From NCBI RefSeq assembly GCF_900113695.1, contig NZ_FOQH01000001.1, forward strand, positions 62,001 to 126,000: DNA of 64,000 nt, written 5' to 3'. The position numbers and the translations under genes are program-made. The notes below the pieces were generated by a model that worked only from the letters and a program-made list of their open reading frames with translations, did not search any database and was not told the DNA's origin. Shown here piece by piece: positions 1 through 64,000 of this stretch. Positions within the stretch are counted from its first letter, which is position 1. Each line of letters starts with the position of its first letter. Source of the DNA: Albimonas pacifica (GTDB lineage: Bacteria > Pseudomonadota > Alphaproteobacteria > Rhodobacterales > Rhodobacteraceae).

Positions 1-288
1 GCCGAGATCGAGGCCGAGATCCACAAGCTCCCCGGCGTCGCCGACTGCGCCGTCTTCGGCATTCCCGACGAGACCTATGGCGAGGTGGTCTGCGCCCATG
101 TCCAGCCCGGCCCCGGCGCGACCCTGACCGAGGCCGGGCTGAAGGACGCGCTGAAGGCGACCCTCGCCTCCTACAAGATCCCCCGCCGGGTGGTCTTCGA
201 GACGAGCCTGCCGCGCGAGGACACCGGCAAGATCTTCAAGCGCAAGATCCGCGCCCCCTACTGGGAGGCGCTGGACCGCGCCATCTGA
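1..288 (+). CDS. AMP-binding acyl-CoA ligase, C-terminal fragment
   Basis: The reading frame is open from the first base of the window and ends at TGA 286-288, so only the last 95 residues are present. They form the small C-terminal domain of ANL-superfamily acyl-CoA ligases. The hinge-proximal stretch AEIHKLPGVADCAVFGIPDE is followed by the Lys-containing end TGKIFKRKIRAPYW, where the Lys after TG contacts the acyl-adenylate in this family. The enzyme would activate a carboxylic acid to its CoA thioester through an acyl-AMP. Substrate cannot be read from this fragment. The start lies upstream of the window. Confidence 0.85.
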   Translation, partial: AEIEAEIHKLPGVADCAVFGIPDETYGEVVCAHVQPGPGATLTEAGLKDALKATLASYKIPRRVVFETSLPREDTGKIFKRKIRAPYWEALDRAI

Positions 289-379
289 CCGGCCCGCAAG
301 GCCGCCGACGCGGGCGGCGGGTCGCCTCGCCGCCCGCGATGCGTCATCATCCGGCAAGACGCCGATGGAAGGACCACCG

Positions 380-1261
380 ATGCTCGAGACATTGCGGGAC
401 GCGCCCGAGGACTGCGCCTGGGAAATCGACGGCCTGCGCTTCGCGGGCCTCGCCTGGGGGCCGAGGGGCGGCACGCCCGTGCTGGCGCTGCATGGCTGGA
501 TGGACCACGGCGGCAGCTTCGCCGAGCTCGCGCCCCGGCTGACCGGCTGCCGGGTGGTGGCGCCGGACCTCAGCGGGCAGGGGCTCAGCGGCCACCGGGC
601 GGCGCACGCGACCTACAACATCTGGGACGACCTCCCCCAGCTCGCGGACCTGATCGACCAGCTCGGCTGGGAGGACTGCGTGCTGCTGGGGCATTCGCGC
701 GGCGCCAACATCTCCTCGCTGCTGGCCGCGGCGCTGCCGGAGCGGGTGCGCGCCTACGTGGCGCTCGACGCCCTCGTCCCCCAGCCGATCGGCGAGGACG
801 TGGCCGCCACCCTGCGCGCCTTCGTCCGCGAGACCCGCGGCAGCCGCCCCCTGCGCAGCTTCGCGAGCCCGGAGGAATACATCCGCCGCCGCGGCGACAA
901 GGGCAACGCCGAGCGCACCGGCCAGGCGCTGGCCGAGCGCGCCCTGATCGAGACGCCCGAGGGCTACCGCATCCGCGGCGACGCGCGGCTGTTCGCCTCC
1001 TCCGCAGTGAAGCTCAGCGAAGCGCAGGTCGAGAGCGTGCTGCGCGCCATCCGCTGCCCGGTGCTCAACATCTGGGCGACCGAGGGCACGCTGAGCAACC
1101 GCCCCCAGAACGGCGGCGTCGCCGAGCGGGCCGCGGAGATCATCCCCGACTACGAGCGGATCGAGCTGAACGGCGACCACCACTTCCACCTCGACCCCGA
1201 GGCGGCCGCGCCGATGGCCGAGGCGATCCTCGACTTCCTCGACCGCAAGCGGGTGCGCTGA
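380..1261 (+). CDS. alpha/beta hydrolase
   Basis: 293-residue cytoplasmic alpha/beta-hydrolase-fold protein with no signal peptide. Visible elements are the oxyanion-hole HGW at residues 38-40, the nucleophile elbow GHSRG with Ser106, and a C-terminal catalytic His in the NGDHHFH stretch near 265-270. An in-frame ATG lies at 365, but ATG 380 is preceded by GGAAGGA at 367-373 with a 6-base gap, so 380 is chosen. It sits 92 bases after the acyl-CoA ligase gene and probably shares its transcript. Substrate (ester, thioester or lactone) is not determined. Confidence 0.85.
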   Translation: MLETLRDAPEDCAWEIDGLRFAGLAWGPRGGTPVLALHGWMDHGGSFAELAPRLTGCRVVAPDLSGQGLSGHRAAHATYNIWDDLPQLADLIDQLGWEDCVLLGHSRGANISSLLAAALPERVRAYVALDALVPQPIGEDVAATLRAFVRETRGSRPLRSFASPEEYIRRRGDKGNAERTGQALAERALIETPEGYRIRGDARLFASSAVKLSEAQVESVLRAIRCPVLNIWATEGTLSNRPQNGGVAERAAEIIPDYERIELNGDHHFHLDPEAAAPMAEAILDFLDRKRVR

Positions 1262-1276
1262 ACCCGGGGGGAGACG

Positions 1277-1318
1277 AAAAAGGGCGGCGCCGGGATCCCC
1301 GGCGCCGCCCTTGTCTTT
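1277..1318. terminator. bidirectional Rho-independent terminator
   Basis: A perfect 13-bp G+C stem (1282-1294 with 1298-1310) and an ATC loop. It has five A on the left (1277-1281) and a T-rich run on the right (TTGTCTTT), so it can terminate both convergent genes, the alpha/beta hydrolase on plus and the DUF35 gene on minus. Confidence 0.85.
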
Positions 1319-1331
1319 GCGTTCGCCCCGA

Positions 1332-1730
1332 TCAGGCGGGGGTGAACACCAGGATGTTCTGGCCCGAGGCCGAGGGGCGGAACGCCGCCTTCACCTTCTG
1401 GCCGATCTGCAGCGCGTCGGGGTCGCAGTCGACGATGTTGGTGATGGCGCGCACCCGGTCGGCGATCTCGACATAGGCGTAGACGTACTTGCCCCCGCCC
1501 TTCACCTGCTGGGCGGTGAACGAGTAGATCGTCCCGGTCCCGTCGCTCTCCTTCCACTCGAGGTTGGAAGAGTAGCAGTGCGGGCACATGGCGCGGGGGA
1601 AGTGGTGGCCGCGCCCGCAGTCGTTGCAGGTGCGGATCACCAGCTTCCCGTCGTTCAGCGCCTCCCAGAAGCCCTTGGTCTCGGGCAGCATCCAGGGATC
1701 GGCGTAGGTCATCTTGTGGTCTTCGGCCAT
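1332..1730 (-). CDS. DUF35 / Zn-ribbon OB-fold protein, thiolase partner
   Basis: 132 residues. The N-terminal rubredoxin-like zinc ribbon has Cys35, Cys38, Cys49 and Cys52 (CNDC and CPHC), followed by an OB-fold domain. This is the usual DUF35 architecture (COG1545). These proteins bind acyl-CoA and act as obligate partners of thiolase-like proteins of the lipid-transfer type. The gene starts 4 bases after the stop of the thiolase-like gene, so the two are co-transcribed and probably form a complex. There is no sign of truncation. Confidence 0.9.
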   Translation of the reverse strand: MAEDHKMTYADPWMLPETKGFWEALNDGKLVIRTCNDCGRGHHFPRAMCPHCYSSNLEWKESDGTGTIYSFTAQQVKGGGKYVYAYVEIADRVRAITNIVDCDPDALQIGQKVKAAFRPSASGQNILVFTPA

Positions 1731-1734
1731 CGGA

Positions 1735-2895
1735 TCAGTCCTCCCGCGCCAGGATCAGGGTCGAGGCGCCGTGGCGGGTGCCGAGGCTCCCCCCGGTGCC
1801 GTGGGCGAGCGCCAGCGCGCAGTCGGGGACCTGGACGGCCGGATGCGCCTCGCCGCGCAGCTGGCGGACCGCCTCGATCACCTTGGTCATGCCGCCGCGG
1901 TTGCCGGGGTGGTTGGAGCACAAGCCCCCGCCGTCGGTGTTGAACGGAAGCTTGCCCTTGCCCGAGATCAGGTTCCCCTCGGCCACGAAGCCGCCGCCGT
2001 GGCCGGGCTTGCAGAAGCCGAGATCCTCGATCTCCAGCAGCACGGTGATCGTGAAGCTGTCGTAGATCGAGGCGTACTGGATCTGGTCCGGCGTGCAGCC
2101 CGACATCTTCCAGGCCTTCTCGGCGGCCCACTTGCCCGCGGTCCAGGTCAGGTCGATGTCGCCCGCGCCCTGATGCTTCACCGCCTCGCCGGTCCCCAGG
2201 ATCTTGACCGAGGGCCGGTTCAGGCGCTTCGCGATCTCGGATTTCGCCAGGATCAGCGCGCCGCCGCCGTCGGTGATCACGCAGCAGTCGAAGCGGTGCA
2301 GGGGCGAGGCGACCATCGGCGAGTTCACCACGTCCTCGACCGTCACCACGTCCTTCAGCAGCGCGTGGGGGTTGTGCTGGGCGTGATGGGAGGCCGCGAC
2401 CTTGATCCAGGCGAGCTGCTCCGACGTCGTGCCGTACTCGTACATGTGCCGCTGGGCGGCGAGCGCGTAGTTCGCCGGCACCGTGGGGTGGTAGGTCAGC
2501 TCGAAGTCCTGGTCGGGCTTGTTCGAATCCGTCATCGGGCGCGAGCCCTTGGCCGGCGTCCGCGGCTTGCCCGCCAGCGTGATCAGCGCGACGTCGCAGA
2601 GCCCCGCGTCGATCGCCCGGGCCGCGCGGGCCACGTGGGAGACGTAGGAGTTGCCGCCCGTCTCGGTCGAATCCACGTAGCGCGGCGTGATGTTGAGATA
2701 CTCGATCAGGCTCATCGGCCCCATGCCGGGCGTGTCGCCGCCGCAGAAGAAGCCGTCGACGTCCTTCAGCGAGAGCCCCGCGTCCGCCACCGCGCCCAGC
2801 GCGGCCTCGGCCTGCATCTGCGCGAGCGACTTGTCCGGCGCATGCCGGTACGGGAGTTCGTAGGCGCCCACAAGGCGCGCGTCATGTGCGGTCAT
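1735..2895 (-). CDS. thiolase-like protein (SCP-x/Ltp type) lacking the usual nucleophilic Cys
   Basis: 386-residue thiolase-fold protein of the sterol-carrier-protein-x / lipid-transfer type. Where degradative thiolases carry the acylated Cys (C-x-S-G), this protein has ETGGNSYVSHV (residues 78-88) with no Cys. The C-terminal half keeps a GGGLCSNHPGN motif. Loss of the Cys together with a DUF35 partner is the pattern of Ltp2-type retro-aldolases in steroid side-chain degradation and of related uncharacterised proteins, so a C-C cleavage or lipid-transfer role is as likely as thiolysis. A strong AGGAGG lies 5 bases upstream of the ATG. Substrate unknown. Confidence 0.8.
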   Translation of the reverse strand: MTAHDARLVGAYELPYRHAPDKSLAQMQAEAALGAVADAGLSLKDVDGFFCGGDTPGMGPMSLIEYLNITPRYVDSTETGGNSYVSHVARAARAIDAGLCDVALITLAGKPRTPAKGSRPMTDSNKPDQDFELTYHPTVPANYALAAQRHMYEYGTTSEQLAWIKVAASHHAQHNPHALLKDVVTVEDVVNSPMVASPLHRFDCCVITDGGGALILAKSEIAKRLNRPSVKILGTGEAVKHQGAGDIDLTWTAGKWAAEKAWKMSGCTPDQIQYASIYDSFTITVLLEIEDLGFCKPGHGGGFVAEGNLISGKGKLPFNTDGGGLCSNHPGNRGGMTKVIEAVRQLRGEAHPAVQVPDCALALAHGTGGSLGTRHGASTLILARED

Positions 2896-3182
2896 CTTCC
2901 CTCCTGGTTCGTCCTTCCCCGTCCCCGCGGATCGCCTCGTCCTGGGGGAGGCGGCGGGGGCAGGTGCGGCGCGGCAAGCCTGCCGGCCGGTCGGATATTC
3001 GCCGGTAATGCGCCCGAGCGCCAGAGCCTCGGCGCGCCCGCGACGGTTCCGCCCTCTCTTCTGGAGCCTCGGGGGCGGTCGGGCCTCGTCGGGCTGGACG
3101 AGGCGGGGTGCGGGCAGGGCGCGCGGACGGGGCGGGCGAGGGCCTGGGCGAGGGGATGGGCGAGGGGACGGGAGGCGCCGCC
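2896..3182. other. intergenic, G-run-rich
   Basis: Upstream region of the thiolase-like gene and downstream region of pncA. From about 3090 to 3180 the plus strand is rich in short G runs with loosely repeated GGGCGAGG units. I see no gene or convincing promoter. Confidence 0.4.
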
Positions 3183-3791
3183 TCAGCCCTCGATCAGGGT
3201 CACGCCGGCGGCGCGCATCTCCTCGATCGCCTGGGCGAGCGAGCCGTCGAGGTCGATGGCCCGGCAGGCGTCCATGCGCACGGCGGCGCGGAAGCCCAGC
3301 CGGGCGGCGTCGACCGCGGACCAGCGCACGCAGAAGTCAGTGGCGAGGCCGCAGAAGGTCAGGTCGGCGATCCCCCGCTCGCGCAGGTAGCCGGCGAGGC
3401 CGGTGGGGGTTTCGTGGTCGTTCTCGAAGAAGGCCGAGTAGCTGTCGATCGCCGGCCGGAACCCCTTGCGGATCACCAGGTCCGCGCGGTCGGTCGCGAG
3501 GTCCGGGTGAAAGGCCGCGCCGGGCGTGCCCTGGACGCAATGGACGGGCCACAGGACCTGGGGGCCGTAGGGCGCCTCGGTCAGCGAGAAGGGCTCGGCG
3601 CCCGGGTGGTTGGCGGCGAAGGAGGCGTGATCGGCCGGGTGCCAGTCCTGGGTCAGGATCACCGAGGCGTGCTCGCCCTGGAGCGCGTTGACGAGGGGGA
3701 CGATCTCGTCCCCGCCCGCGACGGCGAGCAGGCCGCCGGGGCAGAAGTCGACCTGCAGGTCGATGACGATCAGGGCGCTGTCGGCGGTCAT
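3183..3791 (-). CDS. pncA: nicotinamidase PncA
   Basis: 202 residues, normal length for this cysteine-hydrolase family. It deamidates nicotinamide to nicotinate in NAD salvage. The catalytic triad is visible: Asp11 (VIDLQVDF), Lys109 (IRKGF) and Cys154 (GLATDFCV). Metal ligands are Asp49 and His51 in QDWHP and probably His84. The frame stays open far upstream because the DNA lacks stops, but homology begins at ATG 3789-3791 (MTADSALIVID). The product nicotinate is the substrate of PncB, encoded at 16153-17448. Confidence 0.95.
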   Translation of the reverse strand: MTADSALIVIDLQVDFCPGGLLAVAGGDEIVPLVNALQGEHASVILTQDWHPADHASFAANHPGAEPFSLTEAPYGPQVLWPVHCVQGTPGAAFHPDLATDRADLVIRKGFRPAIDSYSAFFENDHETPTGLAGYLRERGIADLTFCGLATDFCVRWSAVDAARLGFRAAVRMDACRAIDLDGSLAQAIEEMRAAGVTLIEG

Positions 3792-4409
3792 CCGGGGCTC
3801 CGGGCTGGGAAGGGACGGGCTGGCGGCGAGCCTCGGGCAATCGTGCCGGACGATCAAGGGGGCGCGCCGGGGCCGGGCGAAGCGCCGCGTCGGGCGGAGC
3901 GCCTGGGGGTCGGTCGCGCCCGCGGCGCGCGGCAGGCGTCGCGCGGGAGGCGCGGGGGCGGGCGTCGCGCGGGGGGCGCGGGGGAGGGCGGCCTGCGGTG
4001 CGACGCCCTCCGGCGAAGCCTGGGCGGCGGGCGCCGGAGGGGCGCGCCGGTCCGGCGCGGCGCCGCGTCGGGCGGAGCGACGGGGGCAAGGGCGCGCCCG
4101 CGGCGCCGGGGCGGGCGGCCGGCCGCGCGCCGACCTCGCCGGGCGCAAGGGCGGCGGCCGGCCCGGCGGCCGCCGCGGCGCCCGGCCGCCGCGTCGCGCC
4201 GCGCGCCTGCCGCAAGCGCCGGCCCGCGGCGCGAGGGCGGACCGCGCGCCCGGGGCGGCGGTCGCCCCGGGCGGCGGCGCCGGGACGCGCCGCGGGTCTG
4301 CGGCCGGCCCCGGGCGCGAGGCCCGACGCGGCGCCTTCGGCGCGCGGGCGGGGCCGGCCGCGACAAGGCGTCGGTTGCCCGGCGCGCGCGGATGGCGCCG
4401 AGTGGGGTC
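3792..4409. other. approx. 600-bp non-coding GC-rich spacer
   Basis: Between the divergently transcribed pncA and the membrane-protein gene. Almost pure G+C; long open frames here encode only Arg/Ala/Pro/Gly-rich sequence and look like artefacts. It contains an inverted-repeat-bounded element at 4059-4335, described separately. A further copy of its 5' end motif lies at 3882-3895, and GGCGTCGCGCGGG occurs twice, near 3935 and 3961. No promoter could be recognised. Confidence 0.5.
4059..4335. repeat. GC-rich intergenic element with 15-bp terminal inverted repeats (copy A)
   Basis: Bounded by GGCGCCGCGTCGGGC at 4059-4073 and its exact reverse complement at 4321-4335. It shares with copy B (10847-11115) its approximate length (277 versus 269 bp), the core of the end sequence, and an identical 21-base segment (4253-4273 equals 11031-11051) at a similar distance from the right end. 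No transposase or coding capacity is evident. Unusual composition makes chance similarity harder to exclude, so confidence is moderate. Confidence 0.55.
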
Positions 4410-5903
4410 ATGCTGGATCGGGGGTTCTCTGCACATCGTCCCGGACGCCGCGCGGCGCGCGCGGCGCCGGGGCTCGCCGTCACGGCGGCGGCGGCGGCGG
4501 CCGCGTGGCTCGCGGCGGGGCTCGCCGCGCCGGCCCGGGCGCATGTCTCCGAGGGCGCCGTCGCGCTGCTGCTGCCCACCGCCTACTGGATCCCGGCCGG
4601 CGCCGCGGCGGTGGCGGCCTCGGCGCTGGCGCTGGCGCTGGCGCCGCCGGCCTGGGCGCGGGCGGCCGCCCGCGCGGTCCGCCTGCCCCTGCCGGCCCCG
4701 GCGGGGGGCGAGCGGCTGCTCGGCCTCGCCTCGGCCCTCGGCTTCTGGGCGCTGGTCCTGATCGGCTGGTTCGGGCCGCGGGACCCGCTCGAGAACCTCG
4801 CCTCTCTGGGGCTGTGGTGCGGGCTCTACATCCTGCTGCCGGCGGCGATGCTGGCGGGCGGCGACCTCTGGGCCTGGATCTCCCCCTTCCGGGCCGCGAC
4901 GCGGGAGATCCGCGCGCGCCTCCTGGGCGGGCGCCCGCCGCCTGCGCGCCTGCCCGCGGGGCTGGGGATGTGGCCCGCCGCCCTCTCCTGGCTGCTGGTC
5001 ATGGCCTTCGCGCTGGCCGACCCCGCGCCCTTCGACCCGGCCCGCGCCGCCTCGGCCATGGCGCTGTGGTGGCTCGGGCACGTCGCCCTCGCCCTGGTCT
5101 TCGGCGAGGCCTGGCTGGAGCGGGGCGAGGGCTTCGGGGCCTGGCTCTCCCTCTTCGCCGCCCTCGCGCCCGTCCGGGCCGGGGACGGTCGTCTCGTCCT
5201 GCGCCTGCCCGGGGCCGCGCTCGCCGAGGGCGGGTCGGGCGCGCTCGCAGGCGCCGGCGCGGCGGGCTTCGCGCTGGCGGCGCTGGGGGCGGGGATCTTC
5301 GACGGGCTGAACGAGACCTACGTCTGGCTCGGCTGGATCGGGGTGAACCCGCTCGAGTTCCCGGGCCGCTCGGCGGTGATCGCCGAATCCCTGCTCGGCA
5401 TGGCCGGCACGGTCGCGCTGCTGACGCTGGCCTGCGGGGGCTGCGTGGCGGCGGGACGCGCGCTCGCCGGGGCGCCGGGGCCCGGGGATCCGGCGCAGCC
5501 CGGCCTGCCGCGCGCCTTCGGGCGGCTCGGTCTCTCGCTCGTGCCCATCGTCGCGGGCTATCACGTCGCCCACTACATCCCCGTGGCGCTGGTGCAGGGG
5601 CAGTATCTGTGGGCGGCGCTGGGCGACCCGCTGCACCTGCACTGGGCGCTGACCGGCTTCACCTCGCACGAGGTGACCACCTCCTTCTTCAACCATGTCG
5701 ACGACGTGCGCCCGATCTGGCTGTCGCAGGCCGCGGCGATCGTCGCGGGCCATGTCGTGGGGGTCTTCGCCGCCCATGCCGCGGCGCTCGAGCTGTTCGG
5801 CTCCGCCCGCCGCGCGGCGCGCAGCCAAATCCCGCTGGCCGGCTTCATGGTGCTGGCAACCCTGCTCGGATTGTGGCTCCTTGCCGCTCCGAAGGGCGCC
5901 TGA
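4410..5903 (+). CDS. polytopic membrane protein, function unknown
   Basis: 497 residues with an N-terminal signal-like hydrophobic segment ending near PARAH and roughly ten further hydrophobic segments, so an inner-membrane protein. The C-terminal third is rich in membrane-associated His (YHVAHYIP, LHLHWALTGF, TSHEVTTSFFNHVDD). The layout resembles proteins often auto-named fenitrothion hydrolase, but I see no hydrolase motif and do not adopt that function. Start is uncertain: ATG 4410 is chosen over ATG 4392; neither has a strong Shine-Dalgarno sequence. It is followed after 98 bases by the ABC binding-protein gene, which has its own promoter. Confidence 0.7.
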   Translation: MLDRGFSAHRPGRRAARAAPGLAVTAAAAAAAWLAAGLAAPARAHVSEGAVALLLPTAYWIPAGAAAVAASALALALAPPAWARAAARAVRLPLPAPAGGERLLGLASALGFWALVLIGWFGPRDPLENLASLGLWCGLYILLPAAMLAGGDLWAWISPFRAATREIRARLLGGRPPPARLPAGLGMWPAALSWLLVMAFALADPAPFDPARAASAMALWWLGHVALALVFGEAWLERGEGFGAWLSLFAALAPVRAGDGRLVLRLPGAALAEGGSGALAGAGAAGFALAALGAGIFDGLNETYVWLGWIGVNPLEFPGRSAVIAESLLGMAGTVALLTLACGGCVAAGRALAGAPGPGDPAQPGLPRAFGRLGLSLVPIVAGYHVAHYIPVALVQGQYLWAALGDPLHLHWALTGFTSHEVTTSFFNHVDDVRPIWLSQAAAIVAGHVVGVFAAHAAALELFGSARRAARSQIPLAGFMVLATLLGLWLLAAPKGA

Positions 5904-5936
5904 AGCCGCCTGGTGTGAAAACGCTGGACAACTCGT

Positions 5937-5964
5937 TTGCACACATACAGCCTGAGCCTACAAA
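5937..5964 (+). promoter_or_regulatory. predicted sigma-70 promoter of the first ABC operon
   Basis: TTGCAC (5937-5942) and TACAAA (5959-5964) are separated by 16 bases in an unusually A+T-rich patch 38 bases before the binding-protein start. By sequence match only. Confidence 0.55.
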
Positions 5965-6001
5965 ACCGGCGGCGAGCCGGGGACCGACAGAGGAGGGTCC
6001 T

Positions 6002-7360
6002 ATGTCCGAGAACGTGAAGAAGTCCGCGTCCGGGGGGACGGCGAAGATGGAGACCACGGCCACGGGCGCCGGGACCTCCAGTCTGCTGACCCGGCGCACG
6101 GCGCTCAAGGGGCTGGCCGGCCTCGGCGCCGCGGGGGCGGGCCTGGGCGCGATGCCCGGCTTCGTGCCCTACATCCAGGCGCAGAGCTCGGCCCCGATCA
6201 AGATCGGCTTCCAGGTCCACCGCACCGGCATCGGCGCCGCCTATGGCCGCTGGTACGACCGCGTCACCACCGCCGCCGCGACCCTGATCAACGAGCAGGG
6301 CGGCATCAACGGCCGGCCGGTCGAGATCGTCGCCGAGGACGACGGCACCGATCCCAAGCGCGGGGCCGAGGTGGTCGAGAAGCTCGCCACCCAGGCCGGC
6401 TGCGACGTGGCCTACGGCACGCTCTTCTCCCACGTGGTGATGGGCTCCGCCCCCCGCGCGGGCGAGCTGAAGATCCCCTATTTCGTGGTCTCCGAGGGGC
6501 ACCACGTCGCCTCGGGCGCGCTGAACCGCTGGACCCTCCAGCCGGGCATCTGCGACGTGAAGAGCCAGGTCTCGGCCATGGCGCCCTACATCACCTCGAC
6601 GCTCGGCAAGAAGGTGACGATGGTCTACCCGGACTACGCCTTCGGCCACGACCACCGCGACAGCCTGGTGCCCGCGATCCAGGCCCAGGGCGGCGAGGTC
6701 ATCGCCCAGATCGCGATCCCGCCGACCGAGACCTCGTTCACCAAGTACTTCCCGCAGATCCCGCGCGACACCGAGGTGCTCTACCATGTCATGGTCGGCC
6801 CCGCGGTGCTGACCTTCGTCAAGGAGATGGGCGAGTTCTTCGGCCCCTCGCGCCCCGAGATCTTCGGCTTCATCGACAGCCTCGAGGCGACCGACCTGAC
6901 CAACCCCGGCCTCGAATACCTCGACGGCACCTACTTCTGGGAGGGGATGCCCCGCTACGCGCAGGAGGGCGGGCCGCAGTTCGACGCCTTCTACCGCGAG
7001 AAGGTGGGCTGCGACGCCAACGGCGCCTCGGTCTCCGACCCGAAGGACATCTCCACCTACGCCCACATGTTCGGCTGCTGGGAGACGATGTTCGTGATCA
7101 AGGCGGGCATGGAGGCCGCGGGCTACGCCGGCCCCTCCGACCGCCAGAAGCTGATCGAGGCGGTCGAGGCGATGGGCGAGATGCCGGCCTCGGAGATGCA
7201 CCCCCAGGGCGCCAAGATCTTCAACGGCAAGACCCACCAGGTGTTCGGGCCGCAGTACATCTCGAAGGTCGAGGGCGGGAAGCTGGTCCTCCAGCACACC
7301 GCGCCGATCGAGGCGGGGATGTATCCCGACGAGGTCGACTACACGACCATGTCGTTCTGA
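6002..7360 (+). CDS. ABC transporter substrate-binding protein, branched-chain/urea type
   Basis: 452 residues, type I periplasmic-binding fold (Peripla_BP_6/5). The N-terminus carries a twin-arginine signal, RRTALKGLAGLG followed by a hydrophobic stretch ending near IQAQSSAP, so it is exported folded. An AGGAGGG at 5991-5997 precedes the ATG. It heads an operon with two permeases and two ATPases. Ligand is not predictable from sequence. Location before hyuAB suggests a cyclic amide, amino-acid-like or N-heterocyclic compound (inference). Confidence 0.9.
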   Translation: MSENVKKSASGGTAKMETTATGAGTSSLLTRRTALKGLAGLGAAGAGLGAMPGFVPYIQAQSSAPIKIGFQVHRTGIGAAYGRWYDRVTTAAATLINEQGGINGRPVEIVAEDDGTDPKRGAEVVEKLATQAGCDVAYGTLFSHVVMGSAPRAGELKIPYFVVSEGHHVASGALNRWTLQPGICDVKSQVSAMAPYITSTLGKKVTMVYPDYAFGHDHRDSLVPAIQAQGGEVIAQIAIPPTETSFTKYFPQIPRDTEVLYHVMVGPAVLTFVKEMGEFFGPSRPEIFGFIDSLEATDLTNPGLEYLDGTYFWEGMPRYAQEGGPQFDAFYREKVGCDANGASVSDPKDISTYAHMFGCWETMFVIKAGMEAAGYAGPSDRQKLIEAVEAMGEMPASEMHPQGAKIFNGKTHQVFGPQYISKVEGGKLVLQHTAPIEAGMYPDEVDYTTMSF

Positions 7361-7368
7361 TCCTCCCC

Positions 7369-7396
7369 GGGCGCCGGCCGGTCCCGGCCGGCGCCC
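7369..7396 (+). terminator. strong hairpin after binding-protein gene
   Basis: GGGCGCCGGCCGG at 7369-7381 pairs perfectly with 7384-7396, starting 8 bases after the stop. No T run follows. Such hairpins commonly stabilise the binding-protein part of the mRNA or attenuate readthrough, giving more binding protein than membrane components. Confidence 0.65.
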
Positions 7397-7510
7397 GCGC
7401 CCAGCTTCCGACCCGATCCGACGCCGCGCCGCCCGCGCGCCGCGGCCCGTCCCCTCGCGCCCTCGGGGCCGGCCGTCCGGCCCTCGCGAACCGCCTGAGA
7501 GACCCCGCCC

Positions 7511-8449
7511 ATGGACTTCGGCCCCTACCTTCTGCTGGCCTCGCTGGAGGGCGCGGTGCTCGCCGCCGTGCTGTCGCTGACCGCGCTGGGCCTGAGCCTG
7601 GTGTTCGGGGTGATGCGGGTGGTGAACGTGGCGCATGGCGAGTTCTTCATGCTCGGCGCCGTCGCCTCCTGGTTCGTGGCGACCTTCGTGGACGAGACCC
7701 TGGGCGCCCCCGCCTGGCTCGGCTTCGCCGTGGCGCTGGCGGTCGCGCCGCTGGCGGTGGGGGCCTTCGCCTGGGCCGCCGACCGGCTGGTGCTGGAGCG
7801 GGTGGGCTACGACCCCGAGCGGACCATCGTGGCCACCATAGGCCTGCTTTACATCGTCCAGCAGGCGACCCTGATGGGGTTCGGCCCCGACGCCCGCCCC
7901 GTGCAGCCCCCCTTCAACCACCGCCTGGCGCTGCCCTGGATCGAGTGGGGGGAGGAGGGCCTCGCCCTCTACTGGCCCTGGGGCCTGTCGACGACCTCCT
8001 ACAAGCTCTTCGTCATCGCCGCGGCGGTGGTCCTGCTGATCGCCGTCTGGCTGGTCCTCTCGCGCACCCGCCTCGGCCTGGTGATGCGCGCGACGCAGTT
8101 CGACCGCGAGACCGCGCAGGCCTTCGGCATTCCCGTCGACCGCGTCTTCGCGATGACCTTCGCCATCGGGGCGGGGCTGGCGGCGATCGCCGCGGTGCTG
8201 ATCGTCCCCATCCAGCAGGCCCACTACCTGATGGGCGGCGACCCGCTGCTGCTGAGCTTCATCGTCGTCATCATCGGCGGCCTGGGGAGCCTTCGCGGCA
8301 CGGTCCTCGCCGCTCTGCTTATCGGCATGTCCGACGGCATCATCTCCGTCTTCTTCTCGCCGACGCTTGCAAAAATCCTGGCGACGCTGCTGGTGGCGAT
8401 GGTGCTCGTCTTCCGCCCGCAGGGCCTGTTCGGAGCGCGCCCCGCATGA
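7511..8449 (+). CDS. livH: branched-chain-type ABC permease, LivH family
   Basis: 312-residue inner-membrane permease with the typical LivH N-terminus (LLASLEGAVLAAVLSLTALGLSLVFGVMRVVNVAHGEF) split over two membrane segments and a C-terminal SFIVVIIGGLGSLRGTVLAA region that couples to the ATPase. It should pair with the LivM protein encoded by the overlapping next gene. The 150-base gap before it holds a strong hairpin. Confidence 0.9.
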   Translation: MDFGPYLLLASLEGAVLAAVLSLTALGLSLVFGVMRVVNVAHGEFFMLGAVASWFVATFVDETLGAPAWLGFAVALAVAPLAVGAFAWAADRLVLERVGYDPERTIVATIGLLYIVQQATLMGFGPDARPVQPPFNHRLALPWIEWGEEGLALYWPWGLSTTSYKLFVIAAAVVLLIAVWLVLSRTRLGLVMRATQFDRETAQAFGIPVDRVFAMTFAIGAGLAAIAAVLIVPIQQAHYLMGGDPLLLSFIVVIIGGLGSLRGTVLAALLIGMSDGIISVFFSPTLAKILATLLVAMVLVFRPQGLFGARPA

Positions 8450-9390
8450 CCGGCCTCATGAAACCCGGCGCCCTGCATGTCGGCGTGGCGCTGCTGCTGC
8501 TGGCGGCGAACTTCCTGCTGCCCGAGTATCACCACGGCGCCATGGCCCGGGTGCTGACGCTGGCGGTCTTCGCGATGGGCTACAACGTGATGTTCGGCTA
8601 CGCGGGCCTGCTGTCGCTGGGCCACGCGCTGTTCTTCGCCGCGGGCCTCTACGGCATGGGCCTGCCGATGCAGCACCTCGGCCTCGCCGCCGAGCCGGCT
8701 TTCCTGCTGGGGATATTTTCGGGGGCGCTCGTGGCCGCGGTGGTCGGAGCGCTGGCCCTGCGCACCGCGGGCGTGGCCTTCATGATCGTCACCCTGATGT
8801 TCGCCCAGGCGGGGTACCTCACGATCCTCTACTTCCTCGAATACACCCGCGGCGACGAGGGGTTCGTCATCGCCCGCGAGGCCCGCACCGTCTTCGGCCT
8901 GGACCTCGCCGCCCCCGAGGTCCGCTACCTCGCCGCCTGGCTCCTGTTCACGGTCGCGATGTTCGTCGTCCTGGCCCTGGTCCGCTCCCCCGCCGGCCGC
9001 GTCCTCGTGGCGATCCGCGAGAACGAGGAGCGGGCCCGGATGCTCGGCTACGACGTCGCGCGCTACAAGCTGGGGGCCATCGTGGTTTCGGGCGCGCTCT
9101 GCGGAGCCGCGGGGGCCGCCTACGGGCTGCTGTTCGGCTATGTCGGGGCGACCTTCGCCTCGGTGCAGTATTCGATCCTGCCGTTGTTGTGGGTGCTGCT
9201 GGGCGGGGCCGGGACCGTGCTGGGGCCGCTGCTGGGGGCGACCTTCATGTTCTACCTCATCGACCTCTCGTCGGGGATCACCGACGCCTACATGCTGATC
9301 GCGGGCGCCGCGCTGGTGGCGCTGACCCTCTTCGCCCCCGCCGGCCTGCTGGGCGAACTGCGCCGGAGGGCGTGTCCGTGGCTGCCATGA
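8446..9390 (+). CDS. livM: branched-chain-type ABC permease, LivM family
   Basis: 314 residues, multi-pass. The ATG at 8446 overlaps the livH stop as ATGA, giving translational coupling. LivM hallmarks are GYNVMFGYAGLLSLGHALFF near residues 45-65 and RENEERARMLGYDVARYKL in the cytoplasmic coupling loop. It forms the heteromeric channel with LivH. Confidence 0.9.
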   Translation: MTGLMKPGALHVGVALLLLAANFLLPEYHHGAMARVLTLAVFAMGYNVMFGYAGLLSLGHALFFAAGLYGMGLPMQHLGLAAEPAFLLGIFSGALVAAVVGALALRTAGVAFMIVTLMFAQAGYLTILYFLEYTRGDEGFVIAREARTVFGLDLAAPEVRYLAAWLLFTVAMFVVLALVRSPAGRVLVAIRENEERARMLGYDVARYKLGAIVVSGALCGAAGAAYGLLFGYVGATFASVQYSILPLLWVLLGGAGTVLGPLLGATFMFYLIDLSSGITDAYMLIAGAALVALTLFAPAGLLGELRRRACPWLP

Positions 9391-10124
9391 CCGCCCCCGC
9401 CGCCGCGCCCTCCGCCGAGCCGCTGCTGTCCACCAAAGGCGTGACCCGCTGGTTCGGCGGTCTCTGCGCCGTCGACCACGTCGACTTCACCCTGCCGGCC
9501 GGCGAGATCCGCGCCCTGATCGGCCCCAACGGCGCCGGCAAATCCACCTTCGTGGGGCTACTCGCCGGCCGGATCCTGCCCACCGAGGGCCGCGTGACCT
9601 TCGCCGGCGAGGACGTCACCCGCCTGCCGGCGCACGCCCGCATGGCCCGCGGCATGGCCTACACCTTCCAGATCACCTCGATCTTCGCGAACCTCGCCTT
9701 GTTCGACAACGTGGCCCTGGCCGTCCAGCGCCGCCTGGCCCCCGGCCAGTCGCTGGCGACGGAGGTCGAGGCGGCGCTCGCCCGCGTCGGCCTCGACGAC
9801 CGCCTCGACCAGCCGGCCGGAGACCTCAGCTACGGCCACCAGCGCCTGCTGGAGATCGCCATGGGACTCGCCCAGAACCCCCGCCTGCTGATCCTGGACG
9901 AACCCACGCAGGGCCTCTCGGACGGCGAGATCGAGGGCTTCAAGGTCCTGGTGCGCGAGGTCGCGAAAGACGCCACCGTCCTGCTGATCGAGCACAACAT
10001 GGACGTGGTGATGAGCCTCGCCGACCGGATCACGGTGCTCGACATGGGCGCGGTCCTCGCCGAGGGAACCCCGGCCGAGATCCACGCCGATCCGGCGGTG
10101 CAACGCGCCTACCTGGGGGGCTGA
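9387..10124 (+). CDS. livG: branched-chain-type ABC ATPase, LivG family
   Basis: 245 residues. Walker A is GPNGAGKS near residues 47-54, the signature region reads LSYGHQRLLEIA, and Walker B is LLILDEPTQGLS, followed by the H-loop LIEHNMD. Start is ambiguous: ATG 9387 overlaps the livM stop as ATGA, but GTG 9378 in the same frame sits 7 bases after GGAGGG (9365-9370) and may be the true start, adding three residues. Confidence 0.9.
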   Translation: MTAPAAAPSAEPLLSTKGVTRWFGGLCAVDHVDFTLPAGEIRALIGPNGAGKSTFVGLLAGRILPTEGRVTFAGEDVTRLPAHARMARGMAYTFQITSIFANLALFDNVALAVQRRLAPGQSLATEVEAALARVGLDDRLDQPAGDLSYGHQRLLEIAMGLAQNPRLLILDEPTQGLSDGEIEGFKVLVREVAKDATVLLIEHNMDVVMSLADRITVLDMGAVLAEGTPAEIHADPAVQRAYLGG

Positions 10125-10127
10125 GGG

Positions 10128-10829
<702 letters not shown>

Positions 10830-10846
10830 GGCCTCCGCCTGCGGCG

Positions 10847-11115
10847 GAGGCGCCGCGTCGACCCGCGTCCCCCGGGCTCGCGTCCGGCCCGCGGCGCGGG
10901 GCGGGCGCGGCGCCGGAAGCGGGCGTCGCGCGGGCCGGGGCCTTCGCCCCGCCCCGCGCGGAGGCGCCGCGTCGGCGGTTTCGCCCGCGGCAGGCGCCCC
11001 GCCCGCGGCGCCGGTCCGGCGTCGGCCCCCGGGCGGCGGTCGCCCCGGGCGCGCCGACAGCCCCGCGCCGCGGGCGCGGCGGAGCCCCCGGGCGCAGGCG
11101 TCGACGCGGCGCCTC
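10847..11115. repeat. GC-rich intergenic element with 16-bp terminal inverted repeats (copy B)
   Basis: Fills nearly the whole 321-base gap between livF and hyuA. Ends are GAGGCGCCGCGTCGAC type: bases 10847-10862 pair exactly with 11100-11115. It contains the 21-base segment (11031-11051) shared with copy A, a shared GGGCGTCGCGCGGG near 10921 and an internal partial end motif near 10970. No coding capacity. It lies inside a presumed transcription unit, so it may affect hyuAB expression. Confidence 0.6.
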
Positions 11116-11150
11116 GGCGCCCGGTCGAGACACGAAACGGAGAACTCGGA

Positions 11151-13202
11151 ATGAGCGTGGTCGCAGGCATCGACGTGGGAGGCACCTTCACCGACCTGGT
11201 GATGCTGGACGAGGCGGCGGGCCCCGGCGGGCGGGCCGTGCGCCTCGCCAAGGTGCCGACCACGCCCGAGAACCAGGCGGGCGGCGTGCTGGCGGCGCTC
11301 GACGCCGCCGGCGCCGACCCCGCGACGCTGGACCTGATCGTCCACGGCACCACCGCCACCACCAACGCGGTGCTCGAGCGGCGACTGGCCAAGACCGGGC
11401 TGATCACCACTGAGGGCTTCCGGGACGTGCTGGAGCTCGGCCGCCGCACCCGCCCGCAGGCCTACGGGATGGTCGGCAGGTTCGTGCCCGTGATCCCGCG
11501 CGACCTGCGGCTGGAGGTTCCCGAGCGGATGGACGCCTCCGGCGCCGTGCTGACGCCGCTCGACGAGGTCGCCCTGCGCGCCGCGGCCCGCGCGCTGCTG
11601 GCGGCGGGGTGCGAGAGCGTGGTGGTCCATTTCCTCCACGCCTACGCCAATCCCGCCCATGAGCTGCGCGCCGGAGAGATCCTGCGCGAGCTCTGGCCCA
11701 ACCCCTACGTGACGCTGGGCCATGCGCTGCTGTCGGAGAGCCGCGAGTTCGAGCGGGGGGTGACGGCGGCGGTGAACGCCTCGGTCCAGCCGCTGCTGCA
11801 GCGCTATGTGGACCGGCTGGCCGGCGAGCTGGCGACCCGCGGCTATGCGCGCGACCTGCTGGTGATGAACGGCAACGGGGGAATGGTCTCGGCGCGGCTG
11901 GTGGCGCGGGAGGCGGCGAAGACGGTGATGTCGGGGCCGGCCTCCGGCGTGATGGCGGCGGCCTATACGGGCCGGCGGGCGGGGGCGGCGAACCTGCTGA
12001 CCTACGACATGGGCGGCACCTCGACCGACGTGGCGCTGATCAAGGGCGCGCAGCCGGCCGTCTCGAACGAGATCGAGGTCGAATACGCCATGCCGATCCA
12101 CGTCCCCATGGTGGACGTGCGGACGGTGGGCGCGGGGGGCGGCTCGATCGCCCATGTGAACGCGGCCGGCCTGCTGGAGGTGGGGCCCGAGAGCGCCGGC
12201 GCCCAGCCCGGGCCGATCTGCTACGGGCGCGGCGGGATGCGGCCCACGATCTCGGACGCCAACCTGATCCTGGGGCGGCTCGATCCCTCGCGGCTGAATG
12301 CGGTGGAGGGGGGCGTCTCGCTGGAGACCGTGCGCGAGGTGTTCGCGCGGGAGCTGGGCGGGCCGCTGGGGCTCGACGCCGAGGGCGCGGCGGCGGCGGT
12401 GATCCGGGTGGCCAACGCCAAGATGGCGGGGGCGATCCGCATGGTCTCGCTGAGCCTGGGCGAGGATCCGCGGGACTTCGCCCTCTTCGCTTTCGGCGGC
12501 GCGGGGCCCCTGCACGCGGTGGCGCTGGCGCGCGAGCTGGGGGTGGGGCGGGTGCTGGTGCCCGCCCGCCCCGGCATCACCAACGCGCTGGGCTGCGTGG
12601 TGGCCGACATCCGGCATGACTTCGTCAACACGCTCAACCAGCCGCTGGATCTCGCGGACATGGAGCTGGTGCACGCCACCCTCGCCCGCCAGGCCGAGGA
12701 GGGGCGCGCCCTGATCGCGCAGGAACGCGTCGAGGTCCGCGAAGTGCAGGAGAGCTTCTCCGCCGACATGCAGTTCATCGGCCAGACCCACCTGCTGCGG
12801 GTGCCGTTGCCTTCGGCGACGCCCTCGCGCGAGGAGCTCCACGCCCTCTTCGCCCGCGCCTACTGGGAGCGGTTCCGCGTGGACCTGCCGGAGATCCGGC
12901 CGGCGCTGGTGAACCTCGCCGCCTCCATCGTCGGCGTGCGGCCGGAGATCGACCTCGCCCTGCTGATCCCCGCCGAGGGGCGCGCCGCGACGCTGGCCGA
13001 GGCGCGGACCGGCGCACGCCGGGTCTGGTTCGAGGACGGCTGGCACGAGACGCCGGTCTATCGCCGCGAGAAGCTGCCCGCCGACGCGGTGCTGGAAGGC
13101 CCCGCCGTCGTCGAGCAGCTCGACAGCACCCTGGTCCTCGACCCCGGCTGCCGGGCGAGCGGGGACGCGGACGGCAACCTGATGATCGAGGTCCCGGCAT
13201 GA
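11151..13202 (+). CDS. hyuA: hydantoinase/oxoprolinase subunit A
   Basis: 683 residues, the normal length. The N-terminal actin-like ATPase signature is GIDVGGTFTDLVMLDEA (residues 6-22), with GTTATTNAVLERR near 66-78 and the second-domain DMGGTSTDVALI near 287-298. The HyuA subunit phosphorylates or activates a cyclic amide carbonyl at the expense of ATP, and the complex with HyuB opens hydantoin, N-methylhydantoin or 5-oxoproline rings. The next gene overlaps by ATGA. Specificity cannot be read; the transporter upstream probably supplies the substrate. Confidence 0.92.
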   Translation: MSVVAGIDVGGTFTDLVMLDEAAGPGGRAVRLAKVPTTPENQAGGVLAALDAAGADPATLDLIVHGTTATTNAVLERRLAKTGLITTEGFRDVLELGRRTRPQAYGMVGRFVPVIPRDLRLEVPERMDASGAVLTPLDEVALRAAARALLAAGCESVVVHFLHAYANPAHELRAGEILRELWPNPYVTLGHALLSESREFERGVTAAVNASVQPLLQRYVDRLAGELATRGYARDLLVMNGNGGMVSARLVAREAAKTVMSGPASGVMAAAYTGRRAGAANLLTYDMGGTSTDVALIKGAQPAVSNEIEVEYAMPIHVPMVDVRTVGAGGGSIAHVNAAGLLEVGPESAGAQPGPICYGRGGMRPTISDANLILGRLDPSRLNAVEGGVSLETVREVFARELGGPLGLDAEGAAAAVIRVANAKMAGAIRMVSLSLGEDPRDFALFAFGGAGPLHAVALARELGVGRVLVPARPGITNALGCVVADIRHDFVNTLNQPLDLADMELVHATLARQAEEGRALIAQERVEVREVQESFSADMQFIGQTHLLRVPLPSATPSREELHALFARAYWERFRVDLPEIRPALVNLAASIVGVRPEIDLALLIPAEGRAATLAEARTGARRVWFEDGWHETPVYRREKLPADAVLEGPAVVEQLDSTLVLDPGCRASGDADGNLMIEVPA

Positions 13203-14941
13203 GCGTGGAACTGGACCCCATCACTCTCTCGGTGATCCAGGCGGGGCTGAGCCAGGTCTGCGAGGAAATGGACCTCGCCTTCACCCGCGCGGCCTTCTCC
13301 CCGATCATCGCGGAAGCCAACGACCGCGCCGACGGGATCTATGCCGCGGACGACGGCTCGCTGATCGCCCAGGGCCCCAACGGCCTGCCGGTGTTCGTGG
13401 GGGCGATGCAGGAATCGACCCGGATCCTGTTGGAGCGGATCGCCCAGGGGCTGACCGCGGCGCCAGAGCCGGACGACGTCTACATCGTCAACGACCCCTA
13501 TCTCGGCGGCACCCACCTGATGGACGTGCGCTTTGCGAAGCCCTTCTATCGGAATGGAAAAATCTGGTGCTGGCTGTCCAACACCGGGCACTGGCCGGAC
13601 ACCGGGGGGGCGGTGCCGGGGGGCTTCTCGGCCTCGGCCACGGCGGTGGAGCAGGAGGGGCTGCGGCTGCCCCCGGTGCGGCTCTTCAAGAAGGGCGTGC
13701 TGGATCCGGAGATCTACGCGATCATCTGCTCCAACATCCGGGTGTCGGAGCAGCGGATCGGCGACGTGAAAGCCCAGGCCGCGGCGCTGCAGGTCGGCGC
13801 CGATCGCCTGGAAAAACTGCTGGACCGCTACGGCGACGCCACGGTCGAGGCCGCCATCGCCGAGCTTCGCCGCCGCGCCGCCGCCCAGATGCGGGTGCAT
13901 GTGCGCGAGGTGCCGGAAGGGCGCTGGGAGGGCCTCGCCCATGTCGACAGCGACGGGGTGGTGAACCAGCCGCTGGAGATCCGCTGCGCGGTCGAGCGCC
14001 GGGGCGACGACCTGCATTTCGATTTCGCCGGCAGTTCCGCGCCCTGCACCGGGCCGATGAACTCGGTCCGCGCCACCACCCTCTCGGCGGTCTACCTGGC
14101 GGTGAGGCACATCTTCCCGGACGTGCCGATCTCGGCCGGCGCCTTCGAGCCGCTGAAGGTGGAGGGGATCGAGGGCACCTTCCTCGACGCCCACTACCCG
14201 CGCCCGGTCTCGGGCTGCGCGGCGGAGACCTCCCAGCGCATCGCCGAGGCGGTGTTCTCGGCGCTGGTCAAGGCGATCCCCGCGCGGGTGACGGCGGCGC
14301 CGGCGGGGACCTCGGGCAACTTCGGCCTGGGGGGCTTCGACCCGGAGAAGGGGCGCGGCTTCGTGATGTACCAGCTCTCGGGCGGGGGTTACGGCGGCGG
14401 CGCGGGGGGGGACGGGCTGGCCAACGGCTGCTCGACCATCGGCATCTCCAAGGCGCCGCCGGTGGAGATCATGGAGCAGCAGTTCCCGGTGCTCTATCGC
14501 CGCTATGCGCTGCGCGAGGACTCCGGCGGGGCCGGCGAGCATCGGGGCGGCCTGGGGCTGAGCTACGAGATCGAGCTGCGGCGGGGCGAGGCGCGGGCCT
14601 CCTTCGTGATGGACCACGGGCGCTTCGGGCCGCCGGGCGCCCTGGGGGGACGCGACGGGGCGCCGAACACGGTCGAGGTGATCCGCGGCGGCGAGGTTCA
14701 CGTGCCGCCGCATCTCTCCAAGGAGCAGGACATTCCCATGGGCCCGGGCGACCGGGTGCGGGTGGGAACGCCGGGCGGCGGAGGCTACGGAGACCCGGCG
14801 GCGCGGGACCCGGCGCTCGTCGCCGAGGACGTGCGGCTGGGCCGGGTCGGCGCGGAGGCGGCGCGGGAGATCTATCGCGTGGCGCTGGACGCGGACGGCG
14901 GGGTCGACGCCGAACGGACGGAGCGGCTGCGCGCCAGGTGA
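13199..14941 (+). CDS. hyuB: hydantoinase/oxoprolinase subunit B
   Basis: 580 residues, full length HyuB. Typical segments include VELDPITLSVIQAGL at the start, FTRAAFSPIIAEANDRADG, YIVNDPYLGGTHLMDV and the Gly-rich C-terminal region (GTPGGGGYGDPAARDP). It contains the hydrolytic site of the ATP-dependent amidase with HyuA. ATG 13199 overlaps the hyuA stop. A palindromic repeat begins 14 bases after its stop and may act as the operon's 3' end. Confidence 0.92.
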   Translation: MSVELDPITLSVIQAGLSQVCEEMDLAFTRAAFSPIIAEANDRADGIYAADDGSLIAQGPNGLPVFVGAMQESTRILLERIAQGLTAAPEPDDVYIVNDPYLGGTHLMDVRFAKPFYRNGKIWCWLSNTGHWPDTGGAVPGGFSASATAVEQEGLRLPPVRLFKKGVLDPEIYAIICSNIRVSEQRIGDVKAQAAALQVGADRLEKLLDRYGDATVEAAIAELRRRAAAQMRVHVREVPEGRWEGLAHVDSDGVVNQPLEIRCAVERRGDDLHFDFAGSSAPCTGPMNSVRATTLSAVYLAVRHIFPDVPISAGAFEPLKVEGIEGTFLDAHYPRPVSGCAAETSQRIAEAVFSALVKAIPARVTAAPAGTSGNFGLGGFDPEKGRGFVMYQLSGGGYGGGAGGDGLANGCSTIGISKAPPVEIMEQQFPVLYRRYALREDSGGAGEHRGGLGLSYEIELRRGEARASFVMDHGRFGPPGALGGRDGAPNTVEVIRGGEVHVPPHLSKEQDIPMGPGDRVRVGTPGGGGYGDPAARDPALVAEDVRLGRVGAEAAREIYRVALDADGGVDAERTERLRAR

Positions 14942-14955
14942 CGGGGGAGCGGCCT

Positions 14956-15231
14956 GCAGGCGCCCTGCGGGCGGGCCTGGCTGCGTCGCGCGGCCTGGAG
15001 GGGAGCGCAGGGCGGGAGAGGGGGGAGCCTCCGGCGGGCTCCTGACTCGCCCAAGAACAGGCCCCGCGCCTGTCCTCCGGACCCGTCCATCGCGTCCGAT
15101 GCCTGAGCTGCTCGCCCGCCCCGGTCAAGGACAAGCCCTCCTTCGGAGGGTCGCGTGCCGCGATCCTTGACCGGGGCGGGCGGGCAGCTCCGATCGGCAT
15201 CCGCGACGGACGGCTCCGGAGAACAGGCGCT
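14956..15231 (+). repeat. long palindromic intergenic repeat, copy 1 (full length)
   Basis: 276-bp unit of a three-member family in this window. The left part (14956-15066) is shared with copy 3. The palindromic part (15067-15231) folds as outer arms 15067-15100/15197-15231, a 27-bp inner stem 15105-15131/15164-15190 with one G-T pair, and a 32-base loop holding a hairpin CCCTCC-TTC-GGAGGG (15136-15150). It lies between hyuB and the MarC gene, both on plus. No protein-coding signature; apparent small ORFs here recur only because the DNA repeats. Confidence 0.9.
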
Positions 15232-15413
15232 CCCGCCGGGCGGCCGGCGTCGCCCCGGCGCAGTCCGGCGACCGGGCAGAGGCGGGGGCCGCGGGCGCTG
15301 GCGGCGTCGGCCGGCGCCGGCGCGGCGCGGTCCCTGCGCGCGCGGGGCGGGTTGCGCCGGCGCGGCGGGGGCTGGCAGCATATGGGGCCGGGATCGCGGA
15401 GGGGGCGAGAGGG
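15232..15413. other. GC-rich leader before the MarC-family gene
   Basis: Remainder of the 472-base hyuB-MarC gap after the palindromic repeat. It is GC-rich, and no promoter or small gene could be recognised. A GGAGGGGGCGAGAGGG stretch just before 15414 includes the ribosome-binding site. Confidence 0.4.
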
Positions 15414-16055
15414 ATGCACGAGACGCTGCTGGTCGCCTTCGCGACGATGTTCGCCACCGTCGGGCCGCTGGACGTGGGCATCGTCTTCGCCACGCTCACC
15501 GCCGGGCAGACCCCGCGCGAGCGGCTGGGGACGGCGCTGCGCGGGCTCGCCATCGCCTGCACGATCCTGATGACCTTCGCGATCTTCGGGGACTCGGCGC
15601 TGGACCTGTTCGGGATCTCCCTCCCGGCGCTGCGCATCGCGGGCGGCATCCTGCTGTTGCTGATCGCCATCGACATGGTCTTCGCCCGCCCCTCGGGCGC
15701 GACCTCCACGACCGAGGACGAGGCGCGCGAGGCGCGCTCGCGCCCCGACATCTCGGTGTTCCCGCTGGCGACGCCCCTGCTGGCGGGGCCGGGAGCGATG
15801 GGCGCGGTGGTGCTGCTGATGGCCGACACGGACGGCGACTGGGAGAAGGGGGCGGGCGTCGCCATCGCCGTCTTCGCGGTGCTGGGCGTCGCCTTCGCGG
15901 CGATGATGCTGGCGAGCCAGTTGCAGCGCCTGATGGGGCGCACGGGCGTGCACGTGATCGCGCGGGTGTTCGGCGTGCTGCTCGCGGGGCTCGCCGTGCA
16001 GTTCATGCTCGACGGGCTCGCCAACAGCGGGCTGTTCGCGCTGGGGCGGCTGTAG
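15414..16055 (+). CDS. MarC-family integral membrane protein
   Basis: 213 residues with six predicted membrane segments, matching the MarC/UPF0056 family, usually 200-220 residues. Conserved-looking features are the F-x-x-x-x-P-L-D-V-G-I-V-F opening, ALRIAGGILLLLIAIDMVF in segment 3 and the PLATPLLAGPGAM stretch near residue 120. Family function is unresolved; the link to antibiotic resistance was withdrawn. The TAG stop is contributed by the left end of a small palindromic element. Confidence 0.85.
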   Translation: MHETLLVAFATMFATVGPLDVGIVFATLTAGQTPRERLGTALRGLAIACTILMTFAIFGDSALDLFGISLPALRIAGGILLLLIAIDMVFARPSGATSTTEDEAREARSRPDISVFPLATPLLAGPGAMGAVVLLMADTDGDWEKGAGVAIAVFAVLGVAFAAMMLASQLQRLMGRTGVHVIARVFGVLLAGLAVQFMLDGLANSGLFALGRL

Positions 16056-16156
16056 GGCGCATTGAAATGCGCCGCTGCGCGCGGCCGGGGTCAGAGCCCC
16101 CGCAGGGCGCGGAGAGCCGACCCCATAGCGACCAGGCGCATTGAAATGCGCCCTAC
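16052..16156. repeat. 105-bp element with inverted hairpin ends that supplies both stop codons
   Basis: Left end 16052-16073 and right end 16135-16156 are inverted copies of a GTAGGGCGCATT...AATGCGCC sequence, differing only at the central bases, and each is itself a hairpin (GGCGCAT-TGAA-ATGCGCC). The outer TAG triplets are exactly the stop codons of the MarC gene (16053-16055, plus) and of pncB (16153-16155, minus). The middle holds GGGGTC...GACCCC arms. It probably also acts as the bidirectional terminator. Confidence 0.7.
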
Positions 16157-17448
16157 ACCATCACCGGCCGAGCCGCCTGCTCGCCCACGCCGAAGACGCG
16201 CTTGTAGCGGGCGATCTCCTCGGCCGGGCCGGTCGCCTTCACAGGGTTGTCGGAGAGCTTCACGCAGGGCCGGCCCTCGGCCGAGACCGCCTTGCAGACC
16301 AGCGAGAAGGGCGCCAGCCCGTCGCGCGGCGCCAGGCCCCGGAAGTCGTTGGTCAGCAGCGTGCCCCAGCCGTAGCTGACCTTCACCCGGTCGGCGAAGC
16401 GGGCGTGCAGACGCTCGATCACGTCGATGTCGAGCCCGTCGGAGAAGATGATCCGCTTCTCGCGCGGGTCCTCGCCGTGGCGCTTCCAGAAGGCGATGGC
16501 GGTCTCGGCGCCCTCGGCCGGGTCGCCGCTGTCGATGCGCGCGCCGGTCCAGCGGGCGATCCACTCCGGCGCATGGGCGAAGAACCCGGCCGAGCCGATG
16601 GTGTCGGGCAGCACGATGCGCAGGTTGCCCTCGTAATCCTTCTGCCAGTCCTCGAGCACCTTGTAGGGCGCCTGGGCGAGCGCGGCGTCGTCCTCGCCCG
16701 CCAGCGCGCAGTAGACCATCGGCAGCTCATGGGCGTTGGTGCCGATCGCCTCCAGGTCGCGGCGCATGGCGATCAGGCAGTTCGACGTCCCGGAGAACCG
16801 CGGCCCCAGCCCCTCGATCATCGCCTGCACGCACCAGTCCTGCCACAGGAACGAATGCCGCCGCCGCGCGCCGAAGTCCGAGATCTGCAGGCCGGGCAGG
16901 GCCTGCAGCCGCTCGATCTTCTCCCAGATCCGGGTCATGGCGCGGGCGTAGAGGATCTGCAGCTCGAACTTGCCCAGCTCGCGCAGGACCGCGCGGGTGC
17001 GCAGCTCCATCAGGATGGCGAGCGCGGGGATCTCCCACATCATCGCCTCGATCCAGGGGCCCTCGAAGGTCAGCTCGTACTGGTCGCCGCGGCGTTCCAG
17101 CCGGTACTCGGGAAAGCGGAAGTTCTCCAGCCAGTCCATGAACTCCGGCTCGAACATCCAGCGCTTGCCGTAGAAGGTGTTGCCGCGCAGCCAGGTGCTC
17201 TCGCCGCGGGTCAGGCGCAGGGTGCGCACGTGGTCGAGCTGCTGGCGCAGCTCCCCCTCGTCGATCAGGCGCGCCAGCGGCACGTCGTCGGAGCGGTTGA
17301 TCAGGCTAAAGGTGACGCGCGCGTGAGGGTGGTTGTGGAACACCGTCTGCGCCATCAGCAGCTTGTAGAAGTCGGTGTCGATGACCGAGCGGACGATCGG
17401 GTCGATCTTCCACTGGTGGTCGTAGACGCGCTGGGCGATGTCGTTCAT
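16153..17448 (-). CDS. pncB: nicotinate phosphoribosyltransferase PncB
   Basis: 431 residues, full length. It makes nicotinate mononucleotide from nicotinate and PRPP in NAD salvage. Family features are [14 protein letters not shown] near the N-terminus, the phosphorylated catalytic His240 in [27 protein letters not shown] just before it, and [13 protein letters not shown] with [12 protein letters not shown] in the C-terminal half. It starts 43 bases after the marR stop on the same strand, so the regulator and PncB are likely co-transcribed. Confidence 0.95.
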
Positions 17449-17491
17449 CGAGCCGGCTCCGGGAAGCGCCCAGGCGCGCTGGGCGGCGGCG

Positions 17492-17977
17492 TCAGGAAAT
17501 GCGGTCCAGCAGCGCCGTCAGCAGGCGCCGCTCTTCGGGGGCGAGGGGGGCGAGCGTCTCCTCGGTGATCTCCAGCGCCACGGGGGCGGCCCGGGCGAAG
17601 AGCTCGGCGCCCGCCTCGGTCAGCGAGACGATCAGCCGGCGGCGATCCTCCTGGCTGGGCTCGGTGGCCACCAGACCGCGCCGGGCCAGCCGGTCGATCA
17701 CGCCCTTGATCGTCGCCGCGTCCATCGAGGTCGCGCGGCCGAGCTGGTTCTGGGAGGCGGGGCCTTCCTCGTCGAGCTTGGCCAGCGCCGCGAACTGGCG
17801 CGGCGTGAGGTCGGGCATGCGGGCCGAGAAGATCGCCAGGTGCCGCTGGTTGGCGCGGCGCAGCAGGTGGCCCGCCTGCGCGGTGAGCCGGTAGCCGGTC
17901 CCGTCCCGCGGGTCCGCGCCCTGCGGATCCTCGCCCGCCGGGCCCTTGCCAGTGGTCGCGTCGCCGGCCGCGGTCAC
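17492..17977 (-). CDS. MarR-family transcriptional regulator
   Basis: 161 residues with a winged helix-turn-helix: [16 protein letters not shown] (helix 2-3 region), [28 protein letters not shown] (recognition helix) and the wing [16 protein letters not shown] start 17975-17977 follows GGGGGAGGAG with about 7 bases spacing. It is divergent from the flavin-subunit gene, and a candidate operator lies between them. NicR of Pseudomonas putida, a repressor of nicotinate degradation, is also a MarR protein. Given pncB downstream and a 6-hydroxynicotinate-reductase homologue opposite, control of the divergent operon is the likely role (inference). Confidence 0.85.
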
Positions 17978-18047
17978 GTCGTCTCCTCCCCCGCCAGGTG
18001 CGGTTTCCTCTTCCCCTAACGCAGGATGCGGGGAAAGGACAGGCCTC

Positions 18048-18059
18048 CCGACCGGTCGG
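18048..18059. promoter_or_regulatory. palindrome CCGACCGGTCGG in the marR-hydroxylase intergenic region
   Basis: Perfect 12-bp palindrome 71 bases upstream of the marR start, with AAGCGCTT directly after it at 18061-18068. Possible regulator site; no assignment can be made. Confidence 0.35.
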
Positions 18060-18105
18060 CAAGCGCTTGATCGCGCGGGAGCGGGGGCGCCGCCCGATTG
18101 CGCGA

Positions 18106-18150
18106 TTGACAGGCCGGGGGCGCCGGGCCCAGACTTTCATTGGCATGCAA
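18106..18150 (+). promoter_or_regulatory. predicted promoter and MarR-type operator of the Mo-hydroxylase operon
   Basis: A consensus -35 box TTGACA is at 18106-18111, with a weak -10 region (CAGACTTT) about 18-20 bases downstream. Near the expected transcription start lies TTGGCATGCAA (18140-18150), a near-palindrome of TTG/CAA half-sites of the kind bound by MarR proteins. The divergent MarR gene makes it the natural binder. Confidence 0.5.
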
Positions 18151-18218
18151 ACGACCCGCATGGCCCGATCTCCGACGCCCGCCCTCGCCCCTGCGAGCCG
18201 GCCAGCCCCGAGGGTCCC

Positions 18219-19067
18219 ATGAGCTACGAGCGTCCCGCCGATCTCGCCCGCGCGCTGGCGCTGCGCGCCGAGGGCGGGCGCGTGGTGCTGGCGGGGGGCA
18301 CGGACCTGCTGGCCGCCACCCGGGCGCGGGAGCTGCGGGGGCCGGTGCTGGACGTGACCGGCGTGGCGGAGATGCAGGGCGTGACGCTTTCCGCCGAGGG
18401 GCTGCGGCTGGGCGGCGCGGCGAGCTGGACCGCGGTGGCGCGCGCGCCCCTGCCGCCGGCCTGCGCCGGGCTGCAGGCGGCGGCGCGGGTGGTGGGCTCG
18501 ACCCAGATCCAGAACCGCGGCACGGTGGCCGGCAACCTGGTCAACGCCTCCCCCGCCGCCGACAGCGTGCCGCCGCTGCTGACGCTCGACGCGGAGGTGG
18601 AGCTCGTCTCCCTGCGCGGAACCCGGCGCCTGGCGCTGGGCGCGTTCCTGCTGGGCCCGCGGCGCACCGCTCTGGCCGCGGACGAGCTGCTGGTCGCCGT
18701 CCATGTCCCCGCCGCGGCGCTGGCCGGGCAGGGGGCGTTCGAGAAGCTGGGCGCAAGGGCGCATCTGGTGATCTCCATCGGCATGGCGGCCGCCCGACTG
18801 GTCGTCGCCGGGGGGCGGGTCGTCTCGGCCGCGCTGGCCGTCGGCGCCTGCTCCCCCGTCGCGCAGCGGCTGGGGGCGGTCGAGGCCGCGCTGGTCGGCC
18901 GGCCGCTGGCCGAGCTGGGCGAGGCGCTGGACCCCGCCGCGGCGGCGGCTGCGCTCTCGCCTATCGACGACGTGCGCGCGGACGCGGGCTATCGCCGCGC
19001 CGTCGCGCCGGAACTGCTGCGACGGGCGCTTCTCGCCTGCGCGCCTGCGCCGGAGACCGCCCTGTGA
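18219..19067 (+). CDS. molybdenum hydroxylase flavin subunit (CoxM/XdhB type)
   Basis: 282-residue FAD-binding subunit of the xanthine-dehydrogenase family. FAD contacts are VLAGGTDLLAATRARE near residues 24-40 and AARVVGSTQIQNRGTVAGNLVNASPAADSVPPLL around 90-120. The CO-dehydrogenase-flavoprotein C-terminal domain follows. It passes electrons from the 2Fe-2S clusters of the fused subunit encoded next (GTGA overlap) to the final acceptor. First gene of the operon. The upstream open frame is spurious; ATG 18219 is where homology begins. Confidence 0.9.
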   Translation: MSYERPADLARALALRAEGGRVVLAGGTDLLAATRARELRGPVLDVTGVAEMQGVTLSAEGLRLGGAASWTAVARAPLPPACAGLQAAARVVGSTQIQNRGTVAGNLVNASPAADSVPPLLTLDAEVELVSLRGTRRLALGAFLLGPRRTALAADELLVAVHVPAAALAGQGAFEKLGARAHLVISIGMAAARLVVAGGRVVSAALAVGACSPVAQRLGAVEAALVGRPLAELGEALDPAAAAAALSPIDDVRADAGYRRAVAPELLRRALLACAPAPETAL

Positions 19068-21811
19068 GCCTCGACGCCGCCGCCCCCGGCCTTGCGCTGA
19101 CCCTGAACGGGGAGAGCGTCTCGCTGAGCGCGCCCCCGGGCCGGCGGCTGTCCGAGGCGCTGCGGGCCGCCGGCGCGCTGGGGGTGAAGTCGGGCTGCGA
19201 CGCGGGCGACTGCGGCGCCTGCACGGTGCTGCTCGACGGCGCCCCGGTCTGCGCCTGCCTCACGACCGTCGCCCAGGCCGAGGGGCGCGCTGTGCGCACG
19301 GTCGAGGGGCTGGGCGGCGCGAGCGTCGACGCCCTGCAGCGCAGCTTCCTGCGCCACGGCGCTGCGCAATGCGGGATCTGCACGCCGGGCATGCTGATGA
19401 CCGCGACCGCCCTGCTGGCCGAGACCCCGCGCCCCACCCGCGCGCAGGCCGAGCAGGCGCTGGGCGGCGTGCTCTGCCGCTGCACCGGCTACGCCAAGAT
19501 CATCGACGCGGTCTGCGAGGCCTGGCGCGAGACGCCCGGCGCCGCCCCCGTCCGGGCCCCCGAAGGCGCCCCCGTCGGCGCCCGGATCGAGCGGCTGGAC
19601 GGCCTCGCGAAAGTCACCGGGGCCGAGGTCTTCGGCGCCGACGCGATCCCCGCCGGCGCGCTCGCGATCCACGTGATCCGCTCCCCCCACCACCACGCCG
19701 CCTTCGCCTTCGGCGACCTCAAGGCCTGGGCTGCCGAGCAGGGGGTCGAGGCGGTGCTGACCGCGGCCGAAGTCAAGGGCACGAACCGCTTCGGCGTGAT
19801 CCCGCCCTTCGCCGACCAGCCGGCGCTGGCCCCCTCGCCCGCCCGCTTCAGGGGCGAAGCGGTGGCCCTGGTGGTGGCGGAGCCCGAGACGCTGGCCGCC
19901 CTCGACCTCTCCACCTTCCCCGTCGAGTGGACCGAGCGCCCCGCCGCGCTCGACCCCGAGACCGCGAAGACGGCGCCGCCCCTGCACCCCGACCGCCCCG
20001 GCAACCTGATGACCGCGGGGTTCGTGGCCCAGGGCGACGCGCAGGCCGGCCTCGCGGCCGCCGCCGTGACCGCCACGACCGCCCTCGAAACCGCCCATGT
20101 CGAGCACGCCTATATCGAGCCCGAGGCCGGCTGCGCCTGGCTCGACGGCGAGACGCTGGTGATCCAGGCCTGCACCCAGGCCCCGGTGATGGACCGCGAC
20201 GACACCGCCCAGACCCTCGGCCTGGACCCGGCGAAGGTGCGGATCGTCCCTACCGCGGCGGGGGGCGGCTTCGGCTCGAAGCTCGACCTCTCGGTGCAGC
20301 CGCTTCTGGGGCTCGCGGTGCTGGCCACGGGGCGGCCGTGCCGGCTGGTCTACAGCCGGGCGGAGTCCCTCGCCTCCACCACCAAGCGCCACCCGGCGCG
20401 GATGACGGCCACCATCGGCGCGGATGCGGACGGGCGCATCTGCGGGATGGTCTTCGACGGGGACTTCAACACCGGGGCCTACGCCTCCTGGGGGCCGACG
20501 GTGGCGAACCGGGTGCCGGTGCACGCCTCGGGCCCTTACCGCACGCCCAACTACCGGGCCGAGGCCCGCGCCATCCACACCCACGTGGTCCCCTCCGGCG
20601 CCTTCCGCGGCTTCGGCGTGCCCCAGGCGGCGCTGGTTCAGGAGGCGCTCTACGACGAACTGGCCGAGCAGCTCGGCCTCGACCGGCTGGAGTTCCGCAT
20701 CCGCAACGCGCTGCGCGACGACGAGCCGACCGTCTGCGGCCAGCGCCTGAAGGGCGTGGGCATCGGGCCCTGCCTCGAGGCGCTGCGCGAGGACTGGGCG
20801 GCGGCGCTCGCCCGCGTCGCCGCCCACAACGCCGCGCACCCCGAGCGGCCGCGCGGCGTCGGCGTGGCGGGGTGCTGGTACGGCTGCGGGAACACCTCGC
20901 TGCCCAATCCCTCGACCATGCGGGTGGGGGTGACGCCCGACGGGCGGCTGCGCCTGCACCAGGGGGCGACGGACATCGGCCAGGGCTCGAACACCGTGAT
21001 CGCGCAGATCTGCGCCCAGGCGCTGGGCGTGGCGCCCGAGGCCTTCGAGCTGGTCGGCCCCGACACCGCGCTGACGCCCGACTGCGGCAAGACCTCCGCC
21101 TCCCGTCAGACCTTCGTCAGCGGCAACGCCGCGAGGCTCGCCGGCGAGGCGCTGCGCGGCGCCGTCCTCAGGCTCGCGAACATGGGCGAGGGCGCCTCGA
21201 TCCGCCTCGCCCCCGGCGGGATCCTGGTCGAAGAGGGCGGGCAGGCCCACCGCATCGACCTCTCCCGCCTGCCCGTCGACGCGAACGGCTACGCGCTGGC
21301 GGCCGAGGAGACCTACGACCCGCCCACCCTGCCGCTGGACGAGAACGGCCAGGGCAGCCCCTACGCCGTCTACGGCTGGGGCGCGCAGATGGCCGAGGTC
21401 GAGGTGGACCGGGCGCTCGGCACGGTGAAGGTCGTCGCGATGACCGCCGCCCACGACCTCGGCCGCGTGATCAACCCGATGCTCGCCGAAGGGCAGGTGG
21501 AGGGCGGCATCGCCCAGGGCCTCGGCATGGCGCTGATGGAGGCCTTCGTGCCCGGCCGCACCGAGAACCTGCACGACTACCTGATCCCCACCACCTCGGA
21601 CATGCCCGCCATCCGCACGATCCTCCTCGAAGTCCCGGACCCCGAAGGCCCCTACGGCGCCAAGGGCCTGGGCGAGCACGCGCTGATCCCCACCGCGCCC
21701 GCGATTCTCAACGCCGTCCGCCACGCGACCGGCGCCCGCATCGACCGCCTGCCGGCCCTGCCGCACCGGGTGAAGGCCGCCATCGACGCGGCGCAGGAGG
21801 CCAGGTCATGA
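19064..21811 (+). CDS. fused 2Fe-2S/molybdopterin hydroxylase subunit, xanthine dehydrogenase family
   Basis: 915 residues joining two proteins that are usually separate. Residues 1-155 are the 2Fe-2S subunit: first cluster Cys45, 50, 53 and 65, second cluster Cys103, 106, 138 and 140. Residues from about 165 are the molybdopterin-binding subunit, with the GGGFGSKLDLS motif, GAFRGFG and the active-site Glu in KGLGEHALIPTAPAILNA. Such enzymes hydroxylate N-heteroaromatic rings (xanthine, nicotinate, quinoline) with water as oxygen source. Start is GTG 19064, overlapping the flavin-subunit stop. The fusion is in frame with no sign of sequencing error. Confidence 0.9.
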   Translation: MSLDAAAPGLALTLNGESVSLSAPPGRRLSEALRAAGALGVKSGCDAGDCGACTVLLDGAPVCACLTTVAQAEGRAVRTVEGLGGASVDALQRSFLRHGAAQCGICTPGMLMTATALLAETPRPTRAQAEQALGGVLCRCTGYAKIIDAVCEAWRETPGAAPVRAPEGAPVGARIERLDGLAKVTGAEVFGADAIPAGALAIHVIRSPHHHAAFAFGDLKAWAAEQGVEAVLTAAEVKGTNRFGVIPPFADQPALAPSPARFRGEAVALVVAEPETLAALDLSTFPVEWTERPAALDPETAKTAPPLHPDRPGNLMTAGFVAQGDAQAGLAAAAVTATTALETAHVEHAYIEPEAGCAWLDGETLVIQACTQAPVMDRDDTAQTLGLDPAKVRIVPTAAGGGFGSKLDLSVQPLLGLAVLATGRPCRLVYSRAESLASTTKRHPARMTATIGADADGRICGMVFDGDFNTGAYASWGPTVANRVPVHASGPYRTPNYRAEARAIHTHVVPSGAFRGFGVPQAALVQEALYDELAEQLGLDRLEFRIRNALRDDEPTVCGQRLKGVGIGPCLEALREDWAAALARVAAHNAAHPERPRGVGVAGCWYGCGNTSLPNPSTMRVGVTPDGRLRLHQGATDIGQGSNTVIAQICAQALGVAPEAFELVGPDTALTPDCGKTSASRQTFVSGNAARLAGEALRGAVLRLANMGEGASIRLAPGGILVEEGGQAHRIDLSRLPVDANGYALAAEETYDPPTLPLDENGQGSPYAVYGWGAQMAEVEVDRALGTVKVVAMTAAHDLGRVINPMLAEGQVEGGIAQGLGMALMEAFVPGRTENLHDYLIPTTSDMPAIRTILLEVPDPEGPYGAKGLGEHALIPTAPAILNAVRHATGARIDRLPALPHRVKAAIDAAQEARS

Positions 21812-21951
21812 CCGCTGCGACCCGCCCGCCGCAGGCCGCGCGCCAGGCCCGTGGCGCCGCGCGCCCGGCCCGCCCCGCGCGGGTCCCGGGCCCGACCCGG
21901 GACCTCCCGCCGCCCGCCGCCGGGCGCCTCGCCGGGGGGATCGCGCGATGA
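21808..21951 (+). CDS. 47-residue translationally coupled small ORF
   Basis: It starts with ATG overlapping the hydroxylase stop (ATGA, 21808-21811) and ends with TGA overlapping the next ATG (21948-21951), so it links both neighbours by 4-base overlaps. The product (MTAATRPPQAARQARGAARP at the start) is basic and Ala/Pro/Arg-rich without recognised domains. It could be a real small protein, or a frame that merely lets ribosomes travel on to the reductase gene. Low complexity argues for caution. Confidence 0.45.
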   Translation: MTAATRPPQAARQARGAARPARPARVPGPTRDLPPPAAGRLAGGIAR

Positions 21952-23444
21952 TGGACGCCTCCGACCCCGCCGCCCCCGAGGCCCGCCGCAAGGTGGAGAA
22001 GATCCGCTGCGACGCCTGCCCGGTGATGTGCTACGTGGCCGAGGGCAAGACCGGCGCCTGCGACCGCTACGCCAACCAGGGCGGGCGGATCGTGCGCTGC
22101 GACCCGCTGACCGTGCTCGACCGCCGGATCGAGGCGGGCGACAGCGTGGTCCCCTTCCTCGGGGCCGAGTGGGACGGCGCCATCGTCCCGGACGCCGACC
22201 GCTTCGTCACCGGCATCGGCGCGGGCACCACCTATCCCGACTACAAGCCGGCGCCGTTCATCGTCAGCCGGGAAGTCGAGGGCGCGGACCTGGTCACCGT
22301 CGTGACCGAGGCCATCTTCTCCTACTGCGGCGTGAAGGTGAAGATCGACACCGACCGCCACCTGGGGCCGGAGACGGCGACCGTGCGCGCGAAGGGAGAA
22401 GCGGTGGGCCACGTGACCACGGCCGAATACGGCTCGCAGATGTTGAGCCTCGGCGGCGTGCGCCACCTGACCGGCGGCGAGAAGGCCGAGGGCCGCGTCA
22501 CCTGCGACACGCTGCTGGCCCTGTGCAACGGCGAGGCGGTGGAGCTGACCGTCGACGGCGGCGAGACGGTGATCGTCCAGGCCGGCGAGGCCCCCATCGT
22601 CAACGGCATCCGCGAAACGAAGATGCGGGTCGGCTGCGGCTCGGCCACCATCGGCATGTTCGCGACCCAGTGGCAGGGGCTGGTGGACGAGGTGGTGGTG
22701 GTCGACGACCACATCACCGGCGTCGTCTCCGAGCACCAGGCGGGCAAGGAGATCGGCTGGCCCGACACCGGCATCAAGATCCTCGGCCGCCGCTCCACCC
22801 CCGGCCGCTACTTCCGCGTGGCCGAGCCCGGCACCGGCTGGGGCGGCACCAACGTCTCGGACCCGCTGACCATCCTCGGGCCGTGGAACCCCAGGAAGGG
22901 CGCGCGTCCGGGCCTGACCCTGCTGATGGTCTCCACCACCGGCGAACAGCACGCCTATTACGTGCTGGACGAGGACCTGGTCCCGCGTCCCGCCCCCCTG
23001 CCGGAGGCGCTGCGCGAGCCCGTCGAGATCATCGCCGAGAACTGCGAGCCCGCGCTCTGCACCGTGCTCTTCATGGGCGGGGCGGGGGGCTCGCTGCGCG
23101 CCGGCGTCACCCGCAACCCGGTCCGGCTGACGCGCTCGGTCCAGGGGGCGGAGACGACGCTGACCTCCGGGGGCGCGCCGGTCTACGTGTGGCCGGGCGG
23201 GGGCATCACGATGATGGTGGACGTGACCACGCTGCCCGCGCGCAGCTTCGGCTACGTGCCCACGCCGGCGCTGGTCGCGCCGCTGGAATTCACCCTGCCG
23301 CGCGCCGCCTACGCCGCCATGGGCGGCCACGAGGGCGCGATCCGCGAGGTCGAGGACGTGCTGGCCACGGGCGGCGACTACGGCGACGCCGCCCGCTCGC
23401 TGGGCGCGAGGGGCGGCCCCGCCTGGCCGCCGCGCCGCAGATGA
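21948..23444 (+). CDS. 6-hydroxynicotinate reductase-like iron-sulfur protein
   Basis: 498 residues. N-terminal CDACPVMCYVAEGKTGACDRY gives a 4Fe-4S set Cys21, 24, 28 and 38. The rest matches the family named after 6-hydroxynicotinate reductase of Eubacterium barkeri, which reduces the 6-hydroxynicotinate ring to 1,4,5,6-tetrahydro-6-oxonicotinate. Immediately downstream of a ring hydroxylase, this suggests hydroxylation followed by reductive dearomatisation. Homologues occur with the same UPF0280 and PF06684 partners in other proteobacteria (recall, not checked), so the true substrate may be another N-heterocycle. Confidence 0.8.
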   Translation: MMDASDPAAPEARRKVEKIRCDACPVMCYVAEGKTGACDRYANQGGRIVRCDPLTVLDRRIEAGDSVVPFLGAEWDGAIVPDADRFVTGIGAGTTYPDYKPAPFIVSREVEGADLVTVVTEAIFSYCGVKVKIDTDRHLGPETATVRAKGEAVGHVTTAEYGSQMLSLGGVRHLTGGEKAEGRVTCDTLLALCNGEAVELTVDGGETVIVQAGEAPIVNGIRETKMRVGCGSATIGMFATQWQGLVDEVVVVDDHITGVVSEHQAGKEIGWPDTGIKILGRRSTPGRYFRVAEPGTGWGGTNVSDPLTILGPWNPRKGARPGLTLLMVSTTGEQHAYYVLDEDLVPRPAPLPEALREPVEIIAENCEPALCTVLFMGGAGGSLRAGVTRNPVRLTRSVQGAETTLTSGGAPVYVWPGGGITMMVDVTTLPARSFGYVPTPALVAPLEFTLPRAAYAAMGGHEGAIREVEDVLATGGDYGDAARSLGARGGPAWPPRRR

Positions 23445-24322
23445 GCGGGCCGCAGAAGCGGCCGGCCAGGGGCGGGCCCCAGGGCCGGATGCTGCCCGAC
23501 GGCCGCCGCCTGCACCTCAACCACGGCCCCATCGACCTGGTGATCGAGGCCGAGGGCGACCACGACGAGGCGCAGGCCGCCCTCCTGCAGGCCGCCCGCC
23601 GCTTCGACGGGCTGCTCGAGGAGCTGACGGCCGAGCTGCCGCTGCTGCGCCGCCCCCTCGACCCCGCCGACCCGCCGGCGCTGGAGGGGCCGATCGCCCG
23701 GCGGATGCTGGCGGCGACGCTGCCCTTCGCCGGGCGCTTCATCACCCCCATGGCCGCCGTCGCGGGCGCCGTGGCCGACGAGGTGCTCGAGGCGATGATC
23801 GTCGGGCGCCGCCTGACCAAGGCCTACGTGAACGACGGCGGCGACGTCGCCATCCATCTCGGCCCGGGGCAGGAGATGCGCGCCGCGCTCGCCGTCGGCG
23901 ACCACGCGCGCAACGCCGGCACGGCGGTGATCCGCCACGAGGATCCGGCGCGGGGCATCGCCACCTCCGGCCGCGGCGGGCGCAGCCTGTCGCTGGGGAT
24001 CGCCGAGGCGGCGACGGTGCTCGCGCCCTCGGCCGCGCTGGCGGACGCCGCCGCCACCCTGATCGCCAACGCCGTCGACCTGCCGGGCCACCCCGCCGTG
24101 ACCCGCGGCCCCGCCCGGGACGAGGACCCCGACAGCGACCTCGGCGAGCGGGAGGCGACGCTCGCCGTCGGCCCGCTGTCGGCGGGGGACGCGGCGCGGG
24201 CCCTCGACGCCGGGCTCGCGGTCGCCGAAGAGTTCCGGGCCCGCGGCCTGATCCAGGCCGCCGCCCTGTTCCTGCAGGACCAGGCGCGGGTCTGCGGACC
24301 CATCGCGCCCGTCCTCGACTGA
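23441..24322 (+). CDS. UPF0280 family protein (ApbE superfamily, COG2122)
   Basis: 293 residues, ATGA-coupled to the reductase-like gene. Diagnostic stretches are MLPDGRRLHLNHGPIDLVIEAEG, the NDGGDVAIHL segment near residue 128 and IATSGRGGRSLSLGIAEAATVLAPSAALADAAATLIANAV. The family is distantly related to ApbE flavin transferases; biochemical function is not established. The position suggests a maturation (for example flavinylation) or catalytic role with the hydroxylase/reductase pair. Confidence 0.85.
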   Translation: MSGPQKRPARGGPQGRMLPDGRRLHLNHGPIDLVIEAEGDHDEAQAALLQAARRFDGLLEELTAELPLLRRPLDPADPPALEGPIARRMLAATLPFAGRFITPMAAVAGAVADEVLEAMIVGRRLTKAYVNDGGDVAIHLGPGQEMRAALAVGDHARNAGTAVIRHEDPARGIATSGRGGRSLSLGIAEAATVLAPSAALADAAATLIANAVDLPGHPAVTRGPARDEDPDSDLGEREATLAVGPLSAGDAARALDAGLAVAEEFRARGLIQAAALFLQDQARVCGPIAPVLD

Positions 24323-24339
24323 TCCCAAGGGGGGAGACC

Positions 24340-24921
24340 ATGCCCGAATTCCGCATCCGCCGCACGGCGCTGACCGTCGAGGAGATCCACCACGAGGGCG
24401 GCCCGGCCCCGCACACGCCGCGGATCCGCGCCTCGATCGTGGCCGTGGTCTCCAACCCCTTCGCCGGCCGCTACGTGGCCGACATCCAGGGCGCGATGGA
24501 GGATCTCAAGCCGCTCGGCGAGACGATGGCGAGCCGCCTCGTCGAGGCGATGGGCGGCCCCGGCAGGGTCGACGCCTACGGCAAGGGCGCCATCGTCGGC
24601 GAGGGCGGCGAGATCGAGCATGGCGCGCTGTGGCATGTGCCGGGCGGCTACGCGATGCGCGCGCTGGTCAGCCCCTCGAAGGCGATCGTGCCCTCGGCGA
24701 TGAAGGTCGGCGGGATGGGCGCGCGGCTGGACGTGCCGCTGGGCCACGTGAACGCGGCCTACGTCCGCTCGCATTTCGACGCGATGGAGGTGGGCCTGCC
24801 GGACGGGCCGCGGGCGGGCGAGATCCTCTTCGCCCTGGCGATGTCCCAGGGCGGCCGCGTCCACAGCCGCATGGGCGGGCTCGAGGCCTGGGACGTGACC
24901 GGGGAGGACGGGCTGCGCTGA
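24340..24921 (+). CDS. amino acid synthesis family protein (PF06684)
   Basis: 193 residues, full length for this family, beginning MPEFRIRRTALTVEEIHHEG; the Asn-Pro-Phe-Ala-Gly-Arg-Tyr segment (residues 39-45) and SPSKAIVPSAMKVGGMGARLDVPLGH are typical. The family name comes from an old genetic suggestion; no enzyme activity is known to me. It starts 17 bases after the UPF0280 stop with GGGGAGA as ribosome-binding site and ends the operon. Confidence 0.85.
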   Translation: MPEFRIRRTALTVEEIHHEGGPAPHTPRIRASIVAVVSNPFAGRYVADIQGAMEDLKPLGETMASRLVEAMGGPGRVDAYGKGAIVGEGGEIEHGALWHVPGGYAMRALVSPSKAIVPSAMKVGGMGARLDVPLGHVNAAYVRSHFDAMEVGLPDGPRAGEILFALAMSQGGRVHSRMGGLEAWDVTGEDGLR

Positions 24922-25358
24922 GCGCCTGCCCGCGCGCCCGGCCCGCGGCGCCCGCGCCCGCGCCGGCGCCGGGGCGCGGGCGCGCAGATCGGCCGGCGCC
25001 CCCGGGGCCTGTCGCCTGCACGTTTCCTTGAACGACGAATGCGGGGAGGCGCGCGCCCGGCCCGAACCCGGGGCCGGATCCGGGACCGTGCGGTCGCGGC
25101 CGGCCCGCCGCGCCCGCCCCGCGCCCGCCGCGCGGGCGCGTCCGGCGCGCGACGCGGGCGCCCTGACGCAGCGTCCGCAGGCGATTGTTCGCCCTCCTGA
25201 CGACCGCCGGCAGGGGAGCGGCCCGCCGCGGCCCGGACCGCACGCCAGTTTGAAACCCGTGTTTCATCTTTGTTGACTGACCGGCAGGACGATGGTCTGA
25301 ATGGCCCAAAGCGCCGCGGGCAGACCAAGACGTGCGGCGCGCCCAAAGGGAGGAGCTC
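24922..25358. other. intergenic region between heterocycle operon and TRAP operon
   Basis: The first 300 bases are GC-rich spacer with CCGGCCCGCGGCGC, a motif also present in the two inverted-repeat elements near 4.2 and 10.9 kb. The last 120 bases are less GC-rich and carry the operator and promoter described at 25251-25301. No gene seen. Confidence 0.45.
25251..25301 (+). promoter_or_regulatory. TRAP operon promoter with TGAAAC-N4-GTTTCA operator
   Basis: Inverted repeat TGAAACCCGTGTTTCA (25251-25266) sits just upstream of a -35 box TTGACT (25273-25278); a weak -10 TCTGAA (25296-25301) follows at 17 bases. The half-sites match those of KdgR-like IclR regulators (TGAAAC/GTTTCA), though the spacing is one base longer. 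No IclR gene lies in the window. Confidence 0.5.
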
Positions 25359-26402
25359 ATGACCAACGAATCGCGCGGCGTCAGCCGTCGCGGGATGCTC
25401 GGCGGCGCGGCCGCCGTCGGCGTCGCCGCCCCCGCCTTCATCGGCAAGGCCATCGCCCAGGGACAGGTGACCTGGCGGGTCCAGTCGCACTGGCCCAAGG
25501 CCTCGGTGTCGTTCAACGACAGCCTGGTGAAACTGGCCTCGATCCTCGAGGACAAGACCGAGGGCGCCTTCAAGATGGAGCTCTTCGGCGCCGGCGAGTT
25601 CGCCAAGGGCCCGGAGATCTTCGCCATCACCCAGCGCGGCATCGTGCAGATGGGCACCGGCTCGGCCTCCTACTACGAGAACGAGGGCACCTGCGCGGGC
25701 TTCGCCTACGGCATCCCGGGCACGCTGCGCAACGCGCTCGAGCAGATGCACTACATCAAGAACATGGGCGTGGAGGAGCTGTTCGCCTCCGAGCTCGCCG
25801 AGAAGGGCGTCATCTACAAGGCCGAGAAGGCCTACCCGACCGAGCTGGTGGTGTCGAAGAAGGTCAACTCGGTCGACGACTTCAAGGGGCTGAAGCTGCG
25901 CTCCTCGGGGACCATGCTCGACTACCTCACGGCCGCCGGCGCCTCGGCGAGCTACATCGCGGGCTCCGAGCTCTACCAGGCCCTGTCCTCGGGCGTGGTC
26001 GACGGCGCCCACTGGGGGGCCGCGCAGGGCGCCCAGTCGATGTCGCTGTGGGAGGTGTGCAAACATCACTACCGCCCGCCGCTCGGCTTCACCGACGACG
26101 CCTGGATCTTCAACGCCGACGCGGTCGAGGCGCTGCCCGACGACATCCGCACGGTCTTCGAGGCGGCGGTCGAGACGCGCTACTTCCTGCGCTCGGCCGA
26201 ATACATGCACCTCGAGGCCAAGGCCCTGACGGAGGGCGTGGAGACCCAGGGCATCACGGTCGAGGAGTTCCCCGACGACGTGCTGGCGCTGTTCACCGAG
26301 GCGTCGGGCCAGATCATCGAGAAAGAGGCCGCCAAGTCGGAGAAGGCCGCGACCTGCGCCGACAGCCTCAGGACGCTGATGAAGGACCTCGGCTACTCCT
26401 GA
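25359..26402 (+). CDS. TRAP transporter substrate-binding protein DctP, first copy
   Basis: 347 residues. Twin-arginine signal SRRGMLGGAAAVGVAAPAFIG, mature part from about AQGQVTW. TRAP binding-protein features are the LFGAGEFAKGPEIF and YGIPGTL segments and the LKLRSSGTMLDYL segment with the carboxylate-binding Arg. ATG 25359 is preferred over ATG 25332 because GGGAGGAG directly precedes it. It shares most motifs with the next gene, so the two arose by tandem duplication. Ligand is expected to be a carboxylate. Confidence 0.9.
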   Translation: MTNESRGVSRRGMLGGAAAVGVAAPAFIGKAIAQGQVTWRVQSHWPKASVSFNDSLVKLASILEDKTEGAFKMELFGAGEFAKGPEIFAITQRGIVQMGTGSASYYENEGTCAGFAYGIPGTLRNALEQMHYIKNMGVEELFASELAEKGVIYKAEKAYPTELVVSKKVNSVDDFKGLKLRSSGTMLDYLTAAGASASYIAGSELYQALSSGVVDGAHWGAAQGAQSMSLWEVCKHHYRPPLGFTDDAWIFNADAVEALPDDIRTVFEAAVETRYFLRSAEYMHLEAKALTEGVETQGITVEEFPDDVLALFTEASGQIIEKEAAKSEKAATCADSLRTLMKDLGYS

Positions 26403-26420
26403 GGAGCGCCGACGTGACCG

Positions 26421-26483
26421 CCGCGCCCCGCGTCAAGCGCGGGCGCGGCTCGCGCGCGGCTCCGCCCGGCGACGGGCGGAGCC
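26421..26483 (+). terminator. two hairpins between the tandem binding-protein genes
   Basis: CCGCGCCCCGCG/GCGCGGGCGCGG around TCAA (26421-26448) and GGCTCCGCCC/GGGCGGAGCC (26458-26467 with 26474-26483) form adjacent strong stems without a T run. They could protect the upstream mRNA or partly terminate transcription between the two copies. Confidence 0.5.
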
Positions 26484-26533
26484 TGCGTCATGCGCATCCG
26501 GCGACAAGACCGGATCGTCAGGGGAGGAGACCC

Positions 26534-27601
26534 ATGACCCACGAGACCCCCAGCCCCGCGCCCCCCAGCCGGCGCGCGCTGCTGCGCGGCGCGGCCGGCG
26601 TCGGCGCCGCGGCCCTCGCCGCCCCGGCCCTGATCGGCCCCGCCATCGCCGCCGGCGAGGTGGAATGGCGCGTGCAGGCCGTCTGGCCCAAGGCGTCCTC
26701 GTCCTTCGAGGGCTCGCTCGGCAAGCTCGCCTCGATGCTCGAGGAGCGCACCGACGGCCGCTTCCGCTGGCAGCTCTTCGGCGCGGGCGAACTGGCCAAG
26801 GGCCCGGAGATCTTCAACATCGTCAGCCGCGGCGTGGCGCAGGCGGGGACCTCGTCCGCCTCCTACATGGCCGACGTCTCCTCGGTCGCGGCCTTCGCCT
26901 ACGGGATCCCGGGCACGCTGCAGGACTACTGGCAGCAGAGCCACCTGCAGAAGAACCTCGGCATCGAGGCGATGATGAGCGCCGAGACCGAGAAGCACGG
27001 CGTCATCTACAAGGCCGAGAAGTCCTATCCGACCGAGCTGATCCTGAAGGCGCCGATCGCCTCGGCCGAGGAGTTTTCGCGCCTCAAGCTGCGGGCCTCG
27101 GGGGCGCTGCTCGACTATCTCGCGGCCGCGGGCGCCTCGCCCAGCTTCGTGCCGACCTCCGAGCTCTACCAGGCGCTGTCGACCGGCGTCGTGGACGGGG
27201 CCCACTACGGGGCGGCGGTGGGGGCCAAGACCCTCTCGCTGTGGGAGGTGTGCAAGTACCACATGAAGCCGGCGCTGGCCTTCAGCTCGGACGCCTGGGT
27301 GTTCAACGCCGACGCGATGGAGGCGCTGCCCGACGACCTGCGCCTGCACCTGACCGCCCTGCTGGAGGACCGCTACTACGCGCGCACCACCGAGTACCAG
27401 CTGCTCGAGACCCTCGCCATCAAGGACGGGGTCGAGAACCAGGGCGTGACGGTGATGGAGTTCCCGCAAGACGTGCAGGAGCGCATGGCCAAGGCCTCGG
27501 CCGAGATCCTGGCGCGGGAGGCCGAACGCTCCGAGGCGGCCGCCACCGCGGCGGACCGGCTGAACGAGTTCATGTCCCAGCTCGGCATCGACCGCGGCTG
27601 A
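26534..27601 (+). CDS. TRAP transporter substrate-binding protein DctP, second copy
   Basis: 355 residues, paralogue of the preceding gene. Twin-arginine signal SRRALLRGAAGVGAAALAAP. Shared blocks include LFGAGELAKGPEIFN, KHGVIYKAEKSYPTEL, LRASGALLDYLAAAGAS and SELYQALSTGVVDGAHYGAAV. GGGGAGGAG precedes ATG 26534. With only one membrane pair downstream, both binding proteins may feed the same permease with different ligands, or one may be specialised for sensing. Carboxylate ligand inferred from family. Confidence 0.9.
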   Translation: MTHETPSPAPPSRRALLRGAAGVGAAALAAPALIGPAIAAGEVEWRVQAVWPKASSSFEGSLGKLASMLEERTDGRFRWQLFGAGELAKGPEIFNIVSRGVAQAGTSSASYMADVSSVAAFAYGIPGTLQDYWQQSHLQKNLGIEAMMSAETEKHGVIYKAEKSYPTELILKAPIASAEEFSRLKLRASGALLDYLAAAGASPSFVPTSELYQALSTGVVDGAHYGAAVGAKTLSLWEVCKYHMKPALAFSSDAWVFNADAMEALPDDLRLHLTALLEDRYYARTTEYQLLETLAIKDGVENQGVTVMEFPQDVQERMAKASAEILAREAERSEAAATAADRLNEFMSQLGIDRG

Positions 27602-27747
27602 GCGGCGCGCCGGCCGGCCCGCGCCCCCGGCGCCCCGGCCGCCGTCCGCTCCCGAAGATCCGCCGCCCGTCCCCGTCGGGGCGCGGGCGGTCCCCCTCCT
27701 GACCCGGTTCCGGACCCCGCGCCGGACCGCGTAGTTCCCGAGGTCCC

Positions 27748-28311
27748 ATGTTCGCCTCCTTCGCCCGAGCGATCACCGCGCTCAACCGATGGATCGGACG
27801 GATCGCCGCCTGGGTGGTGATCCCGCTGTTCCTGCTGCTTCTATGCGACGTGGTCATGCGCTACTTCGCCGGCCGCCCGCTGATCTGGACGTCCGAGACC
27901 GCGCAGCTCGTCTTCGCCGTCTACGGCACCATCGCCGGCGGCTGGCTGCTGGCCGAGCGCGGCCACGTCAACGTCGACATCTTCTACGGAACCTTCAGCG
28001 CGAGGCGGAAGGCGCTGGCGGACCTGTCCACCTGCTTCCTGTTCCTGCTCTTCGTCGGGGTTCTGCTGTGGCAGGGCATGGACCTCGCGATGGAGAGCTA
28101 CGAGAAGCTCGAGCGCTCGAACTCCGCCTGGAAACCGCAGATCTGGTTCGTGAAGTTCTTCATCCCCCTCTCGGCGCTGCTGCTGTTCCTGCAGGGGATC
28201 GTGCGCATCGTCGCCGACGTGCGGGTGCTGATGGGGCTGCCGGTCCCCGACGACGTCTACGGGGCGCCGGCCATCGACGGTCCGGCCCATGGCGAGGAGG
28301 GCGAGGCATGA
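27748..28311 (+). CDS. dctQ: TRAP transporter small permease DctQ
   Basis: 187 residues with four membrane segments, the standard DctQ topology; WIGRIAAWVVIPLFLLLLCDVVMRYF in the first segments and the W-x-S-E-T-A-Q motif (ISWTSETAQ type, here IWTSETAQL) are characteristic. It forms the membrane complex with DctM, whose gene overlaps by ATGA. The 146-base gap before it contains a GC hairpin near 27660-27695 that may reduce expression relative to the binding proteins. Confidence 0.9.
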   Translation: MFASFARAITALNRWIGRIAAWVVIPLFLLLLCDVVMRYFAGRPLIWTSETAQLVFAVYGTIAGGWLLAERGHVNVDIFYGTFSARRKALADLSTCFLFLLFVGVLLWQGMDLAMESYEKLERSNSAWKPQIWFVKFFIPLSALLLFLQGIVRIVADVRVLMGLPVPDDVYGAPAIDGPAHGEEGEA

Positions 28312-29624
28312 GCGTCGAAGTCATGACCCTGATCTTCTTCGGGGCGCTGCTGTTCTTCCTGTTCCTGGGAACCCCGCTGACCTTCGTTCTCGGCGGCCTG
28401 TCCTCGATCTTCCTGTGGTGGAAGTGGGGGGACATGGCGTTCTACCTGATCGCCTCGAAGCTCTGGGACTCGATGTCGAGCTTCACGCTGGTGGCGATCC
28501 CGCTCTTCGTCTTCATGGCGATGATGCTCGAGCGATCAGGCGTGGCCCATGACTTGTATCGCATGATGCACGTGTGGTGGGGCGGCGTGCGGGGCGGCCT
28601 CGCCATCGGCACGGTGGCGATCTGCGCGATCTTCGCGGCGATGTGCGGCATCTCCGGCGCGGCTGTGGTGACCATGGGCACCATCGCCCTGCCGCGGATG
28701 CTCGAGCGGGGCTACGACAGCAAGATGGCGCTGGGCGCGATCAACGCGGGCGGCGGATGGGGCATCCTGATCCCGCCCTCGATCCTGATGGTGCTCTACG
28801 CCCTGCAGACCGAGGTCTCGGTCGGCCGGCTCTTCGCCGCGGGCATCGGGCCGGGGTTGCTGCTGTTCGTGCTGGTCTCGATCTACATCGCCGTGCGCTG
28901 CTGGCTGCAGCCCTCGATGGGCCCGGCCCTGCCGAAGGAGGAGCGCGCGGGCTGGGACATCAAGCTCAAGTCGCTGGCCGCGGTGATCCTGCCGCTGTTC
29001 ATCGTCTTCATCGTGCTCGGCTCGATCTTCGGCGGCTTCGCGACGCCCACCGAGGCGGCGGCGATCGGCGTCTTCGGCGCCATGGCGGCGGCGGCGGTGA
29101 ACCGGCAGCTGAACCTCAAGAACATCTCGGATTCGGCCAAGGCGACGCTGAAGCTGACCACGATGATCATGTGGATCCTGTTCGCGGCGCACGCCTTCTC
29201 GGCCGCCTACACCGCGCTCGGCGCCCAGGCGCTGATCTCGGACGTGGTCGAGCTGATCCCGGGCGGCAAGTACGGCGGCCTCGCCTTCATGATGGCGGTG
29301 CTGTTCTTCCTGGGCATGGTGCTCGATCCCGTGGGCATCATGCTGATCACCCTGCCGGTGTTCCTGCCGATCATCGCGGCCAACGGCTTCGACCCGATCT
29401 GGTTCGGCATCCTGTTCGTGATCATGATGGAGGTCGGCTACATGACGCCGCCCTTCGGCTTCAACCTCTTCTACCTGAAGGGCGTGGCGCCGGCGGGCAT
29501 CGGGATGGGCGAGATCTACGCCTCGGTCATCCCCTACGTGCTGGTGACGCTGCTCGGCCTCTCGCTGATCATCATCTTCCCGCAGATCGCGCTCTACCTG
29601 CCCGAGCTGTTCTTCTCCCGCTAG
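28308..29624 (+). CDS. dctM: TRAP transporter large permease DctM
   Basis: 438 residues, about 12 membrane segments. DctM features include GISGAAVVTMGTIALPRML, the INAGGGWGILIPPSILMVLYAL block and GFATPTEAAAIGVFGA, all in the transport core that couples Na+ and substrate. Start ATG 28308 overlaps the dctQ stop. A clear terminator follows the gene. Confidence 0.93.
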   Translation: MSVEVMTLIFFGALLFFLFLGTPLTFVLGGLSSIFLWWKWGDMAFYLIASKLWDSMSSFTLVAIPLFVFMAMMLERSGVAHDLYRMMHVWWGGVRGGLAIGTVAICAIFAAMCGISGAAVVTMGTIALPRMLERGYDSKMALGAINAGGGWGILIPPSILMVLYALQTEVSVGRLFAAGIGPGLLLFVLVSIYIAVRCWLQPSMGPALPKEERAGWDIKLKSLAAVILPLFIVFIVLGSIFGGFATPTEAAAIGVFGAMAAAAVNRQLNLKNISDSAKATLKLTTMIMWILFAAHAFSAAYTALGAQALISDVVELIPGGKYGGLAFMMAVLFFLGMVLDPVGIMLITLPVFLPIIAANGFDPIWFGILFVIMMEVGYMTPPFGFNLFYLKGVAPAGIGMGEIYASVIPYVLVTLLGLSLIIIFPQIALYLPELFFSR

Positions 29625-29646
29625 GGAGGACGGCTCCGGCCTGACG

Positions 29647-29686
29647 GGGGGCGGCGAAGGCTCTGGCCATCGCCGCCCCCTTGTGC
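29647..29686 (+). terminator. Rho-independent terminator of the TRAP operon
   Basis: GGGGGCGGCGA (29647-29657) pairs with TCGCCGCCCCC (29670-29680), followed by TTGTGC. It lies 22 bases after dctM and separates it from the hydroxylase gene. Confidence 0.8.
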
Positions 29687-29787
29687 ATTCATGCGCCCGG
29701 AGCGGAGGCCGCCTCCGCTCCCCGCGCCCGCCTCCCAGGGCCCGCCCTCCTCTCTCGCCGACGATCCCGGATCGAAGGAGCCCCCCC

Positions 29788-32124
29788 ATGACCGAGACGC
29801 GCCCCGATCCCCGCACCGACATGCGCCGCGGGCGGCGCGAGGACCTGCGCTTCACCACCGGCCGGGGCCGCTATTCGGACGACGTGAAGGTGGAGGGGGC
29901 GCTGCACGTGGCCTTCGCGCGCGCCCCGCAGGCGAGCGGCAGGCTCTCGGGGCTCGACGTCTCCGCCGCGCGGGAGGTTCCCGGCGTGGTCGCGGTGCTG
30001 ACGGCGGCGGAGCTCGCCGCCGACGGGATCGCCCCGTTCTCCGTCCCGATGAAGGTCAAGGGCGTCGAGCCCGACGGCACCGGCGAGCGGCTGTGGACCC
30101 AGACGCCGCGCCCGTTCCTGGTCGCCGACCGCATCCGCCATGCGGCCGAGCCGGTGGCGATGGTCCTGGCCGAGACCGCCCACGCCGCCGCCGACGGCGC
30201 CGAGGCTGTGGTCTACGACGTCGAGGAGAGCGCCGCGGTCCTGACCCTCGACGACGCCCGGGCGGAGGGGGCGCCGCTGCTCTGGGACGACCGCCCCGGC
30301 AACGTCGCCTATGCCTGGGCGAAGGGCGACTGGGAGGCCGCGGGCGAGGCGCTGGCCGCCTCCGCCCACGTCACCCGCCTGCGCAGCCAGGTCAGCCGCG
30401 TCGCCGCCGCCACCATGGAGCCGCGGGCCTGCGTGGCGGTCCCCTCCGCGGACGGGCGGCTGTCGGTCTGGGCCTCGATCCAGAACGCGCCCTCGATGCG
30501 CGCGACGCTGGCCGCGATCCTCGGCCGCCCGGCGGAGGAGATCCGGGTCATCGCCCCCGACGTCGGCGGCAGCTTCGGCATGAAGTCCGGTCCCCTGCGC
30601 GAGGAGGTGCTCTGCGCCTGGGCCGCGACCCGACTGGACCGCCCGGTGCGCTGGACCGCCACCCGCTCCGAGGCGCTGCTCTCGGACGAGCCCGGCCGGG
30701 ACATGCTGGCCGAGGCGGAGCTGGGCCTCGACGCGGAGGGGAACTTCACCGCCCTGCGCGCCCGGCTGACGCCCAACGTGGGGGCCTACGTCTCCGGCCG
30801 CTCGACGGTCGCCATCGGCAACTTCGGGGGCGTCTCGGGGACCTACCGCTTCCCGGTCACGGCGGGGCAGGTGATCGGTGTCTTCTCCAACGCCACGCCC
30901 TCGGCCCCCTACCGCGGCGCCGGCCGGCCGGAGGCGACCTACCTGACCGAGATGGCGATCGACCAGGCGGCGCGCGAACTGGGCCTCGACCCCGTCGAGC
31001 TGCGCCGCCGCAATCTGGTCCCGCCCGAGGCGATGCCCTGGGACACCGGTTTCATCTTCTCCTACGACAGCGGCGATTTTCCCAAGGTGATGGAGCAGGC
31101 CACGCAGCTTGCCGACCTCGCCGGCTTCCCCGAGCGCCGCGCGGCCTCGGAGGCGCGCGGCCTGCTGCGCGGCCTCGGCGTCGCCAACTGCATCGAGGTC
31201 GCGGGCGGCCCCTTCGGCGTGCTCTCCCCCGACCATTCCGAGGCGACCGTCGGCTCCGACGGGCGGATCCGGCTGGCGGTGGGCGTGATGTCCGCGGGGC
31301 AGGGGCTGCAGACCGCGATGACCGGCCTCGCCGCCGCCCAGCTCGGCGTCTCGGAGGATCTGATCGACTACGTGCAGGCCGACACCGACGTGCTGGAGGT
31401 GGGCAAGGGCATGGGCGGCTCGGCCGCCATGACCACCGGCGCGCCGGCCGTGCGCGAGGCGGTGGAGAAGGTCGTCGCGGCCGCCAAGGAACTGGCGGCC
31501 GAGGCGATGGAGGTCTCCCCCGCCGATCTCGAATACGCCGAGGGCGAGGTGCGCATCGCCGGCACCGACCGGGCGATGACGCTGGCCGAGATCGCGCGGG
31601 CGGCGGAGGCGCGGGACCTCGCGCTGAGCGCGCGCGGCTCCTTCAAGCCCTCCGACTGCACCTATCCCAACGGCTGCCACGTCTGCGAGGTGGAGATCGA
31701 CCCCGAGACCGGCGCCTGCGCCGTCGTCGCCTATTCGGGCGTCGAGGACATCGGCCACGTGATCTACCGCCAGATGGCCGAGGGGCAGGTGCAGGGCGGC
31801 GTCGTGCAGGCGCTGGGCCAGGTGCTGTTCGAGCAGGTGGTCGCGGACCCCGAGGGGCAGGTGCTGTCGGCCACGTTCATGGACTACGCCATGCCGCGGG
31901 CCTCCGACCTGCCCGCCATCGACTGCGCCTTCGCCGAGGGGATGCCGACCGCGATCAACCCGCTCGGCGCCAAGGGCGTGGGCGAGGCGGGCTCGGTCGG
32001 CGCGCTCTCGGCGGGGATGTCGGCGGTGCGCGACGCGCTGGCCCGCGCGGGCGTCCGCGACTTCGACATGCCCGCCACCCCGGTCCGGGTGTGGAGCGCG
32101 CTGCAGGCCGCGCGCGGGGCCTGA
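29788..32124 (+). CDS. stand-alone molybdopterin-binding hydroxylase subunit (CoxL/XDH family)
   Basis: 778 residues. It begins at the usual large-subunit start (RREDLRFTTGRGRYSDDV), has GGSFGMKSG near residue 263, YRGAGRPEATYL near 377 (the region of the CoxL active-site loop, here without the Ser-Cys of form I CO dehydrogenase) and the catalytic Glu in AKGVGEAG. No 2Fe-2S or flavin subunit gene is adjacent, unlike the enzyme at 18219-21811, so partners must be encoded elsewhere. GAAGGAG precedes ATG 29788. Likely oxidises a heterocycle or aldehyde, perhaps one imported by the TRAP system. Confidence 0.88.
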   Translation: MTETRPDPRTDMRRGRREDLRFTTGRGRYSDDVKVEGALHVAFARAPQASGRLSGLDVSAAREVPGVVAVLTAAELAADGIAPFSVPMKVKGVEPDGTGERLWTQTPRPFLVADRIRHAAEPVAMVLAETAHAAADGAEAVVYDVEESAAVLTLDDARAEGAPLLWDDRPGNVAYAWAKGDWEAAGEALAASAHVTRLRSQVSRVAAATMEPRACVAVPSADGRLSVWASIQNAPSMRATLAAILGRPAEEIRVIAPDVGGSFGMKSGPLREEVLCAWAATRLDRPVRWTATRSEALLSDEPGRDMLAEAELGLDAEGNFTALRARLTPNVGAYVSGRSTVAIGNFGGVSGTYRFPVTAGQVIGVFSNATPSAPYRGAGRPEATYLTEMAIDQAARELGLDPVELRRRNLVPPEAMPWDTGFIFSYDSGDFPKVMEQATQLADLAGFPERRAASEARGLLRGLGVANCIEVAGGPFGVLSPDHSEATVGSDGRIRLAVGVMSAGQGLQTAMTGLAAAQLGVSEDLIDYVQADTDVLEVGKGMGGSAAMTTGAPAVREAVEKVVAAAKELAAEAMEVSPADLEYAEGEVRIAGTDRAMTLAEIARAAEARDLALSARGSFKPSDCTYPNGCHVCEVEIDPETGACAVVAYSGVEDIGHVIYRQMAEGQVQGGVVQALGQVLFEQVVADPEGQVLSATFMDYAMPRASDLPAIDCAFAEGMPTAINPLGAKGVGEAGSVGALSAGMSAVRDALARAGVRDFDMPATPVRVWSALQAARGA

Positions 32125-32672
32125 TTCGCCTGCGCAGGGCGGCTTCGGGGCCGCTCCGGGGACAGGGCGGGCTTCCGCGCCCGTCAGCCTGCGGCGCCGG
32201 CGCGACGGCGGCGAGGGAAACCAATCCTTTGCCCGATACGGCTTGCAAAACCGCTTGCGCGGAGCGCGTGACCTGTGAGATTGCGGATTCAGCGCTGCGT
32301 GCTTCGGGCCGGTCCCGCGGTGCGCGCCCCTCGCCCAGCGTCTCCGCCGGAAGAGCGGAGAGCCGGTCGATAGCGCTGGTTGGGGGAGGCGCCTGACAGG
32401 GCGCCCTGCACCCCGGTCGAAGAACCGCGTCGGTGCGCGCGGCACGGCAACCTGTCGCCGGCTGGCCCAAGCGCCGCCGCGCGCGACGAACGAAAGACCC
32501 CCTTGCAGAATTTCGCGGCCCCCGGCCTCGCCGAATACGTCACAGCGCTCCCGCAGGGCGCTGGCCGCGTGCCGGCATCGCCCCGCAGCCTTTCGGCGGG
32601 GTCGCGGAGGATTCGTCGTCGCGCCCGGGTCGGCGCGGCGCGGATGGGCGCCCGGTAGAAGGAGACATCACC
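32125..32672. other. 548-base leader region of the cold-shock gene
   Basis: No protein gene is credible here. It contains less GC-rich patches (near 32215-32250 and 32490-32545) that could hold promoters, several short hairpins such as TCCGC/GCGGA near 32345 and paired GGCGCC motifs near 32389-32405, and a GAAGGAG before the csp start. Cold-shock genes often have long structured 5' leaders, and an unrecognised small RNA is also possible. Confidence 0.4.
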
Positions 32673-32882
32673 ATGATGACGGGTACGGTTAAGTGGTTCA
32701 ACGGCACCAAGGGCTACGGCTTCATCGAGCCTGAGGACGGCGGCAAGGACGTGTTCGTCCACATCTCCGCCGTCGAGCGCTCGGGCCTCAAGGGCCTGAA
32801 CGAGGGCCAGAAGATCGGCTTCGAGATCGAGGTCGACAAGCGTCGCGGCAAGTCCTCGGCGGTGAACCTGCAGGAGCTCTGA
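32673..32882 (+). CDS. cspA: cold-shock domain protein
   Basis: 69 residues, a single OB-fold cold-shock domain. RNP1 is KGYGFIE (residues 14-20) and RNP2 is DVFVHIS (28-34), the nucleic-acid-binding faces; KWFNGTKG at the start is typical of alphaproteobacterial CspA. It melts RNA structure at low temperature or in stationary phase. Two adjacent ATG codons occur (32673, 32676); AAGGAG at 32659-32664 is 8 bases from the first. Confidence 0.95.
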
Positions 32883-32956
32883 GCTCCAGAGCGGACCGGG
32901 CCGACCCGGGTCGGGGAGCCCCACGCCCCCGACCTCCCGGCCCGGACCGTTCCCTT

Positions 32957-32974
32957 TCCGGAGCGCGCTCCGGA
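32957..32974. repeat. 18-bp perfect palindrome TCCGGAGCGCGCTCCGGA
   Basis: Lies between the csp stop and its terminator. May form a second stem that stabilises the csp mRNA 3' end. Confidence 0.5.
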
Positions 32975-32983
32975 CGGGCCCGC

Positions 32984-33023
32984 GGGCGGGCGGGGCTTCG
33001 GCCCCGCCCGCCCGTGGTCTTTT
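32984..33023 (+). terminator. Rho-independent terminator of the cold-shock gene
   Basis: 13-bp perfect stem (32984-32996 with 33001-33013) capped by a stable TTCG tetraloop and followed by GTGGTCTTTT. Confidence 0.9.
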
Positions 33024-33034
33024 CGGGGGCCGCC

Positions 33035-33058
33035 TGCCCGTGCCCGTGCCCGTGCCCG
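33035..33058. repeat. hexanucleotide tandem repeat (GCCCGT)n, four units
   Basis: Four consecutive units between the csp terminator and the 3' end of the cupin gene. Simple repeat, non-coding. Confidence 0.6.
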
Positions 33059-33069
33059 CGCGCCGGCGC

Positions 33070-33666
33070 TCAGGCGCCGATGCGCTCGGGCGCCCTGGGG
33101 AAGGCCGGCGCGCGCTGGCTGCGCGGATCGACGGGCGACCAGCCCTTGGGCTCCAGCCGCTCCCCGGGGAAGACCACGCCGAAGCGTTCGCAGAGGCCCG
33201 GGATCGAGTCGAAGTCCATCTCCAGCCCGTAGCGGGCCGACAGGGCGGCGACCTCGGCCGGCTCCGCCCCGGTCACCCCGCCCATGTCCGACAGCGCCTT
33301 GAAGAACTGCTCGAACCCGGCGGGCGCGATGATCTCCAGGATCCGCGCCGGGGCGTCGCCGTCGTTCCAGAACGTGTGCCACTGGCCCCGCGGCTTGAAT
33401 ACAAGGTCGCCCGGAGTCGCCACCCGCACCTCGTCCCCCAGCAGCGCCCCCACCCGGCCCTCGAGCACGAAGCTGTATTCGTCCTCGTTCACGTGCCGGT
33501 GCAGGGGGGCCGCCAGCACGCGCGGGGACATCGGATGCTCGACCAGGCTGAACCCGCCGCCGGTGTCGGCGCCCGACGCCAGGAACCGCACCCCGATCGT
33601 GCCCAGGAACCCCAGCTCGCCGTCCTGCGGGCCCACCACCCGCGCGGTCTTCGCTTCGCCTTCCAT
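33070..33666 (-). CDS. cupin-domain protein
   Basis: 198 residues. A single conserved beta-barrel with the first cupin motif His56-x-His58-x3-Glu62 (PLHRHVNEDE) and the second-motif His97 (GQWHTF), enough to bind one divalent metal. Resembles small cupins related to quercetin dioxygenases; actual substrate unknown. GGAGAGGG precedes ATG 33666. Divergent from the TetR gene, which may regulate it. Confidence 0.85.
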   Translation of the reverse strand: MEGEAKTARVVGPQDGELGFLGTIGVRFLASGADTGGGFSLVEHPMSPRVLAAPLHRHVNEDEYSFVLEGRVGALLGDEVRVATPGDLVFKPRGQWHTFWNDGDAPARILEIIAPAGFEQFFKALSDMGGVTGAEPAEVAALSARYGLEMDFDSIPGLCERFGVVFPGERLEPKGWSPVDPRSQRAPAFPRAPERIGA

Positions 33667-33712
33667 CGCCCTCTCCTTTCGCGATACAGTGGCGTCTGAT
33701 GAAATCCATGGC

Positions 33713-33753
33713 GCGCGCCGGCGCGCCTGTCAACTTTGATCGAACATGCATGT
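33713..33753. promoter_or_regulatory. candidate operator region between cupin and TetR genes
   Basis: Two palindromes, GCGCGCCGGCGCGC (33713-33726) and ACATGCATGT (33744-33753), the latter overlapping the chosen TetR start. Their place between divergent genes fits autoregulation by the TetR protein; not proven. Confidence 0.4.
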
Positions 33754-34388
33754 CCAATGAAAATCGCCCCTACCGGAAACGCCTGAGGGCGGAGCAGGAG
33801 GCCGAGACCCGCCGGCGCATCGCCCAGAGCGCGATGGAGCTGCACGGCAGCGTGGGCCCGGCGCGCACCTCGATCAGCGCGGTGGCGGAACATGCGGGGG
33901 TGCGGCGGGCGACCGTCTATCGCCACTATGCCGACGACGCGGCGCTGTTCTCGGCCTGCTCGTCGCTGTGGGCGGACCTGAACCCGTTCCCCGACCTCGG
34001 CGCGCTGGCCGGGATCGCCGATCCGGACGCGCGACGGGAGGCGGGCTTCGCCGCGGTCTACGGCTTCTACCGCGCCAATGCGGCGATGCTGGCGAACGTC
34101 CTGCGCGACGCGGCGCTGGTGCCCGCGCTGGAAGCGCCGGTGGCTGGCTTCCGCGCGGTCCTGGCCGAGGCCGCCGCCGGCCTCGCCCCGGACCTGCCCG
34201 AGGCGCCCCATGCCCGCCGCCGGATGCTGGCGGCGCTGGAGCTGGCGCTGTCCTTCCCCGGTTGGCAGGCGCTGACCGGCGGCGTGGAGGCGCTGGACGA
34301 CGCCGAGGCCGCGGCGCTGGCGCGCGACCTGGTGCGCGCGGCGAGGGACGGAGGAGACCGGGGCGGGCGCCCTTCGGCCCCCCAATAG
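33750..34388 (+). CDS. TetR/AcrR-family regulator
   Basis: 212 residues. N-terminal helix-turn-helix: RRRIAQSAMELHGSVGPARTSISAVAEHAGVRRATVYRHYADDAALF, a classic TetR arrangement with recognition helix RRATVYRHY. The C-terminal ligand domain is Ala-rich and not specific. An upstream in-frame ATG (33699) would add 17 residues; ATG 33750 (MSNENRPYRKRLRAEQ) gives the usual family start. Divergent from the cupin gene. Confidence 0.87.
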   Translation: MSNENRPYRKRLRAEQEAETRRRIAQSAMELHGSVGPARTSISAVAEHAGVRRATVYRHYADDAALFSACSSLWADLNPFPDLGALAGIADPDARREAGFAAVYGFYRANAAMLANVLRDAALVPALEAPVAGFRAVLAEAAAGLAPDLPEAPHARRRMLAALELALSFPGWQALTGGVEALDDAEAAALARDLVRAARDGGDRGGRPSAPQ

Positions 34389-34390
34389 AA

Positions 34391-34416
34391 GGGGGCGCGG
34401 CCTGCGCCGCGCCCCC
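34391..34416. terminator. terminator between convergent TetR and thiolase genes
   Basis: GGGGGCGCGGC (34391-34401), loop CTGC, GCCGCGCCCCC (34406-34416). It has AATAGAA on the left, so it could also work for the minus-strand operon. Confidence 0.75.
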
Positions 34417-34438
34417 GGGTCTCGTCATGGGCGAGGGA

Positions 34439-35641
34439 TCAGGCGACCTCGAACAGGCCCGCCGCCCCCATGCCGCCGCCCACGCACATGGTGCAGACCA
34501 CGTACTTGGCGCCGCGGCGCTTGCCCTCGATCAGGGCGTGGCCGACCATGCGGGCGCCCGACATGCCGTAGGGATGGCCGACCGAGATCGCGCCGCCGTT
34601 GACGTTCAACAGCTCGTCCGGGATGCCCAGCTTGTCCTTGGAATAGAGCACCTGCACCGCGAAGGCCTCGTTGAGCTCCCACAGGCCGATGTCCTCGATC
34701 TTCAGGCCGTGGCGCTCCAGCAGCCTGGGCACGGCGTAGACCGGGCCGATGCCCATCTCGTCGGGGTTCAGGCCCGCGACCGCGATGCCGCGGTAGTAGC
34801 CCAGCGGCTGCAGGCCGCGCTTCTCGGCCTCCTTCGCCTCCATCAGCACCGACGCCGAGGCGCCGTCCGAGAGCTGCGAGGCGTTGCCGGCGGTGATGTG
34901 CTTGCCCTGGGCGATCTTCTGGCCGTCCTTGAAGACGGGCCCCAGGCCCTGCAGGCTCTCGAGCGTGGTCGAGGGGCGGTTGCCCTCGTCCTTCTCCAGC
35001 GTGACTTCCTTGAACGAGACCTCCTTGGTCTCCTTGTCCACGACCGCCATGGTCGAGGTCAGGGGCACGATCTCGTCGTCGAAGGCGCCGCGCTGCTGGG
35101 CCGCCGCGGTGCGCTGCTGGGAGCGGAGCGCGTATTCGTCCTGGTAGTCGCGCGAGACGTTGTAGCGCTCGCCCACGATCTCCGCCGTCTCCAGCATCGA
35201 CATGTAGAGGGCGGGCACATGCTCCTTGATCCACGGGTCCGCGGCGCGGAAGCCGTTGCGATGCTCGTTCTGGCAGAGCGAGATCGACTCGACCCCGCCG
35301 CCGACGGCGATGGTCATGCCGTCGTCGATGATCTGCTTGGCGGCGGTGGCGATGGCCATCATGCCGGACGCGCACTGGCGGTCCATCGACATGCCGGCGA
35401 TCGAGTCGGGCAGGCCCGCGCGGATCACCGCCTGGCGGCCGATGTTCAGGCCCTGCGCGCCCTGCTGGATGGCCGCGCCGATCACGCAGTCCTCGATCTC
35501 GGAGGGATCGACCTTCGAGCGCTCGACCGCATGCTTCACGGCATGGCCGATCAGCTCCTGGCTCTGGGTGTTGTTGAAGGCGCCGCGATAGGCCTTGCCG
35601 ATCGGCGTGCGGGCGGTGGAGACGATGACGGCTTCACGCAT
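34439..35641 (-). CDS. acetyl-CoA C-acyltransferase (thiolase)
   Basis: 400 residues with all thiolase residues in place: nucleophile Cys90 (DRQCASGMM), His356 ([10 protein letters not shown]) and Cys386 ([10 protein letters not shown]). It cleaves 3-ketoacyl-CoA with CoA or, in reverse, condenses acetyl-CoA. Third gene of a minus-strand operon with a thioesterase and an SDR, 16 bases after the SDR stop, divergent from a beta-oxidation operon, so a fatty-acid-degradation role (FadA-like) is most likely. Confidence 0.93.
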
Positions 35642-35657
35642 TTGGGTGCTCCCTGTC

Positions 35658-36416
35658 TTAGAAGATGGTCTCGCCGCCGTCGGCCACGATCAGCTGGCCG
35701 GTGACGTAGGCGGAGGCGTCGGAGGCGAGGAAATGGGCCACGCCCGCGATGTCGTCGGGCTGGCCGATGCGGCGCAGCGGAGTCTTGTTCTCGATCCGCT
35801 CCAGCCGCTCGGGGTCCTCCCACAGGGCCTTGGCGAAGTCGGTCTTCACCAGGCCCGGCAGGATCGCGTTCACGCGGATGCCCTTCGGCCCCCAGTGCAG
35901 CGCCAGGTTCTTGGCCAGGTGCGCCTCGGAGGCCTTGGAGATCGAGTAGAAGCTCAGCGTCTCCGACGCCCGCAGCGCGGCGATCGAGGAGATCATCACG
36001 ATCGAGCCGCCGCCCTGCTTGGCCATGATCGGGGCCACGATGTTGTTGGCCAGGATGTAGGGCGATTTGACGTTGTTATCCATGACCTTGTCCCAGGCCG
36101 CCTCGGGCAGCTCGGAGATCGGGCCATAGACCGGGTTGGAGGCGGCGTTGCAGACCAGGATGTCGACGCGGCCCCATTTCTCGACCGTCTTGGCGACCAG
36201 CTCCTCGAGCTGCTCGCGCTCGCCGATGTGGCAGGGGATGGCGATGGCCTCGAAGCCGGCGTCGGCGATCTCGTCGCGGACCTGCCGGCAGACCTCGGCC
36301 TTGCGCGACGAGATCACCACCTTGGCGCCGGAGCGGGCGAACTGCCAGGCGATGGCCAGGCCGATGCCCTTGGTCGAGCCGGTGACGATGGCCACCTTGC
36401 CCTTGATGTCGAACAC
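35658..36416 (-). CDS. SDR-family NAD(P)-dependent oxidoreductase
   Basis: 252 residues, classical short-chain dehydrogenase. Cofactor motif TGSTKGIG (residues 12-19), NNAS-type motif CNAASNP near 88-94, and catalytic Ser-Tyr-Lys with YSISK near residue 158. Cofactor type is not clear from the motif. GTG start (36414-36416) follows GGGAGGAG. Neighbouring thiolase and thioesterase suggest a 3-hydroxyacyl-CoA or related substrate. Confidence 0.92.
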
Positions 36417-36439
36417 GTGCGGTCTCCTCCCTGGGGTCG

Positions 36440-36892
36440 TCAGGCGCCGCCCGCGGCCGGCTCGGCCGGCGGGGCGGAATAGCGGAAGCTGCCGAGCGCA
36501 TGGGCCAGCACCGTCCCGTCGGGGGCGGTGGCCTGGGCCTCGGCGGTGAAGCTGCGCGCGGTGCGCTGCACGAGGCGCGAGCGCAGCGCGACGCGCCCCT
36601 CGCTCGCCCGCCCGGTGAAGTTGACGGTCATCGAGACGGTGACCGCCGGCCGCCGGCGCGCCGCCCCGTCGGCGTAGGTTCCCGCCGAGGTCATGATCGC
36701 GTCGAGCATGGTGGCGTAGACGCCGCCGTGGACGATTCCCTGCCGGTTCAGGTGGTCCTCGGTGATGTCGAAATGGCCGATCATCTCCGCGCCCCGCTTC
36801 TCGACCACCACCAGGCCGTGACGGTCCTGGTAGCCGAGGCTCGGGGGCGCGGGGATCGGTTCGGCGACGGGTTCGGGGAGGTCGGCGGTCAC
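36440..36892 (-). CDS. PaaI-family hotdog thioesterase
   Basis: About 150 residues when started at GTG 36890-36892. The hotdog core contains the family motif HLNRQGIVHGGVYATMLDAIM with the catalytic-type Asp/His-Gly-Gly, followed by VTVSMTVNFTGRA. It would hydrolyse acyl-CoA thioesters in the cytosol. The frame stays open to 37096, but the upstream part is a low-complexity Arg/Pro/Asp region; no clear ribosome-binding site settles the start. First gene of the thioesterase-SDR-thiolase operon. Confidence 0.8.
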   Translation of the reverse strand: MTADLPEPVAEPIPAPPSLGYQDRHGLVVVEKRGAEMIGHFDITEDHLNRQGIVHGGVYATMLDAIMTSAGTYADGAARRRPAVTVSMTVNFTGRASEGRVALRSRLVQRTARSFTAEAQATAPDGTVLAHALGSFRYSAPPAEPAAGGA

Positions 36893-37058
36893 GGGCGGGT
36901 CCGCAGGGCTGGGGTCGGGGCTGGGATCGGTGTCGAAACGGGGCGCGCGGCGGCGCGCGCCGCGCCGTTCGGCGGCTTCTGGGGCATCCAGTCTCGCCTC
37001 CCTTCGTCGGTTGCGCGTCTGGTCCCCGCCCATATCTTGTGCGGGAGGCGCAATCCGG

Positions 37059-37087
37059 TTGACTTGGAATTCAGCACTTCCTAGCCT
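37059..37087 (+). promoter_or_regulatory. predicted promoter of the beta-oxidation operon
   Basis: TTGACT (37059-37064) and TAGCCT (37082-37087) at 17 bases spacing in the most A+T-rich stretch of this region. Confidence 0.5.
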
Positions 37088-37112
37088 TCGCGTCAAACTG
37101 CAAAATTAAATT

Positions 37113-37123
37113 CTGCAATGCAG
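37113..37123. promoter_or_regulatory. PhaR-type operator CTGC-N3-GCAG
   Basis: CTGCAATGCAG, within the larger palindrome TTCTGCAATGCAGAA (37111-37125), sits about 20-30 bases downstream of the predicted transcription start and 42 bases before the GTG start. It matches the CTGC-N3/4-GCAG motif described for the PHB-responsive repressor PhaR of Rhodobacter-type bacteria. A second GCATGCAGG follows at 37129. Confidence 0.5.
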
Positions 37124-37166
37124 AAATCGCATGCAGGATATCTTCATGAGCCGGGAGGAGAAGCTC

Positions 37167-39257
37167 GTGTCCGACCCCATTTCGTCGACCCGCATGGTGG
37201 GTCGCGTTCTTGTCGTGGAATCCGACAACCCGCCGGTGAACGCGCTGGGCCATGCGGTGCGCAAGGGGCTCCACGACGCCGCCAAGGCGGCCGAGTCGCC
37301 CGACGTCGACGCGGTGGTCATCGCCTGCAAGGGCCGCACCTTCCACGCCGGCGCCGACATCCGCGAGTTCGGCAAGCCCCCGCAGGCCCCGGGCCTGGGC
37401 GAGGTGATCGACGCGTTCGAGGCGCTGCAGAAGCCCGTCGTCGCCGCGATCCACGGCACCGCGCTCGGCGGCGGCCTCGAGGTGGCGCTGGGCTGCGACT
37501 ACCGCGTCGCTGCGCCCTCGGCCAAGATCGGCCTGCCGGAGGTGAAGCTGGGCCTGCTGCCCGGCGCCGGCGGCACCCAGCGCCTGCCGCGCCTGATCGG
37601 CGCCGTCGCGGCCCTGGGCCCCATCGTCACCGGCGAGCCGATCCCGGCCAAGAAGGCCAAGGAAATGGGCGCCATCGACGAGATCATCGAGGGCGACCTC
37701 GTGGAGGGCGCCGTCGCCTTCGCCCGCAAGCTGGTGGCCGACAAGGCCCCGCTGCGGCCGCTGTCGAAGATGGACGCGCCGAAGACCGACATGGCCGCCT
37801 TCGACGAGGCCGCCGCCAAGCTGCTGCGCCGCTCGCGCGGGCTGAAGGCCCCCTCGGTCAACGCGCAGGCGGTGAAGAACGCCGTCACGCTGCCCTTCGC
37901 CGAGGGCATGAAGAAGGAGCGGGAATACTTCCTCGACCTCGTCTCGGGCGAGGAATCGAAGGCCCAGCGCCACGCCTTCTTCGCCGAGCGCGAGGCCGCC
38001 AAGGTCCCCGGCGTCACCAAGGACGTGAAGGCGCGGCCGATCAACAAGATGGCGGTGCTCGGCGCCGGCACCATGGGCGGCGGCATCACCATGTCCTTCG
38101 CCTCCGCGGGCATCCCCGTCACGATCATCGACCTCAACCCCGAGGCGCTCGATCGCGGCATGAAGATCATCGAGAAGAACTACCGCGCCACCCAGGCCCG
38201 CGGCGGCCTGACCGAGGCGCAGGTGGACAAGGCGCTGGCCAACATCACGCCCAGCTCGAACTTCGACGACGTGGCCGACGCCGACATGGTCATCGAGGCC
38301 GTGTTCGAGAACATGGATCTGAAGAAGAAGATCTTCAAAGACCTCGACGCCAAGTGCAAGCCGGGCTGCGTGCTGGCCTCGAACACCTCGACGCTGGACG
38401 TGGACGAGATCGCGGCCGTCACCTCGCGGCCCCAGGACGTGCTGGGCATGCACTTCTTCTCGCCCGCCAACGTCATGCGCCTGCTCGAGATCGTGCGGGG
38501 CGATAAGACCGCGCCGGACGTGCTGAAGACGGCCATGGAAGTGGGCAAGAAGGGCGGCAAGGTGCCGGTGGTCGTGGGCGTCTGCTACGGCTTCGTGGGC
38601 AACCGCATGCTCCACGCCCGCGGCGCCCAGGTGCGCAAGCTGCTGCTGGAGGGCGCCTCGCCCGTCGAGGTCGACGGCGCGCTGACCAAGTTCGGCATGG
38701 CGATGGGCCCGCTGCAGATGTCCGACATGGCCGGCCTCGACGTCGGCTGGCGCATCCGCCAGGAGACGGGCGCCAAGGATCCCGTCGGCGACGCGCTGCA
38801 CGAGATGGGCCGCCACGGGCAGAAGACCAAGGCGGGCTATTACCTCTACGAAGAAGGCTCCCGCACGCCGATCCCGGACCCCGAGGTCGACGCCCTGATC
38901 GCCAAGGTCGCCAAGGAGCAGGGCATCAAGCGCCGCGAGATCGACGAGAAGGAGGTGTTCGAGCGCCTGATGTTCTCGATGATCAACGAGGCCGCCAAGA
39001 TCCTCGACGAGGGGATCGCGCTGCGTCCCTCCGACATCGACGTGATCTACCTCTACGGCTACGGCTTCCCGATGGGCAAGGGCGGCCCGATGTTCTACGC
39101 CGACAGCGTGACGCCCGCCTACATCGCCGATCGGCTGAACATCTACGCCGACAACACCGGCGACGAGGAGCTGCGTCCGTGCCCCTACCTCGCCCGCCTG
39201 GCCGAGCAGGGGACCACCTTCGCCGCCGACGCGGCGGCCGGCTCGAAGGCCGCCTGA
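37167..39257 (+). CDS. bifunctional enoyl-CoA hydratase / 3-hydroxyacyl-CoA dehydrogenase
   Basis: 696 residues. Hydratase domain (1-190) has oxyanion-hole HAGADIREF and the two catalytic glutamates in GGGLEVALGCDYR and GLPEVKLGLLPGAGG. The NAD-binding domain begins at VLGAGTMGGGI (near 297), and the C-terminal dehydrogenase domains contain the HFFSPANVM segment with the catalytic His and VGNRMLHARG. This is the FadB/FadJ-type enzyme of beta-oxidation. ATG codons at 37131 and 37146 are in frame, but GGGAGGAG at 37153-37160 is ideally placed for GTG 37167, and homology begins there. Confidence 0.93.
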   Translation: MSDPISSTRMVGRVLVVESDNPPVNALGHAVRKGLHDAAKAAESPDVDAVVIACKGRTFHAGADIREFGKPPQAPGLGEVIDAFEALQKPVVAAIHGTALGGGLEVALGCDYRVAAPSAKIGLPEVKLGLLPGAGGTQRLPRLIGAVAALGPIVTGEPIPAKKAKEMGAIDEIIEGDLVEGAVAFARKLVADKAPLRPLSKMDAPKTDMAAFDEAAAKLLRRSRGLKAPSVNAQAVKNAVTLPFAEGMKKEREYFLDLVSGEESKAQRHAFFAEREAAKVPGVTKDVKARPINKMAVLGAGTMGGGITMSFASAGIPVTIIDLNPEALDRGMKIIEKNYRATQARGGLTEAQVDKALANITPSSNFDDVADADMVIEAVFENMDLKKKIFKDLDAKCKPGCVLASNTSTLDVDEIAAVTSRPQDVLGMHFFSPANVMRLLEIVRGDKTAPDVLKTAMEVGKKGGKVPVVVGVCYGFVGNRMLHARGAQVRKLLLEGASPVEVDGALTKFGMAMGPLQMSDMAGLDVGWRIRQETGAKDPVGDALHEMGRHGQKTKAGYYLYEEGSRTPIPDPEVDALIAKVAKEQGIKRREIDEKEVFERLMFSMINEAAKILDEGIALRPSDIDVIYLYGYGFPMGKGGPMFYADSVTPAYIADRLNIYADNTGDEELRPCPYLARLAEQGTTFAADAAAGSKAA

Positions 39258-40909
39258 TGGGGGCGCCCCGGTCGAAGTGGCATGCCGAGGGGGTCGACCC
39301 GGACTATGTTCCGGCGTCGACCACCCTCAACGCCCTCTTCGCGGACTACGCCGCCCGGTACGCCGGGCGGGTCGCGATCGACTACAACGACCGGGAGCTG
39401 AGCTATGAGGGGCTCGCGCGCGAAAGCGCGCGGGTCGCCGCCGGGCTCAGGCGGATCGGGGTCGGCAAGGGCGACGTGGTCGCCCTCTACCTGCCCAACA
39501 CCGTCCTGCACCCGATCTTCTTCTTCGGCATCCTGCAGGCCGGGGCGGCGGTCACCCACCTCAGCCCGCTGGACGCCGTGCGCGAGCTGGAGCACAAGGT
39601 CCGCGACAGCGGCGCCCGCCTGCTGATCAGCCTCACGCAGCCCCCCTTCGCCCAGCGCACGCTGGAGCTGCTGGCGGCCGGGATCCTGCCGCGCGCGGTT
39701 CTGGCCGACGACGCGGCCTGGGGCGGGACCGGCGGCCCGGTCCCCGCCGACGACCGCGTCCTGTCGTGGGAGACGCTGGTCGAGGGCGCCGACGCGACCC
39801 TCCCCCCCGTCCCGGTGACGCCCGAGGACCCCTCGCTTCTGCAATACACCGGCGGCACCACCGGCCTGCCCAAGGCCGCCGTGCTGACCCACGCGGCGCT
39901 CGCTGCCGCCGCCCAGCTCTACCGCTACGCCTGGGAGCATGACCCCGAGCGGGTGGAGAAGGGGGAACGCGGCCTCTCGATCAGCCCGCTCTTCCACATC
40001 ATGGGCCTCTCGGCGATCATGATCCGGCGCATCGCGACGGGGGGCGTGCTGATCCTCCAGCAGCGGTTCGAGCTGGAGAAGTTCGTGGACGCGATCGAGC
40101 GCAAGCGCCCGCACTCCACCGGCGGCGTCCCGACGCTGTGGATCGCCGTCGCCAACATGCCCGGGGTGGAGACGCGCGACTTCTCCTCGCTGCGCACCAT
40201 CGGCGCCGGCGGCGCGCCGCTGGCGGTCGAGACCTGGCGGCGGATCAAGGCGCTGACCGGGCTGGGCCTGCGCGGCGGCTGGGGGATGACCGAGATCGGG
40301 GCCGCGGGCACCATGGTCCCCGCCGGCACGCCCGACGCCAAGATGGGCACCATCGGCCTGCCGATCCCCGGCATCCGCATCGAGATCGTCTCGGTCGACG
40401 ACCCGCGAAAGGTCCTCCCCGCCGGCGAGACCGGCGAGATGCGCATCAAGTCGCCCACCCTGATGAGCGGCTATCACAACAACCCCCAGGAGACGGCCGA
40501 GAGCTTCGTCGACGGCTGGTTCCTGACCGGGGACATCGGCTACGCGGACGAGGACGGGTTCCTCTACCTCGTGGACCGCAAGAAGGACCTGATCCTCTCG
40601 GGCGGCTACAACGTATATCCGCTGGCGGTCGAGCACGCGGTGCTGGAGCACCCCGACGTGGTCGAGGCGATGGTGATCGGCCTGCCCGACGACTACCGCG
40701 GCGAGAGCGCCTGGGCCTACGTCGTCCTGCGGGACGGCGCGCCCCCGCTGACCATCGAGGCGCTGCGGGCCTTCCTCGACACCCGGCTCGGCCGGCACGA
40801 GCTGCCCCAGGGCGTCGAGATCCGCCAGGCGCTGCCCCGCACGGCGGTCGGAAAATACTCCCGCAAGACCCTGCGGGACGAGGTGCTGAACGCGCGGGCG
40901 GCGGGCTGA
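39257..40909 (+). CDS. AMP-binding acyl-CoA ligase
   Basis: 550 residues, full length. P-loop-like YTGGTTGLPKAA at 197-208, the A5 motif GGWGMTEIGAAG near 346-357, the A8 region WFLTGDIGYADEDGFLYLVDRKKD near 420-443 and the A10 Lys in TAVGKYSRKTL near the C-terminus. It activates fatty or aromatic acids to CoA thioesters. ATG 39257 overlaps the preceding stop (TGATG). Operon context points to a medium or long-chain fatty acid. Confidence 0.92.
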   Translation: MGAPRSKWHAEGVDPDYVPASTTLNALFADYAARYAGRVAIDYNDRELSYEGLARESARVAAGLRRIGVGKGDVVALYLPNTVLHPIFFFGILQAGAAVTHLSPLDAVRELEHKVRDSGARLLISLTQPPFAQRTLELLAAGILPRAVLADDAAWGGTGGPVPADDRVLSWETLVEGADATLPPVPVTPEDPSLLQYTGGTTGLPKAAVLTHAALAAAAQLYRYAWEHDPERVEKGERGLSISPLFHIMGLSAIMIRRIATGGVLILQQRFELEKFVDAIERKRPHSTGGVPTLWIAVANMPGVETRDFSSLRTIGAGGAPLAVETWRRIKALTGLGLRGGWGMTEIGAAGTMVPAGTPDAKMGTIGLPIPGIRIEIVSVDDPRKVLPAGETGEMRIKSPTLMSGYHNNPQETAESFVDGWFLTGDIGYADEDGFLYLVDRKKDLILSGGYNVYPLAVEHAVLEHPDVVEAMVIGLPDDYRGESAWAYVVLRDGAPPLTIEALRAFLDTRLGRHELPQGVEIRQALPRTAVGKYSRKTLRDEVLNARAAG

Positions 40910-40944
40910 CGCCGCCTCCGCGACAGACAGGGAAAGGAAACCCC

Positions 40945-42144
40945 GTGGAACTCGAGTTCACAGCCGAGGAGAAGGCCTTCCGCAAGGAAGTCCGGTCCTT
41001 CATCCAGGAGAACCTGCCCGCCGAAACCCGCCAGCGGGTGAAGGAAGGGCGCGGCACGTCGCGCGAGATGATGGTCGAGTGGATGAAGATCCTGGCGGCC
41101 AAGGGCTGGTCCGCCCCGCGCTGGCCCGCCGAGTACGGCGGCCCCGGCTGGACCCCGATCCAGCAGTACATCTTCCTCGAGGAGCTGCAGTTCAACCATG
41201 CGCCCGAGCCGCAGGGCTTCAACATCTCGATGGTCGGGCCGGTGATCTACACCTTCGGCAACGAGGAGCAGAAGAAGCACTTCCTGCCCAAGCTGCTGGA
41301 TTGCGAATACTGGTTCTGCCAGGGCTTCTCCGAGCCGGGCGCGGGCTCCGACCTCGCCTCGCTGAAGACCAAGGCGGTGCGCGACGGCGACCACTACATC
41401 GTCAACGGCCAGAAGACCTGGACCACCTTCGCCCAGCACGCCAACTGGATGTTCGCGCTCGTGCGGACCGATCCGGACGCGCCCAAGAAGCAGATGGGCA
41501 TCTCCTACATCGTGTTCCCCATGGACCTGCCGGGCATCACCGTGCGCCCGATCCAGACCATCGACGGCGGCGTCGAGGTGAACGAGGTCTTCTTCGACGA
41601 CGTGCGCGTCCCCGTCTCCGGCCTGATCGGCGAGGAGAACAAGGGCTGGGACTACGCCAAGTTCCTGCTGGGCAACGAGCGCATCGGCATCGCCCGCGTG
41701 GGCGCCTCGAAGGCCAAGATCCAGCGGATCAAGGAGCTGGCGGCCTCGATGCCGGTCGGCGAAGGCTCGCTGATGGACGACCCGCGCTTCCGCCAGAAGG
41801 TCGTCGAGACCGAGGTGAAGCTCAAGGCGCTGGAGATGACGCAGCTGCGCGTGCTGTCGGACATCGCGGTGCGCGGCGGCAAGAAGCCCCATCCGGCGTC
41901 CTCGGTGCTGAAGCTGGTGGGCTCCGAGATCCAGCAGACCTGCACCCATCTGCTGATGGACGTGGTCGGCCCCTACGCGATGCCGAAATCCACGGGCGGC
42001 GAAGGCTCGAACGAGCCCTCCGTCGGGCCCGACTGGGCGGACGCCATCGCGCCGGGCTACTTCAACTACCGCAAGGTGACGATCTACGGCGGCTCCTCCG
42101 AGGTGCAGCGCGGGATCATCGCCAAAGCCATCCTGGGACTGTGA
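40945..42144 (+). CDS. acyl-CoA dehydrogenase, first of a pair
   Basis: 399 residues, FAD-dependent acyl-CoA dehydrogenase fold. The flavin/substrate segment QGFSEPGAGSDLASLKTKA is near residues 128-146, and the C-terminal signature is YGGSSEVQRGIIAKAILGL. GTG start 40945 has AAAGGAAA upstream. This longer class is usually encoded next to a shorter second dehydrogenase, as here, and the two often form a heteromer in steroid, bile-acid or fatty-acid degradation. Electrons go to ETF. Confidence 0.93.
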   Translation: MELEFTAEEKAFRKEVRSFIQENLPAETRQRVKEGRGTSREMMVEWMKILAAKGWSAPRWPAEYGGPGWTPIQQYIFLEELQFNHAPEPQGFNISMVGPVIYTFGNEEQKKHFLPKLLDCEYWFCQGFSEPGAGSDLASLKTKAVRDGDHYIVNGQKTWTTFAQHANWMFALVRTDPDAPKKQMGISYIVFPMDLPGITVRPIQTIDGGVEVNEVFFDDVRVPVSGLIGEENKGWDYAKFLLGNERIGIARVGASKAKIQRIKELAASMPVGEGSLMDDPRFRQKVVETEVKLKALEMTQLRVLSDIAVRGGKKPHPASSVLKLVGSEIQQTCTHLLMDVVGPYAMPKSTGGEGSNEPSVGPDWADAIAPGYFNYRKVTIYGGSSEVQRGIIAKAILGL

Positions 42145-42151
42145 GGGGCAC

Positions 42152-43291
42152 ATGGATTTCGAACTGAGCGAGGAGCAGCAGCTCCTCAAGGACATGGTCG
42201 CGCGCTTCATGCAGGACCGCTACGGCTTCGAGACCCGCGGGAAATACATGAAGGAGCCGCTGGGCTTCGACCCCGCCATCTGGGAGGCCTATGCCGAGCA
42301 GGGCCTGCTGGCGCTGCCCTTCGCGGAGGAGGACGGCGGCATCGGCGGCGGCGGCGTCGAGGTGATGATCGTGATGGAGCAGATGGGCCGCGCGCTGGCG
42401 CTCGAGCCCTGGATGTCCACCGCGGTCATCGGCGCCTCGATCCTGCGCAACGGCGCCACCGACGCCCAGCGCCAGGCGCTCGCCGAGGAGATCATCGGCG
42501 GCGCCTGCAAGCTGGCCTTCGCCCACTCCGAAGGCCCGGCCCGCTATGACCTCGCCCACGTGGCGACCAAGGCGGAGACGTCCGGCGAGGGCTATTCGCT
42601 GACCGGCGACAAGACCCTGGTCCTGTGGGGCGGGGCGGCCGACAAGCTGATCGTCTCGGCCCGCGTCTCCGGCGGGGTGCGCGACGAGGAGGGCGTGGCC
42701 CTGTTCCTGGTCGACCCCTCCGCCTCGGGCGTGTCGCTCCAGGTCTACGACACCCAGGACGGCCTGAAAGCCGCCGAGGTGAAGCTGGAGGGCGTCCAGG
42801 GCGAGCTGCTGGGCGACGCGCCGGGCAAGGGCATGGCCGTCATCCGCCAGGCCGCCGACGAGGCGATCGCGGCGCTCTGCGCCGAGGCGGTCGGCGCGAT
42901 GGAGAAGGCGCTGGAGCTCACCGTCGACTACATCAAGCAGCGCGAGCAGTTCGGCCGCGCCATCGGCAGCTTCCAGGGCCTGCAGTTCCAGGCCTCCGAC
43001 ATGTTCGTCGAGCTGGAGCTGGCGAAGTCGATGGCGATGTACGCCTCGATGTGCGCCCGCGACCCGGACCCGGTCGAGCGCTCGCGCGCCTGCTCCGCGG
43101 CCAAGGCCCAGGTCGGCCGGTCGCTGAAGGCGCTGGGCGAGCGGTCGATCCAGCTGCACGGCGGCGTGGGCATGACGATGGAGTATTCCATCGGCCACTA
43201 CTTCAAGCGCCTGTCGATCATCGACCGCATGTTCGGCGACGTCGACCACCACCTCCAGAAGCTCGACGAGGCCGGCGGCCTCGCCGCCTGA
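42152..43291 (+). CDS. acyl-CoA dehydrogenase, second of a pair
   Basis: 379 residues. It begins MDFELSEEQQLLKDMVARFM, lacks the canonical long E-x-G-S-D motif (here FAHSEGPARYDLAHVATKA) and ends with RQFGRAIGSFQGLQFQASDM and QLHGGVGMTMEYSIGHYFKR. Starts 7 bases after the first dehydrogenase. The divergent flavin region suggests it acts as the partner subunit of a heteromeric dehydrogenase rather than as an independent enzyme (inference from paired ACAD families). Confidence 0.9.
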   Translation: MDFELSEEQQLLKDMVARFMQDRYGFETRGKYMKEPLGFDPAIWEAYAEQGLLALPFAEEDGGIGGGGVEVMIVMEQMGRALALEPWMSTAVIGASILRNGATDAQRQALAEEIIGGACKLAFAHSEGPARYDLAHVATKAETSGEGYSLTGDKTLVLWGGAADKLIVSARVSGGVRDEEGVALFLVDPSASGVSLQVYDTQDGLKAAEVKLEGVQGELLGDAPGKGMAVIRQAADEAIAALCAEAVGAMEKALELTVDYIKQREQFGRAIGSFQGLQFQASDMFVELELAKSMAMYASMCARDPDPVERSRACSAAKAQVGRSLKALGERSIQLHGGVGMTMEYSIGHYFKRLSIIDRMFGDVDHHLQKLDEAGGLAA

Positions 43292-43319
43292 TCGCCCTCG
43301 CGATCGCGGGACATCCGAA

Positions 43320-43349
43320 GGGGGCGCGGTTCCGACCGCGCCCCCTTTT
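43320..43349 (+). terminator. Rho-independent terminator of the beta-oxidation operon
   Basis: 11-bp perfect stem GGGGGCGCGGT (43320-43330) / 43335-43345, loop TCCG, then TTTT. Located 28 bases after the last gene. Confidence 0.92.
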
Positions 43350-43641
43350 CCGTTCGGCCCTCCGTGGCCGCCGGACGCCTGCACGCAGGCCCCGCGTCTC
43401 CCCTTGCTCCGCCCCGCCGAAGCCCGCCGCCTCACCCCATGCAACCGCAGGGCGCCCGCGCACCCCCCCCGCCGCGGCAGGGCGCCGGCCGCCCCGGGAT
43501 CGCGCGCCGATCCCGCGCGATTCCCTTCCGCGGCGGCCCTCCCGGCCTGCATTGTGGGCGATTCCTTCATTTCCATCTGCGATCCCCTCGCCCGTGGGTG
43601 GGGCCTCGACGGTCCCCGGTGGACGACGATCGAGGTGGATC
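43350..43641. other. leader region of mprF
   Basis: No gene recognised. GC-rich except for a patch near 43550-43580 (ATTGTGGGCGATTCCTTCATTT) that may contain the mprF promoter. GAGGTGG at 43632-43638 is the ribosome-binding site. Confidence 0.4.
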
Positions 43642-46320
43642 ATGGGCGCGCGCTTTCAGGCGTCGCCGCGCAGGGGCGCGGGCGACGGGACGACTTCCGG
43701 CATCTCGGATCGCGTCGCGGGGCTTCGCGCCGCGCTGAAGGCCAACCGGCGGCGGATCGCGGTCGCGACCGTGCTCGCCATCGTGGCGCTGGCCTTCGCC
43801 GGCCTCGCCCGCATCGCCGAGGGCGTGGACCGCGCCCAGCTCCTGCACGCCATCGAGGCGACCTCCGGCTGGCGTCTCGCCGTCGCGGCCGGCGCCACCG
43901 CGCTCAGCTTCCTCGCGCTGACCCTCTACGACTGGACCGGCTTCGCCGCGATCGGCAGGCCGCGCTCCTGGCGCCAGGTCGCCCCGGGCGCCGCGGCCGC
44001 CTTCGCGGTCGCCCAGACCGCCGGTCTCGGCCCCGTCACCGGCGCCGCCGTGCGCTGGCGCTTCTACGCCCCGATGGGCGTCGGCGCAGGCGAGATCCTG
44101 CGCCTCGTCGCCTGCTGCACCCTCTCCTTCGCCATGGGCCTGGCGCTGACCGCCGGCGCCGCCGTGCTGTGGTCGCCCGCCCCCGCCGCCGCCATGCTGG
44201 GGGTGGGCGAGCCCGCCGCCGTCCTCCTCGCGCTGAGCGTGATCGGCGCGACGCTCGCCGCCCTCGCCACCTGCGGGCGCTGGGGCGCGCGCCTCGCCGC
44301 CGGCCCCTCCGACGCCGCGCCGGCGGACAAGGCCCGGCCCGCCACGCCCGCCGAGCAGGCCGCCGCCCAGGCCGACGCCGAGACCGCGCCCGTCCCCTCG
44401 GCCCGCGTCCCCGCCGCCCGCTTCCGCCTCGCCATGGCCCGCCAGCTCGTCGTCACCGTGGCCGAGGCCGTGGCCGCCGCCCTGGTCCTGTGGGTGCTGC
44501 TGCCCGCAGGCTCCATCGACTTCGCGGGCTTCCTGCCCCTCTACGCCCTGGCGCTCGCGCTGGGCGTGCTGTCGCACGCCCCCGCCGGCATCGGCGTGTT
44601 CGAGATCGTGATCCTCGCGGGCCTGTCGAAATCCACCGACCCCGCCGACGCGGCCGCCGCCCTGGTCCTCTACCGGCTGATCTACCACGTGATCCCGCTG
44701 GCCCTGGCGCTGGCCGCCATGGGCGGGGGCGAGGCCCGTCGCCTGGCGCGTCTCGCCCCCGTCGCCGCCGCTCTGCGGCTGGCGGCCGAGGCCGCGCCCC
44801 GCCCGCTCGCCGCCCTCGCCCTGGCGCTGGGCCTCGCCTCGATCTTCGCCCGGGCGCCGTCGGCCGACGCCGCCTCCGCCTTCGCCGTCGCCGCCCTCGC
44901 CGGGGCCGTGCTGGTGGCGAGCGTGCAGGGCCTCGCCCGCGGGCTCGACCTCGCCTGGCGCCTGGCCGTCGCGGCCGCGCTGGCGGCGGGGCTGGCGCTG
45001 ACCCTCTCCCAGGCGGCGCCCTGGCTCGCGGCCGCCCACCTGGCGCTGGCCGGGCTGCTGGCGCTGCTGCGCGCCCGCTTCCAGCGCCCGACGCGCCTGC
45101 GGCTGCCCGCCTTCTCCACCCGCCGCGCCCGCGCCTTCGCCTCGATCCTGGCGATGACGGCGGTCGGCGCGCTCTCCTGGCGCCTGTCCTCGGTCGAGGC
45201 GCAGGCCGCGCAGGCCCTGATCGCCGCCGCCGAGGCGCACCAGGCCTGGGGCGTCGGGGCCCGGGCGGGCGTCGCCGCCGCCTTCGCCCTGCTGGGCTTC
45301 CTGCCGGCCCTGCGCCTGCCGCTCGACGACGCCCCCGACGCCCGGGCGCTGGAGCGCGCGGCCGAGATCGTCGCCGCCCAGCCCGTCGCCGCCGCGCGCC
45401 TCGCCCTCTCCGGCGACAAGCGCCTGCACTTCTCCGCCGACGGCGAGGCCTTCGTCATGTACGCCCGCCGCGGCTCCACCTGGCTCGCCCTGCACGACCC
45501 GGTGGGCCCTGAGCACCTGTGGCCCGAGCTGATCTGGTCCTTCATCGAGAGCGCCCGCGCCGCCGGCGCCGTCCCCGCCTTCTACCAGGTGGGCCCCGAG
45601 CGCCTGTCCCTCTACGCCGAGGCCGGGCTGAGCTTCTGGAAGATGGGCGAGCAGGCCCGCGTGGACCTCGCCGCCTTCACCCTCGAGGGCTCGAAGCGCC
45701 AGTCCCACCGCCGGGTGATCTCCCTCGCCGCCCGCGACGGCCTGACCGCCGAGATCCTCCCCCCCGAGGCCGCGGCGCGCGAGATCGACCGCCTGCGCAA
45801 GGTCTCCGACGCCTGGCTCGCCGCCCGCGGCGCGCGCGAGAAGGGGTTCTCCCTCGGCGCCTTCTCCCCCGACTGGGTCGCCGCCGGCCGCGTCGCCGTG
45901 GTGCGGCGCGAGGGCGAGATCGTCGCCTTCGTCTCCCTGATGGAGACCGCCCGGGGCCACGAGGTCGCCATCGACCTGATGCGCCACGTCGACGACGTGC
46001 CCGCCAAGTGCATGGAATTCCTGTTCCTGCGGATGTGCGAGGATCTCAAGTCCGACGGCGTCGCCTGGCTCGACCTCGCCATGGCCCCGCTCTCCGGCCT
46101 CACGCCTCGCGCCGGCGCCCCCGCCTGGCAGAAGCTGGCCCATGCCCTCTACGAGCACGGGACGAAGACCTACAGCTTCACCGGCCTGCGCCGCTTCAAG
46201 GAGGGTCTGAAGCCCGAGTGGCGCCCCCGCTACCTCGCCGCCCCTCCCGGCGCCGCCCCTGCACGCGCGCTGCTCGCCGCCAACCGCCTGATCAACCGCC
46301 CCGATCAGACCGAGACGTAA
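43642..46320 (+). CDS. mprF: bifunctional phosphatidylglycerol lysyltransferase/flippase MprF
   Basis: 892 residues. Residues 30-540 hold about 12-14 membrane segments: the flippase part with QTAGLGPVTGAAVRWRFY and LSHAPAGIGVFEIVIL, typical of the LPG-flippase fold. Residues 560-880 are the cytosolic GNAT-like synthase (DUF2156), with DKRLHFSADGEAFVMYARRGSTWLAL, VDLAAFTLEGSKRQSHRR and WLDLAMAPLSGL. It transfers an amino acid from aminoacyl-tRNA to phosphatidylglycerol and flips the product, lowering surface negative charge. The aminoacyl group (Lys, Ala or other) is not predictable. Confidence 0.92.
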   Translation: MGARFQASPRRGAGDGTTSGISDRVAGLRAALKANRRRIAVATVLAIVALAFAGLARIAEGVDRAQLLHAIEATSGWRLAVAAGATALSFLALTLYDWTGFAAIGRPRSWRQVAPGAAAAFAVAQTAGLGPVTGAAVRWRFYAPMGVGAGEILRLVACCTLSFAMGLALTAGAAVLWSPAPAAAMLGVGEPAAVLLALSVIGATLAALATCGRWGARLAAGPSDAAPADKARPATPAEQAAAQADAETAPVPSARVPAARFRLAMARQLVVTVAEAVAAALVLWVLLPAGSIDFAGFLPLYALALALGVLSHAPAGIGVFEIVILAGLSKSTDPADAAAALVLYRLIYHVIPLALALAAMGGGEARRLARLAPVAAALRLAAEAAPRPLAALALALGLASIFARAPSADAASAFAVAALAGAVLVASVQGLARGLDLAWRLAVAAALAAGLALTLSQAAPWLAAAHLALAGLLALLRARFQRPTRLRLPAFSTRRARAFASILAMTAVGALSWRLSSVEAQAAQALIAAAEAHQAWGVGARAGVAAAFALLGFLPALRLPLDDAPDARALERAAEIVAAQPVAAARLALSGDKRLHFSADGEAFVMYARRGSTWLALHDPVGPEHLWPELIWSFIESARAAGAVPAFYQVGPERLSLYAEAGLSFWKMGEQARVDLAAFTLEGSKRQSHRRVISLAARDGLTAEILPPEAAAREIDRLRKVSDAWLAARGAREKGFSLGAFSPDWVAAGRVAVVRREGEIVAFVSLMETARGHEVAIDLMRHVDDVPAKCMEFLFLRMCEDLKSDGVAWLDLAMAPLSGLTPRAGAPAWQKLAHALYEHGTKTYSFTGLRRFKEGLKPEWRPRYLAAPPGAAPARALLAANRLINRPDQTET

Positions 46321-46358
46321 GCCAAGGGCGCCCGGCGCAACGCCAGCCCCGGGCGCCA

Positions 46359-46547
46359 AGCGCCTGTTCTCCGGAGCCGTCTCTCGCTGATGCCGATCAG
46401 AGCGACTCGGCCGGAGGGGTCAAGGATCGCGCAGCGACCCCCGAAGGGGGCTTGTCCTTGACCCCTCCGGCCGAGTCGCTCAGGCATCTTCAGCGAGAGA
46501 CGGATCCGGAGGACAGGCGCGCCCCCTGTTCTTGGGTGAGTCGGGAG
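46359..46547 (-). repeat. long palindromic intergenic repeat, copy 2 (minus orientation)
   Basis: 189-bp copy lying between the convergent mprF and SDR genes. Inner stem 46400-46426/46455-46481 is a perfect 27-bp pair; the 28-base loop holds CCCCC-GAA-GGGGG (46438-46450). Outer arms 46359-46398 and 46483-46520 pair with few mismatches. Beyond the palindrome only the TTCTTGGGTGAGTC segment (46529-46542) of the longer left flank seen in copies 1 and 3 is kept, so this copy is shorter. Confidence 0.9.
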
Positions 46548-46574
46548 CGGCCTTCCCGCGCGAAGCGCCCCCCG

Positions 46575-46617
46575 AGCGAGCCCCGCCTCGCGAGGCTCGC
46601 CTCCGGGCGAGGCTCAG
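46575..46617 (-). terminator. hairpin at the SDR 3' end
   Basis: GAGCCCCGCC near 46579 can pair with GGCGAGGCTC near 46605-46614 with one mismatch. No clear T tract. Weak candidate. Confidence 0.35.
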
Positions 46618-47345
46618 GGCATGTAGGCCCCGCCGTTCACCCACAGCACCTGGCCGGTCATGAAGCCGCTGTCCGGTCCCAGCAGGAAGCGGATGGGTCC
46701 GGCGATGTCCTCGGCGACCGCGACGCGGCCCATCGGGGTCACGCGCTTGTGGAACTCGAGGTCCACGATCGAGTCCGCCCGCTCGTCCGAGCGGCCTGCG
46801 CCGCCGCGGATGAAGCCGGTGTCCACCACCGCCGGCCCGACCGCGTTGACCCGCAGCTTCGGCGCGCATTCCAGCGCCAGCGTCTTGGTCAGCGCGATCA
46901 CGCCGGCCTTGGCCATGGCGTAGGGCCCGAAGCCCGGCCGGATGAACTGGCCGAGACCCGACGAGATCAGCACCATCGCGCCGCCCTCGCGCATCAGCGG
47001 CAGCACGGCCTTCGCCGCCACCCACTGGCCGCGCAGGTTGCCCTCGATCACCTCGTCGAAATGCTCGGTGGGGATCTCGCTCACCGGCTTGATCACCGCG
47101 TTCCAGCCGGCGAGGTTGACGAACCCGTCCACCCCCTCGGGCCAGATCCGGGCCACCTCGGCCATGGCGTCGGCGACCGCGACCTCGGAGGTCACGTCGA
47201 TGTCGACGCCCGGGCAGTCCTGGGGATGCGCCTCGAGCGAGGCGGGCAGGTCCAGCACCACCACCTCGTCCCCCTGCGCCAGCAGGGAGGAGACCAGCGC
47301 CCGGCCGATGCCGCCGGCGCCGCCCAGCACGGCGACGCGGCTCAT
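46614..47345 (-). CDS. SDR-family oxidoreductase
   Basis: 243 residues. Cofactor motif GGAGGIG (residues 8-14), DLPAS after beta-2 with an Asp that favours NAD(H), active-site Ser and YAMAK (Tyr-x3-Lys) near residue 149. Last of three minus-strand genes (deacetylase-fold, metallo-hydrolase, SDR; gaps 56 and 45 bases) that diverge from the second ABC operon. Substrate unknown; the set suggests stepwise breakdown of an imported compound. Confidence 0.9.
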   Translation of the reverse strand: MSRVAVLGGAGGIGRALVSSLLAQGDEVVVLDLPASLEAHPQDCPGVDIDVTSEVAVADAMAEVARIWPEGVDGFVNLAGWNAVIKPVSEIPTEHFDEVIEGNLRGQWVAAKAVLPLMREGGAMVLISSGLGQFIRPGFGPYAMAKAGVIALTKTLALECAPKLRVNAVGPAVVDTGFIRGGAGRSDERADSIVDLEFHKRVTPMGRVAVAEDIAGPIRFLLGPDSGFMTGQVLWVNGGAYMP

Positions 47346-47390
47346 GGCTTCAGGCTTTCGCGGGGGGAGACGTGCATGGAGGAGGTCCTT

Positions 47391-48263
47391 TCACAGATAG
47401 ACGGGACGCCAGTGGTCGCCCACGCGCTCGGGCCGGAAGCCCGTGGCGCCGCGCAGGTGCACCGGCAGGATCATGCCGCCCGAGCCCTCGGCCTGTTCGA
47501 GCATCGCGCGGCGGGTGAGGGCGGCCTGCACCGGATCGGTGCAGAAGGCCGAGGACCAGTCGGGCCGGCGCAGCTGCACCGGCGAGTGCAGGGCGTCGCC
47601 GCAGAAGATCGCCGTGCCGCCGGGGTGCTTCAGCGACAGGCCCATCTGGCCGGGCGTGTGGCCGGGCAGAGCGATCAGCGACAGGCCCGCGGTCAGCTCG
47701 AACCCTTCCTCGACCGGCTCGGCGAGGCCCGCCTCGACCACCGGCTTCACGGAATCGGCGAAGAGGCCGTGGTTCGCCTCGCCCGGCGCGCGGGCCTCCT
47801 CGGCGGTCCAGTGGTCGAGCTCGGCGCGGCCCATCACGTAGCGTGCCCTGGGGAAGGTGGGGACCCAGCGGCCGTTCTCCAGCCGCGTGTTCCAGCCGGC
47901 GTGATCGGCGTGGAGATGGGTGCACATCACCACGTCGACGTCCTCGGGCCGCACGCCGGCGGCGGCGAGGCGGTCGAGGTATCCGGTGTCGCGCCGCTCA
48001 TGCCAGTCGGGGCGCCTGGGGCGGGGCTTGCACTCGCCCACGCAGGTGTCGACCAGGATGGTCAGGCCGCCGATGCGCAAGAGGTGGCTCTGCACCCCCA
48101 GCAGCACCTGGCCGGTCGCGAAATCGAGGCTGTGAGGCTCCAGCCACGCCCGCGCGTCCTCCAGCGCCTCCAGCGAGGCGTCGGGGAAGATCTGGGTCAG
48201 CCCGAAGCGGAAGGGGTCTATGTCCACGATCCGCTCGATGGTGGCGGCGCCGAGGGTCAGCAT
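47391..48263 (-). CDS. metallo-beta-lactamase-fold hydrolase
   Basis: 290 residues. Zinc motif THLHADH with His116, His118, Asp120 and His121, followed by the later GHTPGQMG and GDALHSPVQ ligands, so a binuclear zinc site is intact. The sequence QVLLGVQSHLLRIGGLTILVDTCVG resembles quorum-quenching lactonase-like and amide-hydrolase members, but specificity is open. GGAAGGAG lies upstream of ATG 48263. The open frame extends upstream through the next gene in another frame and is not real. Confidence 0.9.
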   Translation of the reverse strand: MLTLGAATIERIVDIDPFRFGLTQIFPDASLEALEDARAWLEPHSLDFATGQVLLGVQSHLLRIGGLTILVDTCVGECKPRPRRPDWHERRDTGYLDRLAAAGVRPEDVDVVMCTHLHADHAGWNTRLENGRWVPTFPRARYVMGRAELDHWTAEEARAPGEANHGLFADSVKPVVEAGLAEPVEEGFELTAGLSLIALPGHTPGQMGLSLKHPGGTAIFCGDALHSPVQLRRPDWSSAFCTDPVQAALTRRAMLEQAEGSGGMILPVHLRGATGFRPERVGDHWRPVYL

Positions 48264-48319
48264 GGTCGGGGATCTCCTTCCGCGAGGGGCCCGGCGCGTC
48301 GCGGCGCCGGGCGGGGGGC

Positions 48320-49231
48320 TCAGGCCGTGGGAATGTGGCTCTGGTGGGTCTCCAGATACCACGTCGCGATCTCCTCGCGGGTGGCGAACCACACGTCGTC
48401 GAACTGCTTGGCATAGCGGATGAAGTCGCGCAGCGCCCGGATGCGGAACGGCTGGCCGATGACATGCGGGTGCAGGCCGATGTTGAGGAAGCGGCCGGAA
48501 TGCTCCGACTCGGCGTAGAGCCAGTCGAACGCCTCCTTGAACACCGCGAAGCCGCCGTCGCAGGTCTGCCCCTGGCGCATGAACACGGTGAAGTCGTTGA
48601 CCTCGGACGTATAGGACACCGAGACCAGCGGCTTCCCCGACTTCGTGTGGATCAGGTAGGGCTGGTCGTCGTTGAGCAGGTCGGTGAAGTAGAGCATCCC
48701 CTCCTCCGCCAGCAGATCCGCCGTGTTGGGCGTCGAGCGCAGGGAGGACGACAGCCACCCCTTCGGCCGCTTGCCGGTGGTCTCCTCGCAGATCCGCAGG
48801 GTCTCGCGGATCACCTCGCGCTCCTTCTCCGGGTCCTTGTGGAAGTCGGTCAGCAGGTCGGTCTGCACGTAGTTGTGGGCGACGATCTCCCAGCCGCGCT
48901 CGACGGCGGCGTCGACCACGGCCTTCCGCTCGATCCCCATCTTGGCGTTCATCGTGCACGACGAGGGCACGCCCTCGGCGTCGAAGACGTCGAACATCCG
49001 CCACACGCCGACCCGCTGGCCGTACTCGCGCCAGGTCCAGTTGGGGTTGTCGTAGACGTCGCCCGCAAGCTCGCCCCCCACGATGCCGGGGCCGCCGGGG
49101 TAGAAGGGCTTGGGATCCTCGCGCGCGGGGTCCCAGTATTCGAAGTTGGTGGTCAGGATCACCGCCAGGCGCTTGCCGTTCGGCCACTTCAGCGGCTGGC
49201 GGTGGGCGATGGGGACGAAATCGTAATGCAC
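48320..49231 (-). CDS. polysaccharide-deacetylase-fold hydrolase (PuuE allantoinase-like)
   Basis: 303 residues, NodB/PuuE-type fold. Features are WPNGKRLAVILTTNFEYWD near the start, CTMNAKMGIERKAVVDAAVERGWEIVAHNY and the later GLHPHVIGQPFRIRAL metal-site region. Cytosolic (no signal), which disfavors a cell-wall role and favours a small-molecule C-N hydrolase such as the metal-free allantoinase PuuE or an imide/amide hydrolase. GTG start 49229-49231 follows GGAAGGAG. Heads the minus-strand trio. Confidence 0.82.
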   Translation of the reverse strand: MHYDFVPIAHRQPLKWPNGKRLAVILTTNFEYWDPAREDPKPFYPGGPGIVGGELAGDVYDNPNWTWREYGQRVGVWRMFDVFDAEGVPSSCTMNAKMGIERKAVVDAAVERGWEIVAHNYVQTDLLTDFHKDPEKEREVIRETLRICEETTGKRPKGWLSSSLRSTPNTADLLAEEGMLYFTDLLNDDQPYLIHTKSGKPLVSVSYTSEVNDFTVFMRQGQTCDGGFAVFKEAFDWLYAESEHSGRFLNIGLHPHVIGQPFRIRALRDFIRYAKQFDDVWFATREEIATWYLETHQSHIPTA

Positions 49232-49736
49232 GGCTCAGGGCTCCTTCCCCTCAGGCAGGCGCCCGCGCCGTGGGCGCCGGGGGGCAGGCTGCCGAATGTT
49301 TCGCTTGACTCCGATAGGGCCGGTTCGCACCGTGTACAAGTTGTCAGGACATTTCAACTGCGCTTGTCAGGGAATGTCCGGCGTTTCGCGGAGCCCAGCC
49401 CATCGCCCCGTGGCGTGGGGGCCGGCTTCGGGAGCCGCGACAGGGGTGACGTGACAGCCGGCAACAACCCGGCGGAAAGGGCGAAACGGTGCGGATACGG
49501 CCGAATACAGGGTCTGGAGCGGGTCGAACCCGGCACGAGCGGCGGCCGGCGGCCGATCTTCCCGCGGCCGGGGCCGGGCAGGGGGACGCGACGCGCGGGG
49601 CCCGGGTCGAGGCTGCGGTTTTGTATACACGCGCCCCGCGCGGGCCTGCGGCGGGCCGCCGCGGCGCCGGGCGCGGAGCGGTCTTGGCGCGCGAGTCGGG
49701 CGCGCCCGCGCTCGCCCTGGCGGAGGTCCGGGCCTG
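49232..49736. promoter_or_regulatory. 505-base divergent regulatory region
   Basis: Between the deacetylase-fold gene (minus) and the second ABC operon (plus). A TTGACT occurs near 49303. Downstream, TTGTCAG is repeated directly at 49341 and 49364, and GGACATT (49347-49353) is inverted as AATGTCC (49373-49379), suggesting a regulator-binding array. A TATACA-like box lies near 49623 (TTTTGTATACACG), a possible -10 for the ABC operon. No ORF is credible here. Confidence 0.45.
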
Positions 49737-50654
49737 ATGCTTCTCCTCCAGCAGATCGCCAACGGGCTGATGCTGGGCTCGGTCTACGTGACCGTGGCCG
49801 TGGCCTTCACGCTCACCATCTCGATCCTCAACTTCCTGAACTTCACCATCCCCACGCTGTTCATGCTGGCGGGCATGGTGGGCTGGTCGCTGGCCTTCTG
49901 GGGCCTGCCCTTCGGGATCTCCGGCCCGCTGCCCTGGCCGCTGGCGCTGGCGGGCGGCGTGGTCGTCGCCATCGTCGCCTCGCTGATCGTCGAGCGGTTC
50001 ACCTTCCGCTACCTCAAGACCCGCTACGGCGATTCGACCGAGCACGCGATCCCGCTGGTCTCCTCCCTGGGCTTCCTGCTGATCCTCGAGAACCTGGTGC
50101 GCATCGAGCATGGCTCCGACGCCCAGCGCTTCCCCGGCCCCTCGGCGGACCTGACGCTGTCGCTTGCGGGGATTCACCTGCGCGTGCCGCAGGTGGTGTC
50201 GCTGGCGGTCGTGGTGCTGCTGGTGCTGGGGCTGGTGTGGATGATGAAATCCTCCCGCATCGGCCGGATGCTGCGCGCCATCGCCGAGAACCCCGACGCC
50301 GCCGGGATCCTGGGCATCGAGACCCGGCGCGTGGTGCCGGTGGTGTTCATGCTGACCGGCATGCTCTGCGGCCTCGCCGGCGCGCTCTTCGCGGTCAACT
50401 ACGGCGAGGTCTCCCCGCAGATGGGCGAGGACATCGGCTCCAAGGCCATCGCCGGCATGGTCGTGGGCGGCCTCGGGTCCCTGTGGGGCGCGGTCGCGGG
50501 CGGGGTGATCATCGGGCTGATCGAGATGATGACCATCCACTGGGCCGGCGCCGACACGGTGCAGGCGACCGTCTGGGGCGCCCTGCTGATCACGCTGCTG
50601 ATCCGTCCGCAGGGCCTCTTCGGCCACCATGCCATCGGCAAGGGGAAGCTGTGA
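49737..50654 (+). CDS. livH: branched-chain-type ABC permease, LivH family
   Basis: 305 residues, multi-pass; LLLQQIANGLMLGSVYVTVAVAFTLTISILNFLNF is typical of LivH except that the usual N-A-x-G-E motif is replaced by N-F-T-I-P. The C-terminal GGLGSLWGAVAGGVIIGLIE segment couples to the ATPase. First gene of the second importer operon; unlike the first operon, the binding-protein gene comes last here. Confidence 0.88.
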   Translation: MLLLQQIANGLMLGSVYVTVAVAFTLTISILNFLNFTIPTLFMLAGMVGWSLAFWGLPFGISGPLPWPLALAGGVVVAIVASLIVERFTFRYLKTRYGDSTEHAIPLVSSLGFLLILENLVRIEHGSDAQRFPGPSADLTLSLAGIHLRVPQVVSLAVVVLLVLGLVWMMKSSRIGRMLRAIAENPDAAGILGIETRRVVPVVFMLTGMLCGLAGALFAVNYGEVSPQMGEDIGSKAIAGMVVGGLGSLWGAVAGGVIIGLIEMMTIHWAGADTVQATVWGALLITLLIRPQGLFGHHAIGKGKL

Positions 50655-51583
50655 TGAGCGGCTACTGGATCGGCCTGATCACCATCCTCTCGATCAACGT
50701 GATCTTCGCCTACGGCATCTTCCTCGCCGTGGCGACGGGCCAGCTGAACCTCGGCGGCGCGGGCTTCCAGGCGCTGGGCGCCTACGCTGCCGCCTACCTC
50801 GCGATGGAGATGGACCAGCCCCTCTTCGTCACCATCGCGTCGGGCATGATCGTGGCGGGCGTCATCGGCTTCGCGATCTCCTTCCCGATCCTCCGGCTGA
50901 AGGGGGTGTATCTCGTGTTGGGAACATTCGCCTTCGCCGAGGTCGTGGCCGGCCTGATCCTGAACTCCGACGCGCTGGGCGGGGCCACCGGCCTGCCGGT
51001 GCCGACCTTCATCGACTGGGACGTGCCGGCGATCGCCGCGGTGATCGTCGCCGTGGGGGTGTTCTGGCTGATGTCCACCCGCTTCGGCCTCGTGGTCCGC
51101 TCGGTCCACGACGACGAGGTGGTGGCCGACCTGATGGGCGTGAACGTGCGCATGGTGCGCGTCTGCGCCTTCGCGCTGGGCGCGGCGCTGGCGGGCCTCT
51201 CGGGCGCGCTCTACGCCCATGCCTACAGCTTCGTCGAGATCCAGGTCTTCAACGCCTCGCTCTCGATCTACGTGCTGCTTTACGTGCTGCTCGGCGGCGC
51301 GCAGACCGCGTGGGGGCCGCTGTTCGGCGCGGCCTTCTTCACGCTCCTGCCCGAGGCGCTGCGCGACACGCTCCCGGCGCTCAAGGAGGCGGTGTTCGGA
51401 GCGCTCGGCATCGAGGGCGCCGCGACGCCGCCCGACGAATCCTGGCGCTTCGTGATCCTGGGCGTCGCCACGGTGCTGATGATGATCTTCCGCCCCGAGG
51501 GCCTGATCACCCGCACCATGGTCGAGCGGCTGCGCCCGCTCAACCGCGCCCCCCGGGCCGCGCGCGCGGAGGCCGCCGAATGA
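50654..51583 (+). CDS. livM: branched-chain-type ABC permease, LivM family
   Basis: 309 residues. ATG 50654 overlaps the livH stop (TGATG); GTG 50651 is an alternative one codon earlier. LivM core INVIFAYGIFLAVATGQLNLGGAGFQALGAYAAAYLA and the coupling-loop region VVRSVHDDEVVADLMGVNVRMVR are present, as is LGGAQTAWGPLFGAAFFTLLPE near the C-terminus. Confidence 0.9.
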   Translation: MSGYWIGLITILSINVIFAYGIFLAVATGQLNLGGAGFQALGAYAAAYLAMEMDQPLFVTIASGMIVAGVIGFAISFPILRLKGVYLVLGTFAFAEVVAGLILNSDALGGATGLPVPTFIDWDVPAIAAVIVAVGVFWLMSTRFGLVVRSVHDDEVVADLMGVNVRMVRVCAFALGAALAGLSGALYAHAYSFVEIQVFNASLSIYVLLYVLLGGAQTAWGPLFGAAFFTLLPEALRDTLPALKEAVFGALGIEGAATPPDESWRFVILGVATVLMMIFRPEGLITRTMVERLRPLNRAPRAARAEAAE

Positions 51584-52365
51584 CCCAGCCGCTTCTCAAG
51601 GTCGACGACCTGTCGAAGAGCTTCGGCGGCCTCGCCGTGATCTCCGAGGTCTCGTTCGAGGTTCCCGCCGGCGGCCGCCTCGCCCTGATCGGGCCCAACG
51701 GCGCCGGCAAGACCACGATGTTCAACCTCCTGACCGGGGTCTACCGGCAGGACGTGGGCACGGTGACGCTGGATGGAGAGGTCATCGACGCCTATCCCTC
51801 GCGCGCCCGCATCGGGCTGGGCATGGCGCGCAGCTTCCAGAACATCCGCCTGATGCCGCACCTGTCGGTGGTCGAGAACGTGATGCTCGGCCAGCAGTCG
51901 CGGGCGCGCGGCTGGCGGGACTTCGTCGCCCCGGTCTCGGCCTTCGGCCGCTCCGCCGCCTACCGCGAGGCCGAAGACCTGCTCGCCTCGATGAACATCG
52001 AGACGCGGCCCGGCGACGTGGTGGCGACGCTGCCCTACGGCATCCGCAAGAAGATCGAGGTGGTCCGCGCGCTCGCCGCGAAGCCCAAGCTGCTGCTGCT
52101 GGACGAGCCGGCCGCGGGCCTCAACGCCGTCGAGACCGCCAGCCTGCGCGACTTCCTCCTGCAGATCTCCGAGACCGGCGTGACCCTGCTGGTGGTCGAG
52201 CATGACATGAGCCTGGTGCGCTCGCTGTGCACCTCCACCGTGGTGCTGAACTTCGGGCGCAAGATCTACGACGGCCCGGTGTCGAAGGTGCACGAGGACC
52301 CGCAGGTGCTGGAGGCCTATCTCGGTCCCCGCCACGCGGGCGAGAAGGAGGCCGCCCATGTCTGA
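51580..52365 (+). CDS. livG: branched-chain-type ABC ATPase, LivG family
   Basis: 261 residues; Walker A GPNGAGKTT, degenerate signature LPYGIRKKIEVVRAL as usual for LivG, Walker B LLLLDEPAAGLN and H-loop VVEHDMS. ATGA overlap with livM. The last 8 bases overlap livF. Confidence 0.92.
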   Translation: MTQPLLKVDDLSKSFGGLAVISEVSFEVPAGGRLALIGPNGAGKTTMFNLLTGVYRQDVGTVTLDGEVIDAYPSRARIGLGMARSFQNIRLMPHLSVVENVMLGQQSRARGWRDFVAPVSAFGRSAAYREAEDLLASMNIETRPGDVVATLPYGIRKKIEVVRALAAKPKLLLLDEPAAGLNAVETASLRDFLLQISETGVTLLVVEHDMSLVRSLCTSTVVLNFGRKIYDGPVSKVHEDPQVLEAYLGPRHAGEKEAAHV

Positions 52366-53083
52366 GGCCTGGCTGGAGACCGAAGCCCTCGACGTCACCT
52401 ACGGCCGCACCCACGCGGTGCGCGGCGTCTCCCTCACCGTGGGCGAGGGCGAAATCGTCGCCGTGCTGGGCGCCAACGGGGCGGGCAAGACCTCGCTGCT
52501 TCGCGCGCTTCAGGGCGCGGTGAAGCCCTCCGGCGGGACGATCCGCTTCATGGGCCGCGACCTGACCAACGCCGGCTCGGCCGAGCGGGTGCGTTCGGGC
52601 ATGATGCTGGTGCCCGAGGGGCGCCAGATCTTCGTCTCGATGACGGTGCACGAGAACCTTCTGATGGGCGGCCACCTGCGCCGCGACCAGAGCGCCGTCG
52701 AGAAGGACATCAAGGCCGTCTACGAACGCTTCCCCAACCTCGCCGAGCGCCGGGACATGAAGGCCACCGTCCTCTCGGGCGGCGAGCAGCAGATGCTGGC
52801 CGTCGGGCGCGCCCTGATCGGGCGACCCAAGCTGATGATGCTCGACGAGCCCTCGCTCGGCCTCTCGCCGCTGTTCGTCGAGAAGCTGTTCTCGCTGATC
52901 CAGGAGCTGAACGGCGAGGGCCTCTCGATCCTGCTGGTGGAGCAGAACACCCACATGGCGCTCGAGATCGCCTCGCGCGCCTATGTCCTCGAACTCGGCC
53001 GGGTGACCCTGCAAGGGGCCGCCGCCGACCTCGCCGCCGACGCCGCCCTGGCCGAGGCCTACCTGGGCGCCGAGCCCGCATAA
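52358..53083 (+). CDS. livF: branched-chain-type ABC ATPase, LivF family
   Basis: 241 residues; Walker A GANGAGKTS, signature LSGGEQQMLAVGRAL, Walker B LMMLDEPSLGLS, H-loop LVEQNTH. Its ATG lies 8 bases inside the livG end. Pairs with LivG to drive transport. Confidence 0.92.
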   Translation: MSEAWLETEALDVTYGRTHAVRGVSLTVGEGEIVAVLGANGAGKTSLLRALQGAVKPSGGTIRFMGRDLTNAGSAERVRSGMMLVPEGRQIFVSMTVHENLLMGGHLRRDQSAVEKDIKAVYERFPNLAERRDMKATVLSGGEQQMLAVGRALIGRPKLMMLDEPSLGLSPLFVEKLFSLIQELNGEGLSILLVEQNTHMALEIASRAYVLELGRVTLQGAAADLAADAALAEAYLGAEPA

Positions 53084-53117
53084 GCAAGACCAAACCGCAA
53101 ACAGGGGAACCCACATC

Positions 53118-54311
53118 ATGACGCTTCGCGCGAAGACGCTAGCGGCGGCCGCCGGCCTCGCCGCCTTCAGCCTCGCAGCCCTCCCGGCGCTGGCCCAGGA
53201 CACGATCAAGATCGGCAACATCGTCGTCACCACCGGCTTCCTGAAGGGCCCGGGAGAGCCGGCCGTGCACGCCTTCGACATCGCCGTCGAGGAGATCAAC
53301 GCCGCCGGCGGCATCAACGGCAAGCCGATCGAGATCGTGCGCTTCGACACCGGCTCCGACGCCAAGCAGGCCGCGGTGGGCGTGCGCACGCTGGTGCAGG
53401 ACGAGAACGTGCTGGCGATCCTCGGGCCGTTCTCCTCGGGCGAGACCCGGGTGGCGCTGACCATGGCCGACCGCTTCGGCGTGCTGATGATCCCCACCGC
53501 CGCCTCCGCCCCCGACCTGGTGGCCGAGAGCAAGTGGGGCTGGCGGCTGACCGAGGACGAGAGCAAGCAGTTCTCCCGCCTGCTGACGGCGATGAAGGAC
53601 GCGGGCCTGCCGATGGAGACGGCAGAGATCGTCTACGTCTCGGACGAGGTCGTCTCGGCCGGCGCCGGCACCCAGCTCTATCCCGCGCTGATGGAGAAGG
53701 CGGGCATCAAGGTCGGCGAGCCGATCCCGGTGCAGTACAAGTCCTTCGACATGTCCGGCCAGGCGGCCAAGATCATGCAGTCGAACCCCGACCTGGTGGC
53801 GGTGGCGGGCCTGCCCGACTCCGCCTCCAAGGTGATCAAGGAGCTGCGTCGCCAGGGCTACGAGGGCCGGATCATCGGCTCCCAGATCTTCGCCGATCCG
53901 CTGATCGTCGAGCTCTTCGGCCCCGAGGGCAACGGCACCATGGTCGTGGCCGGCTTCTGGAAGGGCCGCACCGAGCAGTCCGCCGCCTTCGACGCCAAGC
54001 TGCTGGAGCGGCTGGAGGCGAACGGCATCCACAAGCTGGGCGCCCACCACTCCGACGCGCAGGCCTATGACGGGGTCTACCTGCTCAAGCAGGTGATGGA
54101 GGCCGCGGGCGTCACCGGCGACCCGGCCAAGGTCGAGGAGGAGCGCGCGGCGATCCTGGCCGCGATGGACGGCGTGACCTTCGACGGCATCGTCGGCGAC
54201 GACGTCTGCTTCGACGCCAAGCACGACGCCGAGCTGCCGGGCTACGTCATCGAGATCAAGGACGGCGCCTGGACCAAGTTCGCCGAGGCCCCCGCCGACG
54301 CCTGCGAGTGA
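53118..54311 (+). CDS. ABC transporter substrate-binding protein
   Basis: 397 residues, Leu/Ile/Val-binding-protein fold. Sec signal peptide MTLRAKTLAAAAGLAAFSLA with a cleavage site after ALPALA-QD, in contrast to the Tat signal of the first operon. Mature sequence begins TIKIGNIVVTTG, with INAAGGINGKPIEIVRFDTGSDAKQAA typical of the family. Ligand unknown; may be a ureide or amide handled by the divergent hydrolases (inference). Hairpin 54358-54386 follows. Confidence 0.92.
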   Translation: MTLRAKTLAAAAGLAAFSLAALPALAQDTIKIGNIVVTTGFLKGPGEPAVHAFDIAVEEINAAGGINGKPIEIVRFDTGSDAKQAAVGVRTLVQDENVLAILGPFSSGETRVALTMADRFGVLMIPTAASAPDLVAESKWGWRLTEDESKQFSRLLTAMKDAGLPMETAEIVYVSDEVVSAGAGTQLYPALMEKAGIKVGEPIPVQYKSFDMSGQAAKIMQSNPDLVAVAGLPDSASKVIKELRRQGYEGRIIGSQIFADPLIVELFGPEGNGTMVVAGFWKGRTEQSAAFDAKLLERLEANGIHKLGAHHSDAQAYDGVYLLKQVMEAAGVTGDPAKVEEERAAILAAMDGVTFDGIVGDDVCFDAKHDAELPGYVIEIKDGAWTKFAEAPADACE

Positions 54312-54748
54312 CCTGTTAGGGCCGGGCCGGGCTCCCGTCCCCGGCCCCCTCTCTTCCCGCGCCGGCCGTCCCCTACGGCCGGCGCGGTTCGTCTCCCCTC
54401 GCCTCCCCCCGGCGAGCTCTGTCTCCGGCCGCGCGCCCCGCGGCTCCCTCCCCCGCCGCCATGCTCGTCGTCCCCGCGCGGCCTGCCCGCCCGCTTGGCC
54501 CCGCGCTTCGGTCGTCCCCGCCGGCCGCACAGGCCCCGGCCGCGCTCCGGGACCTCCGGCGCGACGCCGGCCGTCTCCGCGACCGACGAGGGAGGGGGCC
54601 GCGCTCCGCCGGCCGACGGGGCCGTCGTCCCCGAGCGCCCGTCGCCCCGCCCCTGCGCCCAAAGCGCGCGCGCCCAGCCGCCGTCTCGCGCATCGGCCCG
54701 CATCCGGGCCATGACAGCGCTGCCACACCCCTCTCCGGACGCCCGCCC
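54312..54748. other. GC-rich intergenic region with a terminator-like hairpin
   Basis: CGCGCCGGCCGT (54358-54369) pairs perfectly with 54375-54386 around CCCCT, 46 bases after the binding-protein gene; no T run. The rest is GC-rich spacer without a recognisable promoter or gene. Confidence 0.55.
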
Positions 54749-55687
54749 GTGCTCGAGATCATCTGGATCACCCTGCCGCTCTACCTGCTGATCCTGGCGG
54801 GCTACGCGGCCTTCCGCTGGCAGTATCTCGTCACCGACGGGCTCGGCGCGCTGGGGGCCTTCGTGGTCCGCGTGAGCCTGCCCGCGCTGATCTTCCAGGC
54901 CATCGCCATCCCGCGCGAGGGGCAGGGGCCCGGCGGGTTCGAGTGGTCGTTCCTGATCGGCTACCTCGGCGCCTCGCTTGTCGGCATGGTGATCGGTCGG
55001 GCGATCATGCGCCGGCTCTTCGACCAGGGGCCGGGGATCGCTTGGGTGTTCGGGCTGGGCATGGCCTCGTCCAACACCGGCTTCATGGGCTTCGCCATCA
55101 CCTCGCTGGTCTTCGGGCCCGAGGCCGCGGCCGCCTTCGCGATGATCATCATCGTCGAGAGCGCGGTGATGATCCCGCTGGCCATGGTCGCGGCCAACGT
55201 CGCCTCCTCGCCCGAGGCGGACTGGAAGGCGCTGGCGTGGCGCTCGCTCTCGCACGCCGCGCGCAACCCGCTGCTGCTGGCGGTGGCGCTGGCGGTGGCG
55301 GCGCGCTCGATCGGCTTCGCGCCGCCCGCCCCGCTGGAGACGGCGATCACGATGATGGCCGCGGTGGCGGCGCCCGTGGCGCTCTTCGCCGTGGGCGGCA
55401 CCGTGGCGCGCTTCCCGGTCAGCGGGGCCTGGCGGCGCGCGCTGACCATCTCGGCCGCGAAGCTGCTGCTGCACCCGGCCCTGACCGCGGCGGCCTTCTG
55501 GCTGCTGCCCGGGGTCTCGCCCGGCATGGCCGCCATCGGCATCGCCAACGCGGCGATGCCGATGCTCTCCCTCTTCCCGCTGCTGGGCCAGCCCTACGGG
55601 GGCGAGCAGGTCTGCGCGACCTCTCTGATCCTGTCCACCGCCGCCAGCTTCGCGACGATCTCGCTGCTCGTCGCCTGGCTGGCCTGA
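54749..55687 (+). CDS. AEC-family membrane transporter
   Basis: 312 residues with ten predicted membrane segments in two five-helix repeats, as in the auxin-efflux-carrier family. Features are FVVRVSLPALIFQAIA in the first repeat and GLGMASSNTGFMGFAI in the crossover region. Members move dicarboxylates such as malate or malonate, or other anions; substrate not assigned. GTG 54749 is chosen because hydrophobic family-like sequence begins there (VLEIIWITLPLYLLI); no good ribosome-binding site is seen. Confidence 0.85.
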   Translation: MLEIIWITLPLYLLILAGYAAFRWQYLVTDGLGALGAFVVRVSLPALIFQAIAIPREGQGPGGFEWSFLIGYLGASLVGMVIGRAIMRRLFDQGPGIAWVFGLGMASSNTGFMGFAITSLVFGPEAAAAFAMIIIVESAVMIPLAMVAANVASSPEADWKALAWRSLSHAARNPLLLAVALAVAARSIGFAPPAPLETAITMMAAVAAPVALFAVGGTVARFPVSGAWRRALTISAAKLLLHPALTAAAFWLLPGVSPGMAAIGIANAAMPMLSLFPLLGQPYGGEQVCATSLILSTAASFATISLLVAWLA

Positions 55688-55729
55688 GCGCGCCTTCGCC
55701 CCTACATTGAGGGGCAGGAGGACCTGCAC

Positions 55730-55999
55730 ATGGCTGGCGGCTGGGCGCGCGACGGCGCGGTGAACGAACAGATCGAGGCGTCCATCGAGGACGAGCTCCT
55801 GCGCCTGCGGACCACCGGCCGCCCGCGCGGCGAGAGCCTGACCCATTGCGCCGAGTGCGAGGAGCCGATCCCCGAGGCCCGCCGCCAGGCGATCCCCGGC
55901 GTGCGGCTCTGCATCGAGTGCCAGACCGAGCGCGACCGCGCCCCGGTCGCGCGCGGCGGCATCAACCGCCGCGGCTCCAAGGACAGCCAGCTCAAGTAG
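55730..55999 (+). CDS. DksA/TraR-family C4 zinc-finger protein
   Basis: 89 residues, the size of YbiI-type short DksA/TraR proteins. Zinc ligands Cys40, Cys43, Cys61 and Cys64 (CAEC...CIEC). It lacks the long coiled coil of DksA, so it may bind RNA polymerase weakly or serve another role. AGGAGGA lies 8 bases before ATG. Its last 8 bases overlap the 3' end of the convergent flavoprotein gene. Confidence 0.88.
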   Translation: MAGGWARDGAVNEQIEASIEDELLRLRTTGRPRGESLTHCAECEEPIPEARRQAIPGVRLCIECQTERDRAPVARGGINRRGSKDSQLK

Positions 56000-57179
56000 C
56001 GGCGCGGCCTGCGGCGGTCGCCTCGGCGACGGCCCTGCCCGCGGCGACGCCCGAGGCCCAGGCCCACTGGAAGTTGTAGCCCCCCAGCCAGCCGGTGACG
56101 TCCACCGCCTCGCCGATGGCGTAGAGGCCGGGGACCGCCTTCGCCTCCATGGTCTTCGAGGAGAGGCCGTCGGTGTCGATCCCGCCCGCGGTCACCTCCG
56201 CCTTGGCGTAGCCCTCGGTGCCGGTGGGGCGGAACTCCATCGCCTCCAGCTCCGCGCCCAGCGCGTCGAGCGCGGCGTCCGGCGTGTTGCCCAGCTCCTG
56301 CGGCAGGGCGAGGCGGGCGGCGAGCGCGTCGGCGAGGCGGCGGGGCAGATGCTCGGCCAGCGCCGCCTTGAGATGGGCGCGGGGCGCGCGCCGCTTGGCC
56401 TCGCGCAGCTTCGCGGCGGCGTCGGGGAGGAGGCGCAGGCGCACCGGCTCGCCCGGCGACCAGTAGGAGGAGACCTGCAGGATCGCGGGGCCGGAGAGGC
56501 CGCGATGGGTGAAGAGGGCCGCCTCCTCGAAGGAGACGCCGCCGGCGGAGGCGACCGCGGGGAAGGCGACGCCGCTGATCGCCTTGAGGTCGGCGTCCGC
56601 CTCGCCCAGCGTGAAGGGGACCAGCGCCGGGCGCGGGGGGACCACGTTCAGGCCGAAGCGGCGGGCGATGTCGTAGGCGATCCCGCTCGCCCCCATCCTG
56701 GGGATCGAGGGGCCGCCGGTGGCCAGCACCAGCCGGGGCGCCGAGGCGCCGGCGACCCGGAAGCGGCCGTCGGCATGGCCGATCTCGCCGAGCGGGGTCT
56801 CCAGCCGGATCTCGACGCCGCCGCGGGCGCATTCGTCGAGCAGCATGGCCACGATCTGGCGGGCCGATCCGTCGCAGAACAGCTGCCCCAGCGTCTTCTC
56901 GTGCCAGGCGATGCCATGGCGCTGGACGAGGTCGAGGAAGTCCCACTGCGTGTAGCGGCTGAGCGCGGACTTGGCGAAATGCGGGTTGGCCGAGAGATAG
57001 CAGCCCGGCTCGACGCCCATGTTGGTGAAGTTGCAGCGTCCGCCGCCGGAGATCAGGATCTTCTTGCCGGCCTTCTCGGCGTGATCCAGCACCAGCACCC
57101 GCGCCCCGGCCTGGCCCGCGGTCAGGGCCGCCATCAGCCCGGCCCCCCCGGCCCCCAGAACGATCGCGTCGTAGTCCAT
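55992..57179 (-). CDS. BaiN/HI0933-family flavoprotein (NAD(P)/FAD-dependent oxidoreductase)
   Basis: 395 residues. Dinucleotide-binding start MDYDAIVLGAGGAGLMAALTAGQAGARVLVLDHAEKAGKKILISGGGRCNFTN is diagnostic of the HI0933-like family; the C-terminus carries GGIDTDGLSSKTMEAKAVPGLYAIGEAVDVTGWLGGYNFQWAWASG, the second FAD motif. Physiological substrate in most bacteria is unknown, though a Clostridium homologue acts on bile acids. Start ATG 57179. Confidence 0.9.
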   Translation of the reverse strand: MDYDAIVLGAGGAGLMAALTAGQAGARVLVLDHAEKAGKKILISGGGRCNFTNMGVEPGCYLSANPHFAKSALSRYTQWDFLDLVQRHGIAWHEKTLGQLFCDGSARQIVAMLLDECARGGVEIRLETPLGEIGHADGRFRVAGASAPRLVLATGGPSIPRMGASGIAYDIARRFGLNVVPPRPALVPFTLGEADADLKAISGVAFPAVASAGGVSFEEAALFTHRGLSGPAILQVSSYWSPGEPVRLRLLPDAAAKLREAKRRAPRAHLKAALAEHLPRRLADALAARLALPQELGNTPDAALDALGAELEAMEFRPTGTEGYAKAEVTAGGIDTDGLSSKTMEAKAVPGLYAIGEAVDVTGWLGGYNFQWAWASGVAAGRAVAEATAAGRAAT

Positions 57180-57309
57180 GGCGGGGTCCCGAGAGCAGGT
57201 CAGAGAACTAGGCGAGGCCGCTCCGCAGCCCCTTCCGGAGGGGGCGCCGAAGCCGGTCCCCTCTACCGCCCCTCCCCGTCCCCTGCAACGGCGCGCCGTC
57301 TCCGGGCCC
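57180..57309. other. upstream region of the flavoprotein gene
   Basis: 130 bases between the start of the minus-strand flavoprotein gene and palindromic repeat copy 3. No clear promoter seen on the minus strand; slightly less GC-rich near 57195-57215. Confidence 0.3.
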
Positions 57310-57583
57310 GCAGGCGCCCTGCGGGCGGGCCTGGCGGCGTCTCTCGCCTGGCGGGGGCGGGCGGGATGGGAGAGGTCGGGAGCCTCCGGCGGGCTCCTGA
57401 CTCACCCAAGAACAAGCCCCGCGCCTGTCCTCCGGCGCCGTCTCTCGCCGATGGATGCCTGAGCGACTCGCCCCGGCCGGTCAAGGACAAGCCGGCTTCG
57501 CCGGTCGCTGCGCGATCCTTGACCGGCCGGGGCGAGTCGCTCTTTCCGGCATCCGCGAGAGACGGCTCCGGAGAACAGGCGCT
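57310..57583 (+). repeat. long palindromic intergenic repeat, copy 3 (full length)
   Basis: 274-bp unit matching copy 1 from its first GCAGGCGCCCTGCGGGC to its last GAACAGGCGCT. Inner stem 57461-57487/57516-57542 is a perfect 27-bp pair; the 28-base loop contains CCGGC-TTC-GCCGG (57492-57504). Outer arms 57421-57459 and 57544-57583. It lies between two minus-strand genes, downstream of rlmJ and upstream of the flavoprotein gene. Confidence 0.9.
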
Positions 57584-57656
57584 TTGCGAGGGTCGCCGGC
57601 GGGGCGCGGGGGGCGGGCGGCGGCGCGGTCGGGCGCTGGCGGCGCGCGGGGCGGGG

Positions 57657-58436
57657 TCAGGGCTTGAGGGCCGCGAACCTCGTCTCCAGCGCCCGGGCGG
57701 CCTCCTCCCAGCCCCAGGGCGGGTTGGCGAGCCAGAGGCCCGAGCCGATCATCCGGTGACCCGCGCGCGCCGGGGGGAAGCGGACCTCGGAGCGGGCCAC
57801 GCCCTCGGGGCCCATCGCGGCGAGCTTCGCGGTCAGCTCGCGGTGGGCGCCCGAGGCGAGCAGCGGATACCACAGCATCAGCACCCCCACCGGCCACTTG
57901 CGCCGGATGTTGGCGACCAGCTCCGGGATCGCCGACCACTCGGACTTCACCTCGTAGGACGGGTCCACGAGAAGAAACCCCCGCCGCGGGTCCGGCGGGG
58001 TCAGCGACAGCGCCAGAGACGGCCCGTCGGCGTCGTGGATCTCGGCGAGCGGCAGGGCCTCGCGAAGGGCCGCGACCTCCTGGGGGTGGCGCTCGGCCAG
58101 CACGATGCGGTCGTCGGCGCGCAACAGGGCGCGGGCGACGAGGGGGGAGCCGGGGTAGGCGCTCGCGCCGCCCTGGGCGCGCGCCTCGGCCAGCGCGCGG
58201 GCATAGGGGTGATCGGGGGCGAACCAGCGCTCCATCCGGGCGAGGCCGGCCTCGGCCTCGCCGGTCTTGCGCGCCTCGGGGCCCGCGAGGTCGTAGAGCG
58301 CGCGGCCGGCGTGCGTCTCGAAATAGGTCAGGGGCTTGGGCTTGCGCGCCATGTAGTCCAGCGCCAGCGCCAGCATGGCGTGCTTGTGCACGTCGGCGGC
58401 GTTCCCGGCGTGGTAGGCGTGCTGGTAGGAGAGCAT
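57657..58436 (-). CDS. rlmJ: 23S rRNA (adenine-2030-N6)-methyltransferase RlmJ
   Basis: 259 residues. The N-terminus MLSYQHAYHAGNAADVHKHAMLAL is the RlmJ signature, with S-adenosylmethionine-binding FETHAGRALYDL and catalytic motif VDPSYEVK, a D-P-x-Y-E variant of the N6-adenine methyltransferase motif. It modifies A2030 (E. coli numbering) of 23S rRNA. Starts 7 bases after the pcs stop, so both form one minus-strand transcript. Confidence 0.95.
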   Translation of the reverse strand: MLSYQHAYHAGNAADVHKHAMLALALDYMARKPKPLTYFETHAGRALYDLAGPEARKTGEAEAGLARMERWFAPDHPYARALAEARAQGGASAYPGSPLVARALLRADDRIVLAERHPQEVAALREALPLAEIHDADGPSLALSLTPPDPRRGFLLVDPSYEVKSEWSAIPELVANIRRKWPVGVLMLWYPLLASGAHRELTAKLAAMGPEGVARSEVRFPPARAGHRMIGSGLWLANPPWGWEEAARALETRFAALKP

Positions 58437-58443
58437 CGGCCGC

Positions 58444-59151
58444 TCAGGAGGCCCGGCGGCGGAAGGCGTCGCTCAGCTGCTGGGCCATGCCGGCCCCGAG
58501 CAGGTAGAGGCTGGTCACCACCACCCCGGTCTGCACGAAGACGCCCGGGTCGAAATGCGCCAGCGCCGCCCAGCAGCCGAACACCGTCCACAGGATCGCC
58601 GCGGGCAGCGAGATCTTGCGCCAGCGCACGGTGCGGACCGGGTGGATGAACTTCAGCGGCGCGAACATCGCCGCCGCCAGCACCGTGATCACCGCCATGA
58701 TCACGCCGGGCGAGGGCGTGGTGGCGAACAGCACCAGCACCACCATGTTCCAGCAGCCGGGGAAGCCCAGGAAGCTCTTGTCCCCGGTCTTCATCCAGCT
58801 TCCCGCGAAGTAGAGCCCGGACGAGAAGGTGATCCCCAGCAGCGCCACCCAGGCCCAGACGCCGGGCAGGATGCCGGACTGGAACAGGGCGTAGGCCGGG
58901 ATGAACACGTAGGTGAGGTAGTCGATGATCAGGTCGAGCACCACGCCGTCGATATGCGGCGCGTGGGTGCGCACGTCGTACTTGCGCGCCAGCGGCCCGT
59001 CGATTCCGTCGACCGCGAAGGCCACGACCAGCCACAGGAACATCAGGTTCCATTTCTCGTCCACCGCCGCCAGCAAGGCCAGCATGGCGAACACCGCCCC
59101 GGTGGCGGTGAGCAGGTGGACGGAAAGAGCGCGCAGAGCCGATGTCGTCAT
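58444..59151 (-). CDS. pcs: phosphatidylcholine synthase Pcs
   Basis: 235 residues, eight predicted membrane segments. CDP-alcohol phosphotransferase motif is DGIDGPLAR...G...D...D (residues near 46-73: VDGIDGPLARKYDV, HIDGVVLDLIIDYLTY). The enzyme condenses CDP-diacylglycerol with choline to make phosphatidylcholine, a pathway typical of alphaproteobacteria. ATG 59151 follows GGGGTGAG; an upstream in-frame ATG at 59220 would add an Arg-rich extension unlike the family. Confidence 0.93.
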   Translation of the reverse strand: MTTSALRALSVHLLTATGAVFAMLALLAAVDEKWNLMFLWLVVAFAVDGIDGPLARKYDVRTHAPHIDGVVLDLIIDYLTYVFIPAYALFQSGILPGVWAWVALLGITFSSGLYFAGSWMKTGDKSFLGFPGCWNMVVLVLFATTPSPGVIMAVITVLAAAMFAPLKFIHPVRTVRWRKISLPAAILWTVFGCWAALAHFDPGVFVQTGVVVTSLYLLGAGMAQQLSDAFRRRAS

Positions 59152-59371
59152 CTCACCCCTATACCTGCGCCGGGCGCGTTTTGTAAGGCGCGGCGCGCCT
59201 CCCCGCGGCGTTCGCGACATCGACGCGCCCGGCGGGGCTGGTTAGGGTCTTGTCCGGACCATTCTCGCCGGGAGCCCCCCGACCGGCCGCGCCGCCCGCC
59301 CGCCCTCGTCGCGGGGCGTGCGCAGGCGCCGGCCCGACGGGACGCGGCTCCGCTCCAGCGGAGGAGACGCC

Positions 59372-60298
59372 ATGCGCGTCATCAAGATCGGGGGCGCCCA
59401 GATGGGGCCCATCCAGAAGGCGGAGGACCGCGCCTCGGTCGTGGCGCGGATGATCGCGCTGCTCGACCGGGCGGCGGAGCAGGGCTGCGGCCTGGTGGTG
59501 TTCCCCGAGCTGGCGCTGACCACCTTCTTCCCCCGCTGGAAGGAGCACGAGGCCGACATCCCCTCGTTCTACGAGGACGCGATGCCCAACGCGGCCACCC
59601 AGCCCCTGTTCGACCGGGCGAAGGCCCACGGCATCGCGATCAGCTTCGGCTACGCCGAGCGCACGCCCGAGGGCCGGCGCTTCAACACCTCGATCCTCAC
59701 GGATCGCACCGGGGCGATCGTGGGCAAGTACCGCAAGGTCCACCTGCCGGGGCATGTCGAGTACGACCCCGAGCGCACCCACCAGCACCTCGAGAAGCGC
59801 TATTTCGAGCCGGGCGACCTCGGCTTCCCCGTCTGGCGCAACGAGGGCGCGGTGATGGGCATGTGCATCTGCAACGACCGCCGCTGGCCCGAGACCTGGC
59901 GGGTGATGGGCCTGCAGGGGGTCGAACTGGTCGTGCTGGGCTACAACACCCCCTCGGTGAACTCCCAGATGGGGGACGAGGGGCTGGAGAAGCGCCTCTA
60001 CCACTCGGAGCTGTCCATCACCTCGGGCGCCTACCAGAACGCCTGCTGGGCGGTGGCGGTGGCCAAGGCGGGGGACGAGGACGGGCACCCGCTGATGGGC
60101 GGCTCGATCATCGTCGACCCCAACGGCTTCGTCGTCGCCCGCGCGCAGACCGAGGGCGACGAGCTGATCGTGGCCGACGCCGACATGGACGCCTGCAATT
60201 TCGGCAAGGAGACGATCTTCGACTTCGCCCGCCACCGCCGCATCGAGCACTACGGCCGGATCACCGCCCAGACCGGCGCCACGCCCCCTCAGGACTGA
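59372..60298 (+). CDS. N-carbamoyl-D-amino acid hydrolase (D-carbamoylase)
   Basis: 308 residues, nitrilase superfamily. Close in wording to Agrobacterium D-carbamoylase: FPELALTTFFPRW, KYRKVHLPGH, HLEKRYFEPGDLGFPV, ICNDRRWPETWRVMGL and YNTPSVN. Catalytic triad Glu46, Lys122, Cys167. It hydrolyses N-carbamoyl-D-amino acids to D-amino acid, CO2 and ammonia. First gene of an operon with hydantoinase and hydantoin racemase. CGGAGGAGA precedes ATG 59372. Confidence 0.93.
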   Translation: MRVIKIGGAQMGPIQKAEDRASVVARMIALLDRAAEQGCGLVVFPELALTTFFPRWKEHEADIPSFYEDAMPNAATQPLFDRAKAHGIAISFGYAERTPEGRRFNTSILTDRTGAIVGKYRKVHLPGHVEYDPERTHQHLEKRYFEPGDLGFPVWRNEGAVMGMCICNDRRWPETWRVMGLQGVELVVLGYNTPSVNSQMGDEGLEKRLYHSELSITSGAYQNACWAVAVAKAGDEDGHPLMGGSIIVDPNGFVVARAQTEGDELIVADADMDACNFGKETIFDFARHRRIEHYGRITAQTGATPPQD

Positions 60299-60301
60299 CC
60301 C

Positions 60302-60910
60302 ATGCTGATCGATTTCGACGGGCTCGACCCGAAACTCCGCTACAAGCTGATGTGCGGCGCGGTGATCCCGCGGCCCGTGGCCTGGATCACCACCATCAGC
60401 CCCGAGGGGGTCGTCAACGCCGCCCCCTACTCCTTCTTCAACGTCTTCGGCGAGGACCCGGCGCTGGTGGTGGTGGGCCTCGGCCACAAGGCGGAGGAGC
60501 CCAAGGACACCACGCGCAACATCCTCGCCACCGGCGAGTTCGTGGTGAACATCCCTGCGCTGAGCCAGATCGGCGACATGGTCGACAGCGCCGCCGTCTA
60601 CCCCGCAGACCGCGGCGAGCCGGAGGCGCTGGGCCTGAAGCTCGCCCCCTCCGCCAGGGTCGCCCCCCCGCGCCTCGCCGACTGCCCGGTGGCGCTGGAA
60701 TGCCGCAAGATCACCGGCCTGACCTTCGGCCCCACCCGCGAGCTGCTGATCGGCGAGGCGGTGGCGCTGCAGGCCCGCGACGGGCTGGTGGACCCCGAGA
60801 CGTTGCGCTTCGACTGGCAGGGCGACTTCCCCATCGCGCGTCTCTTCGCCGACCGCTACGCTCGCCTCGAAGAGATCGAGCCGCACCCGATCCCCAAGCC
60901 GAAGCCGTAA
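60302..60910 (+). CDS. flavin reductase-like FMN-binding protein
   Basis: 202 residues. Split-barrel flavin reductase domain with AVIPRPVAWITTISPEGVVNAAPYSFFN, DTTRNILATGEFVVNI and GEAVALQARDG. Such proteins bind FMN and reduce it with NAD(P)H or act as flavoprotein electron donors. It begins 3 bases after the carbamoylase stop. A redox protein is not required for hydantoin hydrolysis, which hints that the pathway handles an extra oxidised or heteroaromatic substrate. Confidence 0.9.
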   Translation: MLIDFDGLDPKLRYKLMCGAVIPRPVAWITTISPEGVVNAAPYSFFNVFGEDPALVVVGLGHKAEEPKDTTRNILATGEFVVNIPALSQIGDMVDSAAVYPADRGEPEALGLKLAPSARVAPPRLADCPVALECRKITGLTFGPTRELLIGEAVALQARDGLVDPETLRFDWQGDFPIARLFADRYARLEEIEPHPIPKPKP

Positions 60911-60930
60911 GCGCCGGGAGGACCCCCCCA

Positions 60931-61878
60931 ATGACCCAGATCGACCGCCACACCGCCGGCGTCTACGTGATCGCCGCCACCCCCTTCGCCGACGACGGGG
61001 CGCTGGACCTCGAGAGCATCGACAGCCTGGTGGACAGCTACATCGCCGCCGGCTGCGACGGCATGACCATCCTCGGCGTGATGGGCGAGGCGATGAAGCT
61101 CGCCGCCGACGAAAGCCGGGCCGTGATGCGCCGCTTCCTCGCCCGTGCGCCGAAGGGCTTCGAGACCATCGTCGGCGTCTCCGCCCCCGGCCTCGACAAC
61201 CTCGCGCGCCTGGGACAGGAGGCGATGGAGGCCGGCGCCGCGGGCGTGATGATCGCCCCGATCCCCAGCCTCGCCACCGAGGAGCAGGTGCTGAACTACT
61301 ACGCCCAGGCCTGCGCCATGCTGGGCGAGGACGTGCCGGTCTGCTTCCAGGACTACCCCCAGCTGACCGGCGTGAAGGTCTCCGCCGACACGATCCTGGA
61401 GCTGACCCGCCGCCACCCCCAGATCGTGATGCTCAAGCATGAGGACTGCCCGGGGCTGAACAAGCTGACCCGGGTGCGCGAGGGCTCGGGGACCGAATCC
61501 ACCCCCCGCCTCTCGATCCTTTGCGGCAACGGCGGCCTGCACCTGTGCCAGGAGCTCGCCCGCGGCGCCGACGGCGCCATGACCGGCTTCGCCTTCCCCG
61601 AGATGATGGTCGACGTCGTGCGCCTGCACGCCGAGGGCAAGGCCGACGCCGCCGAGGACCTGTTCGACGCCTGGCTGCCGCTGGTGCGCCACGAGGTCCA
61701 GCCCGGCCTCGGCCTCGCGCTGCGCAAGGAGACGCTGCGCCGCCGCGGCGCCATCAAGTCCGCCAAGGTCCGCGCGCCGGGCCCGAAGCTGACCGCCGCC
61801 GACCTCGCCGAACTCGACCGCCTGATCTCCCGCGCCGAGGCGCGGGTCCCCGCCGCCGGAGGACGTCTCGCCGCATGA
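60931..61878 (+). CDS. dihydrodipicolinate synthase-family aldolase/lyase
   Basis: 315 residues, TIM barrel. Schiff-base Lys169 (VMLKHED) and Tyr142 (FQDYPQLTG) are present. The usual G-T-T-G-E substrate motif is changed to GVMGE (residues 49-53), so it is probably not DapA but a 2-keto acid aldolase, hydratase-aldolase or decarboxylase. GGGAGGA precedes ATG 60931. Position between flavin reductase and hydantoinase suggests it cleaves a carbon intermediate of the same pathway. Confidence 0.88.
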   Translation: MTQIDRHTAGVYVIAATPFADDGALDLESIDSLVDSYIAAGCDGMTILGVMGEAMKLAADESRAVMRRFLARAPKGFETIVGVSAPGLDNLARLGQEAMEAGAAGVMIAPIPSLATEEQVLNYYAQACAMLGEDVPVCFQDYPQLTGVKVSADTILELTRRHPQIVMLKHEDCPGLNKLTRVREGSGTESTPRLSILCGNGGLHLCQELARGADGAMTGFAFPEMMVDVVRLHAEGKADAAEDLFDAWLPLVRHEVQPGLGLALRKETLRRRGAIKSAKVRAPGPKLTAADLAELDRLISRAEARVPAAGGRLAA

Positions 61879-63335
61879 CCCTGGACCTCGTGATCAAGGG
61901 GGGGACGGTCGCCACCGCCTCCGACGTGTTCGCCGCCGACGTGGGCGTGAAGGACGGGCGCATCGTCGCGATGGGCGAAAGCCTGGAGGCGCCCGACGTC
62001 GTCGACGCCTCCGGGAAACTGGTGCTGCCCGGCGGCATCGAGGCCCACTGCCACATCGCCCAGGAGAGCGCCGCGGGGATCATGACCGCGGACGACTACT
62101 ACACCGGCTCGGTCTCGGCGGCCTTCGGGGGGAACAGCTCCTTCGTCCCCTTCGCCGCCCAGCACCGGGGCATGGGCGTGACGCAGACGCTGGACCTCTA
62201 CGACGGCCGCGCGGCGCCCAATTCGGTGATCGACTACGGCTACCACCTGATCGTCGCCGACCCGACCGAAACGGTCCTGAAGGACGAGCTCCCCGCCGCC
62301 TTCGCCCGCGGCGTCACCTCCTTCAAGGTCTTCATCACCTACCCGCTGATGAAGATCGAGGACCGCCAGTTCCTCGACATCCTCGCCGTGGCCAAGGCCC
62401 ACGGCGCCGTCACCATGGTCCATGCCGAGAACAACGGTATGATCGAGTGGATGGGCGAGCAGCTCATGAACGCGGGCCACACCGCGCCGCGCTACCACGC
62501 CCCCTCCCACCCCGCGCTGGCCGAGGAAGAGGCGATCCACCGCGCCATCTGCCTCGCCAAGCTGGTCGACGCGCCCCTGGTGATCGTCCACGTCTCCACC
62601 CCCGAGGGCGCAGAGATCGTCCGCCGCGCCCGCGCCGACGGCGCCAAGGTCTGGGCCGAGACCTGCCCGCAGTACCTTTTCCTCGACAAATCCGACCTCG
62701 ACCGCCCCGGCATGGAGGGCGCGAAGTTCATGTGCTCCCCGCCCGTGCGCGACGCCCGCACCCGCGAGGCGCTGTGGAAGCACCTGCAGACGGGCACCTT
62801 CACGCTCTGGTCCTCCGACCATGCGCCGTATCGGTTCGACGAAACCGGAAAACTCTCCAACGGCCCCGACGCCCCCTTCAAGAAGATCGCCAACGGCATG
62901 CCCGGCATCGCCCTGCGCCTGCCGCTGCTGTTCTCGGAAGGCGTGAACGCCGGCCGCATCACGCTGCAGGACTTCGTGGCGCTGTCGGCGACCAACGCAG
63001 CCCGCCTCTACGGAATGCACCCGAAGAAGGGGACCATCTGCATCGGCGCCGACGCCGACATCGCGATCTGGGACCCGAAGCTGACCCGCACCGTCACCGC
63101 CGCCGACCAGCACGACGCCATGGACTACACCCCCTTCGAGGGGATGAGCCTCACCGGCTGGCCGGTCACGGTCCTGAGCCGCGGTCGTCGCATCGTCGAC
63201 GGCGGCGAGCTGAAGGCCGAGCGCGGCTCCGGCGCCTTCATCTCCCGCGGCCTGCCCGAGATCGCGGGCCGCCCCGGCTACAAGGCCCCCGAACTGGACC
63301 CCGCCCACAACTTCGGCGCGGAGATCGCCCCATGA
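61875..63335 (+). CDS. D-hydantoinase/dihydropyrimidinase
   Basis: 486 residues, cyclic amidohydrolase with a binuclear metal site: His58 and His60 (EAHCH), Lys151 for carboxylation (FKVFITYP), His183 (MVHAENN), His239 (VIVHVST) and Asp315 (WSSDHAPY). It opens 5-substituted hydantoins or dihydropyrimidines to N-carbamoyl amino acids. EAHCH is a variant of the common G-G-I-D-x-H-x-H. ATGA overlaps on both sides tie it to the aldolase and racemase genes. Partner D-carbamoylase indicates D-stereospecificity. Confidence 0.93.
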   Translation: MTLDLVIKGGTVATASDVFAADVGVKDGRIVAMGESLEAPDVVDASGKLVLPGGIEAHCHIAQESAAGIMTADDYYTGSVSAAFGGNSSFVPFAAQHRGMGVTQTLDLYDGRAAPNSVIDYGYHLIVADPTETVLKDELPAAFARGVTSFKVFITYPLMKIEDRQFLDILAVAKAHGAVTMVHAENNGMIEWMGEQLMNAGHTAPRYHAPSHPALAEEEAIHRAICLAKLVDAPLVIVHVSTPEGAEIVRRARADGAKVWAETCPQYLFLDKSDLDRPGMEGAKFMCSPPVRDARTREALWKHLQTGTFTLWSSDHAPYRFDETGKLSNGPDAPFKKIANGMPGIALRLPLLFSEGVNAGRITLQDFVALSATNAARLYGMHPKKGTICIGADADIAIWDPKLTRTVTAADQHDAMDYTPFEGMSLTGWPVTVLSRGRRIVDGGELKAERGSGAFISRGLPEIAGRPGYKAPELDPAHNFGAEIAP

Positions 63336-63997
63336 CCAGAGGCTCCCCCAAAGGCCCTATCGTCGTCGTGAACCCCAACTCCAACGAGGACGTGACGCAA
63401 GGCATGCGCGAGGCGCTGGCCGGCTTCGCCCTCCCCGGCGGCCCGGCCATCGAATGCGTGACCCTCACCGAGGGCCCCTTCGGCGTGGAGACGCAGGAGG
63501 ACAGCGACAGCGTGGTCATGCCGCTCGCCCGCATGGCGAAGGAGCGCACCGACGCCTCCGGCTTCGTCATCGCCTGCTACTCCGACCCGGGGCTGGAGGT
63601 CTGCCGCTCGGTCGCGTCCTGCCCGGTGTTCGGGATCCAGGAATCGGCCGTGCTGACGGCGATGTCGCGGGCGGACCTCTTCGGCTCGATCGCGCTGTCG
63701 CCGAAGTCGATCCTGCGCCACCGCCCCTACATGCGCCGCATGGGGGTGCTGGGGCGGCTCGCGAACATCCGCCCCCTGAACATGTCGGTCGCGCAAAGCC
63801 ACGCGCCCGAGTCCTTCCCCCGCATCGTCGAGGTCGGCGAGGCGCTGAAGGCCGACGGCGCGGGCGCGATCCTGCTCGGCTGCGCCGGCATGGCGGGCCA
63901 CCGCGTGGCGCTGGAGGCGGCGCTGGGCGTGCCGGTGATCGACCCGGTGCAGGCCGCGACCGGCATGGCGCTGGCGCAGGCGCTCGTCGCCGGGTGA
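63332..63997 (+). CDS. hydantoin racemase (Asp/Glu racemase superfamily)
   Basis: 221 residues. Catalytic cysteines Cys82 (ACYSDPG) and Cys184 (LGCAGM) match the two-base mechanism; VVNPNSNEDVT at the N-terminus is typical of hydantoin racemases. It converts L-hydantoins to the D-form used by the following enzymes, giving full conversion of racemic substrate. ATGA overlap with hydantoinase. The stop at 63995-63997 lies at the very end of the window, and the operon may continue. Confidence 0.92.
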   Translation: MTRGSPKGPIVVVNPNSNEDVTQGMREALAGFALPGGPAIECVTLTEGPFGVETQEDSDSVVMPLARMAKERTDASGFVIACYSDPGLEVCRSVASCPVFGIQESAVLTAMSRADLFGSIALSPKSILRHRPYMRRMGVLGRLANIRPLNMSVAQSHAPESFPRIVEVGEALKADGAGAILLGCAGMAGHRVALEAALGVPVIDPVQAATGMALAQALVAG

Positions 63998-64000
63998 TCC

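Follow-up and report, generated by a model that had tools for sequence, protein, structure and literature searches.

The long palindromes of this region of the marine bacterium Albimonas pacifica are interpreted here, with a probability of about one half, as belonging to a widespread family of folded single-stranded DNA (ssDNA) signals, likely single-strand initiation sites, that has been amplified on this chromosome. The defining part would be a three-way-junction hairpin (P1, TCAAGG[A/C] / [T/G]CCTTGA, with an unpaired CAAG and the hairpins P2 and P3) carried on a longer stem. The family link and the place of the family in ssDNA replicons are well supported, and initiation, the reading of choice, is the best-supported function that the element may have. 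The fold, the copy number, the persistence and turnover of copies, the location in mobile elements and the strand bias are observed, and initiation activity, a host factor and the chromosomal role are inferred. Since the folded tip is found once per phage or small plasmid, where complementary copying would start, the palindromes look like multiplied replication signals. This connects high-copy chromosomal palindromes, functionally a long-standing puzzle, with a defined structural signal of phages and plasmids, and it yields strand-specific predictions.

Structure of the Palindromes

Three copies of the palindrome are present in the window (the whole stretch of 64,000 nucleotides that was analysed), with the layout that a sequence-only reading had given them. 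The features are listed below; the boundaries of the three main hairpins are those of the covariance model (R1).

14956..14981, + strand: copy 1, upstream module GCAGGCGCCCTGCGGGCGGGCCTGGC, at its fixed distance (about -108)
15022..15061, + strand: copy 1, GGAGCC..GGCTCC hairpin and leader ACTCGCCCAAGAACAGG
15064..15231, + strand: copy 1, main long hairpin, a type II element (R1, 163.3 bits; 25/26 Watson-Crick pairs)
15105..15131, + strand: copy 1, 5' arm of the inner stem with the hypervariable block, read from the sequence
15132..15163, + strand: copy 1, three-way-junction tip with CAAG, P2 (CCCTCC/GGAGGG) and P3 (TCGC/GCGA), conserved across taxa
15164..15190, + strand: copy 1, 3' arm of the inner stem, read from the sequence
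46359..46522, - strand: copy 2, main long hairpin (R1, 191.5 bits; fold z -14.3; 26/26 pairs)
46455..46481, - strand: copy 2, 5' arm of the inner stem
46400..46426, - strand: copy 2, 3' arm of the inner stem
57419..57583, + strand: copy 3, main long hairpin (R1, 169.3 bits; 26/26 pairs)
57461..57487, + strand: copy 3, 5' arm of the inner stem
57516..57542, + strand: copy 3, 3' arm of the inner stem

The 27-nt arms differ among copies at exactly the positions reported earlier (5, 6, 11 and 14-18), with a matching base in the opposite arm every time, and a T8-G pair in copy 1 is indeed the sole imperfection.

The element is about 165 nt long and is here called type II. Its outer stem, GCGCCTGTYCTCCGG/CCGGAGAACAGGCGC, includes a C-A mismatch that is conserved. 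Further parts are a second stem with a 3-nt bulge on the 5' side, a 5-nt internal loop on the 3' side, and the 27-nt inner stem that contains the hypervariable block. The tip consists of CAAG, hairpin P2 (CC..GG) and hairpin P3 (TCGC..GCGA), and it folds as a three-way junction, TCAAGG[A/C]-CAAG-P2-P3-[T/G]CCTTGA. The loop had been described as carrying a single hairpin that changes while staying paired; such change is seen in P2, but the loop is a junction with two hairpins. The conserved unit is also larger than was first seen. The main hairpin is accompanied by a leader, ACTCACCCAAGAACARG, by a small GC hairpin and by an upstream module, GCAGGCGCCCTGCGGGCGGGC, which lies at about -108 in 87/100 copies of the genome that contains the window (G000).

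Pairing and Covariation

Copy 2 folds with -146.7 kcal/mol compared to -82.4 ± 4.5 kcal/mol for shuffled sequences (z -14.3). Across 31 copies, 99.0% of the paired cells are paired (91.7% in shuffles), double changes occur at 20 pairs, and pairing drops to 37-44% when the alignment is slid by 1-3 columns. Covariation above controls had been predicted and is strong in these 31 copies, with a score of 0.169 vs 0.042 in shuffles, a value that 0/500 shuffles reach. The inner stems of 128 copies have a mean of 25.38 Watson-Crick pairs out of 26. At 14 sites common to G000 and a congener (G001), 69 stem positions carry double changes that compensate each other, against 23 with some other change, an unusually clean natural example of how stems at one locus can be rewritten while pairing is kept.

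Paired changes might also arise without selection, if template switching at a hairpin or cruciform copied one arm to the other and gene conversion spread the variants. Many G-C to C-G flips do occur in blocks, G-T intermediates are almost absent, and the copies evolve in concert. However, the outer-stem bulges, the 5-nt internal loop and the C-A mismatch survive where arm copying would erase them, and the tip is conserved across phyla. Template switching is possible but on balance doubtful as an explanation, and it can coexist with an initiation signal.

Copies in Albimonas

A pattern for the 3' arm matches 180-199 sites in G000 and 204 in G001; it is at background level in a second congener (G002) and 58 other genomes. 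Type II elements also occur in contigs of Albimonas sp. CAU 1670 (185 and 176 bits), and with the covariance model full-length, divergent relatives are detected in further genera of the family (G022, G020 and G079). The G022 relatives (L046-L058) are palindromes of 175-180 nt that score nearly equally on both strands and have an insert, AAAATNGC..GCGATTT, in the tip.

The copies sampled number 103 in 1.16 Mb of G000, 28 in 0.8 Mb of G001 and 0 in 0.4 Mb of G002. Many are intergenic, as had been predicted, and 128/131 are full length, with hardly any truncated. Copy placement shows no consistent or strong bias with gene orientation, which was therefore rejected as its driver. About 20 sites could be compared between G000 and G001: 15-16 are occupied in both, with matching orientation, and the remainder are empty. 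G002 has no copy at any of its 10 comparable sites. Orthologous sites thus show the presence and absence typical of MITEs, both in G002 and, for some sites, between G000 and G001. Copies at shared sites (80.9% identity) are no more alike than random cross-species pairs (80.5%), which indicates homogenisation or replacement of sequences at persisting sites; within-species pairs have 84.4 and 81.8% identity. The intergenic flanks are too diverged for defining the ends of the element, and no parent element was met.

The empty sites (10/10 in G002, some between G000 and G001) and the high copy number in two of the three Albimonas genomes would suit a MITE- or REP-like non-autonomous transposon whose transposase (REP/RAYT or IS200-like) recognises the hairpin, with the likeness to an origin reflecting a shared ssDNA-hairpin design. 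The strand bias described below is also compatible with IS200-type insertion, and two IS200-like genes lie just downstream of copies of a shorter form (type I) in G017. This origin is nonetheless unlikely: no Y1 transposase was found in G000, G001, G002, G006, G020 or G022, there are almost no truncated copies, G000 and G001 have most comparable sites in common, and no coding counterpart sharing these ends was seen. A RAYT or IS200 partner was rejected, being absent in Albimonas, and the G017 case looks like an IS200 beside type I. A reverse transcriptase partner (RVT_1) was likewise rejected, since copy number is uncorrelated with it.

Type I and the Tip in Other Bacteria

Type I consists of a hairpin A, a linker YSAGYGTR (which we take to resemble the ssoA CS-6 box TAGCG(A/T)) and a hairpin B carrying the same tip. 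It is found across the Rhodobacterales in single to multiple copies, with 41 in G017 and 24 in G006, often near gene starts or ends. In several genera (L069, L073, L079, L083, L086) it immediately precedes a gene for a GMC oxidoreductase (choline-dehydrogenase-like). Some G017 copies (L095, L105, L113, L120) lie inside a longer pair of inverted arms, GCTCCCGCxCGTCG / CGACGTGCGGGAGC, so that the whole multi-hairpin unit measures about 350 nt. At two other G017 loci (L253, L256) a type I copy has a decayed IS200-like TnpA gene (Y1_Tnp) downstream of it, at a distance of about 100 bp, and the DNA between copy and gene is near-identical at the two.

The strict tip pattern has been detected in Micromonospora, Streptomyces, Bradyrhizobium, Rhodoplanes, Burkholderiales, Roseomonas and a Chloroflexi MAG. 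Among 27 distinct cores from outside the Rhodobacterales, both P2 and P3 form in 22, where shuffles give 2.0. The top P1 pair, left free by the search pattern, matches in 27/27. Beyond the family the strict pattern is rare: a class-wide search of about 380 such genomes detected it in none. No description of the CAAG three-way-junction fold was found in a literature search.

Phages and Plasmids

Phage, rolling-circle and conjugative replicons pass through ssDNA and need complementary-strand initiation. Seven viral contigs that are inovirus-like by Zot carry the element. In six of them (L385, L389, L412, L415, L418, L420) it lies between the secretin and the G2P-type Rep, always opposite to the genes, and its complement is therefore on the virion strand. 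This corresponds to the gIV-IG-gII interval, where the minus-strand origin of M13 is located. Since the inovirus virion strand is the coding strand, the folding strand would be the complement of the strand on which the palindromes were first read. A tip-like hairpin was also seen in another viral contig (L413, 3797-3836), near a reverse transcriptase gene (phrog_1423).

The element is opposite to rep in pZMO1A (Rep_1, PF01446) and pAK51 as well, and opposite to Rep in L419 (Rep_trans). Replicons with an ssDNA stage thus carry non-coding hairpins in fixed orientation to Rep, as is characteristic of ssi and sso sites; this covers the six G2P inoviruses, L419, pZMO1A and pAK51. Many enterobacterial plasmids of 1.2-3.5 kb carry the element, as does pBBR1, which gives this common vector a candidate ssDNA signal. 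A 2292-bp RepL/MobV plasmid of P. putida (L422) has two inverted copies in non-coding DNA (1690-2292 and 1-200) beside mobV, a region that includes TTCGCCACGTGGCAGG, common to pZMO1A, pAK51 and others.

Rhizobial plasmids (pSymA, pAt and those of Shinella and Mesorhizobium) have one copy, in a four-helix version, after DUF736 and near WGR, HU or traG genes. In a Phaeobacter plasmid the copy is placed after ssb. The tips of these rhizobial and Phaeobacter plasmids are divergent (R2 E about 1e-5 to 4e-3), and the conjugative-plasmid copies lie in apparent leading regions. In L423, L424, L426 and L427 (about 2390-2555) the rhizobial version has an extra AATTTTC..GAAAATC stem and a conserved place after DUF736. 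None of the three Albimonas genomes (G000, G001, G002) yielded a resident G2P-type Rep, so that no resident ssDNA donor is evident in them.

Strand Bias and the Nature of the Folded Molecule

Strand bias was assessed from gene-balanced third-position skew in draft contigs with home-made gene calls, GC skew serving as a proxy. The strand as read is on the G-rich strand for 66/101 copies in G000 (p 0.003) and 19/27 in G001, samples that have some sites in common; in the pooled set the fraction rises from 68% at a skew >0.01 to 81% at >0.04. The bias is also seen at the level of clusters (rho 0.37, p 0.005), and gene orientation is not the explanation. For type I, 35/45 loci show it after gene balancing (p 0.0002), and 29/36 where both strands were usable. 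These were preferred to the raw 8-kb GC skew (48/52), which was set aside because third-position skew depends on gene strand. The G-rich strand is usually the leading strand; if that applies here, complementary-strand initiation at the element would synthesise the leading strand.

Among 3328 stem pairs in 128 copies, the strand as read has 46 A-C/C-A and 3 G-T/T-G pairs; once the two positions with most departures are set aside, the counts are 25 and 3. Part of the A-C excess represents variants spread among copies, so the asymmetry is taken as moderate evidence. A structured RNA would tolerate G-U above A-C on the read strand; the opposite strand shows that tolerance instead. For type II the reverse strand is also more stable, by 5.9 kcal/mol with RNA parameters and 4.3 with DNA parameters, so that relaxed wobble and higher stability coincide on the complementary strand; type I has no clear strand preference in folding energy.

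Strong covariation, the conserved bulges and junction, and an intergenic location, with type I frequently close to gene starts or ends, could also indicate small RNAs, 3'-UTR elements or terminators under RNA selection. With 3 G-T vs 46 A-C pairs, inconsistent orientation to genes and a replication-strand bias, this is quite improbable. Neither is there an Rfam match: at the gathering threshold only tRNAs were matched in the window and in relatives, in keeping with the failure of the sequence-only reading to recognise the element. That reading had left RNA, structured DNA and a copying mechanism open. The data bear it out in part and favour DNA, because G-T pairs are few relative to A-C, the opposite strand is more stable (type II) and the copies follow the replication strand.

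Possible Role

In inoviruses, rolling-circle or mobilizable plasmids and conjugative leading regions, the most likely function of the signal is to allow initiation of the complementary strand by host enzymes. Candidate activities are single-strand initiation (a minus-strand origin) or a Frpo-like single-strand promoter; no promoter-like or primase motif was identified, -10/-35 boxes having been looked for by eye. Albimonas would have multiplied a longer version to about 200 copies, which stay at their sites and are rewritten by exchange among copies, the hairpin being kept through paired changes. On the chromosome the element may have spread as a non-autonomous (selfish) ssDNA element or may be used for re-priming. 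A bolder proposal, speculative and rather unlikely, is that an unrecognised ssDNA initiation signal, with a CAAG junction and a conserved host replication factor, crosses phyla and serves inoviruses, rolling-circle plasmids and conjugative plasmids, and that chromosomes with up to 200 copies use them as dispersed re-priming sites for rebuilding the leading strand.

Comparison with Known Systems

The M13-type intergenic region has two hairpins in the same gene interval (secretin, hairpins, G2P Rep) and a folded complement on the virion strand. The Albimonas elements differ in being chromosomal repeats rather than phage, and the likeness rests on gene position and hairpins; the hairpins of M13 are not known to form a CAAG three-way junction.

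The Frpo/ssi promoters of conjugative plasmids (PMC11541004) are likewise ssDNA hairpins between small genes of an apparent leading region, and the element is found near ssb, DUF736, HU or WGR genes. Frpo has been described with -10/-35-like boxes (PMC11541004), whereas the element is a GC-rich fold in which none are apparent by eye, and it also occurs in rolling-circle plasmids, inoviruses and chromosomes. The sso of rolling-circle plasmids and ICEBs1 (PMC4595007) are also non-coding stem-loops of rolling-circle replicons; the element, whose activity is putative, has another fold and other hosts.

REP/BIME sequences with RAYT (PMC3733652), named at first as an analogue, are likewise palindromes present in many copies between genes, with a proposed action as ssDNA. 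The closest relatives found are in phages and plasmids that pass through ssDNA, and not among REP/BIME or known RNA families. GTAG/CGTC REPs are 20-40 nt long with 5-13-bp stems and GTAG/CGTC tags (PMC3733652); the element, at about 165 nt with a three-way junction, misfits in size and stem and was rejected as a member, and no RAYT gene (Y1_Tnp, PF01797) is present in G000 or G001. Palindromic MITEs of the YPAL, ERIC, Correia and RIME type (PMC2229807) are also intergenic, about 100-170 bp long, with lineage-specific bursts of copies. Set apart from these by description rather than by sequence, the element has a stem that is rewritten at orthologous sites with pairing kept, and it has relatives in phages and plasmids.
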